From: a bacterium HR28
Lineage (GTDB): Bacteria; Chloroflexota; Chloroflexia; Thermomicrobiales; Thermomicrobiaceae
Length of the DNA: 64,000 nucleotides
NCBI GenBank assembly: GCA_002898255.1
Contig: BEIE01000002.1
Span: forward strand, 372,001 to 436,000
Direction: 5' to 3'
Shown here: piece by piece, positions 1 to 64,000 of the stretch
Numbering within the stretch: position 1 is the stretch's first letter
How the letters are laid out: each line of letters starts with the position of its first letter
Translations under genes and position numbers: made by a program
The notes under the pieces: model-generated
What the model was told of the DNA's origin: nothing
Seen by the model: the letters and a program-made list of their open reading frames with translations, nothing else
The model's database searches: none

Positions 1-626
1 GGCTGCGCTCGGTATGCAGAGCACGCGAGGCAGGGAGAAGCAGACTACACGATGGAAGACCGACTGCCAAACGCGCCGGTTTCCGAGGGAACGCCGGCTG
101 GTCGCACATCCGAGGGGAACTCCAAGCCTCATTCTGGACTCCCGACCGTAACTCCGCCTCGCACTCCCTCTTTCCGATGGGGTACAAGGCTGGTGGCCAG
201 CACCGATCACCGAGATCCGGCCATCCGTTTGCCCCTCACCTCCGTCTATGGTCAGGGGAACCAGCCAGGGGCAGTGACTTCAGGAACTGTTCAGCCTCCC
301 GTCGGGAAGGTGCGCCACGGGTTTCCCCTCGAAGGTCGGTCGACACCGATCTGGAACTGCGGCGTGGTGCTGGCAGCGGCAACGAGGGAGCGCTCGTTGA
401 TCGGTTTACGCGCAGTTCCGGAGGAAAATCGGCGGGAGAAGCCAATATGGCGAGATGAGGCCAGGGAGCAGACTATTGTCACGCACAGTGGCTGACGCAG
501 CACAGCTTTGTAGAGGCCCAGGGGGCAGCGTATTTGCCACGCCTGGTGGATGCCGGCAATCGAGCCGCAGCGGAAGAATGACGGTCACGGGTAGGATCGG
601 ACGTTCGCCACGCAGGAGGTGATGGT
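1..626. other. leading region without a convincing gene
   Basis: Open frames exist here on both strands, up to 147 codons, but they overlap one another, carry no recognisable domain and have low-complexity Arg/Pro/Ser-rich translations typical of GC-rich non-coding DNA. No RNA gene or clear promoter was recognised. The only solid signal is the ribosome binding site just before the gene at 627. Confidence 0.5.
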
Positions 627-1001
627 ATGACCACGCTGAAGCGGATTCAACACGTCTCGATCACAGCGCCGCTCGACGGGACGGAGACAGCACGCGCCTT
701 CTACGGTGGCGTGCTCGGGCTCCGGGAGAAACCGGTTCCGGAGAGTTTGGCTGGACTCAATATCCTGCTCTGGTTCGACGTTGGGCCAAGCGAGCTCCAC
801 ATCGTCGCCGAGGACGACGAGACGCGCGGTCGCTCACGGCGCCACATCTGTTTCGAAGTCGACGACCTCGCAGCGATCCGCGCTCGGCTTGTCGAGGCCG
901 GATATCACCCCTACGACGCGACACCAATCCCGGGACGGCCTCGCTTCTTTTGTCGCGACCCATTTGGGAACTTACTCGAGTTTATGGTCTTTGCTGAGTA
1001 G
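627..1001 (+). CDS. VOC (glyoxalase/dioxygenase-fold) family protein
   Basis: This 124-residue protein has the length of a two-module vicinal oxygen chelate domain. The first module starts with IQHVSIT and the second with RRHICFEVDD, and it ends in the usual DPFGNLLEFM motif. Candidate metal ligands are His9, His58, His73 and Glu118. Family members include glyoxalases, fosfomycin-resistance proteins and extradiol dioxygenases; the substrate cannot be told from sequence. The start is well supported by AGGAGGTGAT just upstream. The protein should be cytoplasmic. It stands alone, followed by about 420 bases without a gene. Confidence 0.85.
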   Translation: MTTLKRIQHVSITAPLDGTETARAFYGGVLGLREKPVPESLAGLNILLWFDVGPSELHIVAEDDETRGRSRRHICFEVDDLAAIRARLVEAGYHPYDATPIPGRPRFFCRDPFGNLLEFMVFAE

Positions 1002-1420
1002 TGGCCAGGGCAGGTTCTCAGCCCTGTGGTCGTCAGGAGATCATTGCGGCACAAAGGCTCCCGATGCTCGCACACGCCTGCGAGGATGCCGACCCCCGGC
1101 GACCGCACTCCATCCTGTGCGGCATCCTCGGTCATTCCTGCTCGGGCATACGAGGCCTCTCCTCGAAGCCCCGGCTCCACACAGACGCATTGCAGGGGAG
1201 AGACAAGGGGGCAAAGGGGGAAGAATCTCGGCTCCAGCGAATGTCAGCTCGGTGTCGGGCATTCCGCACCGGGCAGAGCGACGAGCTCAGCACTGCTCTG
1301 GTCCTGACACACGCCTCAGCCCGGCTTGTCAACGCGCGCCGCTCGGCCCATACTGGCAGCGGGTGCGAGGAGGCGCCGGCCAGGGTCGTCCGGCGCCATG
1401 CGTTCGTCGGGAGGTGCGCG
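1002..1420. other. intergenic region before the SDR gene
   Basis: The SDR reading frame stays open upstream to 1001, but the translated extension has no similarity to SDR N-termini and a better start lies at 1421. I see no RNA gene or strong promoter in this stretch. The ribosome binding site GGGAGGTG lies at its 3' end. Confidence 0.5.
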
Positions 1421-2212
1421 ATGGATCTTGGGCTCCGCGGGAAGGTCGCGATGGTGGCAGCAGCCAGCCAAGGGCTCGGCAAGGCCGTGGCGCTCGGCTT
1501 CGCGCGAGAGGGGGCGAACCTCGCGATCTGTAGTCGGAACGAGACAGCGCTCGAAGCGGTGGCCAAAGCCGCGCGTGAATACGGAGTGGACGCATTGGCG
1601 GTTCCGGCAGACGTGACACGCGCTGAGGACATCGCGCACTTCGTCGAGCGAACGATCTCCCACTTCGGTGGTGTCGACATCCTGGTGACGAACGCCGGAG
1701 GCCCGCCGGCTGGCACTTTCCAGGACTTTCCGGACGATACTCCCTGGCAGGCAGCGTTCGAGCTCACGCTGATGAGTGCGGTACGCTTGATCCGGGGCGT
1801 ACTACCGTCGATGCGAGCACGCGGAGGCGGCGCCATCATCGTGATGACGTCGTCCTCAATCAAGGTGCCGATTCCCAACCTCATCTTGTCCAACGTCTTC
1901 CGCGCAGGAGTGGCGGCGCTAGCGAAGACACTCGCCGAGGAACTCGCTCCATATAACATCCGCGTCAACAACGTGCTCCCCGGACGGATCGCCACCGAGC
2001 GGCTCCTCTACCTGGATCAAGTCAATGCCGAACGAGCCGGAGTGTCAGTCGAGGAAATACGCCAGCGGACAATTGCGCAGATCCCGCTGGGCCGGTACGG
2101 CGATCCGGAAGAGTTCGCTAACGCGGTCGTCTTCCTCGCCTCAGAACGCGCAAGTTACATTACTGGCGCCTCACTCCAGGTGGACGGCGGCTATATCAAG
2201 TGCATCTACTGA
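1421..2212 (+). CDS. SDR-family oxidoreductase lacking the catalytic Tyr-Lys pair
   Basis: This 263-residue protein has the classical short-chain dehydrogenase layout. The cofactor loop is ASQGLGKA (residues 15-22), NAGG lies at 91-94, the active-site strand is VMTSSS (141-146) and the C-terminus is GASLQVDGG. The start at ATG 1421 follows GGGAGGTG; a longer frame would add about 140 unrelated residues. The family places Tyr 13 residues after the catalytic Ser and Lys four later. Here those positions are Ser157 and Arg161, within LSNVFRAGVAALAK. A related group annotated as FabG-like SDRs shares this form, so it is probably a real subfamily and not a sequencing error. Conventional dehydrogenase chemistry is therefore doubtful. 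The substrate is unknown. Confidence 0.85.
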   Translation: MDLGLRGKVAMVAAASQGLGKAVALGFAREGANLAICSRNETALEAVAKAAREYGVDALAVPADVTRAEDIAHFVERTISHFGGVDILVTNAGGPPAGTFQDFPDDTPWQAAFELTLMSAVRLIRGVLPSMRARGGGAIIVMTSSSIKVPIPNLILSNVFRAGVAALAKTLAEELAPYNIRVNNVLPGRIATERLLYLDQVNAERAGVSVEEIRQRTIAQIPLGRYGDPEEFANAVVFLASERASYITGASLQVDGGYIKCIY

Positions 2213-2232
2213 GCGACGCGATTGGTCGCTCA
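2210..2232 (+). terminator. hairpin at the SDR stop codon
   Basis: An 8-bp perfect stem TGAGCGAC / GTCGCTCA with a 7-base loop begins in the SDR stop codon. No T-tract follows, so it may slow or end transcription only with help from a factor. Confidence 0.4.
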
Positions 2233-2285
2233 ACAAACCGACCAAAGGAGTGCACGGTAGCGCGAAGATGCGCTAGGGAAGAGCG

Positions 2286-2314
2286 CGTGCCCACGCTTCC
2301 TGGCAGTGGGCACG
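2286..2314. terminator. hairpin between convergent genes
   Basis: A 9-bp perfect stem CGTGCCCAC / GTGGGCACG with an 11-base loop lies between the convergent SDR and ECF genes and could serve either. It lacks a T-tract. Confidence 0.4.
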
Positions 2315-2503
2315 ACGGCGATGTGATGCACCAGAGAGTGTCCTAGGCGAAAGCCGCCGATCCCGAGCAGAGCAGCTGGTGACCGTGCGCTCGCGATATG
2401 CCTTCCTTTGTGGTTCTCACCTTGACCACGGGGCTGTCGCATCGCGCGCAGAACGTGCGCGCTGTCCTGCGCGAATTGCGGTAGAGACTGACAATGCCCC
2501 GCC

Positions 2504-5224
2504 TCAGCCCACCGGCCACAGAGGAGAACGACCAAAGCCGGCGAGCGTGGCCGCAAGGAGCAGGAACTCTGCAGCGAGGCCAGCAACGAGCACGATCCAG
2601 TCGAGTTGGCCGAGGCGGAGCTCCCCAAAACGCGGGCGGTGTCCGCGCACGCCCACACCACGAACGGTGAGAACCCAGCTGAGCTGTTGCGCCTGGCGAA
2701 ACGTTGCGGCGAGGGCAGCGGAAAGAACGGGAAGCAAGGCGCGCAGACGTGCCATCCCCCGTTCCGGGATGACCCAGCCGCGAGTCTGCAGCGCTTCGGA
2801 TGCTGTGGAGAACGTCTGAGCAAAGATGGGAATGAAACGGAGGCCAATGGTGAGCGCAAGTCCCACGCTCGCCGGAAGCCCCAGCCGGACAAGACCTTGC
2901 ACCAACGCTCGCTCACTTGTCGTTGCGACCCAGGCTAGTGCGAGCAGCGCCAGTGCGACCAGGCGGAGCGCCGCACCCACCGCGCCGAGGATGCTTGGCA
3001 GGGTAAGCACAAACGGGCCGTAAGAGACAAGGGCCGGCTCACCAGCACGATCGAAGAGGGGACGGAGCACGAGCACGAGCAGGAGGAGTGGCGCGAGCGC
3101 TCGCCAAACCGCTGTGAGTCGCGCGCGGTCGAAACCGCCACCACGCCAGAGGAGAACGTGCAACAAGGCGACTACGACCACGAGGACGAGCGGATTCTGC
3201 CAGAGGAGCAGCGGTAGCGCAGCGACGAGGACTAGCGCGAGCTTGACCCGGGGATCGAGGCGTGCCAAAGCAGGCACCGCGCGTTGGCGTCGCGGCAAGG
3301 TCGGTTCGGAGTGCGCGGATGGCGCTGTCGGCGAGCGAGCAGCTTGGGCTGGCTCAGGTGCGATAGCAGCGGATGGCGTGAGAAGCGCTGCGATGAGTTC
3401 CTCAGGCTCGAGCGCTGGCGGTAGTCCCAACGCACAACTCAGCTCGGTGACAGGAAGTGGGACGAGTCCACTCACCTCCAAAAGCTCAGCATCACCAAGA
3501 ACAACACGTGGCGGTCCTTCGGCCCGCACGATCCCCTCGCTGAGCAGGACAACGCGATGCGCACACCGTGCAACCAACCGGAGATCGTGGCTGATGAGCA
3601 GCGTACTCGCACCAGCGGCCGCACGCTCGGCGAGCAGGTGCACGAGAAGCTCACGGCCAGCTTGATCGAGAGCACTGGTCGGTTCGTCGAGGACGAGAAG
3701 CGCTGGCTCGCGCGCCACCGCTGCCGCGAGCGCAACCAACTGGCGTTGCCCGCGACTCAGGAGAGGGAGATGTCGCTCGGCAAAGGGCAAGAGGCCAAAG
3801 CGCGCGAGCGTTTCCCGGGCTCGCTGCTCGACCTCCTCGGTCGGGAGTCCAAGTTGCCGTAGCCCGAAAGAGACTTCAGCCAAGGGGGTCGCGTGAATGA
3901 GTTGGTGGTCCGGATTCTGCGCGACGTAACCGACGAAAGCAGCGAGCTGGCCGATCGTCTTCGTCCGTGTGTCCTGGCCGGTAACGAGGACGCGACCAGC
4001 AGTGGGATGGAGAGCCCCGATCACCTGCCGGGCAAGCGTGGTCTTCCCTGAGCCGTTCGGACCGACGATGGCGACCACCTCGCCGGGGGCAAGGGTGAGC
4101 TCTACATCACGTAAGACCAGCGGCCCGTTCGGATAGTGGAAAGAGAGGCGTTCGATCCGAAGGACCGGCTCAGGAGCGAGATCAGGGCCGGTCATTTGGA
4201 CGGCACCACCGCGCAGCTGGGCAGATGAACTCTGTGACAGGTCGACAGGACTCGGTTTACCCGAGTCCTGTCTCTCTCGCTCAAACGCCGTGCGCAAGTA
4301 CGCCGCGGCCTCGCTGACATGGCGGAAGAGGCGCGGCGCAGTCGACAGGCCACGCGCCCGAAGATGACGGGTCAGTGCCGCCAGCTGGGGCTCAGCGGTA
4401 CCGAGTGCGTGGAGACGTTCGAGATCGGTGAAGACTTCCGCGGGTGGAGCATCAAGGACAATCCGACCATTGGCGAGGCCGAGCACGCGCTCAACGAGCG
4501 GGAGCAGGAGATCGCTGTCACGCTCAGCGAGAACGATTGTAAGCGAGCGAACGGGATCAGCTGCCAGCGCAGCGAGCGCTTGGAGAAGTTCGCGCTTTCC
4601 GCGTGGATCCAGCTGGGTGGTTGGTTGGTCGAGCACGAGCAGTTCGGGCTGGGCTGCGAGCGCAACAGCCAGGGCGAGACGCTGCTTCTGACCGCCGGAA
4701 AGGTGCCCAGACGGCCGATCAGATTCGTGCGCTAGACCCACTGTCTCGAGCGCCCAAGCGACCCGCTGCGCGACTTCCCCCGGTGGGAGCCCGCGGAGTT
4801 CGAGCGCAAAAGCAACTTCGTCCGCTACGCTCAGCCCGATGAGATTAGCCTCCGGATCCTCGAAGACGATGCCGACCGAGCGAGCAAGTTCAGCCGGTGG
4901 AACACTGGTCGTTTCCTGACCAGCAACAACAAGCCATCCGCGCACGGTCCCACCAGTCTCATGGGGAACCAAGCCAGCAAGGGCGAGGCAGAGCGTGGTT
5001 AGACCACTCCCACTGGCACCGACCAGACCAACGACTTGTCGCGCGGGAATGGCGAAGGTGAGATCGTCAAGCGCCGTCTGTGGTTGTTCACCAGGGACAA
5101 GAGCAGGATAGCGGTAGGTGAACCCCTCAGCCCGAACGACGACGCGTGTCGCCATGCTCGGCCTGGCATCCGAGGTCGAGGCTTCTACCGGCTGGATTTC
5201 AGGATTCATTGGAAGGTTATCCAC
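2504..5224 (-). CDS. ECF transporter energizing module: ATPase-ATPase-EcfT fusion
   Basis: One 906-residue polypeptide holds two ABC ATPase domains (about 27-270 and 353-570), an Ala/Pro-rich linker near 610-645 and an EcfT-like membrane domain with several hydrophobic segments from about 655 to the end. These are the three shared parts of an energy-coupling-factor vitamin or metal importer, usually two or three separate genes. The second ATPase is intact at Walker A (Lys393), Q-loop (Gln435), Walker B (Glu513) and switch His. Its signature reads LSRGQ (488-492). The first ATPase is degenerate: Walker A Lys is Leu75, the Q-loop Gln is Glu122, the Walker B Glu is Gln200 and the switch His is Arg234. 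Its LSGGQ (175-179) is intact. The S component gene lies 67 bases upstream. The GTG start at 5224 is uncertain; ATG 5209 and ATG 5155 are alternatives. Confidence 0.9.
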   Translation of the reverse strand: MDNLPMNPEIQPVEASTSDARPSMATRVVVRAEGFTYRYPALVPGEQPQTALDDLTFAIPARQVVGLVGASGSGLTTLCLALAGLVPHETGGTVRGWLVVAGQETTSVPPAELARSVGIVFEDPEANLIGLSVADEVAFALELRGLPPGEVAQRVAWALETVGLAHESDRPSGHLSGGQKQRLALAVALAAQPELLVLDQPTTQLDPRGKRELLQALAALAADPVRSLTIVLAERDSDLLLPLVERVLGLANGRIVLDAPPAEVFTDLERLHALGTAEPQLAALTRHLRARGLSTAPRLFRHVSEAAAYLRTAFERERQDSGKPSPVDLSQSSSAQLRGGAVQMTGPDLAPEPVLRIERLSFHYPNGPLVLRDVELTLAPGEVVAIVGPNGSGKTTLARQVIGALHPTAGRVLVTGQDTRTKTIGQLAAFVGYVAQNPDHQLIHATPLAEVSFGLRQLGLPTEEVEQRARETLARFGLLPFAERHLPLLSRGQRQLVALAAAVAREPALLVLDEPTSALDQAGRELLVHLLAERAAAGASTLLISHDLRLVARCAHRVVLLSEGIVRAEGPPRVVLGDAELLEVSGLVPLPVTELSCALGLPPALEPEELIAALLTPSAAIAPEPAQAARSPTAPSAHSEPTLPRRQRAVPALARLDPRVKLALVLVAALPLLLWQNPLVLVVVVALLHVLLWRGGGFDRARLTAVWRALAPLLLLVLVLRPLFDRAGEPALVSYGPFVLTLPSILGAVGAALRLVALALLALAWVATTSERALVQGLVRLGLPASVGLALTIGLRFIPIFAQTFSTASEALQTRGWVIPERGMARLRALLPVLSAALAATFRQAQQLSWVLTVRGVGVRGHRPRFGELRLGQLDWIVLVAGLAAEFLLLAATLAGFGRSPLWPVG

Positions 5225-5291
5225 ACCAATATATGAGCAACGAGCCCGCGCTCACCGGTTCGGCGCAGAAGGTCGGCCCGCCGGCGGGTAC

Positions 5292-5852
5292 TCAGGCCTC
5301 GCGGCGGAACCGTTGCGGCTGTAGACGGGCGAGGAGCGCGGCGTAGCTCTCCCGAAAGAGGATCGTCAACGCGACACCCCCGACCGCCCCCGAGACGACC
5401 TGCCAAATATTGAAGGGCACGTTGGCCGTCGCGGTGGCGAGACCGATGCGCAGCACGGCGACTTCGTACAAGAAATACCCGACGACAATGAGAAGACCGC
5501 CAATGGTCACAGCGAGGATCATGCGCCAGATCCCGGCGCGCCAGCCGATCCAACCGGCGAGGAGGCCCTGGAGCCCATGGAGCACAAGCGTCGCCGGAGC
5601 GTACTGACCATACCCACTGGTGAGGTCAGCCAGCATCGGGCCAAGCGCTCCGCTGATGCCCCCGACGATGGGGCCGAACAGGAAAGCACCCGTATAGATG
5701 GCAATATCGCCGAGGTGAATATAGCCACTTGGGATCGGCACCTGGATGAAGCGGGTGGCCACGAAGACTACGGCGATCATCACGCCGCTTAGGGCGATGG
5801 TGAGGGGAGTGAACGCGAACCGCTGTGACTGCCCGGGTCGTCCAATCTGCAT
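5292..5852 (-). CDS. ECF transporter S component (substrate-binding membrane protein)
   Basis: This 186-residue, highly hydrophobic protein has about six membrane segments. The motif SGYIHLGD near residues 41-48, followed by GPIVGGISGALG and a conserved LADLTSGYG, matches the ECF substrate-specific component family PF07155. Members bind vitamins or precursors such as hydroxymethylpyrimidine, riboflavin or folate; sequence alone does not fix the ligand. ATG 5852 is preceded by GAGAGGAGG at ideal spacing, so the longer open frame upstream is not used. It precedes the fused ATPase/EcfT gene in the same direction, giving a complete two-gene ECF transporter. Confidence 0.85.
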   Translation of the reverse strand: MQIGRPGQSQRFAFTPLTIALSGVMIAVVFVATRFIQVPIPSGYIHLGDIAIYTGAFLFGPIVGGISGALGPMLADLTSGYGQYAPATLVLHGLQGLLAGWIGWRAGIWRMILAVTIGGLLIVVGYFLYEVAVLRIGLATATANVPFNIWQVVSGAVGGVALTILFRESYAALLARLQPQRFRREA

Positions 5853-6630
5853 GACCATCCTCCTCTCTCCAATACGGCAAGCGTGCGCGGAACGAGTATC
5901 CCGGACAACAGCCAATTGGCACCATCCAATTGAAGCGACGCCAGGAAGTTGGTTTTCGGCAAAGAACGGCGATTCGGCAGTGCTGCGCGAGAGGGCAGCG
6001 CGGCACTGTTCAGTTGCCACACAAGAGAACGAGCCGTATCCGCTGCCAGCTAACCGAACGCCAGGCCAAACAACAGGCCGCATTGGCAACCCTTGATGCA
6101 CAACCGCCTGCTCTGATGGAGCACTGCTGATACTGATACGTCACATCGTTCGGCATCATCTCCAATGCTCTTGCACCGCTCAACACTTTTCAGCGTTGTC
6201 CTTGCCCGTTTCAAGGCAGATAACCGAGTCGAAGCGGCTCGTTCCGCGCTGGAACAGGCAAGAGCAACTGCTGGTCCCAAGATGCACAGCGTTTTGTGGT
6301 GCGGGAAGAAGCCTGTTCTGCACCCTGTAGCTCATCGTTGGGATCGCTGCGAAATCCTCCCGACTGCGATTGGCCCAGTGCTGCTCACTGCCTCGCGCTT
6401 TGACCCGTTCCGCGACGAAGAGGAACCTGCATGGGAGGGAGTGAGGGAAAGTGACTTCGCACGTCCGTGATCCTGTGGCCACGGATGACGCAAAGCTCCA
6501 ACTGCCGCAAAGATGGTCAGCTGAACCTTGTCCGCAGACTTCTGGACGTGGCTCACTCATCGAGGGATATCTCGAGCAAGTCGATGAGAAGAGACGATGT
6601 GGCTCTCTGCAGTTTGGGGGTATCGATCCA
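5853..6630. other. divergent intergenic region with a strong hairpin at 5978-6008
   Basis: This 778-base gap separates the ECF operon (minus) from the ABC exporter (plus). It holds an inverted repeat with 11-base arms (CAGTGCTGCGC and GCGCGGCACTG, one G-U pair) around a 9-base loop at 5978-6008, in the presumed ECF leader. I looked for TPP, FMN and cobalamin riboswitch core motifs and did not find them. Reading frames up to 157 codons exist but look like chance frames. Confidence 0.45.
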
Positions 6631-7578
6631 GTGGCAACCGACACACCTGTCATCGTGGTCGACCGGTTGGAGCGGCGGTTCGGTCAGACCGTGGCGCTTG
6701 CCGGGATCAGTTTCCAGGTCGCTGCCGGCGAGATTGTTGGTCTGCTCGGTCATAACGGAGCAGGAAAGACAACCACGATCCGTCTCGTACTCGGTCTGCT
6801 CGCGCCCCACGGTGGAACAGTGCGCGTCTTTGGGTTCGAACCAATGGTCGATGGCGAGCGGATCCGTCAACGGACAGGTGTCGTCGGTGAGTCTCTGGGG
6901 CTCGACGAGCGCTTGACGGCACGGGAACTCTTACAGGTCTTCGCCGATCTCTACGACGTTCCGCGGGCAGTCCAGGCTCAGCGCATCGCAGCACTGTTGG
7001 AGCAGTTTGGGCTGGCCGAGGTGGCCGACCGCCGGGTGGCGACCTACAGCGCTGGGATGCGCCAGCGTCTTGCGTTGGCGCGCTGTCTTCTCCACGACCC
7101 GGAGCTCTTGCTCCTGGACGAGCCAACTGCGACGCTCGATCCGGTGGCAGCACACCACGTCCGGGAGTTAATCGCCGAGCGGCGACGCGAGGGGCGGACG
7201 ATTCTCCTGGCAACGCACAACTTGGATGAGGCGGAACGGCTCTGTGACCGCGTCGTGATTCTTGAACGCGGACGCGTGCTGGTGGAGGGACATCCACAAG
7301 AACTTGCTGCTGCACTCGGCGTTCCAGCACAGCTGGCTGTTGAAGTAGAGCCAGAACTCATCGATATCGCGATCGATGTCCTCACGCGCCGCAGTCTGGC
7401 AGCATGGGCGGAGCCGGAACCAGGGCGGATCATCGTCGAGCGGATGACGCGGCGGCAGGTTCCCGATGTTGTTGCCGCGCTCGTTGGAGCTGGCGTTCCG
7501 GTGTACGGTGTGATGCTCCGCACGCCATCGCTGGAGGACGTCTACTTGGCGTTGCACCAACGAACAGAACGGAGGTGA
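6631..7578 (+). CDS. ABC-2 type transporter, ATP-binding protein
   Basis: This 315-residue protein has Walker A GHNGAGKT (40-47, Lys46), the signature motif YSAGMRQR, Walker B LLLLDEP and switch region LLATHN. After the ATPase core is a C-terminal extension of about 90 residues, as in the DrrA/NatA/CcmA-like exporter group. It should form the ATPase of an exporter with the next gene, which starts 3 bases after its stop. I chose GTG 6631, preceded by a G-rich site. The frame is open to 6451, but the added 60 residues look non-coding. The cargo is unknown. Confidence 0.9.
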   Translation: MATDTPVIVVDRLERRFGQTVALAGISFQVAAGEIVGLLGHNGAGKTTTIRLVLGLLAPHGGTVRVFGFEPMVDGERIRQRTGVVGESLGLDERLTARELLQVFADLYDVPRAVQAQRIAALLEQFGLAEVADRRVATYSAGMRQRLALARCLLHDPELLLLDEPTATLDPVAAHHVRELIAERRREGRTILLATHNLDEAERLCDRVVILERGRVLVEGHPQELAAALGVPAQLAVEVEPELIDIAIDVLTRRSLAAWAEPEPGRIIVERMTRRQVPDVVAALVGAGVPVYGVMLRTPSLEDVYLALHQRTERR

Positions 7579-7581
7579 GGC

Positions 7582-8388
7582 GTGCACTGGCAGCGTGTCC
7601 GGGCGATCGTGCGCAAAGACCTCACAGCGGTGCGGCGAAGCCGGCCAGTGCTCGTGCCACTTGTTGTCCTACCTCTGATCTTCTTCGTCGCGATGCCGGT
7701 CGGTTTCGCGCTGATGGGGCGGTTCCTTAGCGAGGCACCAGACAGCGAACTCGAACCGCTGATTCGTGCCCTCCCTCCTTCCGACCGAGCACAGCTCGAG
7801 CGACTTGAGCCGGGACAGCAGATCGCGGTCGTGCTTCTCAGCTACCAGTTCGCACCTTTAATGCTCATTGTCCCTCTTGCTGTGGCGACTGCGATCGCCG
7901 CGGACAGTCTTGCTGGCGAGCGGGAACGGCGGACACTCGAGGCATTACTGGCAACGCCGATCCGCGACGAAGAGTTGTTCTTCGGCAAAGTCCTGGCTGC
8001 TGCGCTTCCGGCCATCGCGATCGGTTGGCTGGGTACGTTTGTCGAAGTGCTGGTAGCCATCGCTGTAACCGGTGTCGGGCCCCCACTCCTCCCGAGCGTA
8101 CCGTTGCTCATCCTCGCACTCCTCGGGGTACCAGGGGTCGCGTTCCTCGGGCTAGGAACCGTTGTGCTTATCTCGGCACGGGTGCGCGGGTTTCAGGAAG
8201 TCATGCAGCTGAGTGGGTTATTGGCAATGCCGCTCATCGGCGTCATGGTGGCACAGGCAAGCGGGCTCTTCCTGATCGACTGGCGCCTCGCACTGCTTGG
8301 CTGTGTGGTCGTCTGGGCGACGGCGTTTGGAATTTTGCGCGCTGGTCGCCGCCTCTTCCAGCGAGAAGCGCTACTCCGGCTCGGGTGA
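7582..8388 (+). CDS. ABC-2 type transporter permease
   Basis: This 268-residue membrane protein has an N-terminal RAIVRKDL segment typical of ABC-2 permeases. A first hydrophobic helix is followed by a soluble loop of roughly 70 residues (about 48-110) with a Ser/Pro/Glu-rich composition, then the conserved SLAGERERRTLEALLATPI motif and five further hydrophobic segments. That motif is the coupling region of the ABC-2/NatB-like family. It uses GTG 7582 with AACGGAGGTGAG upstream. It forms an operon with the ATPase before it and overlaps the convergent MFS gene by 18 bases at its 3' end. Confidence 0.9.
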   Translation: MHWQRVRAIVRKDLTAVRRSRPVLVPLVVLPLIFFVAMPVGFALMGRFLSEAPDSELEPLIRALPPSDRAQLERLEPGQQIAVVLLSYQFAPLMLIVPLAVATAIAADSLAGERERRTLEALLATPIRDEELFFGKVLAAALPAIAIGWLGTFVEVLVAIAVTGVGPPLLPSVPLLILALLGVPGVAFLGLGTVVLISARVRGFQEVMQLSGLLAMPLIGVMVAQASGLFLIDWRLALLGCVVVWATAFGILRAGRRLFQREALLRLG

Positions 8389-9600
8389 CTGCAGTGCGGG
8401 CGAGAGCGTGCGCCGGGCAGTGGACTCGGCCACCGCTGCCGCCAGTGCCGAGATACATCCCACGAGGACAAGGCCCCACCAGACCGGTTCATAGTGCCCA
8501 AGAACCGTATAGAGTGTACCGACACCGAGGGGCGCCGCTGCACGCGCCAACGTAATTGGAAGCGTCATGGTGCCAGCGATGGCCCCATAGGCAGTACTAC
8601 CAAACAGTTCGGCGGGGCGCGCGGCTCGCAAGATCGTAATCATCCCGTTGGCCATCCCAAATGCCACGACAAACCCGAGGACGGCAGCCTCCCTGCCATT
8701 GGGAAGGAGCAAGAGAAGCAAGGCACCACCTTGGACGAGGAAGACTGCGGTCGTCAACGTCCGGTTGGACAGCCAGCGACCGAGCGGTGCGACGAGTAAG
8801 CGGCCCGGAATTTGCATCAGGCCGACCAGGCCGGTTGCAGTCGCAGCAAAGGCAGGCGCGAAGCCGCGACCCTGGAGATACGGCAGGAGATGGACATTCA
8901 CGGCCACCGTGACGAGCGCGGCGAGTGTCAACGCCGTGCTCAGTGCCCAGAATGTGGGGGTGCGGAGCGCAGCGCGAGCACTGGAAGCCGGCGCTTCCCG
9001 GCCGACAGGACGGTGATCAGGTGGCGCACGGAGCAGCAGCGCATGCGGCAGAGCCGTGGCAACGAACAACAGTCCAGCGAGGGCGACCAACGCATCACGC
9101 CAGCCGAGGAGGCTGACGAGCCAGGTGTTGAACGGAGTAAAGATGACAGAGGCAAGCCCACCGACAAGCGTGAGAACCGTGATTGCCAACCGCCGGCGGC
9201 GCTCAAACCACTTCGCGAGCGTGGCAAAGGCCGGCTCGTAGAGGACGAGTGCCATGGCAAGTCCAAGACCGGCCCAGAGCGCATAGAACGCGGGTAGTCC
9301 CTGAATACGCGACCACGCAAGAACGAGCAGTGTGGCAAGAAGCGAGCCGAGCGTCATCGGCCAACGCGGGCCAGCACGGTCGAGTATGCGCCCAACCAGC
9401 GGTGCAGCCAGCCCAGAGAGGAGCAGGGCAAGAGAGAATGCACCAGTAAGGCTGGCACGCGACTCCCCGAGTTCGCGCTCCATAGGCACAAGGAAGACAG
9501 GAAATCCGTAGTAGAGCACGCCCCAAGAAACCGTCTCCGTCAGCGCGAGCGTGCCGACAATCACCCAGGCATAGCCGCGGTCACGCTGGTGGCGTCCCAC
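8371..9600 (-). CDS. MFS transporter, oxalate/formate antiporter-like
   Basis: This 409-residue protein has twelve predicted hydrophobic segments and major facilitator signatures, including GRILDRAGPRWPM between helices 2 and 3. The pattern resembles OFA/monocarboxylate-type carriers, which move small organic acids. GTG 9600 follows GGAGGAGGGG; the 36 extra codons upstream are unlikely to be translated. It is transcribed alone and overlaps the convergent permease gene by 18 bases. The substrate is not indicated. Confidence 0.8.
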   Translation of the reverse strand: MGRHQRDRGYAWVIVGTLALTETVSWGVLYYGFPVFLVPMERELGESRASLTGAFSLALLLSGLAAPLVGRILDRAGPRWPMTLGSLLATLLVLAWSRIQGLPAFYALWAGLGLAMALVLYEPAFATLAKWFERRRRLAITVLTLVGGLASVIFTPFNTWLVSLLGWRDALVALAGLLFVATALPHALLLRAPPDHRPVGREAPASSARAALRTPTFWALSTALTLAALVTVAVNVHLLPYLQGRGFAPAFAATATGLVGLMQIPGRLLVAPLGRWLSNRTLTTAVFLVQGGALLLLLLPNGREAAVLGFVVAFGMANGMITILRAARPAELFGSTAYGAIAGTMTLPITLARAAAPLGVGTLYTVLGHYEPVWWGLVLVGCISALAAAVAESTARRTLSPALQSPEPE

Positions 9601-9780
9601 TACCCCTCCTCCAGGCACATGATCGCATGACACACGGCAGTGAGACAGGGGCTTCATGCTCCGACCTTCTTCCTTGTCAAGGGGCAAATTCAGCCGGTCA
9701 GCAAGCACTGTGTTACGCTGACCAGTCCCTGCGCCATTCTGTGGTGGACTGTGAGAATTGGTGTGTCGGAAGCAAGCTCT

Positions 9781-10188
9781 TCAGGCCAGTGCAGCGTGCA
9801 CAGCGGCAAGGATAGACTGAGCGTCAGCGATGGCACGCTCCGCCTCAGCCAGGGTATAGGCCTCGGCCGGAGTCAGCACTCCGAGCGCATCAGGATAGCG
9901 CGTTGGGATGTATAGCTTGTCGAGTGCGAGTGCTGCTTGGCGAAGCGATTCCAAGGAACTCCGGAGCTCCGGCGGGAGTTCATCGATCAGTCGGGTAACC
10001 GAGTGCCCCCAGGGGTCAAGATCCGCTGCGTACCAGAGCGCTTTGAGCGCTTTCTCGGCTGCCTGCTGTGCGAAAAAGCAGGCTTGGGCGTACTTGCGCG
10101 CATCTCGGAGCGCGCGAGCTGCTTCAAGATCATCTTCAGCTTGCCGGAGCCAACGCCAAGCTTCAGCTCGGCGCTTCTCGACGCTCAT
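9781..10188 (-). CDS. HEPN domain protein of a MNT/HEPN pair
   Basis: This 135-residue helical protein contains the typical HEPN sequence: AEAWRWLRQAEDDL, then CFFAQQAAEKALKAL, then SVTRLIDELP and TRYPDA. These match PF05168. HEPN proteins paired with minimal nucleotidyltransferases act in many cases as toxin-antitoxin modules, with HEPN as RNase toxin or as ligand-binding partner. I do not see a clear Rx4-6H RNase motif. It overlaps the 3' end of the upstream nucleotidyltransferase gene by 26 bases, so the two are translationally coupled. Start ATG 10188 removes 50 non-homologous codons. Confidence 0.8.
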   Translation of the reverse strand: MSVEKRRAEAWRWLRQAEDDLEAARALRDARKYAQACFFAQQAAEKALKALWYAADLDPWGHSVTRLIDELPPELRSSLESLRQAALALDKLYIPTRYPDALGVLTPAEAYTLAEAERAIADAQSILAAVHAALA

Positions 10189-10510
10189 AGAGCACTTTTG
10201 CCTCTCGCAATATCCCTCGCAAGAACGGGAGATCGCAACGCTCCTGAAACTCGCGAGGAGTATAGACGAGAACATCGACCGGGCGAGGAGCATCCGCCAA
10301 GAGCTCCAGTGCACGGCCAATCCGCTCGAGTGGACCAAGGTCAGTGTCCCAAATAATAATGAGGTCTAGATCCGAGTGGCGTCCCGCAGTACAACGCGCG
10401 AACGAGCCGAAGAGAAGAATGCGTTCGGGACGGAGCGTTTCTACCAATCGTTGAACGGCTGTGTTGAGCCAGTCGGTAAGCGCCTTATCGGCGTGTGCTG
10501 ACTTTTGCAT
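10163..10510 (-). CDS. minimal nucleotidyltransferase (MNT) antitoxin-like protein
   Basis: This 115-residue protein carries the polymerase-beta-type nucleotidyltransferase motif: GSFAR (35-39) followed by SDLDL (46-50), with Asp47 and Asp49 as metal ligands. MNT proteins of HEPN pairs can AMPylate and silence the partner RNase. Start choice is uncertain between ATG 10510 and ATG 10525; the shorter one has a GAGAG element upstream. It overlaps the HEPN gene and lies back to back with the arsenate reductase-like gene, about 157 bases away. Confidence 0.8.
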   Translation of the reverse strand: MQKSAHADKALTDWLNTAVQRLVETLRPERILLFGSFARCTAGRHSDLDLIIIWDTDLGPLERIGRALELLADAPRPVDVLVYTPREFQERCDLPFLRGILREAKVLYERREAPS

Positions 10511-10667
10511 ATCTCTCGCCGTCATCTGAAGGGCCCAGCAACACCGGACCGAGCATAGCATCACAGCAGATCAAAACGAGCGGGTTTTCATGATTCTGCA
10601 ATATTGTCCTGCGACTGGTCGAGCAGACTTTGATGTTGCTGAGGATTTGCGACTTTCGGGGGATCAC

Positions 10668-11135
10668 GTGGGCGAGGATGCGCAGCGACAACCGATCCGT
10701 GTGCTCATCGTCTGCACGCATAATGCGGCACGTTCCCAAATGGCCGAAGCGCTGTTGCGCTGGATGGCGGGCGAGGCGGTTGAGGTGTACTCTGCCGGGA
10801 CAGAGCCAACCGCGGTCCACCCGCTGACGATCCGCGTGCTTGAGGAACTTGGCATTCAAACGAGTGGTCTCCGCGCAAAATCGGTTGAGGAGTTCCTGGG
10901 GCAGACCTTTGACTATGTGATTACCGTCTGTGACCAGGCACGAGAACGTTGCCCCGTCTTTCCGGGTGGTGAGCAGATTCACTGGTCCTTCCCTGATCCG
11001 AGTACGGTGGAGGGAAGCGAGGCAGAACGACTGGAAGCATTTCGGAACGTGCGGGACGCCATCGCTCAGCGGCTGCGGCTGTGGGTCAGCGTGATCCTGC
11101 GTGATCAGCAGCGTGGACCGGTGACGCTCCGGTAA
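10668..11135 (+). CDS. arsC: arsenate reductase, thioredoxin-coupled / LMW phosphatase family
   Basis: This 155-residue protein has the phosphate-binding loop CTHNAARS (Cys16, Arg22) of low-molecular-weight tyrosine phosphatases. Two further cysteines, Cys88 and Cys95, are spaced as in the thioredoxin-coupled ArsC of Staphylococcus (Cys82 and Cys89). This triad supports arsenate reduction to arsenite through a disulfide cascade. GTG 10668 follows GGGGGAT; the frame extends 26 codons further without homology. No ars regulator is adjacent, although an ArsB-like permease lies at 58355. Its end overlaps the convergent nitrilase gene by 50 bases. A protein phosphatase role cannot be excluded. Confidence 0.8.
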   Translation: MGEDAQRQPIRVLIVCTHNAARSQMAEALLRWMAGEAVEVYSAGTEPTAVHPLTIRVLEELGIQTSGLRAKSVEEFLGQTFDYVITVCDQARERCPVFPGGEQIHWSFPDPSTVEGSEAERLEAFRNVRDAIAQRLRLWVSVILRDQQRGPVTLR

Positions 11136-12903
11136 GACTGGAGGAAGCGCTGTCGGTGCTGTACGCGAGTTGCAGGCAGTCGTAGAGATGCGGTTGCCGC
11201 ATCCGCAGGAGCTCCTTCGCGCGAACCGGGTTAGTAGGGAAACGAGCGGAGCGGCTTGTGGTATCCACTGTTCCCACCGTCACGCCCGTCGCGGTCGGCT
11301 CAACGAGTTGCTCCAGAGTTCGTGTCTGGGGCTCTGGTCCGAACAGTCCACTCCAGCCAGTACCCTCCGGCTGTGGGAGTGCCGCATAGGCGATATAGGT
11401 GGCATTTTCAAACGCGCGAACACGTGCCAGGTGGAAATGCGTTGGATCGTCTCCAGTGACGGCTGGTGCGTGCAGTGGAACCACAGTCGGTCCCATGCCT
11501 TGGACAGGCGGAAGGAGCGGTCCGGCAGGAGCAACAATGAGATCACAACCGTCCAGGGCAAGCACCCGGATTATTTCGGGGAAACAAAGGTCGCTTCCGA
11601 GGATCAGCCCGACGCGGCCAAGCGGGAGATCGACAACTGGTGGCCGCGCATTCCCCGGCGTCAGGAATGCACGCTCCCAGCCGACCACATGCGTCTTCCT
11701 ATAGTGAGCGCGAAGCCCATCCGGCCCGACCAGGACAGCACTCGAGGCAAAGCCCTCGGGCAGGCGCTCGAGGAAACCGACCACCAGCATGGTGCGGAAC
11801 CGACGTGCGAGGTGGTGTAGCGCGGTGACCACTTCTAGCGCCGGGAGCGCAAGGCGCATGGCCTCGTCCGCATCGTGGGGTATACCGGTCAGTGCATATT
11901 CTGGGAAGACGACGAGACGCGTCTCGCGCGGCAGGGTCTGCAACGCTTGCTCGATGGCTGCAAGGTTTCCCGCGAACGTCCCAGAGAGCGGTTGCAACTG
12001 AACAACCGCGACGCGACTTCGTCGGCCGGGCGGGAGTGGGCGGTGGCCATAGAGCCCATGGAACTCGAGCGGGTTCCAGAGGTACGCATTGAGAGTCAAC
12101 GTATCGTAGAGATCTGGGCGGCGTGCCAGTAGCTTGTCTGGCGTCGTCGCTCCGGGGAACCGTTTCTCCCGGGCACGCTCGAGATCAACCTCTCCGTAAA
12201 CGATCCCGTCTCCAGTATCGAGCCGCGACTGGATCCGGCCGTCCGGATCGATAATGGCCGAGCCACCGGAGAACTGCACGCCGCGCTCGCAGCCATACCG
12301 ATCAGCCGCGATAAGGTAGCAGCCGTTCTCGAAAGCTCGTGCCATCCACGCTGCCCCAGGGCCCTTTTCGAGCAGCCAATTGGTCGGGAAGCAGAGAATA
12401 TCGGCACCCTGAAGCGCGAGGATACGTGCAGGCTCGAAGTAATCAGCGTCCATACAGATGAGGATGCCGATGCGCCCAAGTTCCGTCTCCCAGACCGGGA
12501 AGCCGCGATCACCGTCCTTCGCCCACTTGGGCTCACTGATGAAACTATGCGTCTTACGGTAGACACCGATGACCCCAGAAGGTCCGAGAAACGCGGCGCT
12601 GTTGTAAAAGATTCCTGTCCGGGGATCAACCTCGGGTAGGCCCAACACGATAAAACAGTTGTGCTCGCGCGCGAGCATCGCAAAGCGATCGGTCGTCGGC
12701 CCGGGGATCGGCTCGACGAAGGGAGCAATTTCCGCCCGGTCATACCAGCAGTAGCCAGTCGTCGCCATCTCGGGCGTTACGATAAGGCGCGCGCCGCTCT
12801 GCGCTGCTTCCGCACAGAGTGTGAGCAGACGTTCGATGTTGCGTTCCTTGGCAGCGAAGACCGGCTCGAACTGGATCGCGGCGACGCGGTAGCGTGTCAG
12901 CAC
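11086..12903 (-). CDS. tandem carbon-nitrogen hydrolase (nitrilase superfamily), second domain degenerate
   Basis: This 605-residue protein is two nitrilase-fold domains in a row (about 1-285 and 293-605). The first has the full catalytic triad: Glu45 in TPEMATTG, Lys117 in YRKTH and Cys150 in LICMDAD. The second keeps Glu335 (FPEYALTG) and Lys403 (YRKTH), but the nucleophile position is Gly436 in LILGSDLC; Cys440 lies four residues on. The superfamily hydrolyses nitriles, amides or N-carbamoyl compounds. GTG 12903 is set by GGAGG seven bases upstream. It is the last gene of an operon with a phosphoesterase (20 bases away) and an amino-acid-type permease, which suggests uptake and cleavage of an amide or nitrile. 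The 3' end overlaps arsC. Confidence 0.85.
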   Translation of the reverse strand: MLTRYRVAAIQFEPVFAAKERNIERLLTLCAEAAQSGARLIVTPEMATTGYCWYDRAEIAPFVEPIPGPTTDRFAMLAREHNCFIVLGLPEVDPRTGIFYNSAAFLGPSGVIGVYRKTHSFISEPKWAKDGDRGFPVWETELGRIGILICMDADYFEPARILALQGADILCFPTNWLLEKGPGAAWMARAFENGCYLIAADRYGCERGVQFSGGSAIIDPDGRIQSRLDTGDGIVYGEVDLERAREKRFPGATTPDKLLARRPDLYDTLTLNAYLWNPLEFHGLYGHRPLPPGRRSRVAVVQLQPLSGTFAGNLAAIEQALQTLPRETRLVVFPEYALTGIPHDADEAMRLALPALEVVTALHHLARRFRTMLVVGFLERLPEGFASSAVLVGPDGLRAHYRKTHVVGWERAFLTPGNARPPVVDLPLGRVGLILGSDLCFPEIIRVLALDGCDLIVAPAGPLLPPVQGMGPTVVPLHAPAVTGDDPTHFHLARVRAFENATYIAYAALPQPEGTGWSGLFGPEPQTRTLEQLVEPTATGVTVGTVDTTSRSARFPTNPVRAKELLRMRQPHLYDCLQLAYSTDSASSSLTGASPVHAADHAGSR

Positions 12904-12923
12904 AACTCGTTCCTCCAGCAAAC

Positions 12924-13913
12924 TTAGGCGCTCACCAGCAGGTAGTTTTGCACGGTATCGCCTACGAAGTCGATGACGGCAGCGCGCAGAACCCCGTCCT
13001 GGTACTCGCTGCCGGGGTTGAGGCAGAGGGTACGTCCGAGCCGCTGAGCGCCACGCGACTCGTGGATGTGGCCGTGCAGGCCGAGTTGGGGCTGGTAGCG
13101 CTCGATCGCCGCTCGGACAGCAGTGCTCCCGACCGGCACCGTCTCGACGACACCGCCGACGACCACCGGCTTGAGCGTTTCGTCGAGGCGCGGTGCGAGA
13201 TCGAGGCCACTCCCGTATGGTGGGCAGTGGACGTTGAAGATCGCAAACGGAAGATCTTCTCTGGGGATCTGTGTTGCGACAGCATCGATGCGGCGCGCGA
13301 GCTCCTCCTCGGGCATATCGCGTGGGCAGTTCCAAGGTGTGAGATTGGCGGCCCCCACGCTGGCGAGCCAGACACGTCCGAAGAGGGGAATCGCACGTCC
13401 TTCAAGGAACTCCGCCCCTGGAAGCTCAGCAAGTAGTGGATCGAGTTCGAGCGGGTCGTCGTTTCCACAGTTCCAAAGGAAGCGGATACCACGCGGTGCC
13501 AGACGTTCCCGGGCCAGCGAGACCCAGTGGAGGAGGCGCTCACGCATGAGGGTGAGGAAGGCCTCATGCCGACGGCTAGGATCACGCTCCAGCGCTTCGA
13601 ACGTTTCCGGATCACAGCGTAGGACATAGGCACCCCGATCGGTAAGCTCAGTCGTGTAGGCCTCCGCCTCGCCATCACTGGCGAGCAGCCTCGTCTCCCC
13701 ATCCACTGAAACGAGCCAGCCACCACGCGCCTGGCGAATGAGTGGGACCAGCACCTTTCCGGTGAGGTCACCGCCAATAAGGACAGCGTTCGCCTCATAG
13801 ACCAAGGCGGCATTGACTAGTTTTCGGAAGACGAGGTTGGCACCGTGCAGATCGGTCGCGAAGAGGAGACGGAAGCGCGTCTGGTGACTCGTCGTTCGAC
13901 GGAACCAGCGCAT
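12924..13913 (-). CDS. calcineurin-like metallophosphoesterase
   Basis: This 329-residue protein has the five metallophosphoesterase blocks in order: ATDLHG, GGDLTGK, GNDDP (more often GNHD/E), NVHCPP and LHGHIHES. They would bind two metals for hydrolysis of a phosphomonoester or diester. GNDDP is a variant seen in archaeal-like members. I chose ATG 13913, which has TGAGG at good spacing; GTG 13923-13925 overlapping the permease stop is an alternative. It lies between a permease and a nitrilase gene with almost no spacing. Why a phosphoesterase belongs there is unclear. Confidence 0.85.
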   Translation of the reverse strand: MRWFRRTTSHQTRFRLLFATDLHGANLVFRKLVNAALVYEANAVLIGGDLTGKVLVPLIRQARGGWLVSVDGETRLLASDGEAEAYTTELTDRGAYVLRCDPETFEALERDPSRRHEAFLTLMRERLLHWVSLARERLAPRGIRFLWNCGNDDPLELDPLLAELPGAEFLEGRAIPLFGRVWLASVGAANLTPWNCPRDMPEEELARRIDAVATQIPREDLPFAIFNVHCPPYGSGLDLAPRLDETLKPVVVGGVVETVPVGSTAVRAAIERYQPQLGLHGHIHESRGAQRLGRTLCLNPGSEYQDGVLRAAVIDFVGDTVQNYLLVSA

Positions 13914-13921
13914 CAGAGACC

Positions 13922-15499
13922 TCACTCTGCTGGGACTTCACGGTAGACAAGTGAGAGGTCGATCCCTTGACGACGCCGAATCTGCCAACTGACGAGGAAG
14001 ATGACCAGCCCGATGAGCCAGTAAAGTGCGAAACCGATGATACCGAGCCGTGCCAACCCGAAAGCTGGGTTGGTGAGGAAAGCCCAGAAGAGGAACGCGA
14101 AGTAGAGGAGTGTTCCCGCCCCGGCGAGCTGGATCAGCGGCACACCAAACAGACGGACAGCAGCCGGGGAGCGCCGGAACGATTCCGGCCGTAAGAACGG
14201 CCAGAGAAGACCTGCCAACGCCGTGGTGCCGAATGCGAGCAGATAACCGAGTGTGCTCCCGCCGAAGAAGGTAGCCGTGTCACCCCAAAAGGTGAAAACC
14301 AGGAGGAAGAGTTCAGCACCAATTGCGCTTAACAGGATGGCGACTACCGGGCTCCCTGTCCGCTCGTTCACTTCCGCGAGCTTCTCGGGAAGCAGGCGGT
14401 CGAAGGCCCAAGCGAACATACAGCGGCTGTTGGCCAGGTGGTTCATGATAATGGCGGCCATCGGCCAGGCGATGAAGGCAACTGCCATGAGCCAGACGAG
14501 GAGCGGATTTTCGGTCAAGAGACTCTGCAAGAGCTGCCAACTGGGCGCAACAGGGAACGGATAGGAATCAGGCGCATTGGAGAAGACGTGGTTGAAGATG
14601 GCAAGGAAATCAGGACCGAACGTCTTTGCTGCAGCCCAGGCCATGAGCGTAATCATCGCTGTTCCAGCCGCGAGGGAACCGAGCACAGCGCGGGGCAGTG
14701 TCCGCCGCACATTCTGGATCTCGCCACCGGCATACTGGACGAACCACATAAAGAGGAGCGCGAGTGCGTTGAGCCCGGTAGCGTAAAGCGTCTGGAGCGG
14801 GTCATTCCAAGACGCGGGGAGCTCCAACCCACTCTGGCGGGCAGCTTCCTCCAGCGCCGCTGGGTCGAAGAACCGCTCAGCCCGGGCGAGGAAATCGGCA
14901 TGGGAGGAAAGAGCGACCACCAAGACACCAAGTGCGAGCGAAGCGAAGGCGAGCACGAAAAGGGTGCGCTGGACAAGGAGGGCACGACGGAGCCCGCTGA
15001 TCAGGACGAGGGCCAGGATGACATTGACAAGCGTGCCGATGAGGAGAGTCACCCACGGTGTTGCCAGCCGGTCGGCAAGCTCGGTGAGACCGGAGCTTCC
15101 GAAAAGGGTACCGGTGATCGAGAGGCTCGCGGCAATACCCTGGGTCGTGACCCAATTCGCGTAGGCTCCCATCCAGGACATGTTCCAGAGGACAACGGAA
15201 CAGTTGGCCGCAAAGCCGAGCGCTGGATGGAGTGTCCGGCTAATGTAGACGTAATCACCACCGGAACGTGGCATGGCGAGCCCGTACAACAGGTAAACCG
15301 CCCCCGGGAGCAAGACAAGCGGTGCAGTCAGCAGGACGGAAAGGGGGAGATTGAGACCTGGGAAGAGCCAGGGCATCAAAACAATCTGGGTCGCTGTGAT
15401 CACCAGGTTGATGATCAAGAGATTACCGATGAAGGCATCGAGTGCCGAGATACTGCGCACAAGTCCCGATGACTGCCGGACGAAGAGTCGCGCTGACAT
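13922..15499 (-). CDS. APC-superfamily amino acid/amine permease
   Basis: This 525-residue membrane protein has twelve or more hydrophobic segments. The conserved MPRSGGDYVYISRTLHP motif near residue 75 is typical of the amino acid-polyamine-organocation family. It starts a minus-strand operon with a metallophosphoesterase and a tandem nitrilase. The likely role is import of the nitrogen compound handled by the nitrilase, but the substrate is not determined by sequence. ATG 15499 follows a G-rich element. Confidence 0.85.
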   Translation of the reverse strand: MSARLFVRQSSGLVRSISALDAFIGNLLIINLVITATQIVLMPWLFPGLNLPLSVLLTAPLVLLPGAVYLLYGLAMPRSGGDYVYISRTLHPALGFAANCSVVLWNMSWMGAYANWVTTQGIAASLSITGTLFGSSGLTELADRLATPWVTLLIGTLVNVILALVLISGLRRALLVQRTLFVLAFASLALGVLVVALSSHADFLARAERFFDPAALEEAARQSGLELPASWNDPLQTLYATGLNALALLFMWFVQYAGGEIQNVRRTLPRAVLGSLAAGTAMITLMAWAAAKTFGPDFLAIFNHVFSNAPDSYPFPVAPSWQLLQSLLTENPLLVWLMAVAFIAWPMAAIIMNHLANSRCMFAWAFDRLLPEKLAEVNERTGSPVVAILLSAIGAELFLLVFTFWGDTATFFGGSTLGYLLAFGTTALAGLLWPFLRPESFRRSPAAVRLFGVPLIQLAGAGTLLYFAFLFWAFLTNPAFGLARLGIIGFALYWLIGLVIFLVSWQIRRRQGIDLSLVYREVPAE

Positions 15500-16057
15500 T
15501 GCCGCTTCCGCCCCCTTTCCACTCTATCTGTTCCGCTACGGTACCATATCAGGGCGTTATCGCCGTAGTGAGGATAACTCGGCGCTGTCACGGGCGCAAG
15601 CAGCGGCAAAACGGTCGGCAGGCGACATTGCACTGTGCCATACGGCGAGCGGTCCACGACGGTGATCCACAGAATGTTTGAAGGGGTCCCGTCGCTGGCT
15701 GTGCCGGGTAACACAGAAGCCGCACGGGAGCGACAACGCGAGTGCAGCGAGTGGCAGCAGATGCCAGGAAACGACGGCTTTGGTAGTCCGGCGGTTCTCG
15801 CCAGCCTCAACGATCCCGTCATTGTCCATACTATCGCCTCTCATCACGCTGGTCAGCAGAGCGGTCGGAAGCGAAGCGTTCACCGGGCATAGCTCGCACG
15901 CTCGCTTTGTGGATGCTGATCGGCTGTGAGAATCGGTGTACTGCCCTGACCACGGCCGGGCCATATGAACAGCAACAGGCACCGAAAGGTCTTGTGCAGC
16001 TGGTCTCCATCCGAGATCTTTGTTAGGATCGTCCTGCCGATCGAGGGGAGCCAGAGC
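15500..16057. other. divergent intergenic region between permease and DUF262 genes
   Basis: This stretch should contain promoters for both flanking genes. One doubtful small frame is listed separately at 15557-15829. I found no convincing RNA, repeat or operator. Confidence 0.4.
15557..15829 (-). CDS. doubtful small hypothetical protein
   Basis: A 90-codon frame begins at ATG 15829 behind GAGAGG at suitable spacing. It has one hydrophobic stretch (HLLPLAALALSLPCGFC), but the last 45 residues look like random GC-rich translation. I recognise no family. It may be a membrane peptide or a chance frame. Confidence 0.2.
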   Translation of the reverse strand: MDNDGIVEAGENRRTTKAVVSWHLLPLAALALSLPCGFCVTRHSQRRDPFKHSVDHRRGPLAVWHSAMSPADRFAAACARDSAELSSLRR

Positions 16058-17812
16058 ATGACCGCACTGCTTTACAAGAAGACAGAATACCCGCTCAAGA
16101 AGCTTTTGCTAGACATCCAGAGCGGGCATCTGGCGCTACCAGACCTCCAGCGGCCATTTGTCTGGCCGGACACGAAAGTACGCGATCTCCTCGACTCGAT
16201 GTACCGCGGGTTTCCGATTGGCACCCTATTGTTCTGGGAATTTGGTCAGCAGGACGGAATACACGTCCGTCAGATCGGAGCGAACGGGCAGAGCACGCCG
16301 CACCTCCTGGTCATCGACGGGCAGCAGCGCCTTACCGGACTCTATGCGGTCTACTTTGGCGTACCAGTGCGCGACAAGTCGTTTGTGCAGCGCCGAATCA
16401 AGATCGCCTTCGACCCGCTAGAGGAGCGGTTCGAGGTCTCCAACGCGTTCCTGGCCAAGGATCCACGATGGATTGCGGACATCAGCGTCCTGTGGAGACC
16501 CGAGACATCACTCTATGCGCTCATCGGCAGGTACCTCATGCGGCGTCATCAGCTCGGTGGTCTGAGTCCGAGTCAAGAGCGACAAATCGAGAAGGCTTTC
16601 CAACAGCTGCACGCACTGGAGAACTACCCGTTCACGGTCCTGGAGGTCTCGCACGACGTCGACGAGGAACGTGTTGCTGAGATCTTCGTCCGTGTCAACA
16701 GCCAGGGGAAGTCTCTCAAGCAGTCCGACTTTGTCCTCACCTTGATGTCGGTGTATTGGGACAGTGGTCGGGCACAGCTGGAACGCTTCTGTGAACAAGT
16801 AAAGCAACCACCCCAGGGGAAAGAACCATCCCCATTTAACCGTGTGTGGCAACCGACGCCAGAGCAACTGCTCCGCACAACAGTGGCGCTCGCCTTCCGA
16901 CGAAGCCGCCTGCGCACCGTCTATGCGCTTCTGCGAGGCAAAGACCTCGAAACCGGGATCTTTACAGAGGAGCAACGCGAAAGGCAGTTTCAACGGCTGG
17001 CCGAAGCGCAAAGCAAGGTGCTCGCCCTCGAACACTGGCATGACTTCTTGCACGTTCCGCGGCTGGCCGGCTTTCTGCGCGACACCATGATTGGCTCCAA
17101 AACTGCCCTCGCTGTTACCTATGCGTTGTGGCTGATCGCCCGTTTCGAACTCGGCCTGCCTGACAGTGAAGCACGCCCGCTTTTGGCACGCTGGCTCTTT
17201 ATGGCGCTGCTGACCGGACGGTATGCTGGGTCAGCCGAGACGCAGAGTGAAGAGGACTTGCGTCAACTCGACGGCATCCACAGCGGCCGCGCTTTCTGTG
17301 AGCGGCTTCAGACCATCATGACGACGGTCCTTACACCTGACTATTGGAGCGTCACGCTACCCGCCGACTTGACGGCGACAGCAAGCTCGACCCTTCTCAA
17401 AGTCTTCCGTGCTGCACAGGTGGTCTTGGATGCGCCAGTACTCTACTCGACGATCCCGATCCGGCACGTTCTGGATCCAACGCACGCACCACCAATCAAG
17501 CCTGTGCACGACCACCACCTCTTTCCTCGGGCCTTTCTCTACGAACTCGGCTTCACACCACAGCAGGCGAATCAGCTGGCCAACCGCGCCTGGATCGAGT
17601 GGCGGGACAACCTGGCAATCAATGACTCACCGCCGTACGAGTACGCACCGAAGCTCGAGAGGCTATTTTCGAAAGAGCAACTTCATAAGATGCTGGAGTT
17701 GAACGCGCTTCCGGAACACTGGTACGAGTATCCCTATGAGGAGTTCCTCAGTGAGCGACGACGGCGGATGGCTCGTCTCATCGAGCAAGCGTTCCACCGC
17801 ATCGGTCGCTAG
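16058..17812 (+). CDS. DUF262/GmrSD-like protein with C-terminal HNH nuclease region
   Basis: This 584-residue protein starts with the DUF262 region: LPDLQRPFVWP near residue 28 and the hallmark DGQQR at 88-92, a ParB-like nucleotide-binding loop. Near the C-terminus VHDHHLFPR (from residue 483) and DNLAIND form a DUF1524-like HNH pair. The same pairing occurs in GmrSD type IV restriction enzymes that cut modified phage DNA. In those systems DUF262 supplies nucleotide hydrolysis and DUF1524 cuts. Here both are in one stand-alone gene with no methylase, so a modification-dependent defence role is likely but unproven. ATG 16058 follows GGGGAG; 31 codons upstream are not homologous. A hairpin follows the stop. 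Confidence 0.8.
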   Translation: MTALLYKKTEYPLKKLLLDIQSGHLALPDLQRPFVWPDTKVRDLLDSMYRGFPIGTLLFWEFGQQDGIHVRQIGANGQSTPHLLVIDGQQRLTGLYAVYFGVPVRDKSFVQRRIKIAFDPLEERFEVSNAFLAKDPRWIADISVLWRPETSLYALIGRYLMRRHQLGGLSPSQERQIEKAFQQLHALENYPFTVLEVSHDVDEERVAEIFVRVNSQGKSLKQSDFVLTLMSVYWDSGRAQLERFCEQVKQPPQGKEPSPFNRVWQPTPEQLLRTTVALAFRRSRLRTVYALLRGKDLETGIFTEEQRERQFQRLAEAQSKVLALEHWHDFLHVPRLAGFLRDTMIGSKTALAVTYALWLIARFELGLPDSEARPLLARWLFMALLTGRYAGSAETQSEEDLRQLDGIHSGRAFCERLQTIMTTVLTPDYWSVTLPADLTATASSTLLKVFRAAQVVLDAPVLYSTIPIRHVLDPTHAPPIKPVHDHHLFPRAFLYELGFTPQQANQLANRAWIEWRDNLAINDSPPYEYAPKLERLFSKEQLHKMLELNALPEHWYEYPYEEFLSERRRRMARLIEQAFHRIGR

Positions 17813-17866
17813 CCTGCCAGTATGTCTGTGCTGACACGAACTCCAGCCCCGCCCGAGAAGTCATCG

Positions 17867-17890
17867 CTCGTGAGGGACCGTCCCTCCGAG
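17867..17890 (+). terminator. hairpin after the DUF262 gene
   Basis: Arms CTCG-T-GAGGGA and TCCCTC-CGAG form an interrupted stem about 54 bases after the DUF262 stop. There is no T-tract. The rest of 17813-18119 shows only the long palindrome listed next. Confidence 0.4.
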
Positions 17891-18066
17891 GAGACGGGAC
17901 GGATCAGCCATGACACGATGGGTCACGTCAGAGAGCTCGCAGTCGAGCCGGATCCGACGGAGGCACGTTGCGAGGGAGAACTGCTCGATCAACAGGGCGC
18001 GCAAAGGGCATCGCGGGCAAGAGCGCATGTTGGGGAAACGAGCCATTGCCAGGCGATGAGCAAACA

Positions 18067-18094
18067 GGGTGGTGAGCCCATGGGCTCACCACCC
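18067..18094. terminator. 28-bp perfect palindrome downstream of two convergent genes
   Basis: The half-site GGGTGGTGAGCCCA is followed directly by its exact complement. The palindrome lies 26 bases past the stop of the minus-strand binding protein and about 255 bases past the plus-strand DUF262 gene. A cruciform or terminator role is plausible. No T-run of useful length follows on either strand. Confidence 0.55.
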
Positions 18095-18119
18095 CGACTA
18101 TGCTTCGATACGATGGGGA

Positions 18120-19454
18120 TCACATAAACGTCATATCGTCCACGTTCGGGATCTTCTCCAAGATTTCGTTGTAATAGCTGCCGTCGGAGGCCTTTGCGAC
18201 GCGGCAAATGTAGACCGTGTGCACAGGCCCTTGCGATTCGGGATAGAAGCGGAACTCTCCAGCCGGGGCCTCAACGTGCACCGACTTGATCGCTTGGACA
18301 AACGCCTGCTTGTCCTCGACGTTGCCCTTCACGGCCTCGATCGCCTGGCGCGCCACAAGTCCACCAAGATACCCGAGGTAATCGACCTGGCCGGGCTTTC
18401 GGTTGTACTCCTTCTGGAAAGTCTCGACGAATGCCTTGTTTTCTGGTAGATCGATAGATGCCGTGTAGACTGTTCCGCTGACGAGCCCAACAGCCGCGTC
18501 GCCCATTTCTCCCAGAATCGAGTCGTCTGTGGTAGCTCCGGAAGCGATGAGCGGAATCTGATCCTTCAGCCCGAACTCTTCATACTGGACAACAAGGCGG
18601 ATCGCATCAGAGCTGAGGCCGTGGAACTGGAAAACGGCGTCAATGTTCCCCGCCTGCTGCTGGATCCGTTGCAGGAACGGACCGAAGTCTTGCGTACCCA
18701 TCGGAGAGTAGAACTCGTCGACCCAGGTGCCACCAGCCTTGGTGAAGCGCGCCTTGAAGGCCGCGAGTTCCTCCTTCCCTGCCGCGTAGTCGGCAGCAAA
18801 GCCGAGCATCCGCTTGTAGCCAAGCTTCTGGTATGCGTAGTCAGCGACGGGCGAGTCATACTGGCCGTTGGCATACGAGACGCGGAAGATGAAGGGGCTG
18901 CGCATCTTTGGATCGCGGGTGAGCGCCTGCAGCGCTGCATTGGTGACGATGGTCGGCAGCTGGTTCTGGTGAATGTAGTCACGTAGGGCCGCTGCCTCGT
19001 TGCTGAGGGTGATACCGAGCAAGAGGTGAATCTTGCGTTGCTCAACCAACTGGCGCACCTTCGCCAGAGCCTGATCGGGCTGGCCAGCGGAGTCCTCAAT
19101 GATGAGCTCAAACGGGCGCCCACCAATCGCATTGCCAGCTTGCTTGAAGGCGAGCTGGATGCCGCGCAAGTTGGCTTCCCCATTCGGACTGGCTGGGCCA
19201 GAGAGCGTGAGCAGAACGCCAATCCGCATCGGCTCTTTGCTCACCGTGGCCACAGCAGTGGGCGTCGCCGCTGCTGCCGGCGTCGGTGTGGCCGGGGCGG
19301 TCGTCGGCGTGGCTGCAGCTGGTGTCGGCGTTGCCGCTGGCGCAGCTGTGGGTGTTGGCGTTGCCTGCCCACCCGCGCAGGCTGCCATCAGAGCCGAGAC
19401 GCCAAGCGCACCAAAAGCTCGCTTCAAGAAGGCTCGTCGATCCATCCGCTGCAT
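18120..19454 (-). CDS. branched-chain-type ABC transporter substrate-binding lipoprotein
   Basis: This 444-residue protein begins with a twin-arginine motif (RRAFLKRAF) and a lipobox (LMAAC), so it should be exported by Tat and lipid-anchored. A Thr/Pro/Ala linker of about 45 residues follows. The periplasmic binding domain is of the Leu/Ile/Val type (Peripla_BP_6), with IGVLLTLSGPASPNGE at its start. ATG 19454 follows GAGGAGGG. No LivHMGF permease or ATPase genes lie in the window, so it is an orphan component. It sits 49 bases after an O-demethylase-like gene in the same direction. An aromatic acid ligand is possible, as for other members of this family, but this rests on context. Confidence 0.85.
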   Translation of the reverse strand: MQRMDRRAFLKRAFGALGVSALMAACAGGQATPTPTAAPAATPTPAAATPTTAPATPTPAAAATPTAVATVSKEPMRIGVLLTLSGPASPNGEANLRGIQLAFKQAGNAIGGRPFELIIEDSAGQPDQALAKVRQLVEQRKIHLLLGITLSNEAAALRDYIHQNQLPTIVTNAALQALTRDPKMRSPFIFRVSYANGQYDSPVADYAYQKLGYKRMLGFAADYAAGKEELAAFKARFTKAGGTWVDEFYSPMGTQDFGPFLQRIQQQAGNIDAVFQFHGLSSDAIRLVVQYEEFGLKDQIPLIASGATTDDSILGEMGDAAVGLVSGTVYTASIDLPENKAFVETFQKEYNRKPGQVDYLGYLGGLVARQAIEAVKGNVEDKQAFVQAIKSVHVEAPAGEFRFYPESQGPVHTVYICRVAKASDGSYYNEILEKIPNVDDMTFM

Positions 19455-19503
19455 TGCACCCTCCTCACGTTGCACAGACTCGACTCTCACCCTTCGATCC
19501 ACC

Positions 19504-20910
19504 TCAATGGCCACGCGCCGTCAGAAGATACTGTCGCGCGTGCTCAGCGAATGGCACGGGGGCGACTGTCGCACCGATCTCTACTTGGACATGACGCTCG
19601 ACGAGCGGCTTACGTGATCCGCCGTTCGGCTCTCCCCAGAGGAGTGTCACGCGCGTGCCCGGCTGGCTGTACGCCGGGTCGACGACCGCGAGCGAGAGGA
19701 TTGCGCCGTAGTTCGCGCTGTAGCCGCAGGTCGTCGAGATACCGATCCGCTCACCACGCTCATTGAGGACTGCGTCATACTGCCACAACGCATAGCGCGG
19801 TAATGGCCAATCAATGAACTTGGCCCGGCGGCCAGGGGGTTCAGTAAACATGGTCCGGATAGCCCGCGTCACGTCCTCGCCATCCCAGACAAGCGTCACC
19901 TTGACGCGGTGCGGCTCATTCGCCATCCGCTCGAGCGCCGCACGCCCAACGAAGTCATGGTCGAACTTCACAAGATGCCCATACCCTAAATCCCACGGAG
20001 TGAAGTAGTAGTCCTCGATGTTCGGCGAGTAGAAGCTACCACCGATCGATCCAATCGCTTCCTCACTTGTTGCTGGCAACCACTCACGATAGGACCGGAG
20101 TTCTGGGCTTGTATAGATTGCTGGTACGGGTGAGGGGATCCAGCCCACTCCCTCGATACCGCTCGTGATGTAGGCCTTCGAGCCGACGCGCCGGAGGCCG
20201 TACTTTTGCCCGGCCTCGAGAATCGCGTCACGGACCGCCTCCCGGTCTTCCCACGGGCCGAAGAGCTCAGCACCGGGGACTCCAGCCATGCCGTGGCGCA
20301 AGAAGAACACACGGCGACCAGCGATCGTCATCTCCCCGATACGGAAATACTTCACCTCCGGCAACGGCCCACCGTTCAGCTCTTCGAGCAACGCTGGCGC
20401 CTGTGGACCTTGGAGCTCGAATCGGTACACCGTTCGTGGTCGATTTGGGTCAACAACTGACCAGGCGTCTTTCTCGACCGTCACGTTGTAATGACCAGTC
20501 TCCGCGTGATACTGCACCCAGTTATTGATGCCGGGACGCGAGACTAACTTGAGACGACCATCGGGCAGATAGAAGAGAATGCCATCGCCGATCACATAGC
20601 CCTCAGGACTACAAGCGACCAGCTGCTTGGCTTGCCCCGGCCGGAAATTTCGAAAAGAGTTGACACCAATATGCTCGAGCAGCCGCACAGCGTCAGGGCC
20701 ACTGAGATAAAGGTTTGTCATATGGTAGGACTGGTCGAAGAGCGCGACAGATTCACGCCACGCGTGCTGCTCGTCACGCCAGTTGGTGAATTCTGGAGGA
20801 AGATCTGGGAAAGTTCCGAGAAGCGTCAACGGCTGGTTGTAGAGATGATCGACAATGTTTGGGATCTGATCGAGGAGCGCCTGGAGACTCAGGGCCCGTG
20901 CTGACGACAT
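19504..20910 (-). CDS. GcvT-family protein resembling aromatic O-demethylases LigM/DesA
   Basis: This 468-residue protein is related to the T protein of glycine cleavage. The N-terminal pattern PEFTNWRDEQHAWRE (39-53) then LFDQSYHM resembles LigM (vanillate) and DesA (syringate) O-demethylases, and length fits. Those enzymes move a methyl group from a methoxy aromatic to tetrahydrofolate. DMSP demethylase-like or sarcosine-type roles are alternatives within the family. ATG 20910 follows GGGATCGC; the frame upstream adds 66 unrelated codons. The next gene downstream is a substrate-binding lipoprotein, and upstream lies a tannase/feruloyl-esterase family gene. The context favours methoxy aromatics. 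Confidence 0.75.
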   Translation of the reverse strand: MSSARALSLQALLDQIPNIVDHLYNQPLTLLGTFPDLPPEFTNWRDEQHAWRESVALFDQSYHMTNLYLSGPDAVRLLEHIGVNSFRNFRPGQAKQLVACSPEGYVIGDGILFYLPDGRLKLVSRPGINNWVQYHAETGHYNVTVEKDAWSVVDPNRPRTVYRFELQGPQAPALLEELNGGPLPEVKYFRIGEMTIAGRRVFFLRHGMAGVPGAELFGPWEDREAVRDAILEAGQKYGLRRVGSKAYITSGIEGVGWIPSPVPAIYTSPELRSYREWLPATSEEAIGSIGGSFYSPNIEDYYFTPWDLGYGHLVKFDHDFVGRAALERMANEPHRVKVTLVWDGEDVTRAIRTMFTEPPGRRAKFIDWPLPRYALWQYDAVLNERGERIGISTTCGYSANYGAILSLAVVDPAYSQPGTRVTLLWGEPNGGSRKPLVERHVQVEIGATVAPVPFAEHARQYLLTARGH

Positions 20911-21237
20911 CTGCGATCCCTTTCGCTCGCGCTCTCGCCGCTCGCCCAGTACTCCCAAGGAGTCAGTCATGTAGCGAGGCGCGCAGGCTACTTCAGAGTT
21001 CAATCTACGATGTCCGACGTGAAGCGTCAACTCGAGAGTTCCGATATTCCGAACACGCACGCGCTGGCACCCGCGGTCAGAAGTAGTGCTGAGCGGGTCT
21101 TCGTCCACTAGTCAGGAACCGACTCGCTCGGCTGCCGTCCCGACTCGGCCAGAAACTTCACCATTCCTGCTCACAGTTCCGAAGGCATACCAGCGGCACG
21201 CCATATCGCCTCGGGACATCGGCGGCGTCGGTGGATC
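20911..21237. other. intergenic region between esterase and O-demethylase genes
   Basis: This stretch of 327 bases is likely to hold the promoter for the O-demethylase/binding-protein pair. I saw no clear hairpin, operator or small gene. Confidence 0.4.
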
Positions 21238-22800
21238 CTAGCGCCTCAGAATCCGCCGCGCGAACCCACGCGCTGGACGACAGACGTAGCTCCGCGCATC
21301 GTTCGGGTCACCACCGACGTACACCGGCCAATCGGGGTAACGACAGGCCGGCAAGGTGCGCGGGACAGGTTCGGTCTGCTGGAGGATGATCCCAGCATCA
21401 GGTGGCTGGCCGCGTTCTACCCAGCGTTCCAGGACGGTGAGCCAGTCGGCCTGGCTGGGTGCATTGCCGCCACGGTGATTCGCCCCCGGAACGACATAGA
21501 GGCGAGCAAACGACTCGACCATCTCCTCGCCTAGGCTTTCCTGCACACGCTGGAAATACTCAATCCCGGCGTAGGGACTCTGCGCATAGTCGGCCATGTA
21601 TTCGACCAGGATAAGTTTCCCACCCCGTGCTGCAAAACGCGAGAGATCGGGGTCGGTCGAATCGACGATGGCGGAGACCTGGATGATTCGCTCGCGCCAG
21701 CGCGGGTCTTCCGGATCGAAGTGATAGGTCTGGAACGCTGGATCGCGGACAATGGCGTAGCGGACGAACTGTGCACCGAAGTTGACAATGATCGGGCCAC
21801 CAGGATCGACGCCTGGCGGCTGCACCGCTGGCGGTGGTGCAGAGCCCATGACCCAGAGATCCCAGCCGCCAGGGAGATCCTCATTGCCAGAGGGCCAGCC
21901 AGGATAAGAAGTGACACCGTTCGCGAGCGGGTAGGAGAGCTGCAAACGTGAGCGTAGTAGCCGCACCGCAGCGATTTGCGCCTCGGTCAGACCAGGATCC
22001 TCGGGGCTAGACGCACAGCAGAGTTCCGCAACGTCAAAGTCACACGCTGCGTAGTCGAGCAACAAGCCATCCAGCACCGCTTCACGACCACCGCAGGCCT
22101 CACGCTGCGCCTGGGCGAGTAAGCGGATCTTTCTCGCATCCATCCAACCGCCATTGAGGAGCGCACGACCCATGCGATTTCCGGCGAGCTGAAGCAACGT
22201 GAAGTTGAGAACCGGAACAATACTCAGTACACCGTCGTAGTCCTCCGGGAACCGTTGGGCGACGGTGAGCGCCTCACGGCCACCCTGCGAAAGTCCGGCG
22301 AAATAGGTACGTTCTGGCTCCGCACCGTAGAACCAACGCATGATTGTGACGGCCACATCACGCGTCTTCTTTAGCGCAGCGTAACCGAAGTTCTCAAGCG
22401 CCTCGTCGTTGAGTGCGAAAGCCGCGTTCATCCCCTGGTGGCCAGAGTCGCTACCGAACGTGGCATATCCTCGGGCCAACGGCACCAGAGCGTCCGGCGG
22501 AGCTCCTGGTACTGGTTCTGTCCCACTCGGAACGAACCCGTTGTAGCCACCACCCCCGACATGGAGTGCCCGCCCGTTCCAAGCAACCGGGAGGTTGACG
22601 CGGAAACGGATGGGCGGCGCGGTCGGATCGACCGGCTCGATCTCTCCCTCGATGCGACAATAGGCTGGCAGCCGCTCGCTCGCAGGGACGACCTCAGCCA
22701 TCACGAGGTGCGCGCCGCGTGTCGGCAGCGCGATCGCCTCCGCAACGACCCGCTGGCCGGTCAGCATCGCGCAGCGTCGCTCAAGTCGCAGCTCATCCAT
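21238..22800 (-). CDS. tannase/feruloyl esterase family alpha/beta hydrolase
   Basis: This 520-residue protein matches the tannase family (PF07519) across its length: GGGGYNG (82-88), SDSGHQG (118-124), the nucleophile motif GLSQGGREA (Ser171) and the catalytic-His region GANHRGG (His442). The family hydrolyses esters of ferulic, gallic or related phenolic acids. Fungal and most bacterial members have a Cys next to both Ser and His (CS-D-HC). Here they are Leu170 and Arg443, so the linking disulfide is missing. No signal peptide is visible, which argues for a cytoplasmic enzyme acting on imported esters. ATG 22800 follows GGGAGAATTGGG. Confidence 0.8.
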   Translation of the reverse strand: MDELRLERRCAMLTGQRVVAEAIALPTRGAHLVMAEVVPASERLPAYCRIEGEIEPVDPTAPPIRFRVNLPVAWNGRALHVGGGGYNGFVPSGTEPVPGAPPDALVPLARGYATFGSDSGHQGMNAAFALNDEALENFGYAALKKTRDVAVTIMRWFYGAEPERTYFAGLSQGGREALTVAQRFPEDYDGVLSIVPVLNFTLLQLAGNRMGRALLNGGWMDARKIRLLAQAQREACGGREAVLDGLLLDYAACDFDVAELCCASSPEDPGLTEAQIAAVRLLRSRLQLSYPLANGVTSYPGWPSGNEDLPGGWDLWVMGSAPPPAVQPPGVDPGGPIIVNFGAQFVRYAIVRDPAFQTYHFDPEDPRWRERIIQVSAIVDSTDPDLSRFAARGGKLILVEYMADYAQSPYAGIEYFQRVQESLGEEMVESFARLYVVPGANHRGGNAPSQADWLTVLERWVERGQPPDAGIILQQTEPVPRTLPACRYPDWPVYVGGDPNDARSYVCRPARGFARRILRR

Positions 22801-22822
22801 CCCAATTCTCCCTCTTCCTATC

Positions 22823-22855
22823 TGATCCGCAGGGCGGGCAAATCCGCCCTGATCA
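22823..22855 (-). promoter_or_regulatory. leader hairpin upstream of the esterase gene
   Basis: A perfect 8-bp stem (CAGGGCGG / CCGCCCTG) with a 6-base loop, flanked by TGAT and ATCA arms, lies 23-55 bases before the esterase start. It would be in the mRNA leader or serve as a protein-binding dyad. No known riboswitch class was recognised. Confidence 0.35.
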
Positions 22856-22945
22856 GCCTGTGCTCCGTCTGGGAATACCTCGCAAGTAATGCTGGGTTTC
22901 CGAGCCGAGGTAGACAAGGTCATTGTTCAGGACTGAAGAACAAAG

Positions 22946-22970
22946 GTGCCCCGGCTAAGAGCCAGGGCAC
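22946..22970 (-). terminator. hairpin after the ThDP enzyme gene
   Basis: Arms GTGCCC-C-GGCT and AGCC-A-GGGCAC with a 3-base loop and one mismatch lie about 56 bases past the stop of the ThDP gene. A strong T-tract is absent. Confidence 0.4.
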
Positions 22971-23025
22971 GGTCCTCGATGGGGGCTGACGTCTGAGTCT
23001 CTGGATGAGGAGAGGCGTGAGGCCC

Positions 23026-24663
23026 CTATGGTGTCGAGATAGCGAGCTCCTTGCCGGTGATGAACTCCAGGAGCGCCGGTGTACCGTCCTCAACCGCGCG
23101 GAGTGCCCGCTGGATAGCTGGGACGATCTGGCCCGGCTCCGTCACGCGCTCACCGTAACCACCCATGGCCCGGGCGAATGCCGCATAGTCGCCGCTGATA
23201 TCAGTGGCGCGGTACTTCTCGGTCGCCACGGGCATCACGGGAATCTCGATGGCCATCGAAAAGTTGTTGAAAAGGATCGACAGAATCGGAATTCGCTCCC
23301 GTACTGCGGTTTCAAAGTCCATCCCGGTCATGCCGATCGCTGCATCGCCCCAGACGTTGACGCAGAGCATGTCCGGTCGGGCGAGCTTGGCACCCATGGC
23401 CAAACCGAGCCCATAGCCCAGTTGAGTTGATTTGCCCCAACCGAGATAGGTGAGCGGCCGCTTGGCAATCCAGAAGGGGGAAAGTTGGTCGCGTGGACTG
23501 CCAGCATCGTGCGTGATGATCGTGCGTTCGACGTCAAGTGTCCGCATGAGTTCCCAGATCACGCGGTACGGTGTGAGGGGAACTTCGTCGGACGTCAGCT
23601 TGGGCATCCACTGAGCAAGCCAGGCCTCACGGACACGCTGAATCTCAGCTGCGACCTCCGGCAAGCGTCCACGCGGCTTCCCGCCGAGCCGCTCACTGAC
23701 CGCTTCGTAGAGTGCCGCGAGGGTGAGCTTGGCATCACCCAGAATGGCATGACTCACCGGGACGTCCTTGTTGAGGTCGGCCGCATCGAGCGTGGCGTGG
23801 ACGATCGTTTTCCCCTCGTACGGAATGCGCACGCCGTAGTTCGTCTTGGTGAAGCTGCAGCCGATGCCAAAGATGACGTCGGCCTCACGCAGGAAATGTG
23901 AGACCGTCGCCGGATAGGCCCGGCCACCAGCACCGAGCGCGAGCGGATGATCCTCCGGAAAGGCGCTCTTCCCTTGAAGACTCGTGCAGACCGGTGCCTC
24001 GAGGAGTTCCGCTAGTGCCCGGAGCTCCTCCCATGCTTGGGCATAGTGGACACCTTGCCCGGCATAGATGACCGGCCGCCGGGCGGCAACAAGCACGGCC
24101 GCCACCTCATCGACCACGACCGGATCTGGGGCGACGCGCACCCGCGGAGCAGGGCGGTAGTCAACCGGGCCGTTGAAGTCTTCCTGGACAAGATCACGCG
24201 GGAGTTCGATCACCACCGGACGCGGCCGGCCGTTCTTGAGCTGCGTCCAGGCACGGCGCAGGGCGTTCGGCACCTCACTGGGCAACACGACCTGCTCGAC
24301 CCACTTCGCGATCTCGCGGAAGTTCAAGAGTGCGCTGAAGTTCGGCGGCAGGTTCATGATTGGGCGCGGATAGCCCTCAGGTAAGAGCAGCACTGGAACG
24401 CTATCGGCATAGGCCTGGGCAACCGCGCCGAACGCGTTCTCCGTCCCCGGACCGTGCTGCATGGCGAAGACGCCAATACGTTGGCCCGAGGTGACGCGGC
24501 TCATCGCATCCGCCATGTGGATGCCCACACGCTCCTGCCGGACGATTACCGTCCGAATGTCCGCGCGGGCGGCGGCTTCCAACACGTCGTTCACCGGGTA
24601 TCCGATGATGAGCTCGACCCCCTCACGCTTGAGAATTTCCGCGACGACATCCGCGACACGCAC
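23026..24663 (-). CDS. thiamine diphosphate-dependent enzyme, acetolactate synthase-like
   Basis: This 545-residue protein has the three domains of the acetolactate synthase / benzoylformate decarboxylase group. The catalytic Glu44 lies in VRQERVGIHMADA. The cofactor motif begins GDAAIGMTG and ends in LFNN, with Ala in the usual GDG third position. Members decarboxylate 2-oxo acids or join them to acceptors. No small regulatory subunit gene is adjacent, so biosynthetic acetolactate synthase is less likely than a catabolic decarboxylase or lyase. GTG 24663 follows GAGGAGG; a GTG 15 bases earlier overlaps that site. The gene lies between esterase and CoA-ligase genes. Confidence 0.85.
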   Translation of the reverse strand: MRVADVVAEILKREGVELIIGYPVNDVLEAAARADIRTVIVRQERVGIHMADAMSRVTSGQRIGVFAMQHGPGTENAFGAVAQAYADSVPVLLLPEGYPRPIMNLPPNFSALLNFREIAKWVEQVVLPSEVPNALRRAWTQLKNGRPRPVVIELPRDLVQEDFNGPVDYRPAPRVRVAPDPVVVDEVAAVLVAARRPVIYAGQGVHYAQAWEELRALAELLEAPVCTSLQGKSAFPEDHPLALGAGGRAYPATVSHFLREADVIFGIGCSFTKTNYGVRIPYEGKTIVHATLDAADLNKDVPVSHAILGDAKLTLAALYEAVSERLGGKPRGRLPEVAAEIQRVREAWLAQWMPKLTSDEVPLTPYRVIWELMRTLDVERTIITHDAGSPRDQLSPFWIAKRPLTYLGWGKSTQLGYGLGLAMGAKLARPDMLCVNVWGDAAIGMTGMDFETAVRERIPILSILFNNFSMAIEIPVMPVATEKYRATDISGDYAAFARAMGGYGERVTEPGQIVPAIQRALRAVEDGTPALLEFITGKELAISTP

Positions 24664-25255
24664 GCTTCGCCTCCTCACCCGCTGTACCGCTCGTCACGCT
24701 CAGTGGTATCAGCTTGACCATCGGCAGACGGGGGACGACAGCGGTCGTCGGAGAGCGCACAGCTATTCGGGCGCGTACCGACGACCGGCTCGAAGCGCAC
24801 AGATCGATGGATTGGCGCTGACAGCGCAACGATCGCTCGGCGCGACGTCCCCCGCGTCAGTCTACCGCAAGGCCCCCCAGATGGAAATGAACGCTCACCA
24901 AGACAGACAACATTGCACCAATGCGAAAGGGCACAACCGAGGTTTGCCCAGTCGCAACTCTTCTGCATTTCTTGACCGACTGTGCAAAAACAGGGTGCAA
25001 CGTCGCAGTAGAGCGAGGAACTGCTGGGGACCAGGGATACCTCTCCAGCGGGGAGGCTACGAGTGCTGCCCGGTGGCTTGCCCTGCCCAACACCTTGTGT
25101 CGCGTCTTCCGGCGACATGCTCCTTGGGTCATACTTGCAGCAAGCACCTCGCACCGAGTGCCGGATGCAGAGACGACGCAAGCAGTGCATCCCTGATCGG
25201 CAGGGATATCGGAGAAGTGGCAAACCGAGTGGAGTTGCGAGAAAGGAGCGTCTGG
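24664..25255. other. divergent promoter region between ThDP enzyme and CoA ligase
   Basis: A 592-base gap. The CoA-ligase frame is open through it but without homology. I see an imperfect hairpin near 24929-24950 (GGGCA-C-AACC / GGTTTGCCC). No regulator gene or riboswitch was recognised. Confidence 0.45.
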
Positions 25256-27007
25256 ATGGGCGCGACAAGCCAGCTGCCTCAATCGCTGCCGATGACTCCC
25301 GAGGCACGCCCCTGGCTGCGCCACTACGAGCCGAGTGTCCCCTGGACGATCGAGATTCCCGAGACGACGATGCCGGAGTATCTTGCACTGAACGCTGGAC
25401 GGTATCCGCGGCGAGAGGCGATCCGCTTCTTTGGCAAATCGATCCACTACCGCGAACTCGACGAGGCAGTGAACCGCTTCGCCAACGCGCTCATCCAGCT
25501 TGGGGTACAGCCAGGCGATCGGGTGGCGCTTGTCCTGCCGAACTGTCCGCAAATCGTCATCGGCTACTACGGCGCACTACGGGCTGGTGCAGTCGTGGTG
25601 CCGTGCAATCCACTCTACGCCGAGCCGGAACTCGCCCACCAGCTGGCCGATGCTGAGGTAAAGGTCGTGCTGTGCCTCTCGCTGATGTTCCCCAAGGTGC
25701 AGGCGGTACGTGACCGGGTTCCCTCGCTTGAGCACGTGATCGTAACCAACATCAAGGAGTACCTGCCACCACTCACCCGGGTCGGCTTCACACTCTTCCG
25801 CGAGCGGCAGGAGGGGCACGATGTGACACTCCCCGAGGACGGGCGAACGCACTGGCTGCAACCGCTCTTGCAGAGCGCTCCGACGACTCCACCCGGCGTC
25901 GTGCGGAATCCGAACGACCTGGCTGTCCTCCAGTACACTGCGGGAACAACCGGCGTACCAAAGGGCGCGATGCTGACTCATCGGAATTTGGTCGCCGTTG
26001 CACTCCAGACCCATGCCTGGGCGCGCAACATTGAAGAGCCGGATGGCACCGATGTCGTGCTCGGTGTCATCCCGATCTTCCACATCTACGGACAAACGGT
26101 GGTGATGAACTTCCCAATCGTCACCGGTGGGTGCATGGTCCTCATCCCGCGCTTCAACCTGAAGGAAATCCTGCAAGCGATCGACCACGAGAAGCCGACT
26201 TTCTTCCCAGGTGTCCCGACGATGTACGCCGTGCTCGCTAACGCACCGAAGGTGGAGAAATACAACTTACGGTCGCTGAAGGCCTGTATCTCTGGTGCCG
26301 CGCCGCTGCCGGTTCCAGTGCAGGAACAGTTTGAGCGCCTTACCGGAGCTCGGCTCGTCGAGGGGTACGGGCTCTCCGAAGCGCCGGTAACGCACTGCAA
26401 CCCGATCCTTGGCGAGCGAAGAGCCGGAACTATCGGCCTTCCGCTCCCGAGCACGGAGGCGATCGTCGTGGACTTGGAGACGGGAACCCAGATGCTCCCG
26501 CCAGGCGAAGTTGGGGAGCTAGCCGTCCGTGGGCCACAAGTGATGCAGGGCTACTGGAAGCGCCCGGACGAGACGGAGCGGGTCTTCCGCGGTAGCTGGT
26601 TCCTGACTGGCGACATTGCGCGCATGACTGAAGACGGGTACTTCCAGATCGTCGACCGACGCAAGGACATGATCATCGTTGGGGGGCTCAAGGTCTTTCC
26701 CAGCGAGGTGGAGTCGGTACTGCTCCAGCATCCGGCTGTGAAAGAGGCAGTGGTCGTCGGCATTCCAGATCCCTACCGCGGTGAGATGGTGAAGGCCTAC
26801 GTTGTTCTCCAGGAGGGAGTGAGTATCGACGCGCGGGAACTCCTCGCCTTCTGTCGCGAGCGACTGGCACCGCATCGTGTCCCACGCGAGATCGAGTTCC
26901 GTACCGAGCTCCCAAAGAATTTGATCGGCAAAGTCCTGCGCCGCAAGCTGATTGAGGAAGAGCTCGCCAAGCGGCAGGGTGAAGCGTCTGCACCCGCTGA
27001 GGGGTGA
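25256..27007 (+). CDS. AMP-forming acyl-CoA synthetase
   Basis: This 583-residue protein has the ANL-superfamily motifs: YTAGTTGVPKGAMLTH, GYGLSEAPVTH, TGDIARMTEDGY, DRRKDMIIVGG and the C-terminal catalytic Lys region NLIGKVLRR. It activates a carboxylic acid with ATP and joins it to CoA, through an acyl-adenylate. Similarity is to long-chain fatty acid and 4-coumarate-type ligases, which are not separated by motif alone. ATG 25256 follows AAAGGAG at good spacing. It is divergent from the ThDP enzyme gene, and its 3' end lies 5 bases from convergent lgt. With the esterase and demethylase genes it could activate a phenolic acid. Confidence 0.9.
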   Translation: MGATSQLPQSLPMTPEARPWLRHYEPSVPWTIEIPETTMPEYLALNAGRYPRREAIRFFGKSIHYRELDEAVNRFANALIQLGVQPGDRVALVLPNCPQIVIGYYGALRAGAVVVPCNPLYAEPELAHQLADAEVKVVLCLSLMFPKVQAVRDRVPSLEHVIVTNIKEYLPPLTRVGFTLFRERQEGHDVTLPEDGRTHWLQPLLQSAPTTPPGVVRNPNDLAVLQYTAGTTGVPKGAMLTHRNLVAVALQTHAWARNIEEPDGTDVVLGVIPIFHIYGQTVVMNFPIVTGGCMVLIPRFNLKEILQAIDHEKPTFFPGVPTMYAVLANAPKVEKYNLRSLKACISGAAPLPVPVQEQFERLTGARLVEGYGLSEAPVTHCNPILGERRAGTIGLPLPSTEAIVVDLETGTQMLPPGEVGELAVRGPQVMQGYWKRPDETERVFRGSWFLTGDIARMTEDGYFQIVDRRKDMIIVGGLKVFPSEVESVLLQHPAVKEAVVVGIPDPYRGEMVKAYVVLQEGVSIDARELLAFCRERLAPHRVPREIEFRTELPKNLIGKVLRRKLIEEELAKRQGEASAPAEG

Positions 27008-27012
27008 ACTCG

Positions 27013-27873
27013 TCAGGAACGCACGACTGCTCCAGCAGGCGTCCTGCGCCGCAGAAGCCAGATAAGTGCGACCGCGCCAACAAGCGCGGTGGCCAGTGCG
27101 ATGACCTGCGCCTGCTGGAGCCCCCAGAACCAGACGGCTTCCTGCCGCACGAAGCTGATGAAGAACCGTCCAATGCCATAAAGCAACCAATAGAGTGCGA
27201 AGAGGCTGCCGTCAGGCAGACCGCGCCGGCGCAAGCGCCAGAGCACTGCGAGGACGAGGAAATTCACAACCATGTCGTAGATCGGATAGGGGTGCGTAGG
27301 AACACCGAGGAGGTCGGCTGGAAGCAGCGCCTTTGGATTGGTGTAACGCAGGGCGAAGGGGCAGTACCCGAGCCCTTCCGTCGGTGTTGCGGCTGTCGCT
27401 CCCGCGCAGGCAAGGCACGTGCACGGTCCGCCCCAGGCATCACCGTTGATGAAACAGCCGATGCGGCCGATCCCCTGCGCGAGGAGCAAACCTGGGGCAA
27501 CCGCGTCGGCAACTGGACCAATCGGCACTCGCTGGCGCCACAGCAGGACGGCAGCAGTCACCGTCCCACCGATGATCCCTCCATAGACAGCGAGGCCCCC
27601 TTCGGTGATCGCCAGGATGCGCCACGGTTGGCGCAGATACTCACCCAGATGATCCAAGACGAAAAAGAGCCGTGCCCCCAGGATACCGCCAAGAATCGTC
27701 AGTACGGCGAGAAGATCGAAGTTCGGGATGGTGATCTGTTTCCGATTCAGTTCTCGGCCCGCCAACCAGACTGCTGCCAGGATTGCGACTGCCGTGAAGA
27801 AGCCATGCCAGGTCAAAAGGATGGGGCCGATCCGCGCGATGTCCGGATCCATACCAATAGTGATCGTGACCAT
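27013..27873 (-). CDS. lgt: prolipoprotein diacylglyceryl transferase
   Basis: This 286-residue membrane enzyme moves diacylglycerol from phosphatidylglycerol to the lipobox Cys of prolipoproteins. The Lgt signature GRIGCFINGDAWGG is complete and about seven hydrophobic segments surround it. The HGFF region near residue 23 holds the conserved His. After the signature is an insert with CTCLACAG and another Cys before PFAL, unlike the short loop of E. coli Lgt. ATG 27873 follows GGAGG. Its products include the two lipoprotein-type binding proteins encoded in this window. Confidence 0.92.
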   Translation of the reverse strand: MVTITIGMDPDIARIGPILLTWHGFFTAVAILAAVWLAGRELNRKQITIPNFDLLAVLTILGGILGARLFFVLDHLGEYLRQPWRILAITEGGLAVYGGIIGGTVTAAVLLWRQRVPIGPVADAVAPGLLLAQGIGRIGCFINGDAWGGPCTCLACAGATAATPTEGLGYCPFALRYTNPKALLPADLLGVPTHPYPIYDMVVNFLVLAVLWRLRRRGLPDGSLFALYWLLYGIGRFFISFVRQEAVWFWGLQQAQVIALATALVGAVALIWLLRRRTPAGAVVRS

Positions 27874-27938
27874 GCTCCGTGCCTCCCGTCACACCCAGTG
27901 GGAGTATGCCACGAGATACCCCCGGAGGGCATAGGCTG

Positions 27939-29576
27939 TCAATCAGCACTGAGCACTCGTACCGAGCGCACCGCAAGCCAGGGCTCGGCCCCGCGCTCCC
28001 CTGGGCCACTGACGTTGCGGAGCGTCAGTGTGACAGGAACCTCGCTCTCCAGCCGGTCGAAGTGCAAGACCACGTTGATCGTCGACCAGCCTGTGCCTGC
28101 GAATGGATTCTGCCCATCCCAGATGACCCAACCAGCGAGTTCCATCTGGAACCCCGCTACAGGGTCACCGCGATGCTGCCGACCTTCGACCTGGATCAGC
28201 AGTCGCTCCGTTCCCGCAGGGATGACGAACGAAACTGAGGCCTGCTCGGTACCGCTTCCACTTCCGAAGAGCAACGCGGCGTTGGCCAAATCCCGGCTAA
28301 AACCCTTCAGAGTCCCATCACGAGCGGGCAGATAGGCTCCGGCAAGTTCTTCCGGCGCGAAGGTAAGCGCGGGTGCATCGGTAAAGCGCCGGAGCTCCGG
28401 TGGCGTCGGCGCGAGCACCTTGAGCGAACCAAGCAGCGCCTGCACTGGCTGGGGCGTCGGAGTCGGCAACGGCGTCGGCGTGGGGCGAGGAGATGGCGTT
28501 GGCTGTCGTGTCGGCGGAGGAGCCACTGTGGGCGTCGCAGTCGCAGCGGCAGGGACGAGAACTATCGCCGTGGTCGTGGGCGTCGGTACCGGGCGTTCTC
28601 CCGGTGACTGCGCTCGCGCCAAAAGCGCAAGCAACACGATCACAGCAAGCGAAAGTACCGTCGCCCCGCCCGCAAGCCTGAGTGTCCCCGCGCGTGCTCG
28701 CCCCTGACGCGCAGGGGTCAGCGCAGTACCATCTGTCTGCGCGCTCGTCTTCCCACCGAGAATCGCTGCCTGGAGCGCAGCTGCCATCGCTTCAGCCGAG
28801 CGGTACCGGAGCTCCGGCTCCTTGGCCAGAGCACGTAGAACCACCTGCTCCAGGGCCGGCGGGATGTCACGTCGCCAACGGCGCGGCGACACCGGCACTG
28901 TGTGGAGATGCTGCGCCAGGAGTTCGTCGGGTGTCTGACCTGGGAAGGGCAATCGACCAGTGAGGAGCTCGTAGAGGAGTACACCAACCGCGTACAGATC
29001 ACTAGCGGCAGTCGCCGGCTGCCCCCGGATCCGTTCTGGTGCCACGTAGGGAGCCGTCCCGAGCAGGTCCACTGGGCCGGTGAGGGTCGGATCGTCGGCC
29101 CGCCGGGCGATGCCGAAGTCGGTCAACTTCGCACGCCCGTGCCGGTCAAGCAGCACATTGGCGGGTTTGACGTCGCGGTGAACGATCCCCGCCCGGTGGA
29201 TAGCAGCTAAGCCATTCAGGACGTCAAGTGCCAGGCGCACAGCCTCGTCGACTGGAAGCGGGGCACGCTCCCGGATCAGACGCGCCAAATCGCCACCATC
29301 AACCCATTCCATAACGAGATAGCGAAGCTCGCCATCGCGTCCGGCATCGTAGAGCTGCACCACGTTGGGATGCGAGACGGCTGCAGCCGCACGCGCTTCA
29401 CGCTCAAACCGTGCTTCCTCGCGCGCATCGCTGGAGTCGGCGCGCAAGATCTTCACCGCTACCGGCCGATCGAGCACGAGGTCGCGTGCAAGGTAGGTTG
29501 TTGCCATCCCGCCGGTGCCGAGAGGCTGTTCGAGGCGATAGCGACTGCCAATCACGCGAGGAGGCGACACGAACAC
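27939..29576 (-). CDS. PknB-like serine/threonine protein kinase with extracellular domain
   Basis: This 545-residue protein has a cytoplasmic kinase domain (about 12-272): glycine loop LGTGGMA, Lys42 in VAVKIL, HRDVKPAN (133-140) and DFGIARR. A membrane segment at 301-321 is followed by a Thr/Pro-rich linker (330-377) and an extracytoplasmic domain of about 165 residues. That domain has no PASTA repeats; it looks beta-rich (VSFVIPAGTERLLIQVEG) and may bind a ligand. GTG 29576 follows GAAGGAG at 7 bases. It is transcribed after panC with 56 bases between. A cognate phosphatase is not in the window. Confidence 0.88.
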   Translation of the reverse strand: MFVSPPRVIGSRYRLEQPLGTGGMATTYLARDLVLDRPVAVKILRADSSDAREEARFEREARAAAAVSHPNVVQLYDAGRDGELRYLVMEWVDGGDLARLIRERAPLPVDEAVRLALDVLNGLAAIHRAGIVHRDVKPANVLLDRHGRAKLTDFGIARRADDPTLTGPVDLLGTAPYVAPERIRGQPATAASDLYAVGVLLYELLTGRLPFPGQTPDELLAQHLHTVPVSPRRWRRDIPPALEQVVLRALAKEPELRYRSAEAMAAALQAAILGGKTSAQTDGTALTPARQGRARAGTLRLAGGATVLSLAVIVLLALLARAQSPGERPVPTPTTTAIVLVPAAATATPTVAPPPTRQPTPSPRPTPTPLPTPTPQPVQALLGSLKVLAPTPPELRRFTDAPALTFAPEELAGAYLPARDGTLKGFSRDLANAALLFGSGSGTEQASVSFVIPAGTERLLIQVEGRQHRGDPVAGFQMELAGWVIWDGQNPFAGTGWSTINVVLHFDRLESEVPVTLTLRNVSGPGERGAEPWLAVRSVRVLSAD

Positions 29577-29632
29577 GACAGAACTCCTTCGCCGTGGCCG
29601 ATTGTACGCGGACGGGACAGATCGGCGCGACC

Positions 29633-30481
29633 TCACGCGGGAACAGGATCGAGCGGGACATTGTCGATGAGCCGCGTCGTGCCAACCCAGGCAGCAACGA
29701 GCAGGAGCGCCGGGCGATCGACCCGTGCAAGTTCCTGGAAGGTCTCACGATCACTCACACTGACATATTCGAGGCGGACTGGCGTCTGAGCGAGCGCAGC
29801 ATGCACCAACTGCCGAAGTACTTCGGCATCACGCTCCCCCTGCTGGAAACGGGCGAGCGCCGCGAAGAGCGCACGCGGCAAGGCAGCGGCAGCGGCGCGC
29901 TCTTCTGGTGAGAGGTAGACATTCCGGCTGCTCATAGCCAACCCATCCGCCTCCCGGACGGTCGGCACCGGCACGATTTCGACCGGAAGCGCGAGATCCT
30001 GAACAACCCGACGTACGACCAGAACCTGCTGGGCATCCTTCCAACCGAAGTAGGCGCGGTGCGGCTGCACCAGGTTCAGGAGGCGCGTCACAACCGTTGC
30101 CACGCCGCGAAAGTGTCCTGGTCGCGCCGCACCTTCCAAGCGCTCAGCGAGCGGTCCACTCACCTCAACCGCCGTGGCGAAGCCAGGTGGATACATCTCC
30201 TCGACCGGCGGCGCAAAGACCAGCCCAACACCCTCTGGCTCCAGCAGGCGAAGATCGCGTGCAAGATCGCGCGGATAGCGCTCGTAATCTTCGTGTGGCC
30301 CGAACTGGAGAGGGTTGACGAAGATACTCACCACCACCTCGTCGTTCTCAGCACGAGCACGCCGGACAAGCGCGAGGTGCCCCTCGTGGAGATAGCCCAT
30401 GGTGGGGACAAAACCGATTGTGCTGCCCGTTCGCGCGGTACGCCACGCGCGGAGTTCATGGACTGTCCGCACGAGTTCCAT
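29633..30481 (-). CDS. panC: pantoate-beta-alanine ligase
   Basis: This 282-residue enzyme joins pantoate and beta-alanine using ATP to make pantothenate. FVPTMGYLHEGHLALV near residue 24, FVNPLQFGPHEDYERYPR, FGWKDAQQ and the KMSKS-like MSSRN are all present. ATG 30481 follows GGGAGGAG. It overlaps the end of panB by 26 bases, so the two are coupled. Length and motifs are ordinary for PanC. Confidence 0.96.
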   Translation of the reverse strand: MELVRTVHELRAWRTARTGSTIGFVPTMGYLHEGHLALVRRARAENDEVVVSIFVNPLQFGPHEDYERYPRDLARDLRLLEPEGVGLVFAPPVEEMYPPGFATAVEVSGPLAERLEGAARPGHFRGVATVVTRLLNLVQPHRAYFGWKDAQQVLVVRRVVQDLALPVEIVPVPTVREADGLAMSSRNVYLSPEERAAAAALPRALFAALARFQQGERDAEVLRQLVHAALAQTPVRLEYVSVSDRETFQELARVDRPALLLVAAWVGTTRLIDNVPLDPVPA

Positions 30482-31358
30482 TGTCTCCTCCCTCGCGCCG
30501 GCTGCGGAACTCTTCGGCAATCGCAGCGAGTATCTCCGGATCGAGATCGCGCGGGAGGCCGAAGCTCTCTGCCTCACCCGGGAATGCCCCGCTCCGGACA
30601 TCCTCTGCGTAGCGGCGCACCGCCTCGCTCACGACCGTTGTCAGATCAGCGTAGGCTCGCGCGTGCCGTGGGAGCGGGCCAGGAAGGAGATGGAGGAGAT
30701 CGGTCAGCACCTGCACCTGTCCATCGCAGCCTGCACCTGCGCCGATCCCGATCGTCGGGATGTGGAGGAGCTCGCTGAGCGTCTGGGCGACAGGAGCCGG
30801 GACAAGTTCGAGGACGATGGCAAACGCACCTGCCTGCTCGAGCGCGAGCGCATCGGCGAAGAGCTGTCGCACAGCTGGCGCCGTGCGTGCCTGCAGGCGG
30901 AAACCACCGAGTGCATGCACCGATTGCGGCGTGAGGCCGAGGTGGCCCATCACCGGTATCCCGGCCTGGACAAGCCGCGCGACCGTCTCCACAACCGGAC
31001 CGCCGCCCTCGACCTTGACCGCCTGGGCGCCCCCCTCCTGCACCAGCCGTCCCGCATTGCGAAGGGCTTCCTCTGGCGAGACCTGGAAGGTGAGGAACGG
31101 CATGTCCGCGACGACAAGCGCCCGGCGCACTGCCCGCGTGACGGCCTTGGTGTGATGGAGCATATCGGCGAGCGTCACAGGGATCGTCGTCTCGTACCCG
31201 AGTACGGTATTGCCAAGCGAGTCACCCACCAGAATGACCGGGATCCCTGCCTCATCGAGGAGACGTGCAGTCGGGTAATCGTAGGCGGTAAGCATGACGA
31301 TCCGCTCACCACGCCGCTTCATGGCGACAACATCCGCTACCGTCACGCGCTGTGTCAT
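30456..31358 (-). CDS. panB: 3-methyl-2-oxobutanoate hydroxymethyltransferase
   Basis: This 300-residue TIM-barrel enzyme makes ketopantoate from 2-oxoisovalerate and methylene-tetrahydrofolate. It has MLTAYDYPTA, VGDSLGNTVLGY (metal-binding Asp), VKVEGG and the catalytic-Glu region IGIGAGAGCDGQV. ATG 31358 follows AGGGGGTG, and its first bases overlap the stop of the DUF2520 gene (ATGA). No panE or ilvC gene is nearby for the next reduction step. Confidence 0.95.
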   Translation of the reverse strand: MTQRVTVADVVAMKRRGERIVMLTAYDYPTARLLDEAGIPVILVGDSLGNTVLGYETTIPVTLADMLHHTKAVTRAVRRALVVADMPFLTFQVSPEEALRNAGRLVQEGGAQAVKVEGGGPVVETVARLVQAGIPVMGHLGLTPQSVHALGGFRLQARTAPAVRQLFADALALEQAGAFAIVLELVPAPVAQTLSELLHIPTIGIGAGAGCDGQVQVLTDLLHLLPGPLPRHARAYADLTTVVSEAVRRYAEDVRSGAFPGEAESFGLPRDLDPEILAAIAEEFRSRREGGDNGTRADSP

Positions 31359-32287
31359 CGAGACACCCCCTCGCCGCTCTCGGCGCTCGCTAGCCAGTCG
31401 GCCAAGGCATCCAGCGCTGCCAGACGCTCTCGATCGTTCGCTGCTCGCTCCCGGGCCAAGGGGAGCATCGCTTCTGCGAGGGCACGGTAGAGCGCAAGCC
31501 ACTCGGGAGTCTCACGCGCGAGCGCCGCCACATGCCGCTCAAGCGTCGCGCGGTCAGCCCGCGCCACCGGCCCAGTCAGCGCCTGTGGCAAGCCGAGCTG
31601 CTCCAAGTTGACGAGCACACCCCGTAACAGTGGCAAGAGATGCCGGACCGCTGCTTCGCGTTCCAGACCGGTTGCACGGTGGAGGAGATCCGCTGCGACT
31701 CCGGCCAGCGCGGTGAGACCGTTTGCCGCGAGCGCTGCGGCGGCGTGATAAAGCGGACGTTGCACCGGGTCGAGGCTGAACGGCTCGGCCCCGAGCCGTC
31801 GGGCCAAGGAAGCGAGCTCGGTCGCCAACGGTGGATCCGCTTCGATCGCCACCGCCACACCGTGCCAAGCTGCCGGATCAGCCCGGCCAGCGAACGTCTG
31901 GAGTGGGTGAAACGCACCCGTCTCCGCACCAGCCTGCGCAGCCGGTGCGAGTAACTCGCGTCCGTACGCACCTGCCAAGTGAATGACTGCTTGACCAGAG
32001 CGCCAGCGCAGCTGCGCGCAAAGTGGAACGATCGCGCTATCCGGCACCGCGAGCACTACCAGCGCCCCGCGGTCAGCTGCACTCTGCGGATGTGAACAGG
32101 CGAGCGCCCCAGGCAGGCGGGTAGCGAGCGCCTGCGCATGCTCGAGTCGACGGCTCCAGACCGCACTCACCTCGATGCCAGCGGCCACGAGAGCAACGCC
32201 GAGCGCCGTTGCCGCTCCGCCGGCACCGAGGAGCGAGACCGGTTGCCTAATCGATGGGCTTGGCGACGACGATGATGCGGTGATCAT
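31355..32287 (-). CDS. Rossmann-like / DUF2520 protein in the pantothenate operon
   Basis: This protein of up to 310 residues has an N-terminal NAD(P)-binding motif LLGAGGAATALG (19-30), a helical DUF2520 region from about 130 to 290 and a GAFHPLQTF motif. The architecture is like ketopantoate reductase and other 6-phosphogluconate-dehydrogenase-like oxidoreductases. It overlaps panB by 4 bases and the sortase gene by about 41 bases. Since PanB makes ketopantoate and PanC uses pantoate, a ketopantoate reductase role fits the gene order. That is inference; the family has no firmly known reaction that I can cite. The first 15 residues are Ser/Pro-rich and the start may be later. Confidence 0.8.
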   Translation of the reverse strand: MITASSSSPSPSIRQPVSLLGAGGAATALGVALVAAGIEVSAVWSRRLEHAQALATRLPGALACSHPQSAADRGALVVLAVPDSAIVPLCAQLRWRSGQAVIHLAGAYGRELLAPAAQAGAETGAFHPLQTFAGRADPAAWHGVAVAIEADPPLATELASLARRLGAEPFSLDPVQRPLYHAAAALAANGLTALAGVAADLLHRATGLEREAAVRHLLPLLRGVLVNLEQLGLPQALTGPVARADRATLERHVAALARETPEWLALYRALAEAMLPLARERAANDRERLAALDALADWLASAESGEGVSR

Positions 32288-33119
32288 CGATCCCGTACGG
32301 CCAGCAGGTGACCAGCGTCACACGTTCTTCGGGCATCGGGTCGAGGAAGCGGCCAGTCGCGATCCGTTCCTCGAGCGGCACACCGACTTCCTTTCGATAG
32401 TGGATTTCAGTGACGCGGTACCGGAAGACCCCAGCGGCACTGGTCAGGATGACCTCATCGCCGAGCTTCACATACTCAAGCGTGCGGAACACCTCACCTT
32501 TCCAATCATTATGGCCGGTGATGACGATGTTCCCACCTTCACCGGGATTGGCCGACGTGCTGTGATGGCCAGCTGCGTAGTCAGCGACTTCCCATTCGAT
32601 GACTTGCATCCCTTGGATCTCAACAATGCGATAGCCGACCTCGACGATCGTGGTGTCGATCCCGACGGAGGGGATCTGGATCCGCGTCGGTGGCGGCATC
32701 TTCGGCTTGGGTGTCGGGGTCGGCTCAGGGGAAGGAGTTGGGACAACTGGTAAAGCCCCGAGCCGTTCCGCAAGTGGCGTCGGCGAGGGAGAAGGCACTG
32801 GTGTCGGCGTCGCCACTGCCTGCATTGGCGGGGGCGGAGTGACGATGCTTGCTACCTGGCTTGGTGGAGGCTCGGGGGAAGGGCGGAGTGCAGCTGTCCC
32901 CATCGCGGCGACCGCCAGGAGAAATAGACCTGCCAGGATCAGGACGGCACTCAAAGGAGACAGCCGTCCACTGGTAGGACGCACTTCAGCGCGCGGAATG
33001 GGTGCACGCGCGGCCCGGCCAAAGCGCAGGGCTGGGATGGCCGAACGCCATCTTCGGCGTTGGCCAGGCACGGCCAGCACCCGCAGCGGTGATCCATTGT
33101 TTGATGCGCGTCGCCTCAT
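32247..33119 (-). CDS. sortase with Thr/Pro-rich linker
   Basis: This 290-residue protein has a cytoplasmic basic N-terminus, a membrane segment (55-76), a Pro/Thr-rich linker (79-145) and a C-terminal sortase barrel. The catalytic residues are His203 in TGHND, Cys272 in LVTCWPYG and Arg281 in DDHRIIV. The class D/E type is suggested by TCWPYG. Sortases join LPXTG-like proteins to a cell surface acceptor. No LPXTG substrate is seen in the window. I chose ATG 33119 after GGGGGATT; GTG 33149 is possible. The gene precedes DUF2520 and panBC and overlaps the former. Confidence 0.88.
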   Translation of the reverse strand: MRRRASNNGSPLRVLAVPGQRRRWRSAIPALRFGRAARAPIPRAEVRPTSGRLSPLSAVLILAGLFLLAVAAMGTAALRPSPEPPPSQVASIVTPPPPMQAVATPTPVPSPSPTPLAERLGALPVVPTPSPEPTPTPKPKMPPPTRIQIPSVGIDTTIVEVGYRIVEIQGMQVIEWEVADYAAGHHSTSANPGEGGNIVITGHNDWKGEVFRTLEYVKLGDEVILTSAAGVFRYRVTEIHYRKEVGVPLEERIATGRFLDPMPEERVTLVTCWPYGIDDHRIIVVAKPID

Positions 33120-33421
33120 AATCCCCCGGGGAACCCCTCTCCACCGCACGCGCGCTAAGTATAGCGGCAGCCGCCTTGAGATCGGGTCACGTCGCAGCGC
33201 GCTGGCAGGATGAACCGCTTTCCGCCAGATGTGCCTCTTCGCCTGGCGCGTGACGCTCTCCTACTCCGAAGGCGAAGAGGTAACCTGCTACAGCTGTCGG
33301 GCACATACTCGAACACCAGGACTGCTGTTCTTCGGATCATCCTGCCGCTTGCGCAAGCCCCGAACGGCAGGCACACTCGAGACAGGAGCCGACGCAACAC
33401 CAGAGGAAGAGGAGGCATGCG
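33120..33421. other. divergent region with a 12-bp palindrome
   Basis: This gap between the sortase (minus) and the RAM protein (plus) includes the perfect palindrome GCTTGCGCAAGC at 33347-33358, about 65 bases before the RAM start. It could be an operator. No gene was recognised. Confidence 0.4.
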
Positions 33422-33655
33422 ATGGCGGCCCGAGCATATGTCTTGGTGCATTGTGACGTCGGGAAAGCGCGCGCAGTCAAGGAGGCCTTGGCCAGCGTGC
33501 CTGGTGTACAGCATGCCGATATTGTGACCGGAGACTACGACTTGATCGTCGTCGTTGAACAGCCAACCGTGGAGGAACTTGGACGACTTGTTCTGGAGCG
33601 TATCCACGGTACACCAGGCGTTACGGCAACCAGCACGCACGTCGTTGTCGGCTGA
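33422..33655 (+). CDS. stand-alone Lrp/AsnC ligand-binding (RAM) domain protein
   Basis: This 77-residue protein is only the effector-binding half of Lrp/AsnC regulators: YVLVHCDVGKARAVKEAL, then VTGDYDLIVVVE, then PGVTATSTHVVV. There is no helix-turn-helix. Such proteins form ring oligomers that bind amino acids or other small molecules and may pair with a full Lrp regulator or act as allosteric partners. ATG 33422 follows AGGAGG. It precedes the split phosphotransferase genes by 141 bases in the same direction and may sense its substrate or product. Confidence 0.85.
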   Translation: MAARAYVLVHCDVGKARAVKEALASVPGVQHADIVTGDYDLIVVVEQPTVEELGRLVLERIHGTPGVTATSTHVVVG

Positions 33656-33796
33656 TCCTTCGGTCAGCTCAGCAGATAGCCGAAAAAGCATGGCGACGCT
33701 TGTTCCGCATTCCCGAACGCACGGCTTGCATACTGCAACATCCTGGTCATGATTAGGAATGAAGTCAGTGCGGTCGGCTAGAGATCGGAGGAGCGG

Positions 33797-35611
33797 ATGA
33801 GCGGCGCCTTGCGGTTCCCGAGCCCGTTCGAAGTCGGCACACCACCCGGGGCAGAAGGGTGGGAGCAGCTCTATCCGTACTATCTCCTCTTCAGCGAAGA
33901 CCGGCGAGCGGAAGAAGAGCAGCGCCTCTGGTTCTTTAACGGCATGCACTTCCCGGAGGCGATGACCCCCTTCGACATCATCACGGCCGAGGCGGGATAC
34001 CTGGCGATCGGTGAGATGAGCAGTCGCATGTTCTGTATCCCGCCGGCGATGGGAATCGACTTCCGCGTCCTCAACGGGTATGTCTATATCAGCCCGACCC
34101 CGGTCACCGATCCCGCACTCATCGAACGCCGAGCCGCCTGGTTCCAGGAACGGGCTGGCTACTATTACGCCAATTGGCGGACGCTCTACGACGAGTGGAA
34201 GCAGAAGTTAATCGGCGAGATTGATCGACTGGTTGCGATCCGTTTCCCAGAACTCCCCGATGTTGAGCCAGCCGAGTATGTCTTCAGCCGCCGTGGCTAC
34301 GGCGCCTCAATGGACAACTTGACGGCGTACCACGATCTGATCGATAGCATCTTCCGAGTCTGGCAAATCCATATGGAAATTGTCATGATCGGGTTCGCCG
34401 CCTACTTCACCTTCTACGATTTCTGCAAGAAGGCATTCCCAGAAATCTCTGACCAGCAAGTGACGCGGATGGTCGGCGCGATCGACGTGAGCATGTTCCG
34501 TCCGAACGACGAACTGAAGCGCCTGGCCCGTAAAGCCCTCGAACTCGGCGTTGCGGACGTTTTCCTTGCTGACGGCACAGGTGAGCGCGTCTTTGCTGCA
34601 CTCCGGAACAGCGAAGCAGGCCAGCGTTGGTTGGCCGAGTGGGAGCAGAGCGCTGATCCCTGGTTCTACATGAACACCGGTGACGGTTTCCAACACCATC
34701 ACCGCGCCTGGATCGATGACCCAACCCCGGTCGTGAGCGTTTTGGCTGACTACATCCAGCGCCTGCAGCGCGGCGAGAACCTGGAGCGTGATACTGAGGC
34801 CCTGCGGCAAGAGCGCGACCGAATCACGCAGGGTTACCGAGAACTCCTCGCCACCGAGGAGGAAAAGCAGGCGTTTGATCAGATCCTCGCATTGACCCGC
34901 GACGTCTACTACTCGATCGAGGATCACAAGTTCTATGTTGAGCACTGGTATCAGAGCCGTTTCTGGAACAAAGTGCGAGAACTCGGCAAGTTGTTTGTCG
35001 CCCGGGGCTTCTTCCAGAATGTCGATGATATCTTCCTCTTGCACTACACGGAAGTTGAGCGTGCGTTAATGGATCTCCTGCTCGGCTGGAGCATCGGTTC
35101 GGCATCGCGTGGTCCAGCCTACTGGCCCCCCGAGATCGCCCGGCGACGGCAGATCATGGAGCGGCTGCGCGCCTGGGCACCACCGCCGGCCCTCGGTGTC
35201 GTTCCAGAGGTGATCGGCGATCCGGCGATCATCATGCTCTGGGGAATTACGCCGGAACGGCTGCGGGCCTGGCTGAGTCCGGATGAGGGGAACCTGTTGC
35301 GTGGCTTCGCTGCCGCACCCGGTGTCGCCGAAGGACCCGCTCGTGTTGTGTTGAGTGTGGAGGAACTCCAGGACGTACGCGACGGCGAGATCCTTGTCTG
35401 CTCGGTTACCGAGCCCAGCTGGGCCCCCGTGCTCGCGCGCGTACGCGGGATGGTCTCCGATATTGGTGGTGTGATGTCACACGCCGCAATCGTCGCTCGC
35501 GAATACCGAATTCCAGCCGTCCTCGGGACTGGCGTTGCGACCAAGCGTATTCGCACCGGGCAGATGCTCCGCGTCGACGGTGACAACGGTGTGGTAACGA
35601 TCCTGGACTAA
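33797..35611 (+). CDS. PEP-synthase-like phosphotransferase subunit with mobile His domain
   Basis: This 604-residue protein ends in the PEP-utilising swiveling domain (about 500-604), with the phosphorylated His562 in GGVMSHAAIVARE and a GxxAKRI-like end. Ahead lie some 490 mostly helical residues without a known catalytic motif. That layout resembles phenylphosphate synthase subunit 1 and the substrate and His domains of rifampin phosphotransferase. The ATP-binding half is the next gene, 25 bases away. The pair would make a phosphohistidine from ATP and move the phosphate to an acceptor in the helical domain. The acceptor is unknown; a phenol or another aromatic hydroxyl is a good guess from family and neighbours. 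The start follows GGAGGAG. Confidence 0.8.
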   Translation: MSGALRFPSPFEVGTPPGAEGWEQLYPYYLLFSEDRRAEEEQRLWFFNGMHFPEAMTPFDIITAEAGYLAIGEMSSRMFCIPPAMGIDFRVLNGYVYISPTPVTDPALIERRAAWFQERAGYYYANWRTLYDEWKQKLIGEIDRLVAIRFPELPDVEPAEYVFSRRGYGASMDNLTAYHDLIDSIFRVWQIHMEIVMIGFAAYFTFYDFCKKAFPEISDQQVTRMVGAIDVSMFRPNDELKRLARKALELGVADVFLADGTGERVFAALRNSEAGQRWLAEWEQSADPWFYMNTGDGFQHHHRAWIDDPTPVVSVLADYIQRLQRGENLERDTEALRQERDRITQGYRELLATEEEKQAFDQILALTRDVYYSIEDHKFYVEHWYQSRFWNKVRELGKLFVARGFFQNVDDIFLLHYTEVERALMDLLLGWSIGSASRGPAYWPPEIARRRQIMERLRAWAPPPALGVVPEVIGDPAIIMLWGITPERLRAWLSPDEGNLLRGFAAAPGVAEGPARVVLSVEELQDVRDGEILVCSVTEPSWAPVLARVRGMVSDIGGVMSHAAIVAREYRIPAVLGTGVATKRIRTGQMLRVDGDNGVVTILD

Positions 35612-35636
35612 GCGTCGCAAGGCCCGGAGAGGAGTT

Positions 35637-36716
35637 ATGGTTCTCATGCATGACGCACCCTTCATCCTCAACTTCGAGACACTGCGGGAAGCGGATCGTC
35701 CTCTCGTCGGGGGGAAAGCAGCGAGCCTCGGTATGTTGCTTGCCGCGGGATGCCCCGTACCGCCCGGCTTCGCGCTGACCACTGCTGCATATCGCACCTT
35801 CCTCGAGGAAAATGGACTGACCGGGCTCTTTCGCCTCGAACTCGACCGTTACCCCAGTCTTGACGATGCGGCAGCAGCGCTGGCCGCGCGCGTGGAGGAG
35901 GCCTTCACCACAGCAGCACTCCCCGACACACTTGCACGGCATCTCTCCGACGCATACGCCCAGCTCGGCCGCACTGTGGGCAGCGCGGAGCCGATTGTCG
36001 CCGTACGCTCGAGTGCGGTTGACGAAGACAGCCAGACAGCGAGTTTCGCTGGTCAGCACGAGACCTACCTCGGCATCCAGGGATTCGACGAACTTGCGCG
36101 CGCAGTACGGCGTTGTTGGGCCAGCGCCTACACACCACGGGCTATCGCTTATCGCGTCCACCGGGGGCTTCGGCTCGAGGACGCAGCGGTGGGAGTCGCC
36201 GTCCAGCTCCTGGTGGAGCCACGGGCAGCGGGAGTGCTCTTCACCCTGAGCCCACGTACTGGTGACCGCTCGCTGGTGGTCATCGAGGGCAGCTGGGGAC
36301 TCGGCCAGGCAGTGGTGGCCGGCGAAGTCACGCCGGACGAGTACGTGGTCAGCAAGGTGACGTTGGAGATCGTCCGCAAGCAGATCAATCCCAAGCCGTT
36401 CCGGTACCGGCGCGGCGGATCCGATGGCACGCTCCAGCGCGAGGAACTTCCGCCGGAGCGCGCGACCGCCCCGTGCCTCGACGATGCCGAGGTCGTTGAG
36501 CTCGCCCGGCGCGCCCGTGAGCTTGAAAAGCGGTTCGGCTTCCCCTTAGACGTGGAATGGGCGATCACGGATATTCCCGACCGTGGAACGATCTACTTTC
36601 TCCAGTGTCGCCCGGAGACGGTGTGGAGCCAGAAAGAGCGGCCTGCGGTCACAATAGCAGCGACCAACCCGATCATGGCGATTGCCCAAACGCTCGTTCG
36701 TCCGCCAAGCCGCTGA
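35637..36716 (+). CDS. PEP-synthase-like ATP-binding subunit
   Basis: This 359-residue protein is the N-terminal ATP-grasp half of PEP synthase / pyruvate phosphate dikinase. GGKAASLGMLLAAG lies near residue 23, the nucleotide-binding VRSSAVDEDSQTASFAGQHET near 122-142, and the C-terminal LDVEWAI with FLQCRPET ends the fold. It lacks the His and PEP/pyruvate domains and stops shortly after the ATP fold, as phenylphosphate synthase subunit 2 does. It would phosphorylate His562 of the preceding protein. ATG 35637 follows GGAGAGGAG; ATG 35646 is possible. A long hairpin follows the gene. Confidence 0.82.
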   Translation: MVLMHDAPFILNFETLREADRPLVGGKAASLGMLLAAGCPVPPGFALTTAAYRTFLEENGLTGLFRLELDRYPSLDDAAAALAARVEEAFTTAALPDTLARHLSDAYAQLGRTVGSAEPIVAVRSSAVDEDSQTASFAGQHETYLGIQGFDELARAVRRCWASAYTPRAIAYRVHRGLRLEDAAVGVAVQLLVEPRAAGVLFTLSPRTGDRSLVVIEGSWGLGQAVVAGEVTPDEYVVSKVTLEIVRKQINPKPFRYRRGGSDGTLQREELPPERATAPCLDDAEVVELARRARELEKRFGFPLDVEWAITDIPDRGTIYFLQCRPETVWSQKERPAVTIAATNPIMAIAQTLVRPPSR

Positions 36717-36752
36717 GTAGGTGCGAGGCACCACGACCAAGAGAGCACAAGA

Positions 36753-36792
36753 CGCAGTGGGCGCGAGGGTTGCTCCTCTCGCGCCCACTGTG
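36753..36792 (+). terminator. strong hairpin after the phosphotransferase pair
   Basis: A perfect 13-bp stem (CAGTGGGCGCGAG / CTCGCGCCCACTG) with a 10-base loop lies about 40 bases past the stop. It is extended by two weaker pairs. No T-tract follows, and the convergent accC gene ends 126 bases further on. Confidence 0.6.
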
Positions 36793-36918
36793 CATGTGGA
36801 ACCGCCAGGACGTGCCAGAACTGCTCACCCATCACAGCACCGTGGACTTCACCAATCCCAGCATCGGCACGATATAGCATGGTCACCGATGGGCTCTCAC
36901 CCCTCACCGAAGAGCTGG

Positions 36919-38265
36919 TCACTGCGGGTAAGCCAGCCGCTCATCTAAGAACTGGACATGGTAAGCGGCTGCAATAACTGCGGGATCATCGGCCAGTGCA
37001 CGGTGGAACGGCGCAGTTGTCGCGATCCCTTCGACAACAAACTCGTCAAGGGCGCGTCGCCCACGAGCCAACGCTTCGGTCCGGTCACGCCCCCAGACGA
37101 TGATCTTCCCGATGAGCGAGTCGTAATAGGGAGGCACCTCATCACCGGGCCCGAAGCCGAAGTCGCAGCGCACGCCTGGGCCGGACGGGAGCTCCATCCG
37201 CTCGATAACTCCTGGCGAGGGGAAGAAGCCGAGCGCCGGATCCTCGGCGTTAATTCGGAACTCGATGGCATGGCCATGCACAGTGATGTCCTCTTGACGC
37301 CAGAGCAACCGCTCGCCAGCCGCGATCCGGATCTGCTCCTTGACGATGTCGATTCCCGTGACGAGCTCGGTGACAGGGTGCTCCACCTGGACGCGGGTGT
37401 TCATTTCCAGGAAATAGAAGGAGCCGCCTGCATCCACGAGGAACTCGAGAGTGCCAGCATTGGTGTAGCCGGCCGCACGGGCCAGCCGCACCGCAGCCTC
37501 GCAGATCTGCGCACGCAGACCAGGGGTGAGCGCCGGTGAAGGAGCCTCTTCCCAGAGCTTTTGGCGGCGACGTTGAATCGAGCACTCCCGCTCAAAGAGG
37601 TGCAGAGCGGTACCATGATGGTCGACTAGCACTTGCACCTCGATATGACGCGGTCGCTCCAGGAACTTTTCCAGATAGAGCGCACCGTCACCAAAAGCAG
37701 CGTGAGCTTCTTGGGCCGCAACGTGCAAGGCCTGCTCGAGTTCTGCGCGGTTGCGCACGACGCGAATTCCACGCCCCCCACCACCAGCCGCTGCTTTCAC
37801 CATGAGCGGAAAACCGATACGGTCGGCGAAAGCGAGAGCTTCGTCTGGCGTCACCTTGTCTGGCGTTCCCGGAACAACTGGGACACCAACCGAATCGGCA
37901 AGCTTTCGAGCCTCGGCCTTGTCGCCCATGAGCGTGATCGCTTCAGGGCTTGGCCCAATGAAGACGATCCCTGCCTCCCGGCAGGCGCGAGCGAACTCCG
38001 CGTTCTCCGCGAGGAATCCATAACCGGGATGGATCGCCTCGGCACCCGTTTCGCGAGCCGCTGCGATGATCGCCTCGATATTCAGGTAACTCCGTGACGC
38101 CGCTGCCGGACCGATACAACGGGCCTCGTCAGCATACCGGACGTGCCGCGCTTGTGCGTCGGCCTCCGAGTAGACCGCCACCGTGCGGATCCCGAGTTCC
38201 CGGCATGCGCGCATGACGCGAAGAGCAATCTCACCGCGGTTGGCGATCAGGACCTTCCGGAACAC
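36919..38265 (-). CDS. accC: biotin carboxylase (AccC-like)
   Basis: This 448-residue ATP-grasp enzyme carboxylates biotin on a carrier protein with bicarbonate and ATP. It has MFRKVLIANRGEIALRV at the start, the glycine-rich loop AAAGGGGRGI, ECSIQRRRQK and the active-site EMNTRVQVEHPVTE. Length is typical of a free AccC subunit. GTG 38265 follows GGAAGGAG. It is divergent from the molybdenum hydroxylase operon. No AccA or AccD genes are in the window, but a biotin carrier and the PxpB/PxpC proteins are encoded 8 to 10 kb away. A role outside fatty acid synthesis is therefore likely, as the biotin carboxylase of a split urea-carboxylase-like enzyme. Confidence 0.93.
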   Translation of the reverse strand: MFRKVLIANRGEIALRVMRACRELGIRTVAVYSEADAQARHVRYADEARCIGPAAASRSYLNIEAIIAAARETGAEAIHPGYGFLAENAEFARACREAGIVFIGPSPEAITLMGDKAEARKLADSVGVPVVPGTPDKVTPDEALAFADRIGFPLMVKAAAGGGGRGIRVVRNRAELEQALHVAAQEAHAAFGDGALYLEKFLERPRHIEVQVLVDHHGTALHLFERECSIQRRRQKLWEEAPSPALTPGLRAQICEAAVRLARAAGYTNAGTLEFLVDAGGSFYFLEMNTRVQVEHPVTELVTGIDIVKEQIRIAAGERLLWRQEDITVHGHAIEFRINAEDPALGFFPSPGVIERMELPSGPGVRCDFGFGPGDEVPPYYDSLIGKIIVWGRDRTEALARGRRALDEFVVEGIATTAPFHRALADDPAVIAAAYHVQFLDERLAYPQ

Positions 38266-38306
38266 CCTGAACTCCTTCCCTCATTTTGGTCCGCATGACA
38301 ATCCAC

Positions 38307-38324
38307 TTTGTACGAGATTACAAA
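38307..38324. promoter_or_regulatory. 18-bp dyad operator candidate
   Basis: TTTGTA and TACAAA are perfect inverted 6-base arms separated by CGAGAT. The dyad lies just upstream of the promoter at 38335 and between the divergent accC and coxM genes. The form resembles GntR-type sites, but no such regulator is in the window. Confidence 0.45.
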
Positions 38325-38334
38325 CTTTCGCGTC

Positions 38335-38364
38335 TTGACAGCCACTCGTTCTGGGTCCTAGCAT
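38335..38364 (+). promoter_or_regulatory. sigma-70-like promoter for the coxM operon
   Basis: A consensus -35 box TTGACA at 38335-38340 and a -10 like TAGCAT at 38359-38364 are 18 bases apart. The start codon of coxM is about 120 bases downstream. Confidence 0.5.
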
Positions 38365-38487
38365 ACCCATAGCGATCGTCGCCGTCATCGTACCGGAAGC
38401 GACAACACAGGAGCGAGCAGCGATCTCTGAGCGGATGCCCACCAGAGAGACATTTTTCGGTCCGGCATGCGAGGGGAGGGTACGACG

Positions 38488-39363
38488 ATGAAACCGCCGG
38501 CCTTCGCCTACGAGCGACCACAGAGTCTCAACGAAGCGCTCGAGGTCCTCGCGCGGGAGGGGGCGGAGGCTCGCCCGCTGGCTGGTGGGCAGAGCCTTAT
38601 TCCGATGCTCGCGCTGCGTCTCGCTCGACCGACCGTACTTGTCGACCTTGGAGGGATCGCCGGGTTGGACGAGTTGTCACTGGAAGACGGAACACTCGTC
38701 GCCGGGGCGATGGTACGGCAACGACGCCTGGAACGTGATCCCCTCGTCGCTCAACATCTCCCGCTCCTGGCTGCTGCCACGCGGCTCGTCGGTCACCCCG
38801 CGATCCGCAACCGTGGGACACTCGGCGGCTCCCTGGCACATGCCGATCCATCGGCGGAGTACCCGGCTGTCGCACTGGCCTTGGAGGCGGAGCTCGTCAT
38901 ACGGGGTCCAAGTGGGGAACGCTCCGTGCCGGCGCGTGAGTTTTTCCTCGGGCCATTCACGACTGCACTCGCTGACGGTGAACTGCTGACAGCCGTGCGT
39001 TTCCCTCTCCCATCAGCGGCCACTGGATGGGGTATCGCTGAGGTTGCGCGCCGACACGGAGACTTCGCCTTGGCCGGGGCGGTGACACTGTTGGAGCGCG
39101 CCGCTGACGGCACCTGTGTACGGGCTGCGATCGCTCTCTTTGGCGTTGCGACACGCCCGGTGCGCGCGACGGCGGCAGAGCAGGCACTGGTGGGGCAGCC
39201 ACTGACTGTTGAAACGTTCCGCGAGGCAGCGGCGCGAGCGACGGAGGCGATTGACGAGCCACTCTCCGACGTCCACGGATCGGCAGCCTACCGCAAGCAA
39301 ATCGTACCGGTTGTGGTACGCCGGGCGCTTGAGGCAGCGGCGCAACGTCTGCAGGCGACATGA
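38488..39363 (+). CDS. molybdenum hydroxylase FAD subunit (CoxM-like)
   Basis: This 291-residue flavoprotein subunit has the two FAD-binding loops of the xanthine oxidase family: PLAGGQSLIPMLALRL (residues 31-46) and the TLGGSLAHADP motif near 114. A C-terminal CO dehydrogenase flavoprotein domain ends it. It passes electrons from iron-sulfur centres to an acceptor. ATG 38488 follows GGGGAGGG. It is the first gene of a three-gene operon with the [2Fe-2S] and molybdenum subunits, in the order M-S-L, and lies 20 bases before the next. Confidence 0.9.
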   Translation: MKPPAFAYERPQSLNEALEVLAREGAEARPLAGGQSLIPMLALRLARPTVLVDLGGIAGLDELSLEDGTLVAGAMVRQRRLERDPLVAQHLPLLAAATRLVGHPAIRNRGTLGGSLAHADPSAEYPAVALALEAELVIRGPSGERSVPAREFFLGPFTTALADGELLTAVRFPLPSAATGWGIAEVARRHGDFALAGAVTLLERAADGTCVRAAIALFGVATRPVRATAAEQALVGQPLTVETFREAAARATEAIDEPLSDVHGSAAYRKQIVPVVVRRALEAAAQRLQAT

Positions 39364-39382
39364 GCAGGAAGGCGGGTGGACG

Positions 39383-39862
39383 ATGGAGCGCGTACCGATC
39401 ACGGTGACAGTCAACGGCCGACGCATCTCGGCCGTGGTCGAACCGCGAATGACGCTGGCGGACTTCCTGCGCGAGGAACTGGGGCTGACGGGGACGAAGC
39501 TGGGTTGCGAGCACGGTGTCTGCGGTAGCTGCACGGTGCTCTGGGACGGCGCCGCTGTCCGCTCCTGCCTGGTGCTGGCTGCGCAGGCCGACGGAGCCAA
39601 CATCACGACGATCGAAGGGCTCGCGACTGACGGAACGCTCCATCCTGTGCAACAGGCTTTCTGGGAAGCGCACGCCTTGCAGTGCGGCTTTTGCACTCCT
39701 GGGATGGTGCTTACTGCTGTCGCACTCCTAGCCGAGAACCCCAATCCAAGCGAGGAGGAGATTCGTGAGGCGTTGAGCGGGAACCTTTGCCGCTGCACGG
39801 GATACCAGAACATCGTGCGGGCAGTCCAGCTCGCGGCACGGCACGAGCGTGCCGGTACCTGA
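39383..39862 (+). CDS. molybdenum hydroxylase [2Fe-2S] subunit (CoxS-like)
   Basis: This 159-residue protein has both iron-sulfur sites of the family. The plant-ferredoxin type uses Cys42, Cys47, Cys50 and Cys62 (GCEHGVCGSC). The alpha-helical one uses Cys101, Cys104, Cys136 and Cys138 (CGFCTPGM and CRCTGYQN). It carries electrons from the molybdenum site to FAD. ATG 39383 is in a purine-rich context; the frame is open further upstream inside coxM but not homologous. It is followed 16 bases later by the large subunit. Confidence 0.93.
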   Translation: MERVPITVTVNGRRISAVVEPRMTLADFLREELGLTGTKLGCEHGVCGSCTVLWDGAAVRSCLVLAAQADGANITTIEGLATDGTLHPVQQAFWEAHALQCGFCTPGMVLTAVALLAENPNPSEEEIREALSGNLCRCTGYQNIVRAVQLAARHERAGT

Positions 39863-39878
39863 CGAGAGGGGGACAGCC

Positions 39879-42239
39879 ATGTCGCTCCAGATTCTGCCGC
39901 GTGGCAAATGGGTGGGAGCTCGCGTCAAGCGGGTAGAGGACCCACGCTTCCTGACCGGAGAGGCCCGATATCTGGCCGATCTCCAGATTCCGGGCACTGT
40001 CCATGCCGCCTTTGTGCGCTCACCGTACGGGCACGCACGGATCCGACGGATCGACACGAGCGCAGCTCGCGCACTACCAGGAGTGCTTGCCGTTTTTACC
40101 GCTGAAGACGTAGCAACACTGCCCCCACTGGCCAGCGGCTTACCAATCGAGGGCCTGAAGCCGACACCGCAGACCGTCTTGGCCAAGGACAAGATACGGT
40201 TCATCGGCGAGGCGGTTGCGGTTGTTGTGGCGGAAAACCGGTACATTGCCGAGGATGCGGCCGAACTCGTCGAAGTGGACTACGAGCGGCTACCAGCGGT
40301 GACCGATGCTGAGCGAGCGATGGCGCCAGACGCGCCACTCTTGCACGAGGACCTCGGGACGAACGTGGTCTACCAAAAAGTCACAACCCTCGGTGATGTC
40401 GATTCTGCTTTCGCCCAGGCCGACCGGATCTTCCGGCGCCGCTTCCATACCAACCGCTTCGTGGCAGCGCCCATGGAGACGCGTGGCTGCCTTTCGGTCT
40501 ATGAGCGGTCGAGTGGGCAATTGACCTTCTACTCGTCGACGCAGATGCCGCACATGTTGCGGCTCTTCCTCTCGCTTTTCCTCGGGATTCCTGAGCACAA
40601 GGTCCGGGTCATCTCGCCAGAGGTCGGCGGCGGCTTTGGGCAAAAGATGACGATCTATCCCGAGGAAGTGGTGATCGCTTATCTGGGCAAGGTGCTCGGT
40701 CGACCAGTCAAGTGGGTGGAGGATCGGCGGGAAAACCTGGCAGCAGCCACGCACGCCAAGGAGCAGATCATCGAGCTCGAGGCAGCAGTACGCAATGACG
40801 GGAAGGTGCTCGGGCTGAAGGCCCGACTCATCGGTGACGGTGGTGCCTACTCGTTCAACACGGCAAGTGCCCTCATCGAACCGCTGGCAGCAGCGGGCAT
40901 CATTCCCGGCGTATACGACATTCAGGCATACCAGCATGAGGTGATCGCCGTCTGCACCAACAAGGCCCCGGTCGGCGCCTTCCGGGCAGTGGGTTGGACA
41001 GCCGCGCAGACGGCGCGAGAACTGTTCTTCGACGAGATTGCCCGCGAACTCGGGCTTGATCCGGCCGAATTCCGGCGCCGCAACGTCATTACCAGCGACC
41101 AATTCCCCTACACCACGATTACCGGTATGGTCTACGACAGTGGAAGTTACCAGGAATCACTTGAACGAGCGCTGGAACTCGTCGGGTACGAGGAGCTGCG
41201 GCGTCGGCAAGCGGAGCTCCGACAGCAGGGCCGGTACCTGGGCATCGGCATTAGCCTCTACGTCGAACCGACAGCCTGGGGCTCCGAGATCGCGCTACAG
41301 GCGGGCTTTCCGTTCCCGTCACACGACAATGCGACGGTGACAATCGATCCCACCGGCAAAGTCCGCGTGGCCGTCAGCGTGCACAGCCACGGGCAAGGAC
41401 ACGAGACAACCTTGGCACAGGTTGCAGCTGAGATCCTGGGGGTCTCCATCGACGACGTGATTGTGGAGCACGGTGACACCGACCGCGCTCCATGGGGCAT
41501 GGGCACCTATGCAAGCCGCAGCGCAGTAATCGGCGGCGGGATGGTTGCGCTGGCAGCACGAGAGGTCCGTGAGAAGGTCCTGCGCGTAGCGAGTCGACTC
41601 CTCGAGGTAGCGCCGGAAGACCTGGACATTCAAGACGGCAACGTCTTCGTCAAAGGTGCACCGGACCGCTCGCTCAGCCTCTTCCAAGTCGCCTTCGCGG
41701 CCTACCTCGATGGCCGGGTCCGCGCGGAGGGTGAAGAGCCGTTGCTCTCAGCTACCAAGTTCTACGACCCGCGTGCCACCTACTCAAACGGCTGCATCGT
41801 CACCGTCTGCGAAGTGGACGGTGAGACTGGGACCGTGCATCTGGACAAGATCGTGGCGGTGGAAGACTGCGGGACAATGCTCAACCCGATGATCGTCGAA
41901 GGGCAAGTCATGGGCGCAATCGCACAGGGAATCGGTGGCGCGCTCTACGAGGCGATGGTCTACGACGAGAATGGCCAACTTCTCACCGACACCTTCGTCA
42001 CCTACGCCCTGCCGACTGCGACCGAAGTTCCTGAACTCATCATTGAGCACTTGGAAACGCCGTCGCCGGTGACGATCGGTGGCATCAAGGGGATTGGGGA
42101 AGGCGGACTTCTGGCGGCTCCGGCCTCCGTCGCCGGTGCAGTTCTGGATGCCATCTGGCCAGCTGGTCGCGCTATCGAGCAGCTACCGCTGACGCCAGAG
42201 CGCGTGCTTGCAGCACTCGGTGGAGAGACCGGGGTGTGA
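39879..42239 (+). CDS. molybdenum hydroxylase large subunit (xanthine dehydrogenase / CoxL family)
   Basis: This 786-residue molybdopterin-cytosine-dinucleotide-type subunit has GGGFGQKM, SHGQGHETTLAQVA and the C-terminal GIGEGGLLAAPASVAGAV, with Glu741 as presumed base. The active-site loop is APVGAFRAVG (Arg369). Form I CO dehydrogenase has AYRCSFR and form II AYRGAGR, so this is not a CO dehydrogenase. Family members hydroxylate a carbon next to nitrogen in N-heterocycles, or aldehydes, or reduce 4-hydroxybenzoyl-CoA. The substrate is unknown. ATG 39879 follows GAGAGGGGGAC. No maturation genes (coxD or moc) lie in the window. A hairpin follows the stop. Confidence 0.9.
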   Translation: MSLQILPRGKWVGARVKRVEDPRFLTGEARYLADLQIPGTVHAAFVRSPYGHARIRRIDTSAARALPGVLAVFTAEDVATLPPLASGLPIEGLKPTPQTVLAKDKIRFIGEAVAVVVAENRYIAEDAAELVEVDYERLPAVTDAERAMAPDAPLLHEDLGTNVVYQKVTTLGDVDSAFAQADRIFRRRFHTNRFVAAPMETRGCLSVYERSSGQLTFYSSTQMPHMLRLFLSLFLGIPEHKVRVISPEVGGGFGQKMTIYPEEVVIAYLGKVLGRPVKWVEDRRENLAAATHAKEQIIELEAAVRNDGKVLGLKARLIGDGGAYSFNTASALIEPLAAAGIIPGVYDIQAYQHEVIAVCTNKAPVGAFRAVGWTAAQTARELFFDEIARELGLDPAEFRRRNVITSDQFPYTTITGMVYDSGSYQESLERALELVGYEELRRRQAELRQQGRYLGIGISLYVEPTAWGSEIALQAGFPFPSHDNATVTIDPTGKVRVAVSVHSHGQGHETTLAQVAAEILGVSIDDVIVEHGDTDRAPWGMGTYASRSAVIGGGMVALAAREVREKVLRVASRLLEVAPEDLDIQDGNVFVKGAPDRSLSLFQVAFAAYLDGRVRAEGEEPLLSATKFYDPRATYSNGCIVTVCEVDGETGTVHLDKIVAVEDCGTMLNPMIVEGQVMGAIAQGIGGALYEAMVYDENGQLLTDTFVTYALPTATEVPELIIEHLETPSPVTIGGIKGIGEGGLLAAPASVAGAVLDAIWPAGRAIEQLPLTPERVLAALGGETGV

Positions 42240-42298
42240 GGAGGTGACGATCGCGGTTGTCTGTTTTCGCCGGCAAGGGATGGATGGGAGAGCGGAAC

Positions 42299-42328
42299 GA
42301 TCCCCGGCCGGTGTGTGCGCCGGGGATC
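42299..42328 (+). terminator. hairpin between coxL and the importer operon
   Basis: A perfect 10-bp stem GATCCCCGGC / GCCGGGGATC with a 10-base loop lies 60 bases past coxL and 50 before the binding-protein gene. It likely ends the cox transcript or shapes the leader of the next operon. The 3' flank is CTCCTGCT, a weak pyrimidine tract. Confidence 0.6.
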
Positions 42329-42377
42329 CTCCTGCTACGGATGGAGGTTCGTGATGTTCGGAGGAGGGGATCCGAAG

Positions 42378-43673
42378 ATGGATCGCTCACAAGCCGTGAA
42401 CAGTGTTCGCCTCACGCGGCGGGCGGTACTCCGCACGCTCACCGTGGGAAGCGCCGTAGCCGCAGCTGGCAGCTTGCTCGCCGCCTGTGCTGGCGGTGGC
42501 ACGACACCGACCCCAGCAAGCGGTGGGGCACAGCCGACGACGGCACCAGCAGCAACGCCAACCACAGCACCTGCCGCCGCTGCAACTCCCACGACTGGAG
42601 CAGCCGCCACGCCTGCAGCTGCCGAAGAACTATGGGAGGTCGCTGCCTATTACGGAACGTATGACGTCTCCACAAAGAAGCCAGGACGGCCAGCGGCAAG
42701 CTTACAGGGCCCGAAGTACGAGAAGTGGACACGGCCAAAGGCGAACAAGCCGTACATGATCGGTGTCTCGTTCCCGCATTTGAAAGATCCGTATTGGCTG
42801 GCCGTGGACTACGGGATTGTTGACGAGGCCCAAATTCTCGGCGTTGGGATTGAGCTCGTCGCCGCTCAGGGCTATAACGACCTCACTGGCCAGATCAATC
42901 AAGTCGAGAACCTTGCCAATCGAGCAGACATTGAGGGGATCATCCTTGCAGCGATCAGCTATGCCTCGCAGGACCAGCTCGTCACAGACATCGTCAAGAA
43001 CAAGAAGAAGCCGGTCATCGAAGTGATTAACGATATTCAGGCACCGGACATCATGGCGAAGGCACTCGTCTCGTTCTATGACATGGGGTATGCAGCGGGC
43101 ACCTTCGTTGCTGAAGACTCGGGCGGTCAGAATGTGACCGTCGTCTTCCTGCCGGGTCCGGCTGGATCGGGGTGGGCACCGGATACCGTCGATGGCTTCA
43201 AGGCGGCCGTGGAGGAGAAGGTTCCGGGCAAGGTGCAGATCCTCGACGTAAAATGGGGCGACACCGGTAAGGACGTCCAAGTCTCCCTCATCGAGGACGC
43301 GTTAAACGCTTACCCAGACGTCACCTATATTGTGGGCAACGCCGTCGCTGCGGACGCCGCGCCGGATATTCTTGCCAACCGTGCCAAGAAGCCGAAGATC
43401 GTTTCCACCTACATCATCCCACCGCTGTACGACAAGATCGCCGAGGGCAAAGTCGCTGCTGCACCGACTGACTTCACTGCCCTGCAGGGTCGAATGGCGG
43501 TGGACATGATGGTGCGGATCCTGAACGGGGAAAAGCCAGGCGTCGACTTTCCGTTCCGCGCTGGCCCGATCATTAAGGTTGTTACACCCCAGAACTACAA
43601 GGACTTCAAGTACGAGGATATGTTCGGGCCGCGTGATTTCCGCCCGGTCTTCTCAGTAAAGCCGAAGTCCTGA
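42378..43673 (+). CDS. TorT-like periplasmic binding lipoprotein
   Basis: This 431-residue exported protein starts with a twin-arginine signal (TRRAVLRTL) and a lipobox (LLAAC), then a Thr/Pro/Ala linker of about 40 residues. The sugar-binding-type domain begins IGVSFPHLKDPYWLAV, close to the pattern of TorT, the periplasmic partner of the TorS sensor. Here it is followed by an RbsA/RbsC-type ATPase and permease, so it should be the ligand-binding part of an ABC importer. ATG 42378 follows GGAGGAGGGG. It opens an eight-gene run that ends with bioY. The ligand is unknown and likely the substrate of the PxpABC-type enzyme. Confidence 0.85.
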   Translation: MDRSQAVNSVRLTRRAVLRTLTVGSAVAAAGSLLAACAGGGTTPTPASGGAQPTTAPAATPTTAPAAAATPTTGAAATPAAAEELWEVAAYYGTYDVSTKKPGRPAASLQGPKYEKWTRPKANKPYMIGVSFPHLKDPYWLAVDYGIVDEAQILGVGIELVAAQGYNDLTGQINQVENLANRADIEGIILAAISYASQDQLVTDIVKNKKKPVIEVINDIQAPDIMAKALVSFYDMGYAAGTFVAEDSGGQNVTVVFLPGPAGSGWAPDTVDGFKAAVEEKVPGKVQILDVKWGDTGKDVQVSLIEDALNAYPDVTYIVGNAVAADAAPDILANRAKKPKIVSTYIIPPLYDKIAEGKVAAAPTDFTALQGRMAVDMMVRILNGEKPGVDFPFRAGPIIKVVTPQNYKDFKYEDMFGPRDFRPVFSVKPKS

Positions 43674-43684
43674 CGGAGCGAGCG

Positions 43685-45220
43685 ATGACCTTCCTCTTGC
43701 GGGCACACGAGGTCACAAAGCGTTTCCCTGGCGTGCTGGCGTTGGATCGTGTGTCGTTCGAGCTCCGCAGTGGCGAGGTGCACGCGCTCGTCGGCGAGAA
43801 CGGAGCGGGCAAGTCGACCCTGGTCAACATCTTTGCAGGCTCACTCCGCCCGGATGGAGGGACCATTGAGCTCGAGGGGCGACCGGTGCAGATCCGGTCG
43901 CCCCATCACGCCCAGGAACTTGGCATACGGGCCGTGTTCCAGCAACTGAGCCTCGTTCCTGCTCTGACCGTCGCGGAGAACATTTTCCTGGGCAGGGAAC
44001 TGACGGCGCCGGGACTGTTGCGCAAGCCGGCGATGCGGGCGCGGAGTCTTGCCCAGCTTGGCATCTTCGACGCAGGAATCGCGCCGACCGCGCGCGTTCG
44101 CGATCTTACGGTGCCGCAACGCTATCTCGTCGAGATCGCGAAAGCGACACTCGAACGCCCGAAAGTTCTTATTCTCGACGAGCCGACGGCCTCACTGACC
44201 GATCGTGAAACCAGCGTCCTCTTCCGACTGGTGCGCGAGCTCCGAGCACAGGGGGTCGGGATCATATGGATCACGCACCGGCTCGAGGAGCTCTACGAGA
44301 TTGCAGACCGGGTAACGGTGATGCGTGACGGTCGGCATGTGGCCACGCTATCGGCCCAGGAGACGACGACTGATCGGTTGATCACCCTCATGACCGGCCG
44401 TGAGTATGAGCAGATCTATCCAATGCTGCAGCCTGTTCCTCCCGATGCTCCGACCGTTCTCGAGGTACAAGGGTTGTGCTCAGTCCATGGGCTCCGTAAT
44501 ATCAGCCTCACGCTGCGCACCGGGGAAATACTTGGGGTCGGAGGGCTGATCGGTTCCGGCAAAGGACTTCTCGGGCGAGCCCTCGTCGGGCTCGAACCCC
44601 TCACCGCTGGTGAGATTCGTATCGGCGGCGAGACGGTTCGAGCAGATCACCTCAGCCCGCATGCCATGCTGCGACGCGGCGTGATGTATTTCCCAGCTGA
44701 TCGTCGTGGCGAAGGGCTGCTCACGAACCGCTCTGTCCTCGAGAACATGACAATCGCTGCGCTTGAACGCTTCGAGCGGTTGGCCGGGCTCCTGGATAAA
44801 GGGAAAGAGCGCCGGGCCGTCGTCGAGTACATCCGGCGCCTCGCCATCGTCCCACCAAACCCAGCGGCACGTGTCCGCAACCTCTCTGGGGGAAATCAGC
44901 AGAAGGTTGCGCTGGCACGGGGGCTGATTCGTGACACGCAGGTCTTCATTATGGACGAACCAACGCAGGGCATCGATGTCGGAGCAAAGATCGCGATTTA
45001 CGAGCTCCTCCACGAACTGGCTCGGCAAGGAGCAGCGGTTCTCTTTATCACCTCGGACATGCTGGAACTTCTGCACGTCTGTCACCGAGTCGCTGTGATG
45101 TTCCAGGGGGAACTCGTCGCGACGGTTCCACACGAAGAAGCGAGTGAAGAACGACTGCTCCAGTACTTCTTCGGGCATATGCGAGAGGAGGGCGGACAGA
45201 CCAGTGTCGACGCCGCGTGA
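43685..45220 (+). CDS. ABC importer ATPase, RbsA/MglA type
   Basis: This 511-residue protein has two ABC domains, as in ribose or galactose importers. Domain one has GENGAGKST and LILDEPTASL; its signature is replaced by LTVPQRYLVEIAKA, usual for this family. Domain two has GLIGSGKG, the full LSGGNQQKVALARG and IMDEPTQGIDVG. The start follows a GGAGCGAGCG stretch, 11 bases after the binding-protein stop. Its end overlaps the permease start by 17 bases. Together they form a CUT2-type importer, although the cargo need not be a sugar. Confidence 0.92.
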   Translation: MTFLLRAHEVTKRFPGVLALDRVSFELRSGEVHALVGENGAGKSTLVNIFAGSLRPDGGTIELEGRPVQIRSPHHAQELGIRAVFQQLSLVPALTVAENIFLGRELTAPGLLRKPAMRARSLAQLGIFDAGIAPTARVRDLTVPQRYLVEIAKATLERPKVLILDEPTASLTDRETSVLFRLVRELRAQGVGIIWITHRLEELYEIADRVTVMRDGRHVATLSAQETTTDRLITLMTGREYEQIYPMLQPVPPDAPTVLEVQGLCSVHGLRNISLTLRTGEILGVGGLIGSGKGLLGRALVGLEPLTAGEIRIGGETVRADHLSPHAMLRRGVMYFPADRRGEGLLTNRSVLENMTIAALERFERLAGLLDKGKERRAVVEYIRRLAIVPPNPAARVRNLSGGNQQKVALARGLIRDTQVFIMDEPTQGIDVGAKIAIYELLHELARQGAAVLFITSDMLELLHVCHRVAVMFQGELVATVPHEEASEERLLQYFFGHMREEGGQTSVDAA

Positions 45221-46211
45221 ACTGACGACCAGGCGGTTCGCGGCTGTGGGACGTCTCCCGTTTCTCCGGGGGATGCTCGACCAGCTCGGTTTGCTTCCCG
45301 TCTTGCTGATCGCGCTCCTCATCTTCTTCTCCGTCGCTTCGCCGAACTTTTTCACGCGCGCGAACCTTTCGACCATCCTGACACAAGCACTCTTCCTCAT
45401 CATTGTGTCAGTCGCGCAGACACTGGTGCTTTTGACCGGTGGATTCGACCTCTCAATGGGCTCGTCGATTGCGCTCGTCAGCATCGTCGTCGGCCTTCAG
45501 CTCCTCGATCATCCCGATACACCGACAACTGGGCTAGCCCTGGCAACCTTGGTTGCCATTGCGGTGGCGACGGGTATCGGGGCACTCAACGGGCTCTTCG
45601 TCTCGTTGTTCCGCGTACCACCATTTATTGTGACGCTTGCCATGATGACTGCTGTCTCAGGGCTCGCCCTTCACGTGTCACGAGGTGTCCCAATCTTTGG
45701 CCTTCCCAACTACTTTTCAAGCACGCTCTACACTGGAAAGCTGCTTGGTATTCCCGTGCCGTGGTTAGTGACAATCCTCGTGCTCCTCGCAATGTATGTC
45801 GTCTTGCACTGGACTCGCTTCGGCCGGTACTGGTACGCGATTGGCAGCAACGCAGAAGCGGCGCGACTCTCCGGTATTGCGGTTCGCTTCTATCTGTTCC
45901 TGGCCTACACGATCGCTGGTGTGTTGGTGGGCATTACTGGTCTGCTCTTGACAGCTCGAGTCGGTTCTGGTGAGCCGACATTAGGCGCCAGTTTCCCGCT
46001 CGAGTCAATTGCGGCGGCTGTGCTCGGTGGCGTTTCGATCCGCGGTGGCGAGGGTAACTTGTTCGGCGCTGCATTAGGTGCGGTTTTCCTCGTGATGCTG
46101 CGGAACGGTATGGACATCATGGGGATCAGCACCTACACCCAAATGATCATCACCGGAGGGCTCCTTGTCCTCGCCGTCATCATCGACAACTGGGTGCACC
46201 GAGAGCGTTGA
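45204..46211 (+). CDS. ABC importer permease, RbsC type
   Basis: This 335-residue membrane protein has about eight to ten hydrophobic segments and the conserved TGGFDLSMGSS and GGVSIRGGEGN motifs of RbsC/BPD_transp_2 permeases. GTG 45204 follows GGAGGGCGG and overlaps the ATPase end. It works as a dimer with the preceding ATPase and the TorT-like binding protein. It is followed 23 bases later by a biotin carrier gene. Confidence 0.92.
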   Translation: MSTPRELTTRRFAAVGRLPFLRGMLDQLGLLPVLLIALLIFFSVASPNFFTRANLSTILTQALFLIIVSVAQTLVLLTGGFDLSMGSSIALVSIVVGLQLLDHPDTPTTGLALATLVAIAVATGIGALNGLFVSLFRVPPFIVTLAMMTAVSGLALHVSRGVPIFGLPNYFSSTLYTGKLLGIPVPWLVTILVLLAMYVVLHWTRFGRYWYAIGSNAEAARLSGIAVRFYLFLAYTIAGVLVGITGLLLTARVGSGEPTLGASFPLESIAAAVLGGVSIRGGEGNLFGAALGAVFLVMLRNGMDIMGISTYTQMIITGGLLVLAVIIDNWVHRER

Positions 46212-46234
46212 GATGGGAAGGGAGGAATGGCCAG

Positions 46235-46483
46235 ATGGCAGAGTACACCATCAAATCACCGTTGCCTGGCATCTTCTATCGCCGGCCAAGTCCGGACGCT
46301 GCCCCCTTTGTCCAAGAGGGAGACACGATCACCCCGGGGACGGTTATCGGCCTGGTCGGCGTCATGAAGACCTTCCACCAGATTACAGCCGATGTCGGCG
46401 GCAAGTTGGTGCGCTTCCTCGTTGAGAATGAGGAAGCGATCCGGCCCGGGCAGCCGGTCGCTGTGGTCAGCGACGAGGTCTGA
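46235..46483 (+). CDS. biotin carboxyl carrier protein-like
   Basis: This 82-residue protein is a single biotinyl domain. The attachment motif is GVMKT (Lys45) in place of the usual AMKM. The Met-Lys pair recognised by biotin ligase is kept, and the VMKTF form occurs in carriers found beside PxpB/PxpC genes. It starts directly with the domain and lacks the Pro/Ala-rich N-terminal arm of AccB. ATG 46235 follows GGGAGGAA. Its partner should be the AccC at 36919. A lipoyl role is unlikely, since the residues near Lys fit biotin and no lipoate enzymes are near. Confidence 0.85.
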   Translation: MAEYTIKSPLPGIFYRRPSPDAAPFVQEGDTITPGTVIGLVGVMKTFHQITADVGGKLVRFLVENEEAIRPGQPVAVVSDEV

Positions 46484-46516
46484 GCTCCCAAAAGCCAGCG
46501 GAAGGAGCGAGTAGCC

Positions 46517-47509
46517 ATGACCGAACATGTCACCCAACCCTCGGGAGTCATCCTGGCAAGTTTCCCCGAGCGGAATGGGCGCCCCAGTGTTGTCTACCGC
46601 AACGCCGGCGACAGTTTCCTGCTCGTCGAGTTCGGCGAAATGGTCTTCGACCTGACGATGAGCTTTCGCGTCCTCGGGCTCGATGATGCGATCAAGCACA
46701 ACCGGCCGGCTGGCCTCATCGAGACAATTCCGGCACTCCGCAGCATCCTGATCAATTACGACTGCCGGCAGATCTCAGTGCGTGACCTCATCGACTTCGT
46801 CGAGGACCAATACGAGCACCTGCCGCCATTCGAGAACCTCGTCGTGCCCAGTCGCATCGTTGAGCTCCCGATCGCCTTCGACGACAAGTGGACGCGCGAG
46901 GCGATCGCGCGCTATGTGCAGTACCAGCGAGCGGATGCTCCCAACGTCATCGACGGCACGAACTCCAAGTACGCAGCGATGTACAACGGACTCCGCGACG
47001 AGGAAGAGTTCTTTAGCTACATCATGGCGACCGATTGGTGGAATGCGGCACTCGGTTTCTTCCCTGGTCTTCCCTTCGCCTATCCGCTCGACCCGCGCTA
47101 TGCGGTCGTCCTGCCCAAGTACAACCCAACCCGGCACTGGACGCCGGCCGGGACGGTGGGCATCGCTGGGCCCTGCTTGGCCATCTACCCTGTTGAATCA
47201 GCTGGCGGATACCAGATCTTTGGGCACACCGTGCCGATCTACGACCCGCTTCAGCGCAATCCGGCCTTCCGTGAGAGCCCGGTGCTCTTGCGCCCTGGTG
47301 ACCGACTCCGTTTCCGCCCCCGCGTGACGGACGAGGAACTAGAGGCACTGATCCAGGCCGTCTACGATGGAACGTACCAGTATGTCATCGACGAAACAGC
47401 GACCTTCGACGTGGGGGCCTATCTCCGCTTCCTCAAAGAGGTGGAACCGGAAGCGGAGGCGTTCCGGCGTCGCCAGGCCGAGGCGGCGGCCCGCGTTCCG
47501 GTTCCATGA
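46517..47509 (+). CDS. pxpB: PxpB/KipI family subunit (urea-carboxylase-type AHS1 domain)
   Basis: This 330-residue protein belongs to the KipI / allophanate hydrolase subunit 1 family (PF02682). It has LGFFPGLPFAYPLDPR near the middle and PAGTVGIAGPCLAIYPVES with GGYQIFGHT. The usual PxpB is about 220 to 240 residues; here there is extra sequence at both ends, including a C-terminal helix region rich in Glu and Arg. The family acts with PxpC and PxpA in ATP-dependent 5-oxoproline cleavage. The same fold is a domain of urea carboxylase. ATG 46517 follows GGAAGGAG. Confidence 0.88.
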   Translation: MTEHVTQPSGVILASFPERNGRPSVVYRNAGDSFLLVEFGEMVFDLTMSFRVLGLDDAIKHNRPAGLIETIPALRSILINYDCRQISVRDLIDFVEDQYEHLPPFENLVVPSRIVELPIAFDDKWTREAIARYVQYQRADAPNVIDGTNSKYAAMYNGLRDEEEFFSYIMATDWWNAALGFFPGLPFAYPLDPRYAVVLPKYNPTRHWTPAGTVGIAGPCLAIYPVESAGGYQIFGHTVPIYDPLQRNPAFRESPVLLRPGDRLRFRPRVTDEELEALIQAVYDGTYQYVIDETATFDVGAYLRFLKEVEPEAEAFRRRQAEAAARVPVP

Positions 47510-47544
47510 TGCGAGCTGCGACTCGTGGGAAGGGTGGAGTGACC

Positions 47545-48537
47545 ATGCTCGAGGTGCGCAACGGCGGATTTGAGACGACCGTGCAGGATTATCCAGGCCG
47601 GATCGGCATGCTGTCTCTTGGCTTTGCCCCGGCTGGGCCAATGGACGACTACGCCTTCCGCTTCGCCAATGTGCTGGTCGGGAACCCCCCAGGCACAGCA
47701 GGCCTCGAGATTACGGCCGGTGGACTGGTTATCGCTTTCGAGGACGAGCGCGCTATCGCGGTCTGCGGAGCCGATATGGGGGCGCGCCTGAACGGCCAGC
47801 CGCTTGAGCTGTGGCGGAGCTACCTGGTTCGCGCTGGAGATATTCTCGAGTTCGATTACCTTCAGGGCCCCGGCTTCCGCACCTACCTCGCCGTCAGCGG
47901 GGGTATCGACGTTCCACCAGTGCTGGGCAGTCGGGCGACTTATCTGCCAGGAGCGATTGGTGGATTCGAGGGGCGCAAGTTGCAGGCCGGTGACCGGCTG
48001 CCACTCGGCGAGCCGCTGACTGATCCGGCACAAGCGGCTGGGCGGCGCGTCCCCGCCTCTCTGATACCGAGCTACCCGGGCTACAACGAGGTGTGGGAAG
48101 TGGAAGCGACACGCGGTCCGCAGGCTGACCCGGACTACATGACGGCTGAGGATATGGCGTTCTTCTTCTCCCATCACTGGAAGCTGGACGCAGCCTCGAA
48201 CCGCACGGGATACCGGCTGGACATCCACAAATGGCAGTGGGCACGCGAGAGTGGTGGTGCGGGTGGTGGCCACCCCTCGAACATCCTTGACAATGGCTAT
48301 CCGGTCGGTGCCGTGAACGTCTGTGGTGACCAGCCGATCATTCTCTGCATCGATGGGCCGACGCTGGGTGGATTTATCTGTAACGCCGTGGTCGCAAAAG
48401 CAGCCATGTGGAAGCTCGGTCAGATGGTGCCCGGCTGGAGCTACATCCGATTCAAGGAAGTGACACTGGAGGAGGCAATCACGCTGCTGAAACAGCAGGA
48501 CGAAACGATTCACGAGAGCAACCTCGAGAGGAGCTAG
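47545..48537 (+). CDS. pxpC: PxpC/KipA family subunit (urea-carboxylase-type AHS2 domain)
   Basis: This 330-residue protein matches KipA / allophanate hydrolase subunit 2 (PF02626). TTVQDYPGRIG near residue 10, AGPMDDYAFRFAN near 29-41, LAVSGGIDVPPVLGSRAT and the late ESGGAGGGHPSNI and GPTLGGF motifs are all present. It should pair with the PxpB protein to form the carboxyl-transfer or lactam-binding core. I chose ATG 47545 behind AGGGTGGAG; an in-frame ATG at 47506 would overlap pxpB. It is followed by pxpA after 2 bases. Confidence 0.9.
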   Translation: MLEVRNGGFETTVQDYPGRIGMLSLGFAPAGPMDDYAFRFANVLVGNPPGTAGLEITAGGLVIAFEDERAIAVCGADMGARLNGQPLELWRSYLVRAGDILEFDYLQGPGFRTYLAVSGGIDVPPVLGSRATYLPGAIGGFEGRKLQAGDRLPLGEPLTDPAQAAGRRVPASLIPSYPGYNEVWEVEATRGPQADPDYMTAEDMAFFFSHHWKLDAASNRTGYRLDIHKWQWARESGGAGGGHPSNILDNGYPVGAVNVCGDQPIILCIDGPTLGGFICNAVVAKAAMWKLGQMVPGWSYIRFKEVTLEEAITLLKQQDETIHESNLERS

Positions 48538-48539
48538 CC

Positions 48540-49313
48540 ATGGCCCGCGTCATCGATATCAACTGCGACATGGGCGAGAGCTTCGGGCGCTGGACGTTGG
48601 GGAACGACGCCGCGCTGATGCCATTGATCACGTCCGCCAACATCGCCTGTGGTTGGCACGCCGGCGATCCTGCCGTCATGCGGCAGACGGTGGAACTGGC
48701 CGTCGCCCATGGGGTGGGGATCGGTGCACACGTCGGCTTCCCAGACCTCCTCGGCTTCGGACGACGGCGGATCGACGTCACACCACAGGAGGTTTATGAC
48801 TATACTCTCTACCAGGCTGGCGCCCTTCAGGCATTCGCACATGCGGCCGGTACACGGTTACAGCACGTCAAACCACACGGAGCGTTCTACGTGATGTGTT
48901 CGCAGAACGAAGAGCTGTGCGAGGCACTCTGCCGGGCAATCAAAGCGCTCGGCAACGGGATCGCACTGGTGATGATGGGGGAGATCGCACCACGCGTAGC
49001 AGCTGCCGTTGGCGTCCCAATGGCGCGTGAGGGGTATATCGACCTGAACTACAACCGGCACGGACAGCTCGTGCTGGAACGGCGGAAGCAGGCCTGGGAT
49101 CCGGAGGAGGTCGCCCGACGGGCCGTCGAGCTCGTTGTACACGGACGCATCCCGACGATCGAGGGTGAGACCCTGCACGCCGAGGTGGAGACGATTTGCA
49201 TCCACGGTGATGCGCCAAATGCTCCGGAGATCGCCCAGCGCGTGCGCCAGCGCCTTGAGGAGGTAGGAGTGATCGTCCGGCCGCTCGGCGCTGGCCTTGC
49301 TACCTCAGCCTGA
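48540..49313 (+). CDS. pxpA: PxpA / LamB-YcsF family 5-oxoprolinase subunit
   Basis: This 257-residue protein matches the LamB/YcsF family (PF03746): DINCDMGESFGRW at the start, ANIACGWHAGDP, GAHVGFPDLLGFGRR and VKPHGAFY. In Bacillus and E. coli PxpA with PxpB and PxpC opens 5-oxoproline to glutamate using ATP. In Aspergillus lamB is needed for lactam (2-pyrrolidinone) use. ATG 48540 follows GAGAGGAG. Length is typical. It lies between pxpC and bioY in one run of genes. The true substrate here may be another lactam. Confidence 0.93.
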   Translation: MARVIDINCDMGESFGRWTLGNDAALMPLITSANIACGWHAGDPAVMRQTVELAVAHGVGIGAHVGFPDLLGFGRRRIDVTPQEVYDYTLYQAGALQAFAHAAGTRLQHVKPHGAFYVMCSQNEELCEALCRAIKALGNGIALVMMGEIAPRVAAAVGVPMAREGYIDLNYNRHGQLVLERRKQAWDPEEVARRAVELVVHGRIPTIEGETLHAEVETICIHGDAPNAPEIAQRVRQRLEEVGVIVRPLGAGLATSA

Positions 49314-49361
49314 GGACGATTTGCTAAGGAGTGGATCGCGCGGGAAGGAGGGGAAGGTTCG

Positions 49362-49964
49362 ATGGCTTCGGTGGTACTCGCGGACTCGGCGTTGCCGCGC
49401 TCCTGGCGGCAGAGCGCAACGTCACGGTTGCTGGCCAACGTGGCGCTGGTCGTCGCTGGGAGCCTGTTGACTGCGCTCGCGGCCCGGGTGAGTATTCCGC
49501 TGCCGTTCACACCGGTGCCGATCACCGGGCAGACCTTTGCCGTGCTTCTGGTTGGTGCGGTATTGGGCAGCCGGCGTGGTGCAGCCAGCATGGCACTCTA
49601 TGTGGCACAAGGGCTGGCTGGTCTCCCCGTCTTCGCTGGTGGGAAGGCTGGACTCGCCGTTCTCCTCGGGCCGACCGGCGGGTACCTCGTCGGCTTCATC
49701 GCTGCTGCCTTTGTCACTGGCTGGCTGGCCGAGCGTGGCTGGGATCGCCGCCCGTTGACGACGGCGGTGGCGATGGCACTTGGCAACATCGCCATCTATC
49801 TCTTCGGTGTTCCCTGGCTCGCTGCATTCGTCGGGATCGAGCGTGCACCGCTCCTTGGGCTCGTGCCATTCTTGCCGGGTGACGCGCTGAAGATCGTCCT
49901 GGCGACGCTGGCCCTGCCTGGTGCCTGGTGGATTGTCCGGCGCGTCAATCCAGCAGCCCTCTGA
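49362..49964 (+). CDS. bioY: BioY biotin transporter S component
   Basis: This 200-residue membrane protein has six hydrophobic segments and BioY hallmarks: IPLPFTPVPITGQTFAVLL near residues 45-63, LGSRRGAASMALYVAQG and GPTGGYLVGF. It takes up biotin, alone or with an ECF module such as the fused one at 2504. ATG 49362 follows GGAAGGAGGGG. Its place after the biotin carrier and pxp genes suggests it supplies biotin for this system. An intrinsic-type terminator follows the gene. Confidence 0.95.
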   Translation: MASVVLADSALPRSWRQSATSRLLANVALVVAGSLLTALAARVSIPLPFTPVPITGQTFAVLLVGAVLGSRRGAASMALYVAQGLAGLPVFAGGKAGLAVLLGPTGGYLVGFIAAAFVTGWLAERGWDRRPLTTAVAMALGNIAIYLFGVPWLAAFVGIERAPLLGLVPFLPGDALKIVLATLALPGAWWIVRRVNPAAL

Positions 49965-49988
49965 ACAAAGACGTCCAAGTTTCGAGCC

Positions 49989-50027
49989 GGCCGGTGTCGT
50001 CCCTGGTAGACGATACCGGCCTTTCCT
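49989..50027 (+). terminator. terminator after bioY
   Basis: A 13-bp stem (GGCCGGTGTCGTC / GACGATACCGGCC, one G-T pair) with a 7-base loop is followed by TTTCCT. It closes the importer-pxp-bioY transcript. Confidence 0.7.
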
Positions 50028-50189
50028 ACCCCGAAGATCCGACCAGTGCCGAGCAGCATGTCGCTGGCGCCGCATTGGCCCATTGTTCCACACAGCCGCG
50101 CCGATCAACTGACCGCGACTGTGTCCCATCGATCAACTGCAGCGAACCAGCGAGCACCGACGATGAGAAACGTTGCGAGCGAGGCCGAA

Positions 50190-51176
50190 TCACACGACCG
50201 AATCTCTCGTCTGGAGCACCGCGTGCCAGCGACGAAGTGCCGGGCCGAGTCGCTGCACGGCCTCGGCAACAACCTGTCGCTCGGCCTCGTCGAGCACCGC
50301 TGGGTCAATCATCTCCAGGAGTTGCCGCACCCGCTCGAATGCTGCGACCAGCTCGCTCGCTGGCGAGACCGATCGACCGCTGCGTCGCCGACGGCCCAGC
50401 GCTGTGGCAGCTTCCTGGATGAGCGCACGCAGCCGAGCGGAGAGTTCAGCTGAGGGCAAGGTGGCGAGCTCCGGAGCAGCACGCAGTGCCCGCGCCAGAC
50501 GCTCAATCTCGGCCTGACCAAGCCGCTCACGCTCCACAAGCTGCGCCAGAGCAATTTGCAAAGGTTCTGGAAGGCCATGGAGCGGCCGCGTCTGTTTCTC
50601 GGAAAGGCGTCCACTCCGGATCGCCTCTTGCACTGGCTCGGGGAGCTTTTCAGTTGCCAGCAGCTGGAAGAGCCGACTGCGCTTGATCCCGACTGCCTCA
50701 GCCACTTGCTCCCACGGGACATCACCGAGCTGCTGCTTGAGCCGGCGCAGGGCAGCTGCGCGGTCGAGCGCATTGAGATCCTCGCGCAGGATGTTCTCCA
50801 TGAGCTGCTGAATCAGCCGTTGCTCGTCACTCACCTCCCGAACGATTGCTGGAATGGTAGTGAGGCCAGCCAGCTGAGCAGCCCGCCAGCGTCGCTCCCC
50901 GTGGATGATCACATAGCGGTCGCGAGCGGCATCGTAACGGACAGCGATGGGCTGGAGCACGCCTTGCAGTCGAATGGAGGCAGCGAGCTCCTCGAGTCTC
51001 TCAGGATCGAAGCTGCGGCGCGGTTGGTCGGGATCGGGCTCGATGCGATCGAGGGCGATCTCGCGCGCCTCGGCCAACTCGCGCGTGCCGCGTGCCTGGG
51101 GTGAGGTATCGGCCAGGAGATCATCCACCGTGAAACGGCGACGACGGGTTGTCCGCGGGGCAGTAGCCTCAGACAC
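50190..51176 (-). CDS. parB: ParB-like partition protein
   Basis: This 328-residue protein has a ParB/Srx nucleotide-binding domain (about 40-130), with IEPDPDQPRRSFD, the CTP-binding GERRWRAAQLAG and ENILREDLN. A KorB-like helix-turn-helix region follows (VAEAVGIKRSRLFQLLAT). It would bind parS sites and slide as a clamp to segregate replicons. GTG 51176 follows GGGGAG and overlaps the parA stop by 8 bases. I did not find a clear parS site in the window. Confidence 0.9.
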   Translation of the reverse strand: MSEATAPRTTRRRRFTVDDLLADTSPQARGTRELAEAREIALDRIEPDPDQPRRSFDPERLEELAASIRLQGVLQPIAVRYDAARDRYVIIHGERRWRAAQLAGLTTIPAIVREVSDEQRLIQQLMENILREDLNALDRAAALRRLKQQLGDVPWEQVAEAVGIKRSRLFQLLATEKLPEPVQEAIRSGRLSEKQTRPLHGLPEPLQIALAQLVERERLGQAEIERLARALRAAPELATLPSAELSARLRALIQEAATALGRRRRSGRSVSPASELVAAFERVRQLLEMIDPAVLDEAERQVVAEAVQRLGPALRRWHAVLQTRDSVV

Positions 51177-51951
51177 GGCTAGCGCTCCCCACCATCTCGG
51201 CAATCGTTGCTGCAGCCTGGCGGTAGGCAGCGGCGAGCGGCGAGCGTGGCTGATACTGCAGGATCGAGGTGTGCTCAGCCACCGCCTCGGCCCCTTTGAC
51301 CGAGAGCGGGATGCTCGGCAGGAGCGGAAGTTCCGGGAAGCGCTCCTGGAGTGTGGCTAACATGTCGGCGACCAGGCGGGAGGAGTGGTGCACCTTTGTC
51401 GGAAGGAACCCGAGGACAGTGAGACGAGGGTTGAGGCGGCGTACCCGGTTGACCGTCTCGAAGAGGCGGCGCAGTACCATGAGCGAGAGCGGGTGCGGCT
51501 CAATCGGGATGACGAGTGCGGTCGCCGCAACCAGGATGTTCACGCTCAGGATATTGAGGGCAGGAGGGCTATCGATCAAGACATAGTCGTAGGGAAGCGG
51601 TTCCGCCGCGGCGAGTGCGTGGGCGAGACGACGCTCACGTTCGAGCGCATTGAGGAGCTCCAGCTCGGCTGCAGCGAGGTCAGGGTGACTGGGGACAAGG
51701 TCGAGGCCAGCGATACGTGTCGGCACCACGACCTCGGCGAGCGGAAGTGGCTCCTCCACGAGGAGGTCATAGACCGAGCTCTCCAAACGGGCAACGTCGA
51801 TCCCGAGCGCCATCGTGAGACTCGCCTGGGGGTCAAGGTCAAGCGCGAGCACACGGCAGCCCCGTTCAGCCAACGCCGCGCCGACATTGAGGGTGCTGGT
51901 CGTCTTGGCCGTTCCGCCCTTCTGGTTAAAGAAGGCAATCACTGGGGTCAT
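51169..51951 (-). CDS. parA: ParA/Soj-like partition ATPase
   Basis: This 260-residue protein has a deviant Walker A QKGGTAKTT (10-18) with the signature Lys11, Walker A' ALDLDPQASLTMALG and Walker B YVLIDSPPALN. It lacks an N-terminal DNA-binding extension, like chromosomal Soj and small plasmid ParA forms. It moves ParB-bound DNA. ATG 51951 follows GGGGGCTC. The two genes form an operon. Whether the replicon is a chromosome or megaplasmid cannot be told. Confidence 0.93.
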   Translation of the reverse strand: MTPVIAFFNQKGGTAKTTSTLNVGAALAERGCRVLALDLDPQASLTMALGIDVARLESSVYDLLVEEPLPLAEVVVPTRIAGLDLVPSHPDLAAAELELLNALERERRLAHALAAAEPLPYDYVLIDSPPALNILSVNILVAATALVIPIEPHPLSLMVLRRLFETVNRVRRLNPRLTVLGFLPTKVHHSSRLVADMLATLQERFPELPLLPSIPLSVKGAEAVAEHTSILQYQPRSPLAAAYRQAAATIAEMVGSASRV

Positions 51952-53514
51952 GCCGAGCCCCCACGCTGTACGGACACCCGCAGAGGAAGGCTACCAGAGG
52001 GAGCACGAGGTGTCCAGGGGGCACAGCGCGGAATTGGACAGCCCCGGGGACGAGCCTGCCCGGAGTCTCGGTTTGAACGGTCGTCACTACGGAAGCGGGG
52101 CTCGTCGACGACAGGATCGCAGCCCGCGATCGAACGGTTGCCCGCCGTGCGTCTTGCTTGTGGAGAGTGGACAGGGACAAGCGCCAGGTCCCCTTCTCAG
52201 AGGTTGACCTAGGCCCAGAGCGGGGAATACGAACCGCTCGCGCCGCCAGCTATGCCATTCACGCACAGCTGATCACTGGATCAGCATCGCGATCGGTAGG
52301 TCGCCAGTACCAAAACCAGGGGGAAAAGCAGCTGATGACCACAGTGGAGAGCACGAGGGTCAGGAGCTGAACTACCATGCCGCACATATTGCGCTCTAGG
52401 ACTCGCAGAACGCCAATCGAGCGAGACTTCGTCTCCTTCGCGACCACTGAGAACAATGAAGGAGACGGAAGACAACAATCAGAGTCCACCACGAATAGCC
52501 TTGACAAATATGGCTACATCATCTCAGAACACGCAACCGATGGTATTCTGAACTAGCCAGGAAGATCAAAAAGGCCTCAAGGTACCCCCGAAGAGCCTCC
52601 AGAGAGAGCCCCACTATGGGCACTACCGGTACCGATCTCGCCTCAGACGACGGTTCTGGCTGACACACCCCCTTGGCCCCAGGAAGTCAATCAATCGCCG
52701 GACATTGCTGGGCCGAGTGCGGCCTTATGGGATCCGTGCAGGATACCATTCGCAGGCCCGTGCACAGTACTCGAGTTCCGAGCGATGGCAGAGAGATGTC
52801 CGAATCGAACAAGCTGGGGCACTAACTCGAGGTACGCCGTCAGTGTCGCGTGCAAGGCCTGAGAGTCGAGTCTAACCGACCCTTCAGGGGCAAAGAGCTT
52901 CCCCGCGTAGGCGAGTGGAATCTCATACCCGTCTGAGCCATCGGCAGTGCTCAAGGTAGTAATAGTGGTAATCGCCCCCCGGAGAAACCGGGACACTCCT
53001 CGCAAAAGGCGACCGTGACGAGGACATCAGCCACTGTCTGTCCAACACCTCCCACTATCGTTGCCCGTGCCACGCCAAGCGCCGCCAGAAGAGATCCTCC
53101 ACTCAGACTTCAAGCCGACCGTGCACTGCCGTGGCACTGGTCCCTCCAGAAACGCAAGGAGCATTAGCGAAGAGGACGCCACAGGCAAACTGAAGTTACA
53201 GGAGCGCGTCCCTGCGCAGATACCAACGGCAGTTCAGTATCGTTCAGCGAGTCGCAGAAGGACGAGTATCTCCCCGGAGATGGAACCAAGGTCGGCCGAA
53301 ATGGCCAACTCTGCAATAGCGCACCGGCACCGTACTCCTTGGGAAAATCACTGATAGGTAAGCAGGCGGAACGAGAATCGTTACGGTTTGCTTCGCGTCA
53401 AGCGGGAGCAGGATTCAACCACCACGCAACACGCCTTGCAGTAGCTGGAGGAATCCTGCTCCTCACAGTGTTCGCCCGATGCGCCGACGAATTCCTACAG
53501 GTTTGATCCGGTAC
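51952..53514. other. 1.56-kb gene-poor region upstream of parAB
   Basis: Composition here looks less GC-rich than the flanks and no frame shows a known domain. It contains a 7-base inverted repeat GCTGATC / GATCAGC at 52268-52285 and GATCGC / GCGATC at 52115-52131. A TTGACA box is at 52501 without a good partner. A possible decayed gene is listed separately. A partition site, origin or relic of insertion could lie here; I cannot show which. Confidence 0.45.
52691..53100 (-). pseudogene. possible decayed gene of unknown family
   Basis: Two minus-strand frames join end to end across a GGGGGG run near 52980. The first reads ALGVARATIVGGVGQTVADV and the second AITTITTLSTADGSDGYEIP then LTAYLELVPQLVRFGHLS. 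Each looks protein-like, and a 1-base shift would join them. There is no recognisable family, and a stop lies just before the first part. It may be a frameshifted gene or chance. Confidence 0.25.
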
Positions 53515-54831
53515 TTAGGCTGGTGCTGTCCCGCTAGGGAGCAACACCGCGTCCAATGCTGCAGCGAAGATCTCGAGCGTGCGCGCTACGTCTTCCTCCG
53601 TATGCGCAAGCGAGACATAGAACTTCTCACCAGGGTTGACAAAGAGTCCACGCTCCAGACAGGCCAGACCGAAACGCACGGCGAGCTCTCGGTCGGCACG
53701 CAGCATACCGGCGTAGTCCCGTGGTTCGTCTTCGGCGAAGACGACCTGGAAGACCGGACCATCACCGATGACACGCAGCGGCACCCCCCGCGCTGCAGCC
53801 AGTTCGCGGAGGCCAGCCTTGAGTTGATCGGTGATCCGGTAGAGGTACTCGTAAACGCCGGGCTGGCGGAGCACTGAGAGGGTCGCCAGGCCCGCCGCTG
53901 CTGCGAGTGGGTTGCCGTTGAGCGTCCCGCTCAAATGCGCGACCGACTCGCCACGCCCCTTGCGCGCAAAATCCGTGACGCTCATGATCTCGCGCCGACC
54001 AACAACCGCGGCGAGCGGATAGCCGCCACTCAGCGCCTTCCCGAAGGTGGCGAGGTCGGGCACGACGCCGTAGCGCTCCTGCGCACCCCCGTAAGCAAGC
54101 CGAAAGCCGGTCACAACCTCGTCGAAGATCAAGAGGATGCCGTACCGCTGTGTGAGCTCTCGCAACCCGGAGAGGAAGCCAGGAGCCGGCGGCAGAGCGC
54201 GCTGCAACGGCTCGCAGATGACCGCAGCGAGCTCTGCCGCATGCGTCTCGATCAGCTGCCGCGTGACATCAAGGTCGTTCCAGCGCGAGACAAGGACCGT
54301 CTCAGCCACCTGGGGTGGAATTCCGGCCGAGTCCGGACGCGGCGTGGGGAAGTCCGAGGGCTCTGGCGGGAAAGCACTCATGAGGGCATAGTCGTGCACA
54401 CCATGGAAGCCGCCCTCAAACTTCAGGATCTTCGTGCGGCCGGTGTACGCACGCGCGATGCGCAGCGCGTGAAAGGTCGCCTCTGATCCTGTTGACACGA
54501 ACTTGACCATCTCCGCACAGGGGACGGCCCGGATGATCTCTTCTGCCAGCTCGATGGCAGCAGGCGTGAGGGTGTAGAACGTCGACCCGAGCGCTGCCTG
54601 GCGCGAGACGGCCTCGACGACTGCCGGATGCGCATGTCCAAGGATGAGTGGACCAGAGCCGAGTACGTAATCGATGTACTCGCGACCGTCCACATCAACG
54701 ACTCGGCTTCCCAAACCATGAGAGAGGACAACAGCATGTGTCTCAGGAAGGACGAAGCTTGTCACTGCGCCACCGAGCGCAGTGCGTCCCCGGCGGAGCC
54801 ACTCCTCATGTGCTGCACTACGCGTTCTCAC
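53515..54831 (-). CDS. class III aminotransferase, glutamate-1-semialdehyde aminomutase-like
   Basis: This 438-residue PLP enzyme has LGHAHPAVVEAV, STGSEATFHALRIARAYTGR, FDEVVTGFR and the cofactor Lys in FGKALSGGYPLAAVVG. These are typical of HemL and related transaminases. HemL makes 5-aminolevulinate; no other haem genes are in the window, and close paralogues act on other amines. GTG 54831 overlaps the end of the upstream Lrp-type gene by 14 bases. The regulator may control this enzyme in response to an amino acid. Confidence 0.85.
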   Translation of the reverse strand: MRTRSAAHEEWLRRGRTALGGAVTSFVLPETHAVVLSHGLGSRVVDVDGREYIDYVLGSGPLILGHAHPAVVEAVSRQAALGSTFYTLTPAAIELAEEIIRAVPCAEMVKFVSTGSEATFHALRIARAYTGRTKILKFEGGFHGVHDYALMSAFPPEPSDFPTPRPDSAGIPPQVAETVLVSRWNDLDVTRQLIETHAAELAAVICEPLQRALPPAPGFLSGLRELTQRYGILLIFDEVVTGFRLAYGGAQERYGVVPDLATFGKALSGGYPLAAVVGRREIMSVTDFARKGRGESVAHLSGTLNGNPLAAAAGLATLSVLRQPGVYEYLYRITDQLKAGLRELAAARGVPLRVIGDGPVFQVVFAEDEPRDYAGMLRADRELAVRFGLACLERGLFVNPGEKFYVSLAHTEEDVARTLEIFAAALDAVLLPSGTAPA

Positions 54832-55396
54832 CGCCGCCCGTTCCCGTCGCTGGGGTCACCGACGCCTCTGCTTGGCTCCGCGCTGCCCGACCACGCCGGC
54901 GCCGCCGGACGACACGCCGTCCGGTCGTCACCGCACCATCGGCAGGCAACGACCAGTTGTGCAACCACTTGAGCACCCGGGGAACAACGTAGGTCGTCGT
55001 CCCGACGACACCGGGTATGCGCTGCAGCTTCTCCGTGATGAAACGGTAAAGCGCATCAACAGAGGGCACGAACACCTGGATGCTGATGTCACGGTCGCCA
55101 GTCGTCAGACCGACGTAGGCGACTTCCTCCATGGCAACCAGTTGCTCAGCTACTTCCTCCAGCCGCCCTGGTTCGACTTCAAGGAAGATATCTGCAGTGA
55201 CATCGTAGCCAAGCGCTGCTGGGTTGACGATCGCGACCAGCTTGACGACGCCGTCCTGCACGAGCCGGTTGATGCGCGCCCGTACCGTTCGCTCGGCGAC
55301 GCCGAGCCGACGGGCGATCTCCGCACTCGGCATGCGGCTATCCTCCTGCAGGAGGCGGATGATCGAGCGGTCGAGGTCATCGATCGGGCGTACCAT
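54818..55396 (-). CDS. Lrp/AsnC family transcriptional regulator
   Basis: This 192-residue protein has the N-terminal AsnC helix-turn-helix (IDDLDRSIIRLLQEDSRM, then IARRLGVAERTVRARINRL) and a RAM domain with YVGLTTGDRDISIQVFVPS. After about residue 150 is a basic, Arg-rich tail of some 40 residues that standard Lrp proteins lack. ATG 55396 is in a GGGGAG context. It overlaps the aminotransferase gene and probably regulates it. Confidence 0.9.
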   Translation of the reverse strand: MVRPIDDLDRSIIRLLQEDSRMPSAEIARRLGVAERTVRARINRLVQDGVVKLVAIVNPAALGYDVTADIFLEVEPGRLEEVAEQLVAMEEVAYVGLTTGDRDISIQVFVPSVDALYRFITEKLQRIPGVVGTTTYVVPRVLKWLHNWSLPADGAVTTGRRVVRRRRRGRAARSQAEASVTPATGTGGGENA

Positions 55397-55569
55397 CGTT
55401 CCAGCGCTCCCCACTCCCTGGTCTTCGTTGACCAGCTTGCGCACCCTCTCGGTGCTCAGTCCGTACAGCAGTGCACCGTTGCCTGCTCGACTTCCCGGTT
55501 CTCGCCCCTCGCGAGTCGAGCGCCGGTTCCGTCAGCGGCGTGCCCTAGTATACACCGATTCCGTCGATC

Positions 55570-55947
55570 TCACCCCCTCCCACGATCGGAGAGCAGCACC
55601 GCCCGGCCAAGAATGAGCAGGACTCCTGCGACAAGTTCCACGCCGACAAGGAAGAAGACCCGTACCCATATCGCAATCACGATACCGGCCGTGACTGCGA
55701 TCAGGCTGGACAGGAAGGCTACCCACCCACGTCGGAAATTCAACGCTCCAGCCACGATGTGCAGAGCAGCAACCACCAATGCCGCGAGCATCGCGCGTGG
55801 CGCATCGCTGATCTGGAAACGGTAGGCAAGCGAGCTCCACACCAACCCGACCGCGATGAACCCGCTGCCCAGCAGAAGCCACGTCCCAGACACCCTCTGC
55901 TCTGGGCGTTCCGGTGTCTCCAATCGCGGTGACCATTTCCCGCTCAC
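55570..55947 (-). CDS. small four-helix membrane protein
   Basis: This 125-residue protein has four hydrophobic stretches: LLLGSGFIAVGLVWSSLAY, AMLAALVVAALHIVAGAL, WVAFLSSLIAVTAGIVIAI and VFFLVGVELVAGVLLILG. No family was recognised. GTG 55947 follows GAGGAGGGCAG and lies 9 bases after the agmatinase stop, so the two are co-transcribed. Confidence 0.75.
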   Translation of the reverse strand: MSGKWSPRLETPERPEQRVSGTWLLLGSGFIAVGLVWSSLAYRFQISDAPRAMLAALVVAALHIVAGALNFRRGWVAFLSSLIAVTAGIVIAIWVRVFFLVGVELVAGVLLILGRAVLLSDRGRG

Positions 55948-55956
55948 CTGCCCTCC

Positions 55957-56937
55957 TCACGTCTCGTCGAACTGCCCTGCGTGTGCCATGGCACCAATTG
56001 CGACAAGCAAGAGCCGCACCGCATGCGCCAATGTCACTCCACTGGGATCCCGCGCCGGAGCGAGCTCAACGAGATCAATCCCAACGACCCGACCACGCCG
56101 CGCTACACCGCAGAGAAGGTCGAACACCTGCCAGTAGGTAAGCCCGCCTGGCGCCGGCGCATTGACACCCGGCATAAACGCGGGATCGATCCCGTCCGCA
56201 TCGATCGTGACGTAGTAGCCGTCCGCCGCTGGGAGCCGCTCCAGAACCCACGCGACGCCCCGCTCGTGCACGACACGGGCTGGAACGAGGACGCTTCCCC
56301 AGGCCCGAGCTGCCGCAAACTCCTCAGCACGCCCACTCCCAGCACCGCGCAGTCCCACCTGGAGCATGGCACGCACCGCTGGGAGTTCGCTCACTCGGCG
56401 CATCGGACTCGAGTACCCTTCGCGAACACCATTGACTTCGTCGCGCCAGTCAAGATGCGCATCGATTTGAACGACACAGAGCGAGCGAAAGCCGCGGTAG
56501 GCGCGCAATACCGGTATCGTGACTGCGTGGTCACCTCCCAGAACAATCGGGACTGTTCCACTGTCGAGCAGATAGGAGATTGCACCAGTGATCCGAGAAA
56601 GATTCCCCGCATGGTCACCGGGGAGAAGCATGACATCCCCGGCATCGGCCAACGAAAGTGCCCGGCCGGCAAAGAGATCACCCTCGAAATCAACGTCGTA
56701 GTTCCGGTAATACGGCTGAAAAGCCAGCGATGCCGCACGGAACGCCGCTGGCGCAGCTGCCGAGGGAAGCTCTGGGCCACTTCCGGTGTAGGGCACACCA
56801 TAGGGCACACCAAGAAAAGCGAGCTGTGGCGGCTGCTGCAACTCGTCGAGGCGGGGAAGTCCGAGAACAGTGGGACAACCGGCTTGAACCGGGAGAATCG
56901 ACACCTCGGAGCGGCCTACCTCGTACTGCTCTCGCAT
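55957..56937 (-). CDS. arginase/agmatinase family ureohydrolase
   Basis: This 326-residue protein has the dinuclear manganese motifs GGDHAVT (His137), DAHLDW (Asp159, His161, Asp163) and DADGIDP. The family cleaves guanidino or amidino groups from arginine, agmatine or formiminoglutamate, releasing urea or formamide. The subgroup is not resolved. The frame runs 180 codons further upstream, antisense to a phosphodiesterase gene, but without homology. ATG 56937 is the best start by length, although its ribosome binding site is weak. Confidence 0.85.
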   Translation of the reverse strand: MREQYEVGRSEVSILPVQAGCPTVLGLPRLDELQQPPQLAFLGVPYGVPYTGSGPELPSAAAPAAFRAASLAFQPYYRNYDVDFEGDLFAGRALSLADAGDVMLLPGDHAGNLSRITGAISYLLDSGTVPIVLGGDHAVTIPVLRAYRGFRSLCVVQIDAHLDWRDEVNGVREGYSSPMRRVSELPAVRAMLQVGLRGAGSGRAEEFAAARAWGSVLVPARVVHERGVAWVLERLPAADGYYVTIDADGIDPAFMPGVNAPAPGGLTYWQVFDLLCGVARRGRVVGIDLVELAPARDPSGVTLAHAVRLLLVAIGAMAHAGQFDET

Positions 56938-57084
56938 CGACACCGCCGCGCAACGTTTCACTTCTCGAGCATTGTGACGCGTGCGCAGCCTCCCGTCAAG
57001 CCGATCTCGGTATACTCGGCTCGCCCAAAGGAACGGAGAACGCAACGCAGGAGGAGAATCGGGGTGGGAAGGAGAGGGGAAACC

Positions 57085-58344
57085 ATGGAAAGCAGAGAGA
57101 AGGCAGTGCAACTGGTACGGGAGCGGACACGTTTCTCGCCAGAGCGACCGAGCTGGGTGCGGCCAAGCTACGAGGGGCTTGGGATCGTCAATCTCCCCTG
57201 GTCGATTCTGACAACGCTCGGCGCCATGCCTGGTGGTACACCGGTCTCGGATGACCTCTGGCCATCGCATCTCACCCAAGGGGTGGAGGCGGTGCTGCTC
57301 ATCATCATCGACGGCCTCGGGTACGAGCGTCTTGAGCGGGCAATGGCAGACGGCGAGGTGCCGGGGCTCGCACGCCTCGCGCAGGAAGGGGTGCTCTTTC
57401 CACTGACTTCCGTCCTTCCTTCGACCACCGTCGCTGCGCTCACGGCACTGGCCACCGGTGAGCCACCGGCTCGGCACGGCCTCATCGGCTTCACTGCATT
57501 TCTCCGCGAGTTCGGCATGCTCTCCAACTTGCTGTTCTGGTCGCCGCTTGGGCGCTTCCCAAGCTATGCCAACGCTGGACTCGAGCCTCGCCAGTTTCTC
57601 CCAGTACCAACGATCGCCGAACGTGCTGCTTCTGTTGGCATCCGCTCAACAGTGGTGAGCCCCGAGGCCTTTCGTGACACGCCTTTGACAAAGATGCAGA
57701 CGGCGGGAGCAGAGTTTCGCGGCTACCGCACGGCCGGCGAGTTCGTCGCCCACGCCCACGCCGCTCTGGCGCAGCCAGGCCGCCAACTCGTCACGCTCTA
57801 TTGGGACAGTCTGGACACACTCGGGCACTTTGCTGGCCCAGAGTCAGCCGCCTGGCAAATAGAACTCCGCCAGCTCGATCGGCTCATTGCGGAGGAACTC
57901 ATCGCCCGCCTGCCACGTCGCAACGTGCTGGTTGTCCTGACTGCCGATCACGGGATGGTACCGCTTGATCCGACACGGCAACGTCCGTTATCTGACCCCA
58001 CGCTCCTTGCGCATTTGGCCTTGCCGCCGGCCGGGGAACGGCGTGCTGTCTACCTTCACCCCTTGCCGGGAAGAGCGGCAGACGTTCTGGAACGCGTGCG
58101 GCAGCTCGCTGCAGACGACGGCGTCATCCTGGCAGGCTCCGAGCTGCTCGAGGAAGGATTGTTCGGCCCACCGCCGTACCACCCGGAGGCACAGTACCGC
58201 GTCGGCGAGCTTGTGCTCTTGGCCGTAGGGGCAGCCAGCTTTCCCTGGGACCCGCCCGGCGCGCAACTGCGGCCATTCTTCGGTGCGCATGCCAGCTTGG
58301 AGTCCGCCGAACAGCTCGTGCCGTGTCTTCTTTGGCGTCCGTAG
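57085..58344 (+). CDS. alkaline phosphatase superfamily nucleotide pyrophosphatase/phosphodiesterase-like
   Basis: This 419-residue protein has the type I phosphodiesterase fold: LLIIIDGLGYERL near residue 71 for metal binding, the nucleophile Thr in LPSTTVAALTALATGEPP, DSLDTLGHFAGPE and TADHGMV. No signal peptide is present, so it is cytoplasmic. Substrates in the family range from nucleotides to phosphonates and lipids. ATG 57085 follows GGAAGGAGAGGGG. It is divergent from the agmatinase gene with about 150 bases between. Its frame is open a further 368 codons upstream, antisense to agmatinase, without homology. Confidence 0.88.
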   Translation: MESREKAVQLVRERTRFSPERPSWVRPSYEGLGIVNLPWSILTTLGAMPGGTPVSDDLWPSHLTQGVEAVLLIIIDGLGYERLERAMADGEVPGLARLAQEGVLFPLTSVLPSTTVAALTALATGEPPARHGLIGFTAFLREFGMLSNLLFWSPLGRFPSYANAGLEPRQFLPVPTIAERAASVGIRSTVVSPEAFRDTPLTKMQTAGAEFRGYRTAGEFVAHAHAALAQPGRQLVTLYWDSLDTLGHFAGPESAAWQIELRQLDRLIAEELIARLPRRNVLVVLTADHGMVPLDPTRQRPLSDPTLLAHLALPPAGERRAVYLHPLPGRAADVLERVRQLAADDGVILAGSELLEEGLFGPPPYHPEAQYRVGELVLLAVGAASFPWDPPGAQLRPFFGAHASLESAEQLVPCLLWRP

Positions 58345-58354
58345 TCGTCATCCT

Positions 58355-59638
58355 TCACGTTTGGAGCCAGATCATCAGCGTGCCAATCAGCAACATTGGC
58401 GGAACAACAAGAAGGCCAAGGAAGAGATACTGCCGTAGCGATACAGTAATCCCGTAGCGGCGTAGCTGTAAGACCCAGAGTATTGTCGCCAACGAACCGA
58501 CGGTGGTGACATTTGGGCCGAGGTCGGCCCCAAGGACGGTCGCGTACTGCAGTGCTTGGAGCTGCGAAGCAGGAAGCCCGGCATCAGAGAGCGTCGCCCG
58601 CATCACCAGCGCCATCGGGACGTTGTTGATGAGATTGGAACCAAGTGCTGCACCAAAGGCGGTCACCAGGATAGCTCGGAAGGACGATCCCTCACCAAGG
58701 GCCAGGAGCAGAGCACCGAACCGCTCTGTAATGGCGAGCTCATGAAGCCCCTGGACAATGACCACCATGCCAGTGAGGAAACCAAAGAGTGACCAGGAAA
58801 TGCCTCGCCGCAGGGTGCTCCAGGTAAGCGTGCCGGTTGCCCAAGCAAGGAGTCCAAGCGTCAGTGCGCCACTGACGGCAACCAGACCAAGCGGAAGGCG
58901 CATCCACGATCCGAGCACATAGGCCAGAGCAAGACCAACAAGACCAATCAGCATGCGGTGCGCAACGGATCGGTCGTTCGGCAGCACAACGCGCCAACGC
59001 GCGGGGTCATAGTGTCCGCGCAGATCATCACGGAACCACCAGGCGAAGACCAGGTAGTTGGTGGCACTCGCGAGTACGCCTGGGACGAACAGGAAGCGGA
59101 GGAAGAGTGCTAAGTCGATCTGTTCGCCTAAAACGAGGACGTTGATCGGATTGCTTACCGGGAGCAAGAACGACGCGGTATCGGCAATGAAGGTGGTCGC
59201 AAAGAGGAATGGCATTGGTGGGAGGTCAAGTCCGAGCACGAGCGTGGCGACCACTGGAGTCAGAAGGATGGCAGTTGCATCGTTGGAGAGTACTGCCGTC
59301 ACCCCCACACCGATTGCAAAGACTGCTGCATACAGACGCCGCGTCGAGCCACCCGCCCACCGTACAGCGTATCCTGCGAGGAGACGAAAGACTCCTGCCT
59401 GTTCAGCGAGGGCAGCCGAGATCATCAGGCCGAGGAAGAAGAGGTACACGTTCCAGTCGTGAAGTACCGCTGTGACCGCCTGCTCGGGCCGAACGATGCC
59501 AGTGACCAGCATGGCAGCTGCGCCGAGCAGCGCTGCTTGCGCTTCCGAGATACGTGCTGGTCTCGCGAGAATCGCTCCCAGTGTCGCTGCGAAAATTCCG
59601 ATACCGAGGATGACCTGCACCACCCCACACCCTGCCAC
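58355..59638 (-). CDS. ArsB/NhaD-type anion permease
   Basis: This 427-residue membrane protein has about eleven hydrophobic segments and the ArsB-like VLSNDATAILLTP and GSNLINNVPMALV motifs. ArsB exports arsenite; the wider family moves Na+, sulfate or dicarboxylates. Length equals ArsB. The start may be GTG 59638, or a later GTG near 59620. It is convergent with the phosphodiesterase gene. The arsenate reductase-like gene is 47 kb away and no ArsR is nearby, so the arsenic role is only possible. Confidence 0.8.
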   Translation of the reverse strand: MAGCGVVQVILGIGIFAATLGAILARPARISEAQAALLGAAAMLVTGIVRPEQAVTAVLHDWNVYLFFLGLMISAALAEQAGVFRLLAGYAVRWAGGSTRRLYAAVFAIGVGVTAVLSNDATAILLTPVVATLVLGLDLPPMPFLFATTFIADTASFLLPVSNPINVLVLGEQIDLALFLRFLFVPGVLASATNYLVFAWWFRDDLRGHYDPARWRVVLPNDRSVAHRMLIGLVGLALAYVLGSWMRLPLGLVAVSGALTLGLLAWATGTLTWSTLRRGISWSLFGFLTGMVVIVQGLHELAITERFGALLLALGEGSSFRAILVTAFGAALGSNLINNVPMALVMRATLSDAGLPASQLQALQYATVLGADLGPNVTTVGSLATILWVLQLRRYGITVSLRQYLFLGLLVVPPMLLIGTLMIWLQT

Positions 59639-60172
59639 GCGAGCGGCAAGTGTAGCGCAGAAAAGCCAGGTGTAATACCCCAGTCGCTCTTTACAGTGGT
59701 GACCGAACTCGGCCGTTTCTCAGCCGCCATGACCCAACAGCATAGGCACCAATACCACCCGGAGTGCACACCCTACCCCCGCCTTTGTACACACGCCCGA
59801 CGCATAGGCCTTTTTCTCTCGGCTTGGGAATACCGCCCACCCTTCACGCCACTCTGTTGAGAACTCGAACGAGATTCATCGGTGTGTTCCTTGCGCGGGC
59901 AGAAGCACGAGGAGAATACGCACTACGACACGTGTTGGTCGAGGAAGAACGGTCTCTGCACTCTCAACAAATCCGTCGAACCCCTCTCAGGCGGTGCGCG
60001 ACGCCAGGAAGATGGTGAGCGGAGCAGCTGATGGGAAAGCGATCCATGGCCAGCGTGCCAGCTATGCTCCTCTGCCAGAGGGGAGTCTCACGCGCTGGCG
60101 ACGGAGTGTTCCACGATCCCAACGTGCTACACTCGCCTGCGCGAGGAAGTAGGGACGAACGGAGCATGAGGC
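59639..60172. other. intergenic region before the methyltransferase
   Basis: Frames in this 534-base gap are short and without homology. I found no RNA gene, terminator with a T-tract or clear promoter. Confidence 0.45.
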
Positions 60173-60775
60173 GTGGTGAGACCACAGGAACACCTGATCG
60201 CCGATGAGCGAGCTCGCCTTGTCCTTGACCGCCTGCACGAGCGCGACGCTGCGGAGCGTGCGGCTGGGCTACCACAAGAACTCCGCATCCGCGCACTCAC
60301 ACCGCCGACCGGCGCTTTCCTCTACGGGCTCATCCTTGCGCTCCGGCCACGACTCATCTTTGAGGCAGGATCGGCCGTGGGCTACTCGACGATCTGGCTT
60401 GCCTTGGCCGCCCGGACCTATGGTGGGCAGGTCATCGGGAGCGAGATCCGTCCGGAGCGAGTCCGGGAAGCGAATGCGAACCTAGCTGAAGCTGGACTGG
60501 ATGATGTGGCGACAGTGCTCGAGGGAGATGCAGCGGAACTCGTGCGGCGATTTGATGGTATCGGTCTCCTCTTTCTCGACGCTGAGAAGGACGATTACAG
60601 CCGACTGTTTCTTGCGGGAATTGACCGCGTGATCCCGGGTGGCCTCATCATCGCCGACAACGTGGTCTCACACGACTGTAGAGACTACCAGGAGCTCGTG
60701 CGCTCCCGTCCGGACGTCCACACGGTGACGATCCCCTTCGAGCGCGGCCTCGAGTGGACGGTCAAACGCTGGTAG
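60173..60775 (+). CDS. SAM-dependent O-methyltransferase, COMT-like class I
   Basis: This 200-residue protein has the SAM-binding motif FEAGSAVGYST near 64, the acidic IGSEIRPERVREA loop, LLFLDAEKDDY and IIADNVV, the typical order for O-methyltransferase family 3. Catechol-like hydroxyls are the usual acceptors, with a divalent metal bound at Asp135-Asp162-type sites. GTG 60173 or the adjacent GTG 60176 is the start. It is a single gene. Confidence 0.85.
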   Translation: MVRPQEHLIADERARLVLDRLHERDAAERAAGLPQELRIRALTPPTGAFLYGLILALRPRLIFEAGSAVGYSTIWLALAARTYGGQVIGSEIRPERVREANANLAEAGLDDVATVLEGDAAELVRRFDGIGLLFLDAEKDDYSRLFLAGIDRVIPGGLIIADNVVSHDCRDYQELVRSRPDVHTVTIPFERGLEWTVKRW

Positions 60776-60915
60776 TTTGTGTAGCGAGCCTCGGCACTGA
60801 GGGGGGTGCAGCGCTCGCCGTTGTCTTGAGTTGGTGCACACAGCGGTGCACTCTTCCCGCGATTGTCCGGCCGCGGTAGGATCGACCCCGTAATGGCAAG
60901 CGGTGAGGGGTAACG

Positions 60916-62061
60916 ATGCACAGCGTCGACGTCATTGTGGTTGGGCTGGGTGTGATGGGGAGCTCGGCCGCCTTCCATCTCGCCCGGCGTGGCTATCGCA
61001 CGCTCGGCTTCGACGCGTTTCCACGCGGTCACGACCGTGGTTCCTCGCACGGGAAGACGCGTATTATCCGGACAGCGTACTACGAAGCACCGGACTATGT
61101 CCCGTTGGTACGACGTGCCTGGTCACTCTGGCGCGAACTGGAGGGGACGAGTGGGCGCCAGTTACTCAGTATGACAGGAGGACTGTACATCGGCCGCCCA
61201 GAGACCGCGCTGGTGAGCGGGGCACTGGCCAGCGCCCGCGAACACGGTCTCACACACGAACTCCTGGATGCGGAAACTGCGGCAGCACGCTTTCCAGGCC
61301 TGCGCTTGGCTCCGGATCAGGTTGCGGTATGGGAAGCCGATGTCGCCCTGATCGATCTGGAAGCAGCCGTGGCAGCACTCGTCGACGGAGCGCAGGCTGC
61401 GGGTGCAGAACTCCACTACTCCACCCCGGTGGAGCGCTGGATTCCGGACGGTGACGGGGTTCGGGTAGAGACGCCGCTCGGGACATTTCACGCAGAACGG
61501 CTCGTACTCGCTACTGGGCCCTGGCTTCCGGCGAGTGTCCCGGAACTCAACCTGCCGCTCACGGTTTGGCGAATCCTCCATGTGCATTTCGCCCCGACGA
61601 CACCGGGCCGCTACCGCGCGGAGCACTTCCCGTTCGCCTTATGGGAAGACAAGACCGGAATTTACGGTGCATTCCCAGAGCTTCCTGGCCAGGGAGTAAA
61701 GTTCGGCCGGCATGATGCCGGCGAAGTCTGTACGCCGGAGACGGTTCGCCGTACGGCCGAGCCCACCGAGATCGAGGAACTGCGCACGACGCTGGAGCGC
61801 TACTGGCCCGGCGCCAGCGGCCCCGTGCTGTGGTACCTGACCTGTCTCTACACGATGACCCCTGACCATCACTTCCTGATCGACCGACATCCAGAGTGGC
61901 CACAGGTAGTGCTCTGCAGCGCGTGTTCAGGACACGGCTTCAAGTTCGCTCCGGCGATCGGCGAACTCTTGGCTGATCTGGCAACCAAGCCGACGGCATC
62001 TCCACCGGCACTCTTCCGGCTCACACGACTCCAGATCGCGGAACACAAGCGCATTCCTTGA
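60916..62061 (+). CDS. monomeric sarcosine oxidase / N-methyl amino acid oxidase-like
   Basis: This 381-residue flavoprotein has the N-terminal FAD motif VVGLGVMGSSAAFHLA, GSSHGKTRIIRTAY and LTCLYTMTPDHHFLIDRHP. The Cys in TCLYT aligns with the Cys that binds FAD covalently in monomeric sarcosine oxidase. CSGHGFKFAPAIGE closes the cofactor site. It oxidises N-methyl groups to formaldehyde and hydrogen peroxide. ATG 60916 follows GTGAGGGG. Length is typical. It is a single gene. Confidence 0.9.
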   Translation: MHSVDVIVVGLGVMGSSAAFHLARRGYRTLGFDAFPRGHDRGSSHGKTRIIRTAYYEAPDYVPLVRRAWSLWRELEGTSGRQLLSMTGGLYIGRPETALVSGALASAREHGLTHELLDAETAAARFPGLRLAPDQVAVWEADVALIDLEAAVAALVDGAQAAGAELHYSTPVERWIPDGDGVRVETPLGTFHAERLVLATGPWLPASVPELNLPLTVWRILHVHFAPTTPGRYRAEHFPFALWEDKTGIYGAFPELPGQGVKFGRHDAGEVCTPETVRRTAEPTEIEELRTTLERYWPGASGPVLWYLTCLYTMTPDHHFLIDRHPEWPQVVLCSACSGHGFKFAPAIGELLADLATKPTASPPALFRLTRLQIAEHKRIP

Positions 62062-62275
62062 CGAGCCATGGTTGCAGTCAAGGAACTCGCAGTGACCGAC
62101 TCACGGAGCGACATCGGCAGGTTCTACCGATCGAGTCGCCCGACTGCCCTTCCACCGGCGTGCGAACCGGCTCCCACCAGCGAGCCAATTTGGGGAGCAC
62201 GAGGGGAGACAACGCCCGCTCGGAGAGACGTGACTCGGTGTTGAACACTTCGCAGGAGCTAGGGACGGACGCTCC

Positions 62276-62920
62276 TCAAGAACTGGACGGCTGGAGACCA
62301 AGTTCCGCGAGCGCGCGCGAGACTGAGTCCTCGGTGACCGGTCCGACCCAAGCCTTGCGAATCACCCCGTCGGCGTCGATCAGATACGTCTGAGGAATTC
62401 CATAAACGCGCCAGTCTCGGCTGACTGTTCCATCACGATCGAGCGCAATCGGGAAGGAGATTCCGAACTCCTGGACGAACTGCCGCACTGTGTCCGGATC
62501 CTCAAGCTGGTTAATGCCGACAACCACGAGCCCGGCCTGCTCGTAGCTCTGAGCGACCCGCTCCAGCGCCGGCATCTCCGCCCGACAGGGAGCGCACCAA
62601 GAAGCCCAGAAGTTGACGAGAACGGGACGACCGCGGAGCGCGCTCAGGTCAATCTCTCCACCGTCGAGGAGCGGGAGGCGAAAGTTGGGAGCAGGAGTCC
62701 CAACAGTCAGCGCTTGTGCCGCGAGGAAGTCACCGGCCGAAGGGGCGGGACGCGGCGTCTCACCGCGGCGCATCATCCAGACTGCAAGCCAGACGGCACT
62801 GACGAGGACCACAAGGAGCGCGATGTTCAGCCCAAGGAGAAGCCAAAGTGGGCGCTCTCGTCGCTGAACCGGGAGCATGTCCGGCAACGGACCGGATTGG
62901 TTTTGAAGCTGTTCAGCCAC
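62276..62920 (-). CDS. membrane-anchored thioredoxin-like protein (ResA/TlpA type)
   Basis: This 214-residue protein has an N-terminal membrane anchor (25-50) and an extracytoplasmic thioredoxin domain with NFWASWCAPCRAEMP (Cys109 and Cys112). VYGIPQTYLID supplies the cis-Pro. ResA/TlpA proteins reduce disulfides for cytochrome c maturation or other exported proteins. GTG 62920 follows GGGAGCC; the frame is open 52 codons further without homology. No ccm or res genes are beside it. Confidence 0.9.
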   Translation of the reverse strand: MAEQLQNQSGPLPDMLPVQRRERPLWLLLGLNIALLVVLVSAVWLAVWMMRRGETPRPAPSAGDFLAAQALTVGTPAPNFRLPLLDGGEIDLSALRGRPVLVNFWASWCAPCRAEMPALERVAQSYEQAGLVVVGINQLEDPDTVRQFVQEFGISFPIALDRDGTVSRDWRVYGIPQTYLIDADGVIRKAWVGPVTEDSVSRALAELGLQPSSS

Positions 62921-63397
62921 CCTGCGGCTCCCTCGCACAAGCCACTCTACCCGTAGGGAGTGTACTCCCAGACACTCGTGAAGATGAACCTCGCGCATGG
63001 TGACAGGCATGCTCAGAGCACAGTACAGCCCGTGGAATCCGACGTACTGCAACACGTCAGCGGACACCGTTCGCAAGCGACGGGGTTGAGCTGACAGCTG
63101 GCGTCGACAGGTGGCGGGGAAGAAACACGCACCTAGCCGGGGACACAGTGCTGCGGGGCCTCATCGCGCTGAAGCCGCCTTGCTTCTGTCGTGAAGTCAG
63201 AGGGCAGAAACGCTTCGAACCTCTTGAGCCCCGATCAACCAGGGCTGCGCCAGCACGGATGCGGGCAGGGAGATGGGGCAGCCGATCCACGGCGGGGAGT
63301 GACACATCCACGTTCGGGAACAGTGAGGCTAGCTGTATGTCCCGCGACACCGTTGCTGCTCATTGAGCAGCGAATGGAGCCGGCGCAGCTGTGACGC
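62921..63397. other. intergenic region before the thioredoxin-like gene
   Basis: This 477-base gap should hold the promoter of the thioredoxin-like gene. No further gene, repeat or RNA was recognised. Confidence 0.4.
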
Positions 63398-63880
63398 TCA
63401 CCAGGCCAGTTCCCGGTATTGCCGATCGAAGTAAATCAAGGGGTCATCGGCAGGACCAAGGTCCAGAGCCACGACTTCACCGACGAAGATCGAATGGTCG
63501 CCGCCATCGTAGCGGGCCCAGGGGCGGCACTCGATCCAGGCAAGGCAGCCATCGATGCGGGGAATCCCGAGGAGGCCGAGATGATGCGGGATGCGTGAGA
63601 AGCGTGGGTCAGCCAGTGGCGCGCGCCCGGCGAACTGCTCGGCGAGGAACTCCTGCTCCCGCGCCAACAAGTTCACGACCCATCCGGTCGCTTCCTCAAG
63701 AAGACGATGGCTCTGCTGCTCACGTCCGATGCAAACAAGGACGAGCGGTGGCTCCAGCGAGAGCGGGCAGAAAGCGGTGACTGTCACGCCGTGATAGCCC
63801 GATGGGTGGGCGGTCGTGACAACCGTCACTCCGGCCGCATGACGAGCCATCACGTCACGAAAGCGTTCTGGATCGACCAT
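63398..63880 (-). CDS. flavin reductase (FMN) domain protein
   Basis: This 160-residue protein matches the flavin reductase-like family (PF01613): RHAAGVTVVTT near 14, GVTVTAFCPLSLEPPLVLVC, GWVVNLLAREQEFLAEQFAG and a C-terminal PLIYFDRQYREL. It reduces FMN with NADH for a partner monooxygenase, or binds flavin. ATG 63880 follows GGGGGATATC. The partner is not in the window; upstream sequence to 64000 has no clear gene. Confidence 0.9.
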   Translation of the reverse strand: MVDPERFRDVMARHAAGVTVVTTAHPSGYHGVTVTAFCPLSLEPPLVLVCIGREQQSHRLLEEATGWVVNLLAREQEFLAEQFAGRAPLADPRFSRIPHHLGLLGIPRIDGCLAWIECRPWARYDGGDHSIFVGEVVALDLGPADDPLIYFDRQYRELAW

Positions 63881-64000
63881 AGGATATCCCCCCTGAGCGA
63901 CTCTCTTCCGAGCAGGCGCGACAGCCTGGACGTGACCACAGACACGGGCAACGAGGTTCGACGCCGGCATCCCCTGCGGTCAGCCAGGCAGCGAAGGATC

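Follow-up and report, generated by a model that had tools for sequence, protein, structure and literature searches.

Whether an ECF importer can run on a single ATP site is the question raised by a gene in the window (the whole 64-kb stretch of DNA that was analysed). In the published ECF cycle, ATP-driven closure of the ATPase pair bends the EcfT coupling helices and expels the S component (PMC10368641). When Glu was changed to Gln in just one ATPase of the L. delbrueckii ECF module, whichever of the two it was, the module lost both ATPase activity and transport in vitro (PMC10368641); because removing either catalytic Glu stops both hydrolysis and transport by this group II module, two working sites seem to be required. 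The module described here comes from a genome placed in Thermomicrobium, judged from named relatives, and has the catalytic residues of one ATPase domain replaced.

Gene, domains and genomic context

The features of the locus are as follows.

2504..5224, minus strand: EcfA-EcfA'-EcfT fusion ORF, 906 aa, GTG start (an alternative ATG is residue 6)
2504..3268, minus strand: EcfT (CbiQ) domain, with the Arg of both X-Arg-X coupling motifs kept (TRG and VRG)
5292..5852, minus strand: cognate S component, PF07155 (111 bits), on the same strand as the fusion and 67 bp upstream of its start
6451..8388, plus strand, and 8371..9708, minus strand: ABC-2 exporter pair

The first-pass annotation described both ATPases and EcfT as one polypeptide, and Pfam agrees, placing two ABC_tran stretches and then CbiQ/EcfT (PF02361, 81 bits, residues 653-856) in the 906-aa frame. 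The domains extend approximately over residues 30-300 (ATPase 1), 352-590 (ATPase 2) and 653-856 and beyond (EcfT/CbiQ). The whole fusion scores 358 bits against TIGR04520 (cut-off 315) and 340 bits against TIGR04521 (cut-off 330), both NCBIfam ECF ATPase models. In Thermomicrobium sp. CFH 73360, one of the named relatives, the EcfT domain is 96% identical, and fusion of EcfT to the ATPases occurs, within the sample examined, in Thermomicrobium only.

Besides the S component, no protein of the genome scores above the PF07155 cut-off. The order S-then-module is repeated at sister loci, S is conserved upstream in relatives, and the 67-bp gap places S beside its module as in group I ECF systems. 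By all features tested, the predicted proteins make up an ECF transporter with a variant motor. The ABC-2 exporter pair separates the S component from an MFS gene that, in sister genera, lies immediately upstream of S; this suggests an insertion or rearrangement in Thermomicrobium.

None of the clues looked at points to a substrate. No regulatory RNA or riboswitch was found in the 64-kb window or at 23 related loci, which gave tRNAs only, and the neighbours at related loci (MFS, hydrolase, peptide-binding protein, AFOR) included no consistent partner. The nearest solved relative of S, L. brevis 4hzu_S (E 1e-14), gives no substrate because the match is too distant. Group II systems share one module among scattered S components, and the genome has one candidate for such sharing, an orphan PF12822 S component (L173, genome position C1:1016804-1017307) that lies by a gene for a BtuF-like binding protein, with no ECF module alongside.

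Motif states of the two ATP sites

Each ABC site is built from the Walker, Q-loop and switch His elements of one ATPase domain and the signature contributed by its partner (PMC7756269). Site I is here the Walker, Q-loop and switch elements of ATPase 1 with the signature of ATPase 2, and site II is those elements of ATPase 2 with the signature of ATPase 1. The motifs, all on the minus strand, read as follows.

4994..5020, minus strand: ATPase 1 Walker A GASGSGLTT, Lys replaced by Leu75 (codon 5000-5002)
4859..4861, minus strand: ATPase 1 Q-loop VFEDPE, Gln replaced by Glu122
4688..4702, minus strand: ATPase 1 signature LSGGQ, residues 175-179, intact; serves site II
4619..4639, minus strand: ATPase 1 Walker B LVLDQPT, catalytic Glu replaced by Gln200 (codon 4625-4627)
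4520..4522, minus strand: ATPase 1 switch AERD, His replaced by Arg235; AERD aligns with ISHD
4037..4063, minus strand: ATPase 2 Walker A GPNGSGKTT, canonical, Lys394; site II
3917..3919, minus strand: ATPase 2 Q-loop VAQNPD, canonical Gln436
3746..3760, minus strand: ATPase 2 signature LSRGQ, residues 489-493, altered; serves site I
3677..3697, minus strand: ATPase 2 Walker B LVLDEPT, catalytic Glu514
3587..3589, minus strand: ATPase 2 switch ISHD, canonical His546

ATPase 2 is canonical at all four catalytic positions, and its sole departure is LSRGQ. Judged by its residues this is a mild change, with Ser and the fourth-position Gly kept, and the thoroughly lost half of site I is the Walker half. 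Walker B Asp199 and Walker A Thr76 remain in ATPase 1. Because of this composite make-up of ABC sites, all departures fall in a single one, site I.

Most of this had been read correctly in the first-pass annotation: Leu75, Glu122 and Gln200 are exact in the translation, LSGGQ of ATPase 1 is intact, and ATPase 2 combines intact catalytic motifs with LSRGQ. The replacement of the ATPase 1 switch His by Arg and the presence of a catalytic Glu in ATPase 2 also stand, but these residues are 235 and 514, not 234 and 513. Its conclusion that one composite site is complete and the other defective follows from standard ABC dimer geometry, and it survived the two objections that it had itself foreseen, canonical ATPase 1 in homologues and a second complete ecfA in the genome, both of which are taken up below.

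A structure prediction, which had been proposed as a check, is consistent with this arrangement. The AlphaFold2 model (35-sequence alignment) has pLDDT of about 95 in both ATPase domains and is poor in EcfT. Compared with the DppD chain, a fused tandem NBD, of ATP-bound DppABCD, it aligns over 595 columns with a TM of 0.82 to the target and 4.8 A. The model is consistent with ATPase 1 and ATPase 2 forming a head-to-tail pair inside one chain.

Conservation and selection in Thermomicrobium

Alignment with homologues bears out the substitutions in congeners. All four are invariant in each sampled Thermomicrobium species that yielded the gene, six in total (G000, G001, G002, G003, G005 and G006; 67-93% identity). 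In G002 the gene is divided between two contig ends, and both halves agree on the substitutions. The substituted codons show synonymous turnover: codon 75 is CTA, CTG, TTG or CTC depending on the species, so the Leu residue is kept while its codon turns over, and the shared substitutions are not a product of chance.

Nei-Gojobori (NG86) dN/dS ratios are 0.06-0.20 for ATPase 1, 0.12-0.20 for ATPase 2 and 0.10-0.16 for EcfT, and mostly about 1 or above for the first inter-domain linker; ratios for the farther pairs are rough owing to high dS. By these estimates purifying selection acts on ATPase 1, which is constrained to the same degree as ATPase 2 and EcfT. Local decay of ATPase 1 was considered and is rejected, since the congeners share the changes and the domain is under purifying selection; a dispensable ATPase 1 would not be expected to match the other two domains in dN/dS. 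The loss of four catalytic residues from one domain might still be taken as a sign that the module as a whole is decaying or non-functional, which is very unlikely given an intact 906-aa frame, dN/dS of about 0.06-0.2 in all three domains, the same substitutions in six species, an intact S component and a full set of ATPase 2 motifs. Purifying selection indicates that the protein matters and does not by itself establish transport.

The same constraint bears on whether another complete cellular ECF ATPase substitutes for ATPase 1 in the working complex. Candidates exist, a canonical single CbiO (C2:145181) and a YkoD-like tandem ECF ATPase (C1:61852-63090). The genome has three EcfT genes, one in a CbiMNQO-like operon with a single ATPase, one in a YkoCD-like module with the tandem ATPase, and one in the fusion, so that both candidates are adjoined by an EcfT of their own. 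With each of the other ECF ATPases thus tied to a separate operon and its EcfT, there is no obvious free ecfA to take the place of ATPase 1. No unpaired ecfA lies close to the fusion operon, and ATPase 1 is part of one covalent chain with ATPase 2 and EcfT and is equally constrained. Substitution is highly improbable on these grounds.

Directional erosion of site I among relatives

ECF ATPase pairs were pulled by HMM from all fetched loci and their motif columns read, giving 103 rows, mostly from Chloroflexota. On the tree of these rows, site I motifs need at least 33 changes: 1 at Lys, 3 each at Gln and Glu, 10 at His, 12 at the signature Ser and 4 at signature Gly-4. Site II needs a minimum of 1, at His, with 0 at each of the other positions. 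The catalytic Glu of ATPase 1 was thus lost at least 3 times and its switch His changed at least 10 times, against 0 and 1 in ATPase 2. If events are assumed to be independent and equally likely, the binomial p is 4e-9, and 1e-4 for the 17 versus 1 changes left without the signatures, but events are not strictly independent, reversals are possible, the tree was quickly built and sampling focused on Chloroflexota, and 33-to-1 is best read as a strong asymmetry of these sequences and not as an exact probability.

The asymmetry is evident in a 37-row clade (support 96/85 with motif columns masked) of Chloroflexota, Bifidobacterium, a Treponema and a Peptococcaceae MAG, which have a PF07155-like S component upstream where checked. 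In this clade the ATPase 2 signature departs from LSGG in 37 of 37 rows (LGFGL, LGYGQ, LSYGV, LGRAA and others) and the ATPase 1 switch His is gone in 33. Lys, Gln and Glu of ATPase 1 are retained in other Thermomicrobiaceae and in relatives, Thermalbibacter and Sphaerobacter among them, and to that extent the canonical homologues foreseen as an objection exist, but these homologues already have Ser, Gln or Arg in place of the switch His and a worse ATPase 2 signature (LGRAA, LGRGL or LRRGL). The changes of Lys to Leu, Gln to Glu and Glu to Gln were added in Thermomicrobium alone. Since relatives lacking both the switch His and the signature still keep Lys, Gln and Glu, it appears that the first two were lost earliest and the other three afterwards. 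Thermomicrobium is, on these alignments, the extreme of a wider trend of site I erosion; the first-pass annotation had missed that the trend recurs and runs in one direction, with Thermomicrobium at its end point and not a singleton.

Similar losses are found elsewhere. In two unrelated complete S-AA'-T operons of Chloroflexota (L161 and L166) the catalytic Glu of ATPase 1 was replaced independently, by Asn and by Gln respectively, with Asp at the ATPase 1 switch and altered ATPase 2 signatures (LSYGD and LSRGQ). A group of Chloroflexia tandem ECF ATPases (L044-L050 and L059) has an ATPase 1 Q-loop, VGSNAF, without Gln, and LPPAR for LSGGQ in ATPase 2, which by its motifs is another route to a weakened site I. 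In the same alignment, Lachnospiraceae group II modules are canonical at both sites. Too few of the independent pairs differ in both features for a comparison of switch His loss with signature loss to have any power.

Two further observations concern the remaining rows. The only site II exception is Bifidobacterium magnum (L099), with Asn at the ATPase 2 switch and LSRGE as the ATPase 1 signature. Thermoflexus-type group II-like pairs (L100, L102 and L108) have Gln at the switch of the first ATPase and both signatures intact.

The signatures also bear on how the chains associate. ATPase 2 has all Walker-side residues, and its LSRGQ keeps Ser and the fourth-position Gly, so fused chains could conceivably dimerise through ATPase 2-ATPase 2 pairing with ATPase 1 as a spacer. 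An ATPase 2 homodimer would, however, be without a working signature in the relatives, because theirs are far worse (LGRAA, LPPAR, LGLSW), whereas LSGGQ of ATPase 1 is perfect in every Thermomicrobium species and the predicted model is consistent with ATPase 1 pairing with ATPase 2. Such pairing is most improbable.

A probable motor with one ATP site

The fusion, the motif states, their conservation, the selection on ATPase 1 and the directional erosion of site I in relatives are all read directly from the sequences. They are best explained by a dedicated (group I) ECF importer that is functional and powered by one ATP site, to which we assign a probability of roughly three in four. Site II, made of the ATPase 2 Walker A and B motifs, Gln436, Glu514 and His546 with LSGGQ of ATPase 1, would bind and hydrolyse ATP. 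Site I (Leu75, Glu122, Gln200 and Arg235 with LSRGQ) would not hydrolyse ATP, and its binding of nucleotide is probably weak or absent. ATPase 1 would be retained as a scaffold that holds one EcfT coupling helix and supplies the signature to site II. Closure of the pair, and with it bending of the coupling helices and release of the S component, would follow from ATP binding at site II only, and a single hydrolysis event would reset the transporter. Catalytic silence of site I, the use of one ATP per cycle, transport activity and substrate are inferred.

A one-site ECF motor would need compensating changes, because a single Glu-to-Gln change in either L. delbrueckii ATPase abolishes activity. 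The Thermomicrobium module must either have adapted to running on site II only, the reading preferred here, or employ site I as a joint without catalysis, the principal alternative. In the latter case site I would hold ATP permanently without hydrolysis, as a nucleotide-stabilised hinge like that of several asymmetric exporters. Degenerate exporter sites are generally known to retain nucleotide often (reviewed in PMC7756269). Asp199 of Walker B and Thr76 of Walker A are still in place, and ATPase 1 keeps Lys and Glu in most of the wider clade. The Walker A Lys is central to phosphate binding, but it is Leu in every Thermomicrobium species, and the Q-loop Gln is gone too, which makes a permanently occupied site I rather unlikely.

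Adaptation to site II alone may be part of a broader pattern. The proposal that one-site ECF motors evolved repeatedly, always via site I, and that the process is complete in Thermomicrobium, where site I would no longer be a nucleotide site and a single ATP would drive both S release and reset, unlike the studied module that needs both Glu, is one for which we consider the odds to be even.

Comparison with known systems

Degenerate sites are common in exporters (PMC7756269) and known in the fused-NBD importers RbsA and NupO (PMC11466899). The first-pass annotation was right that such asymmetry is known in exporters and overlooked that tandem-NBD asymmetry is already known in importers too. 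A search of largely open-access literature found no report of a degenerate site in an ECF module and no biochemical work on this protein or its clade; degenerate ABC sites are known, and their occurrence in an ECF module appears new as far as the open-access literature shows. Loss of either site stops transport in the only ECF importer found to have been tested, and Thermomicrobium keeps one lost. Its genus-wide Lys-to-Leu and Glu-to-Gln changes, with relatives graded from canonical to dead, offer a direct comparison for the number of ATPs per ECF cycle and the role of each site, and a two-gene S plus AA'T system from a thermophile is simplified and convenient for structure work.

The L. delbrueckii EcfA-EcfA'-EcfT module (PMC10368641) shares with the Thermomicrobium transporter its subunits, the site II motifs, the Arg motifs of the EcfT coupling helices and a membrane S component. 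It has a catalytic Glu in both sites, whereas in Thermomicrobium one site carries Glu-to-Gln naturally, besides three other losses, and a single chain holds A, A' and T. The asymmetric exporters (Pdr5, TAP, the ABCC family and MsRv1273c/72c) likewise have one composite site multiply lost and the other complete, and Pdr5, like Thermomicrobium, has lost Lys, Glu, His and signature in one site (PMC7756269); unlike the Thermomicrobium ECF transporter, these exporters have their own transmembrane domains and neither an S component nor toppling. In Pdr5, a return of the degenerate site to canonical residues is reported to lower activity. The sugar/nucleoside importers RbsA and NupO likewise carry both NBDs in tandem on a single polypeptide, with one site degenerate (PMC11466899), but they are Type II importers with soluble binding proteins, a lost second Walker A and no EcfT fusion. 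The other PF07155-linked ECF operons of Chloroflexota, Bifidobacterium, Treponema and Peptococcaceae share the ATPase-pair clade, the S family upstream where checked, an altered ATPase 2 signature and the usual loss of the ATPase 1 switch His, and differ from Thermomicrobium in keeping Lys, Gln and Glu in ATPase 1 and in encoding EcfT as a separate gene.
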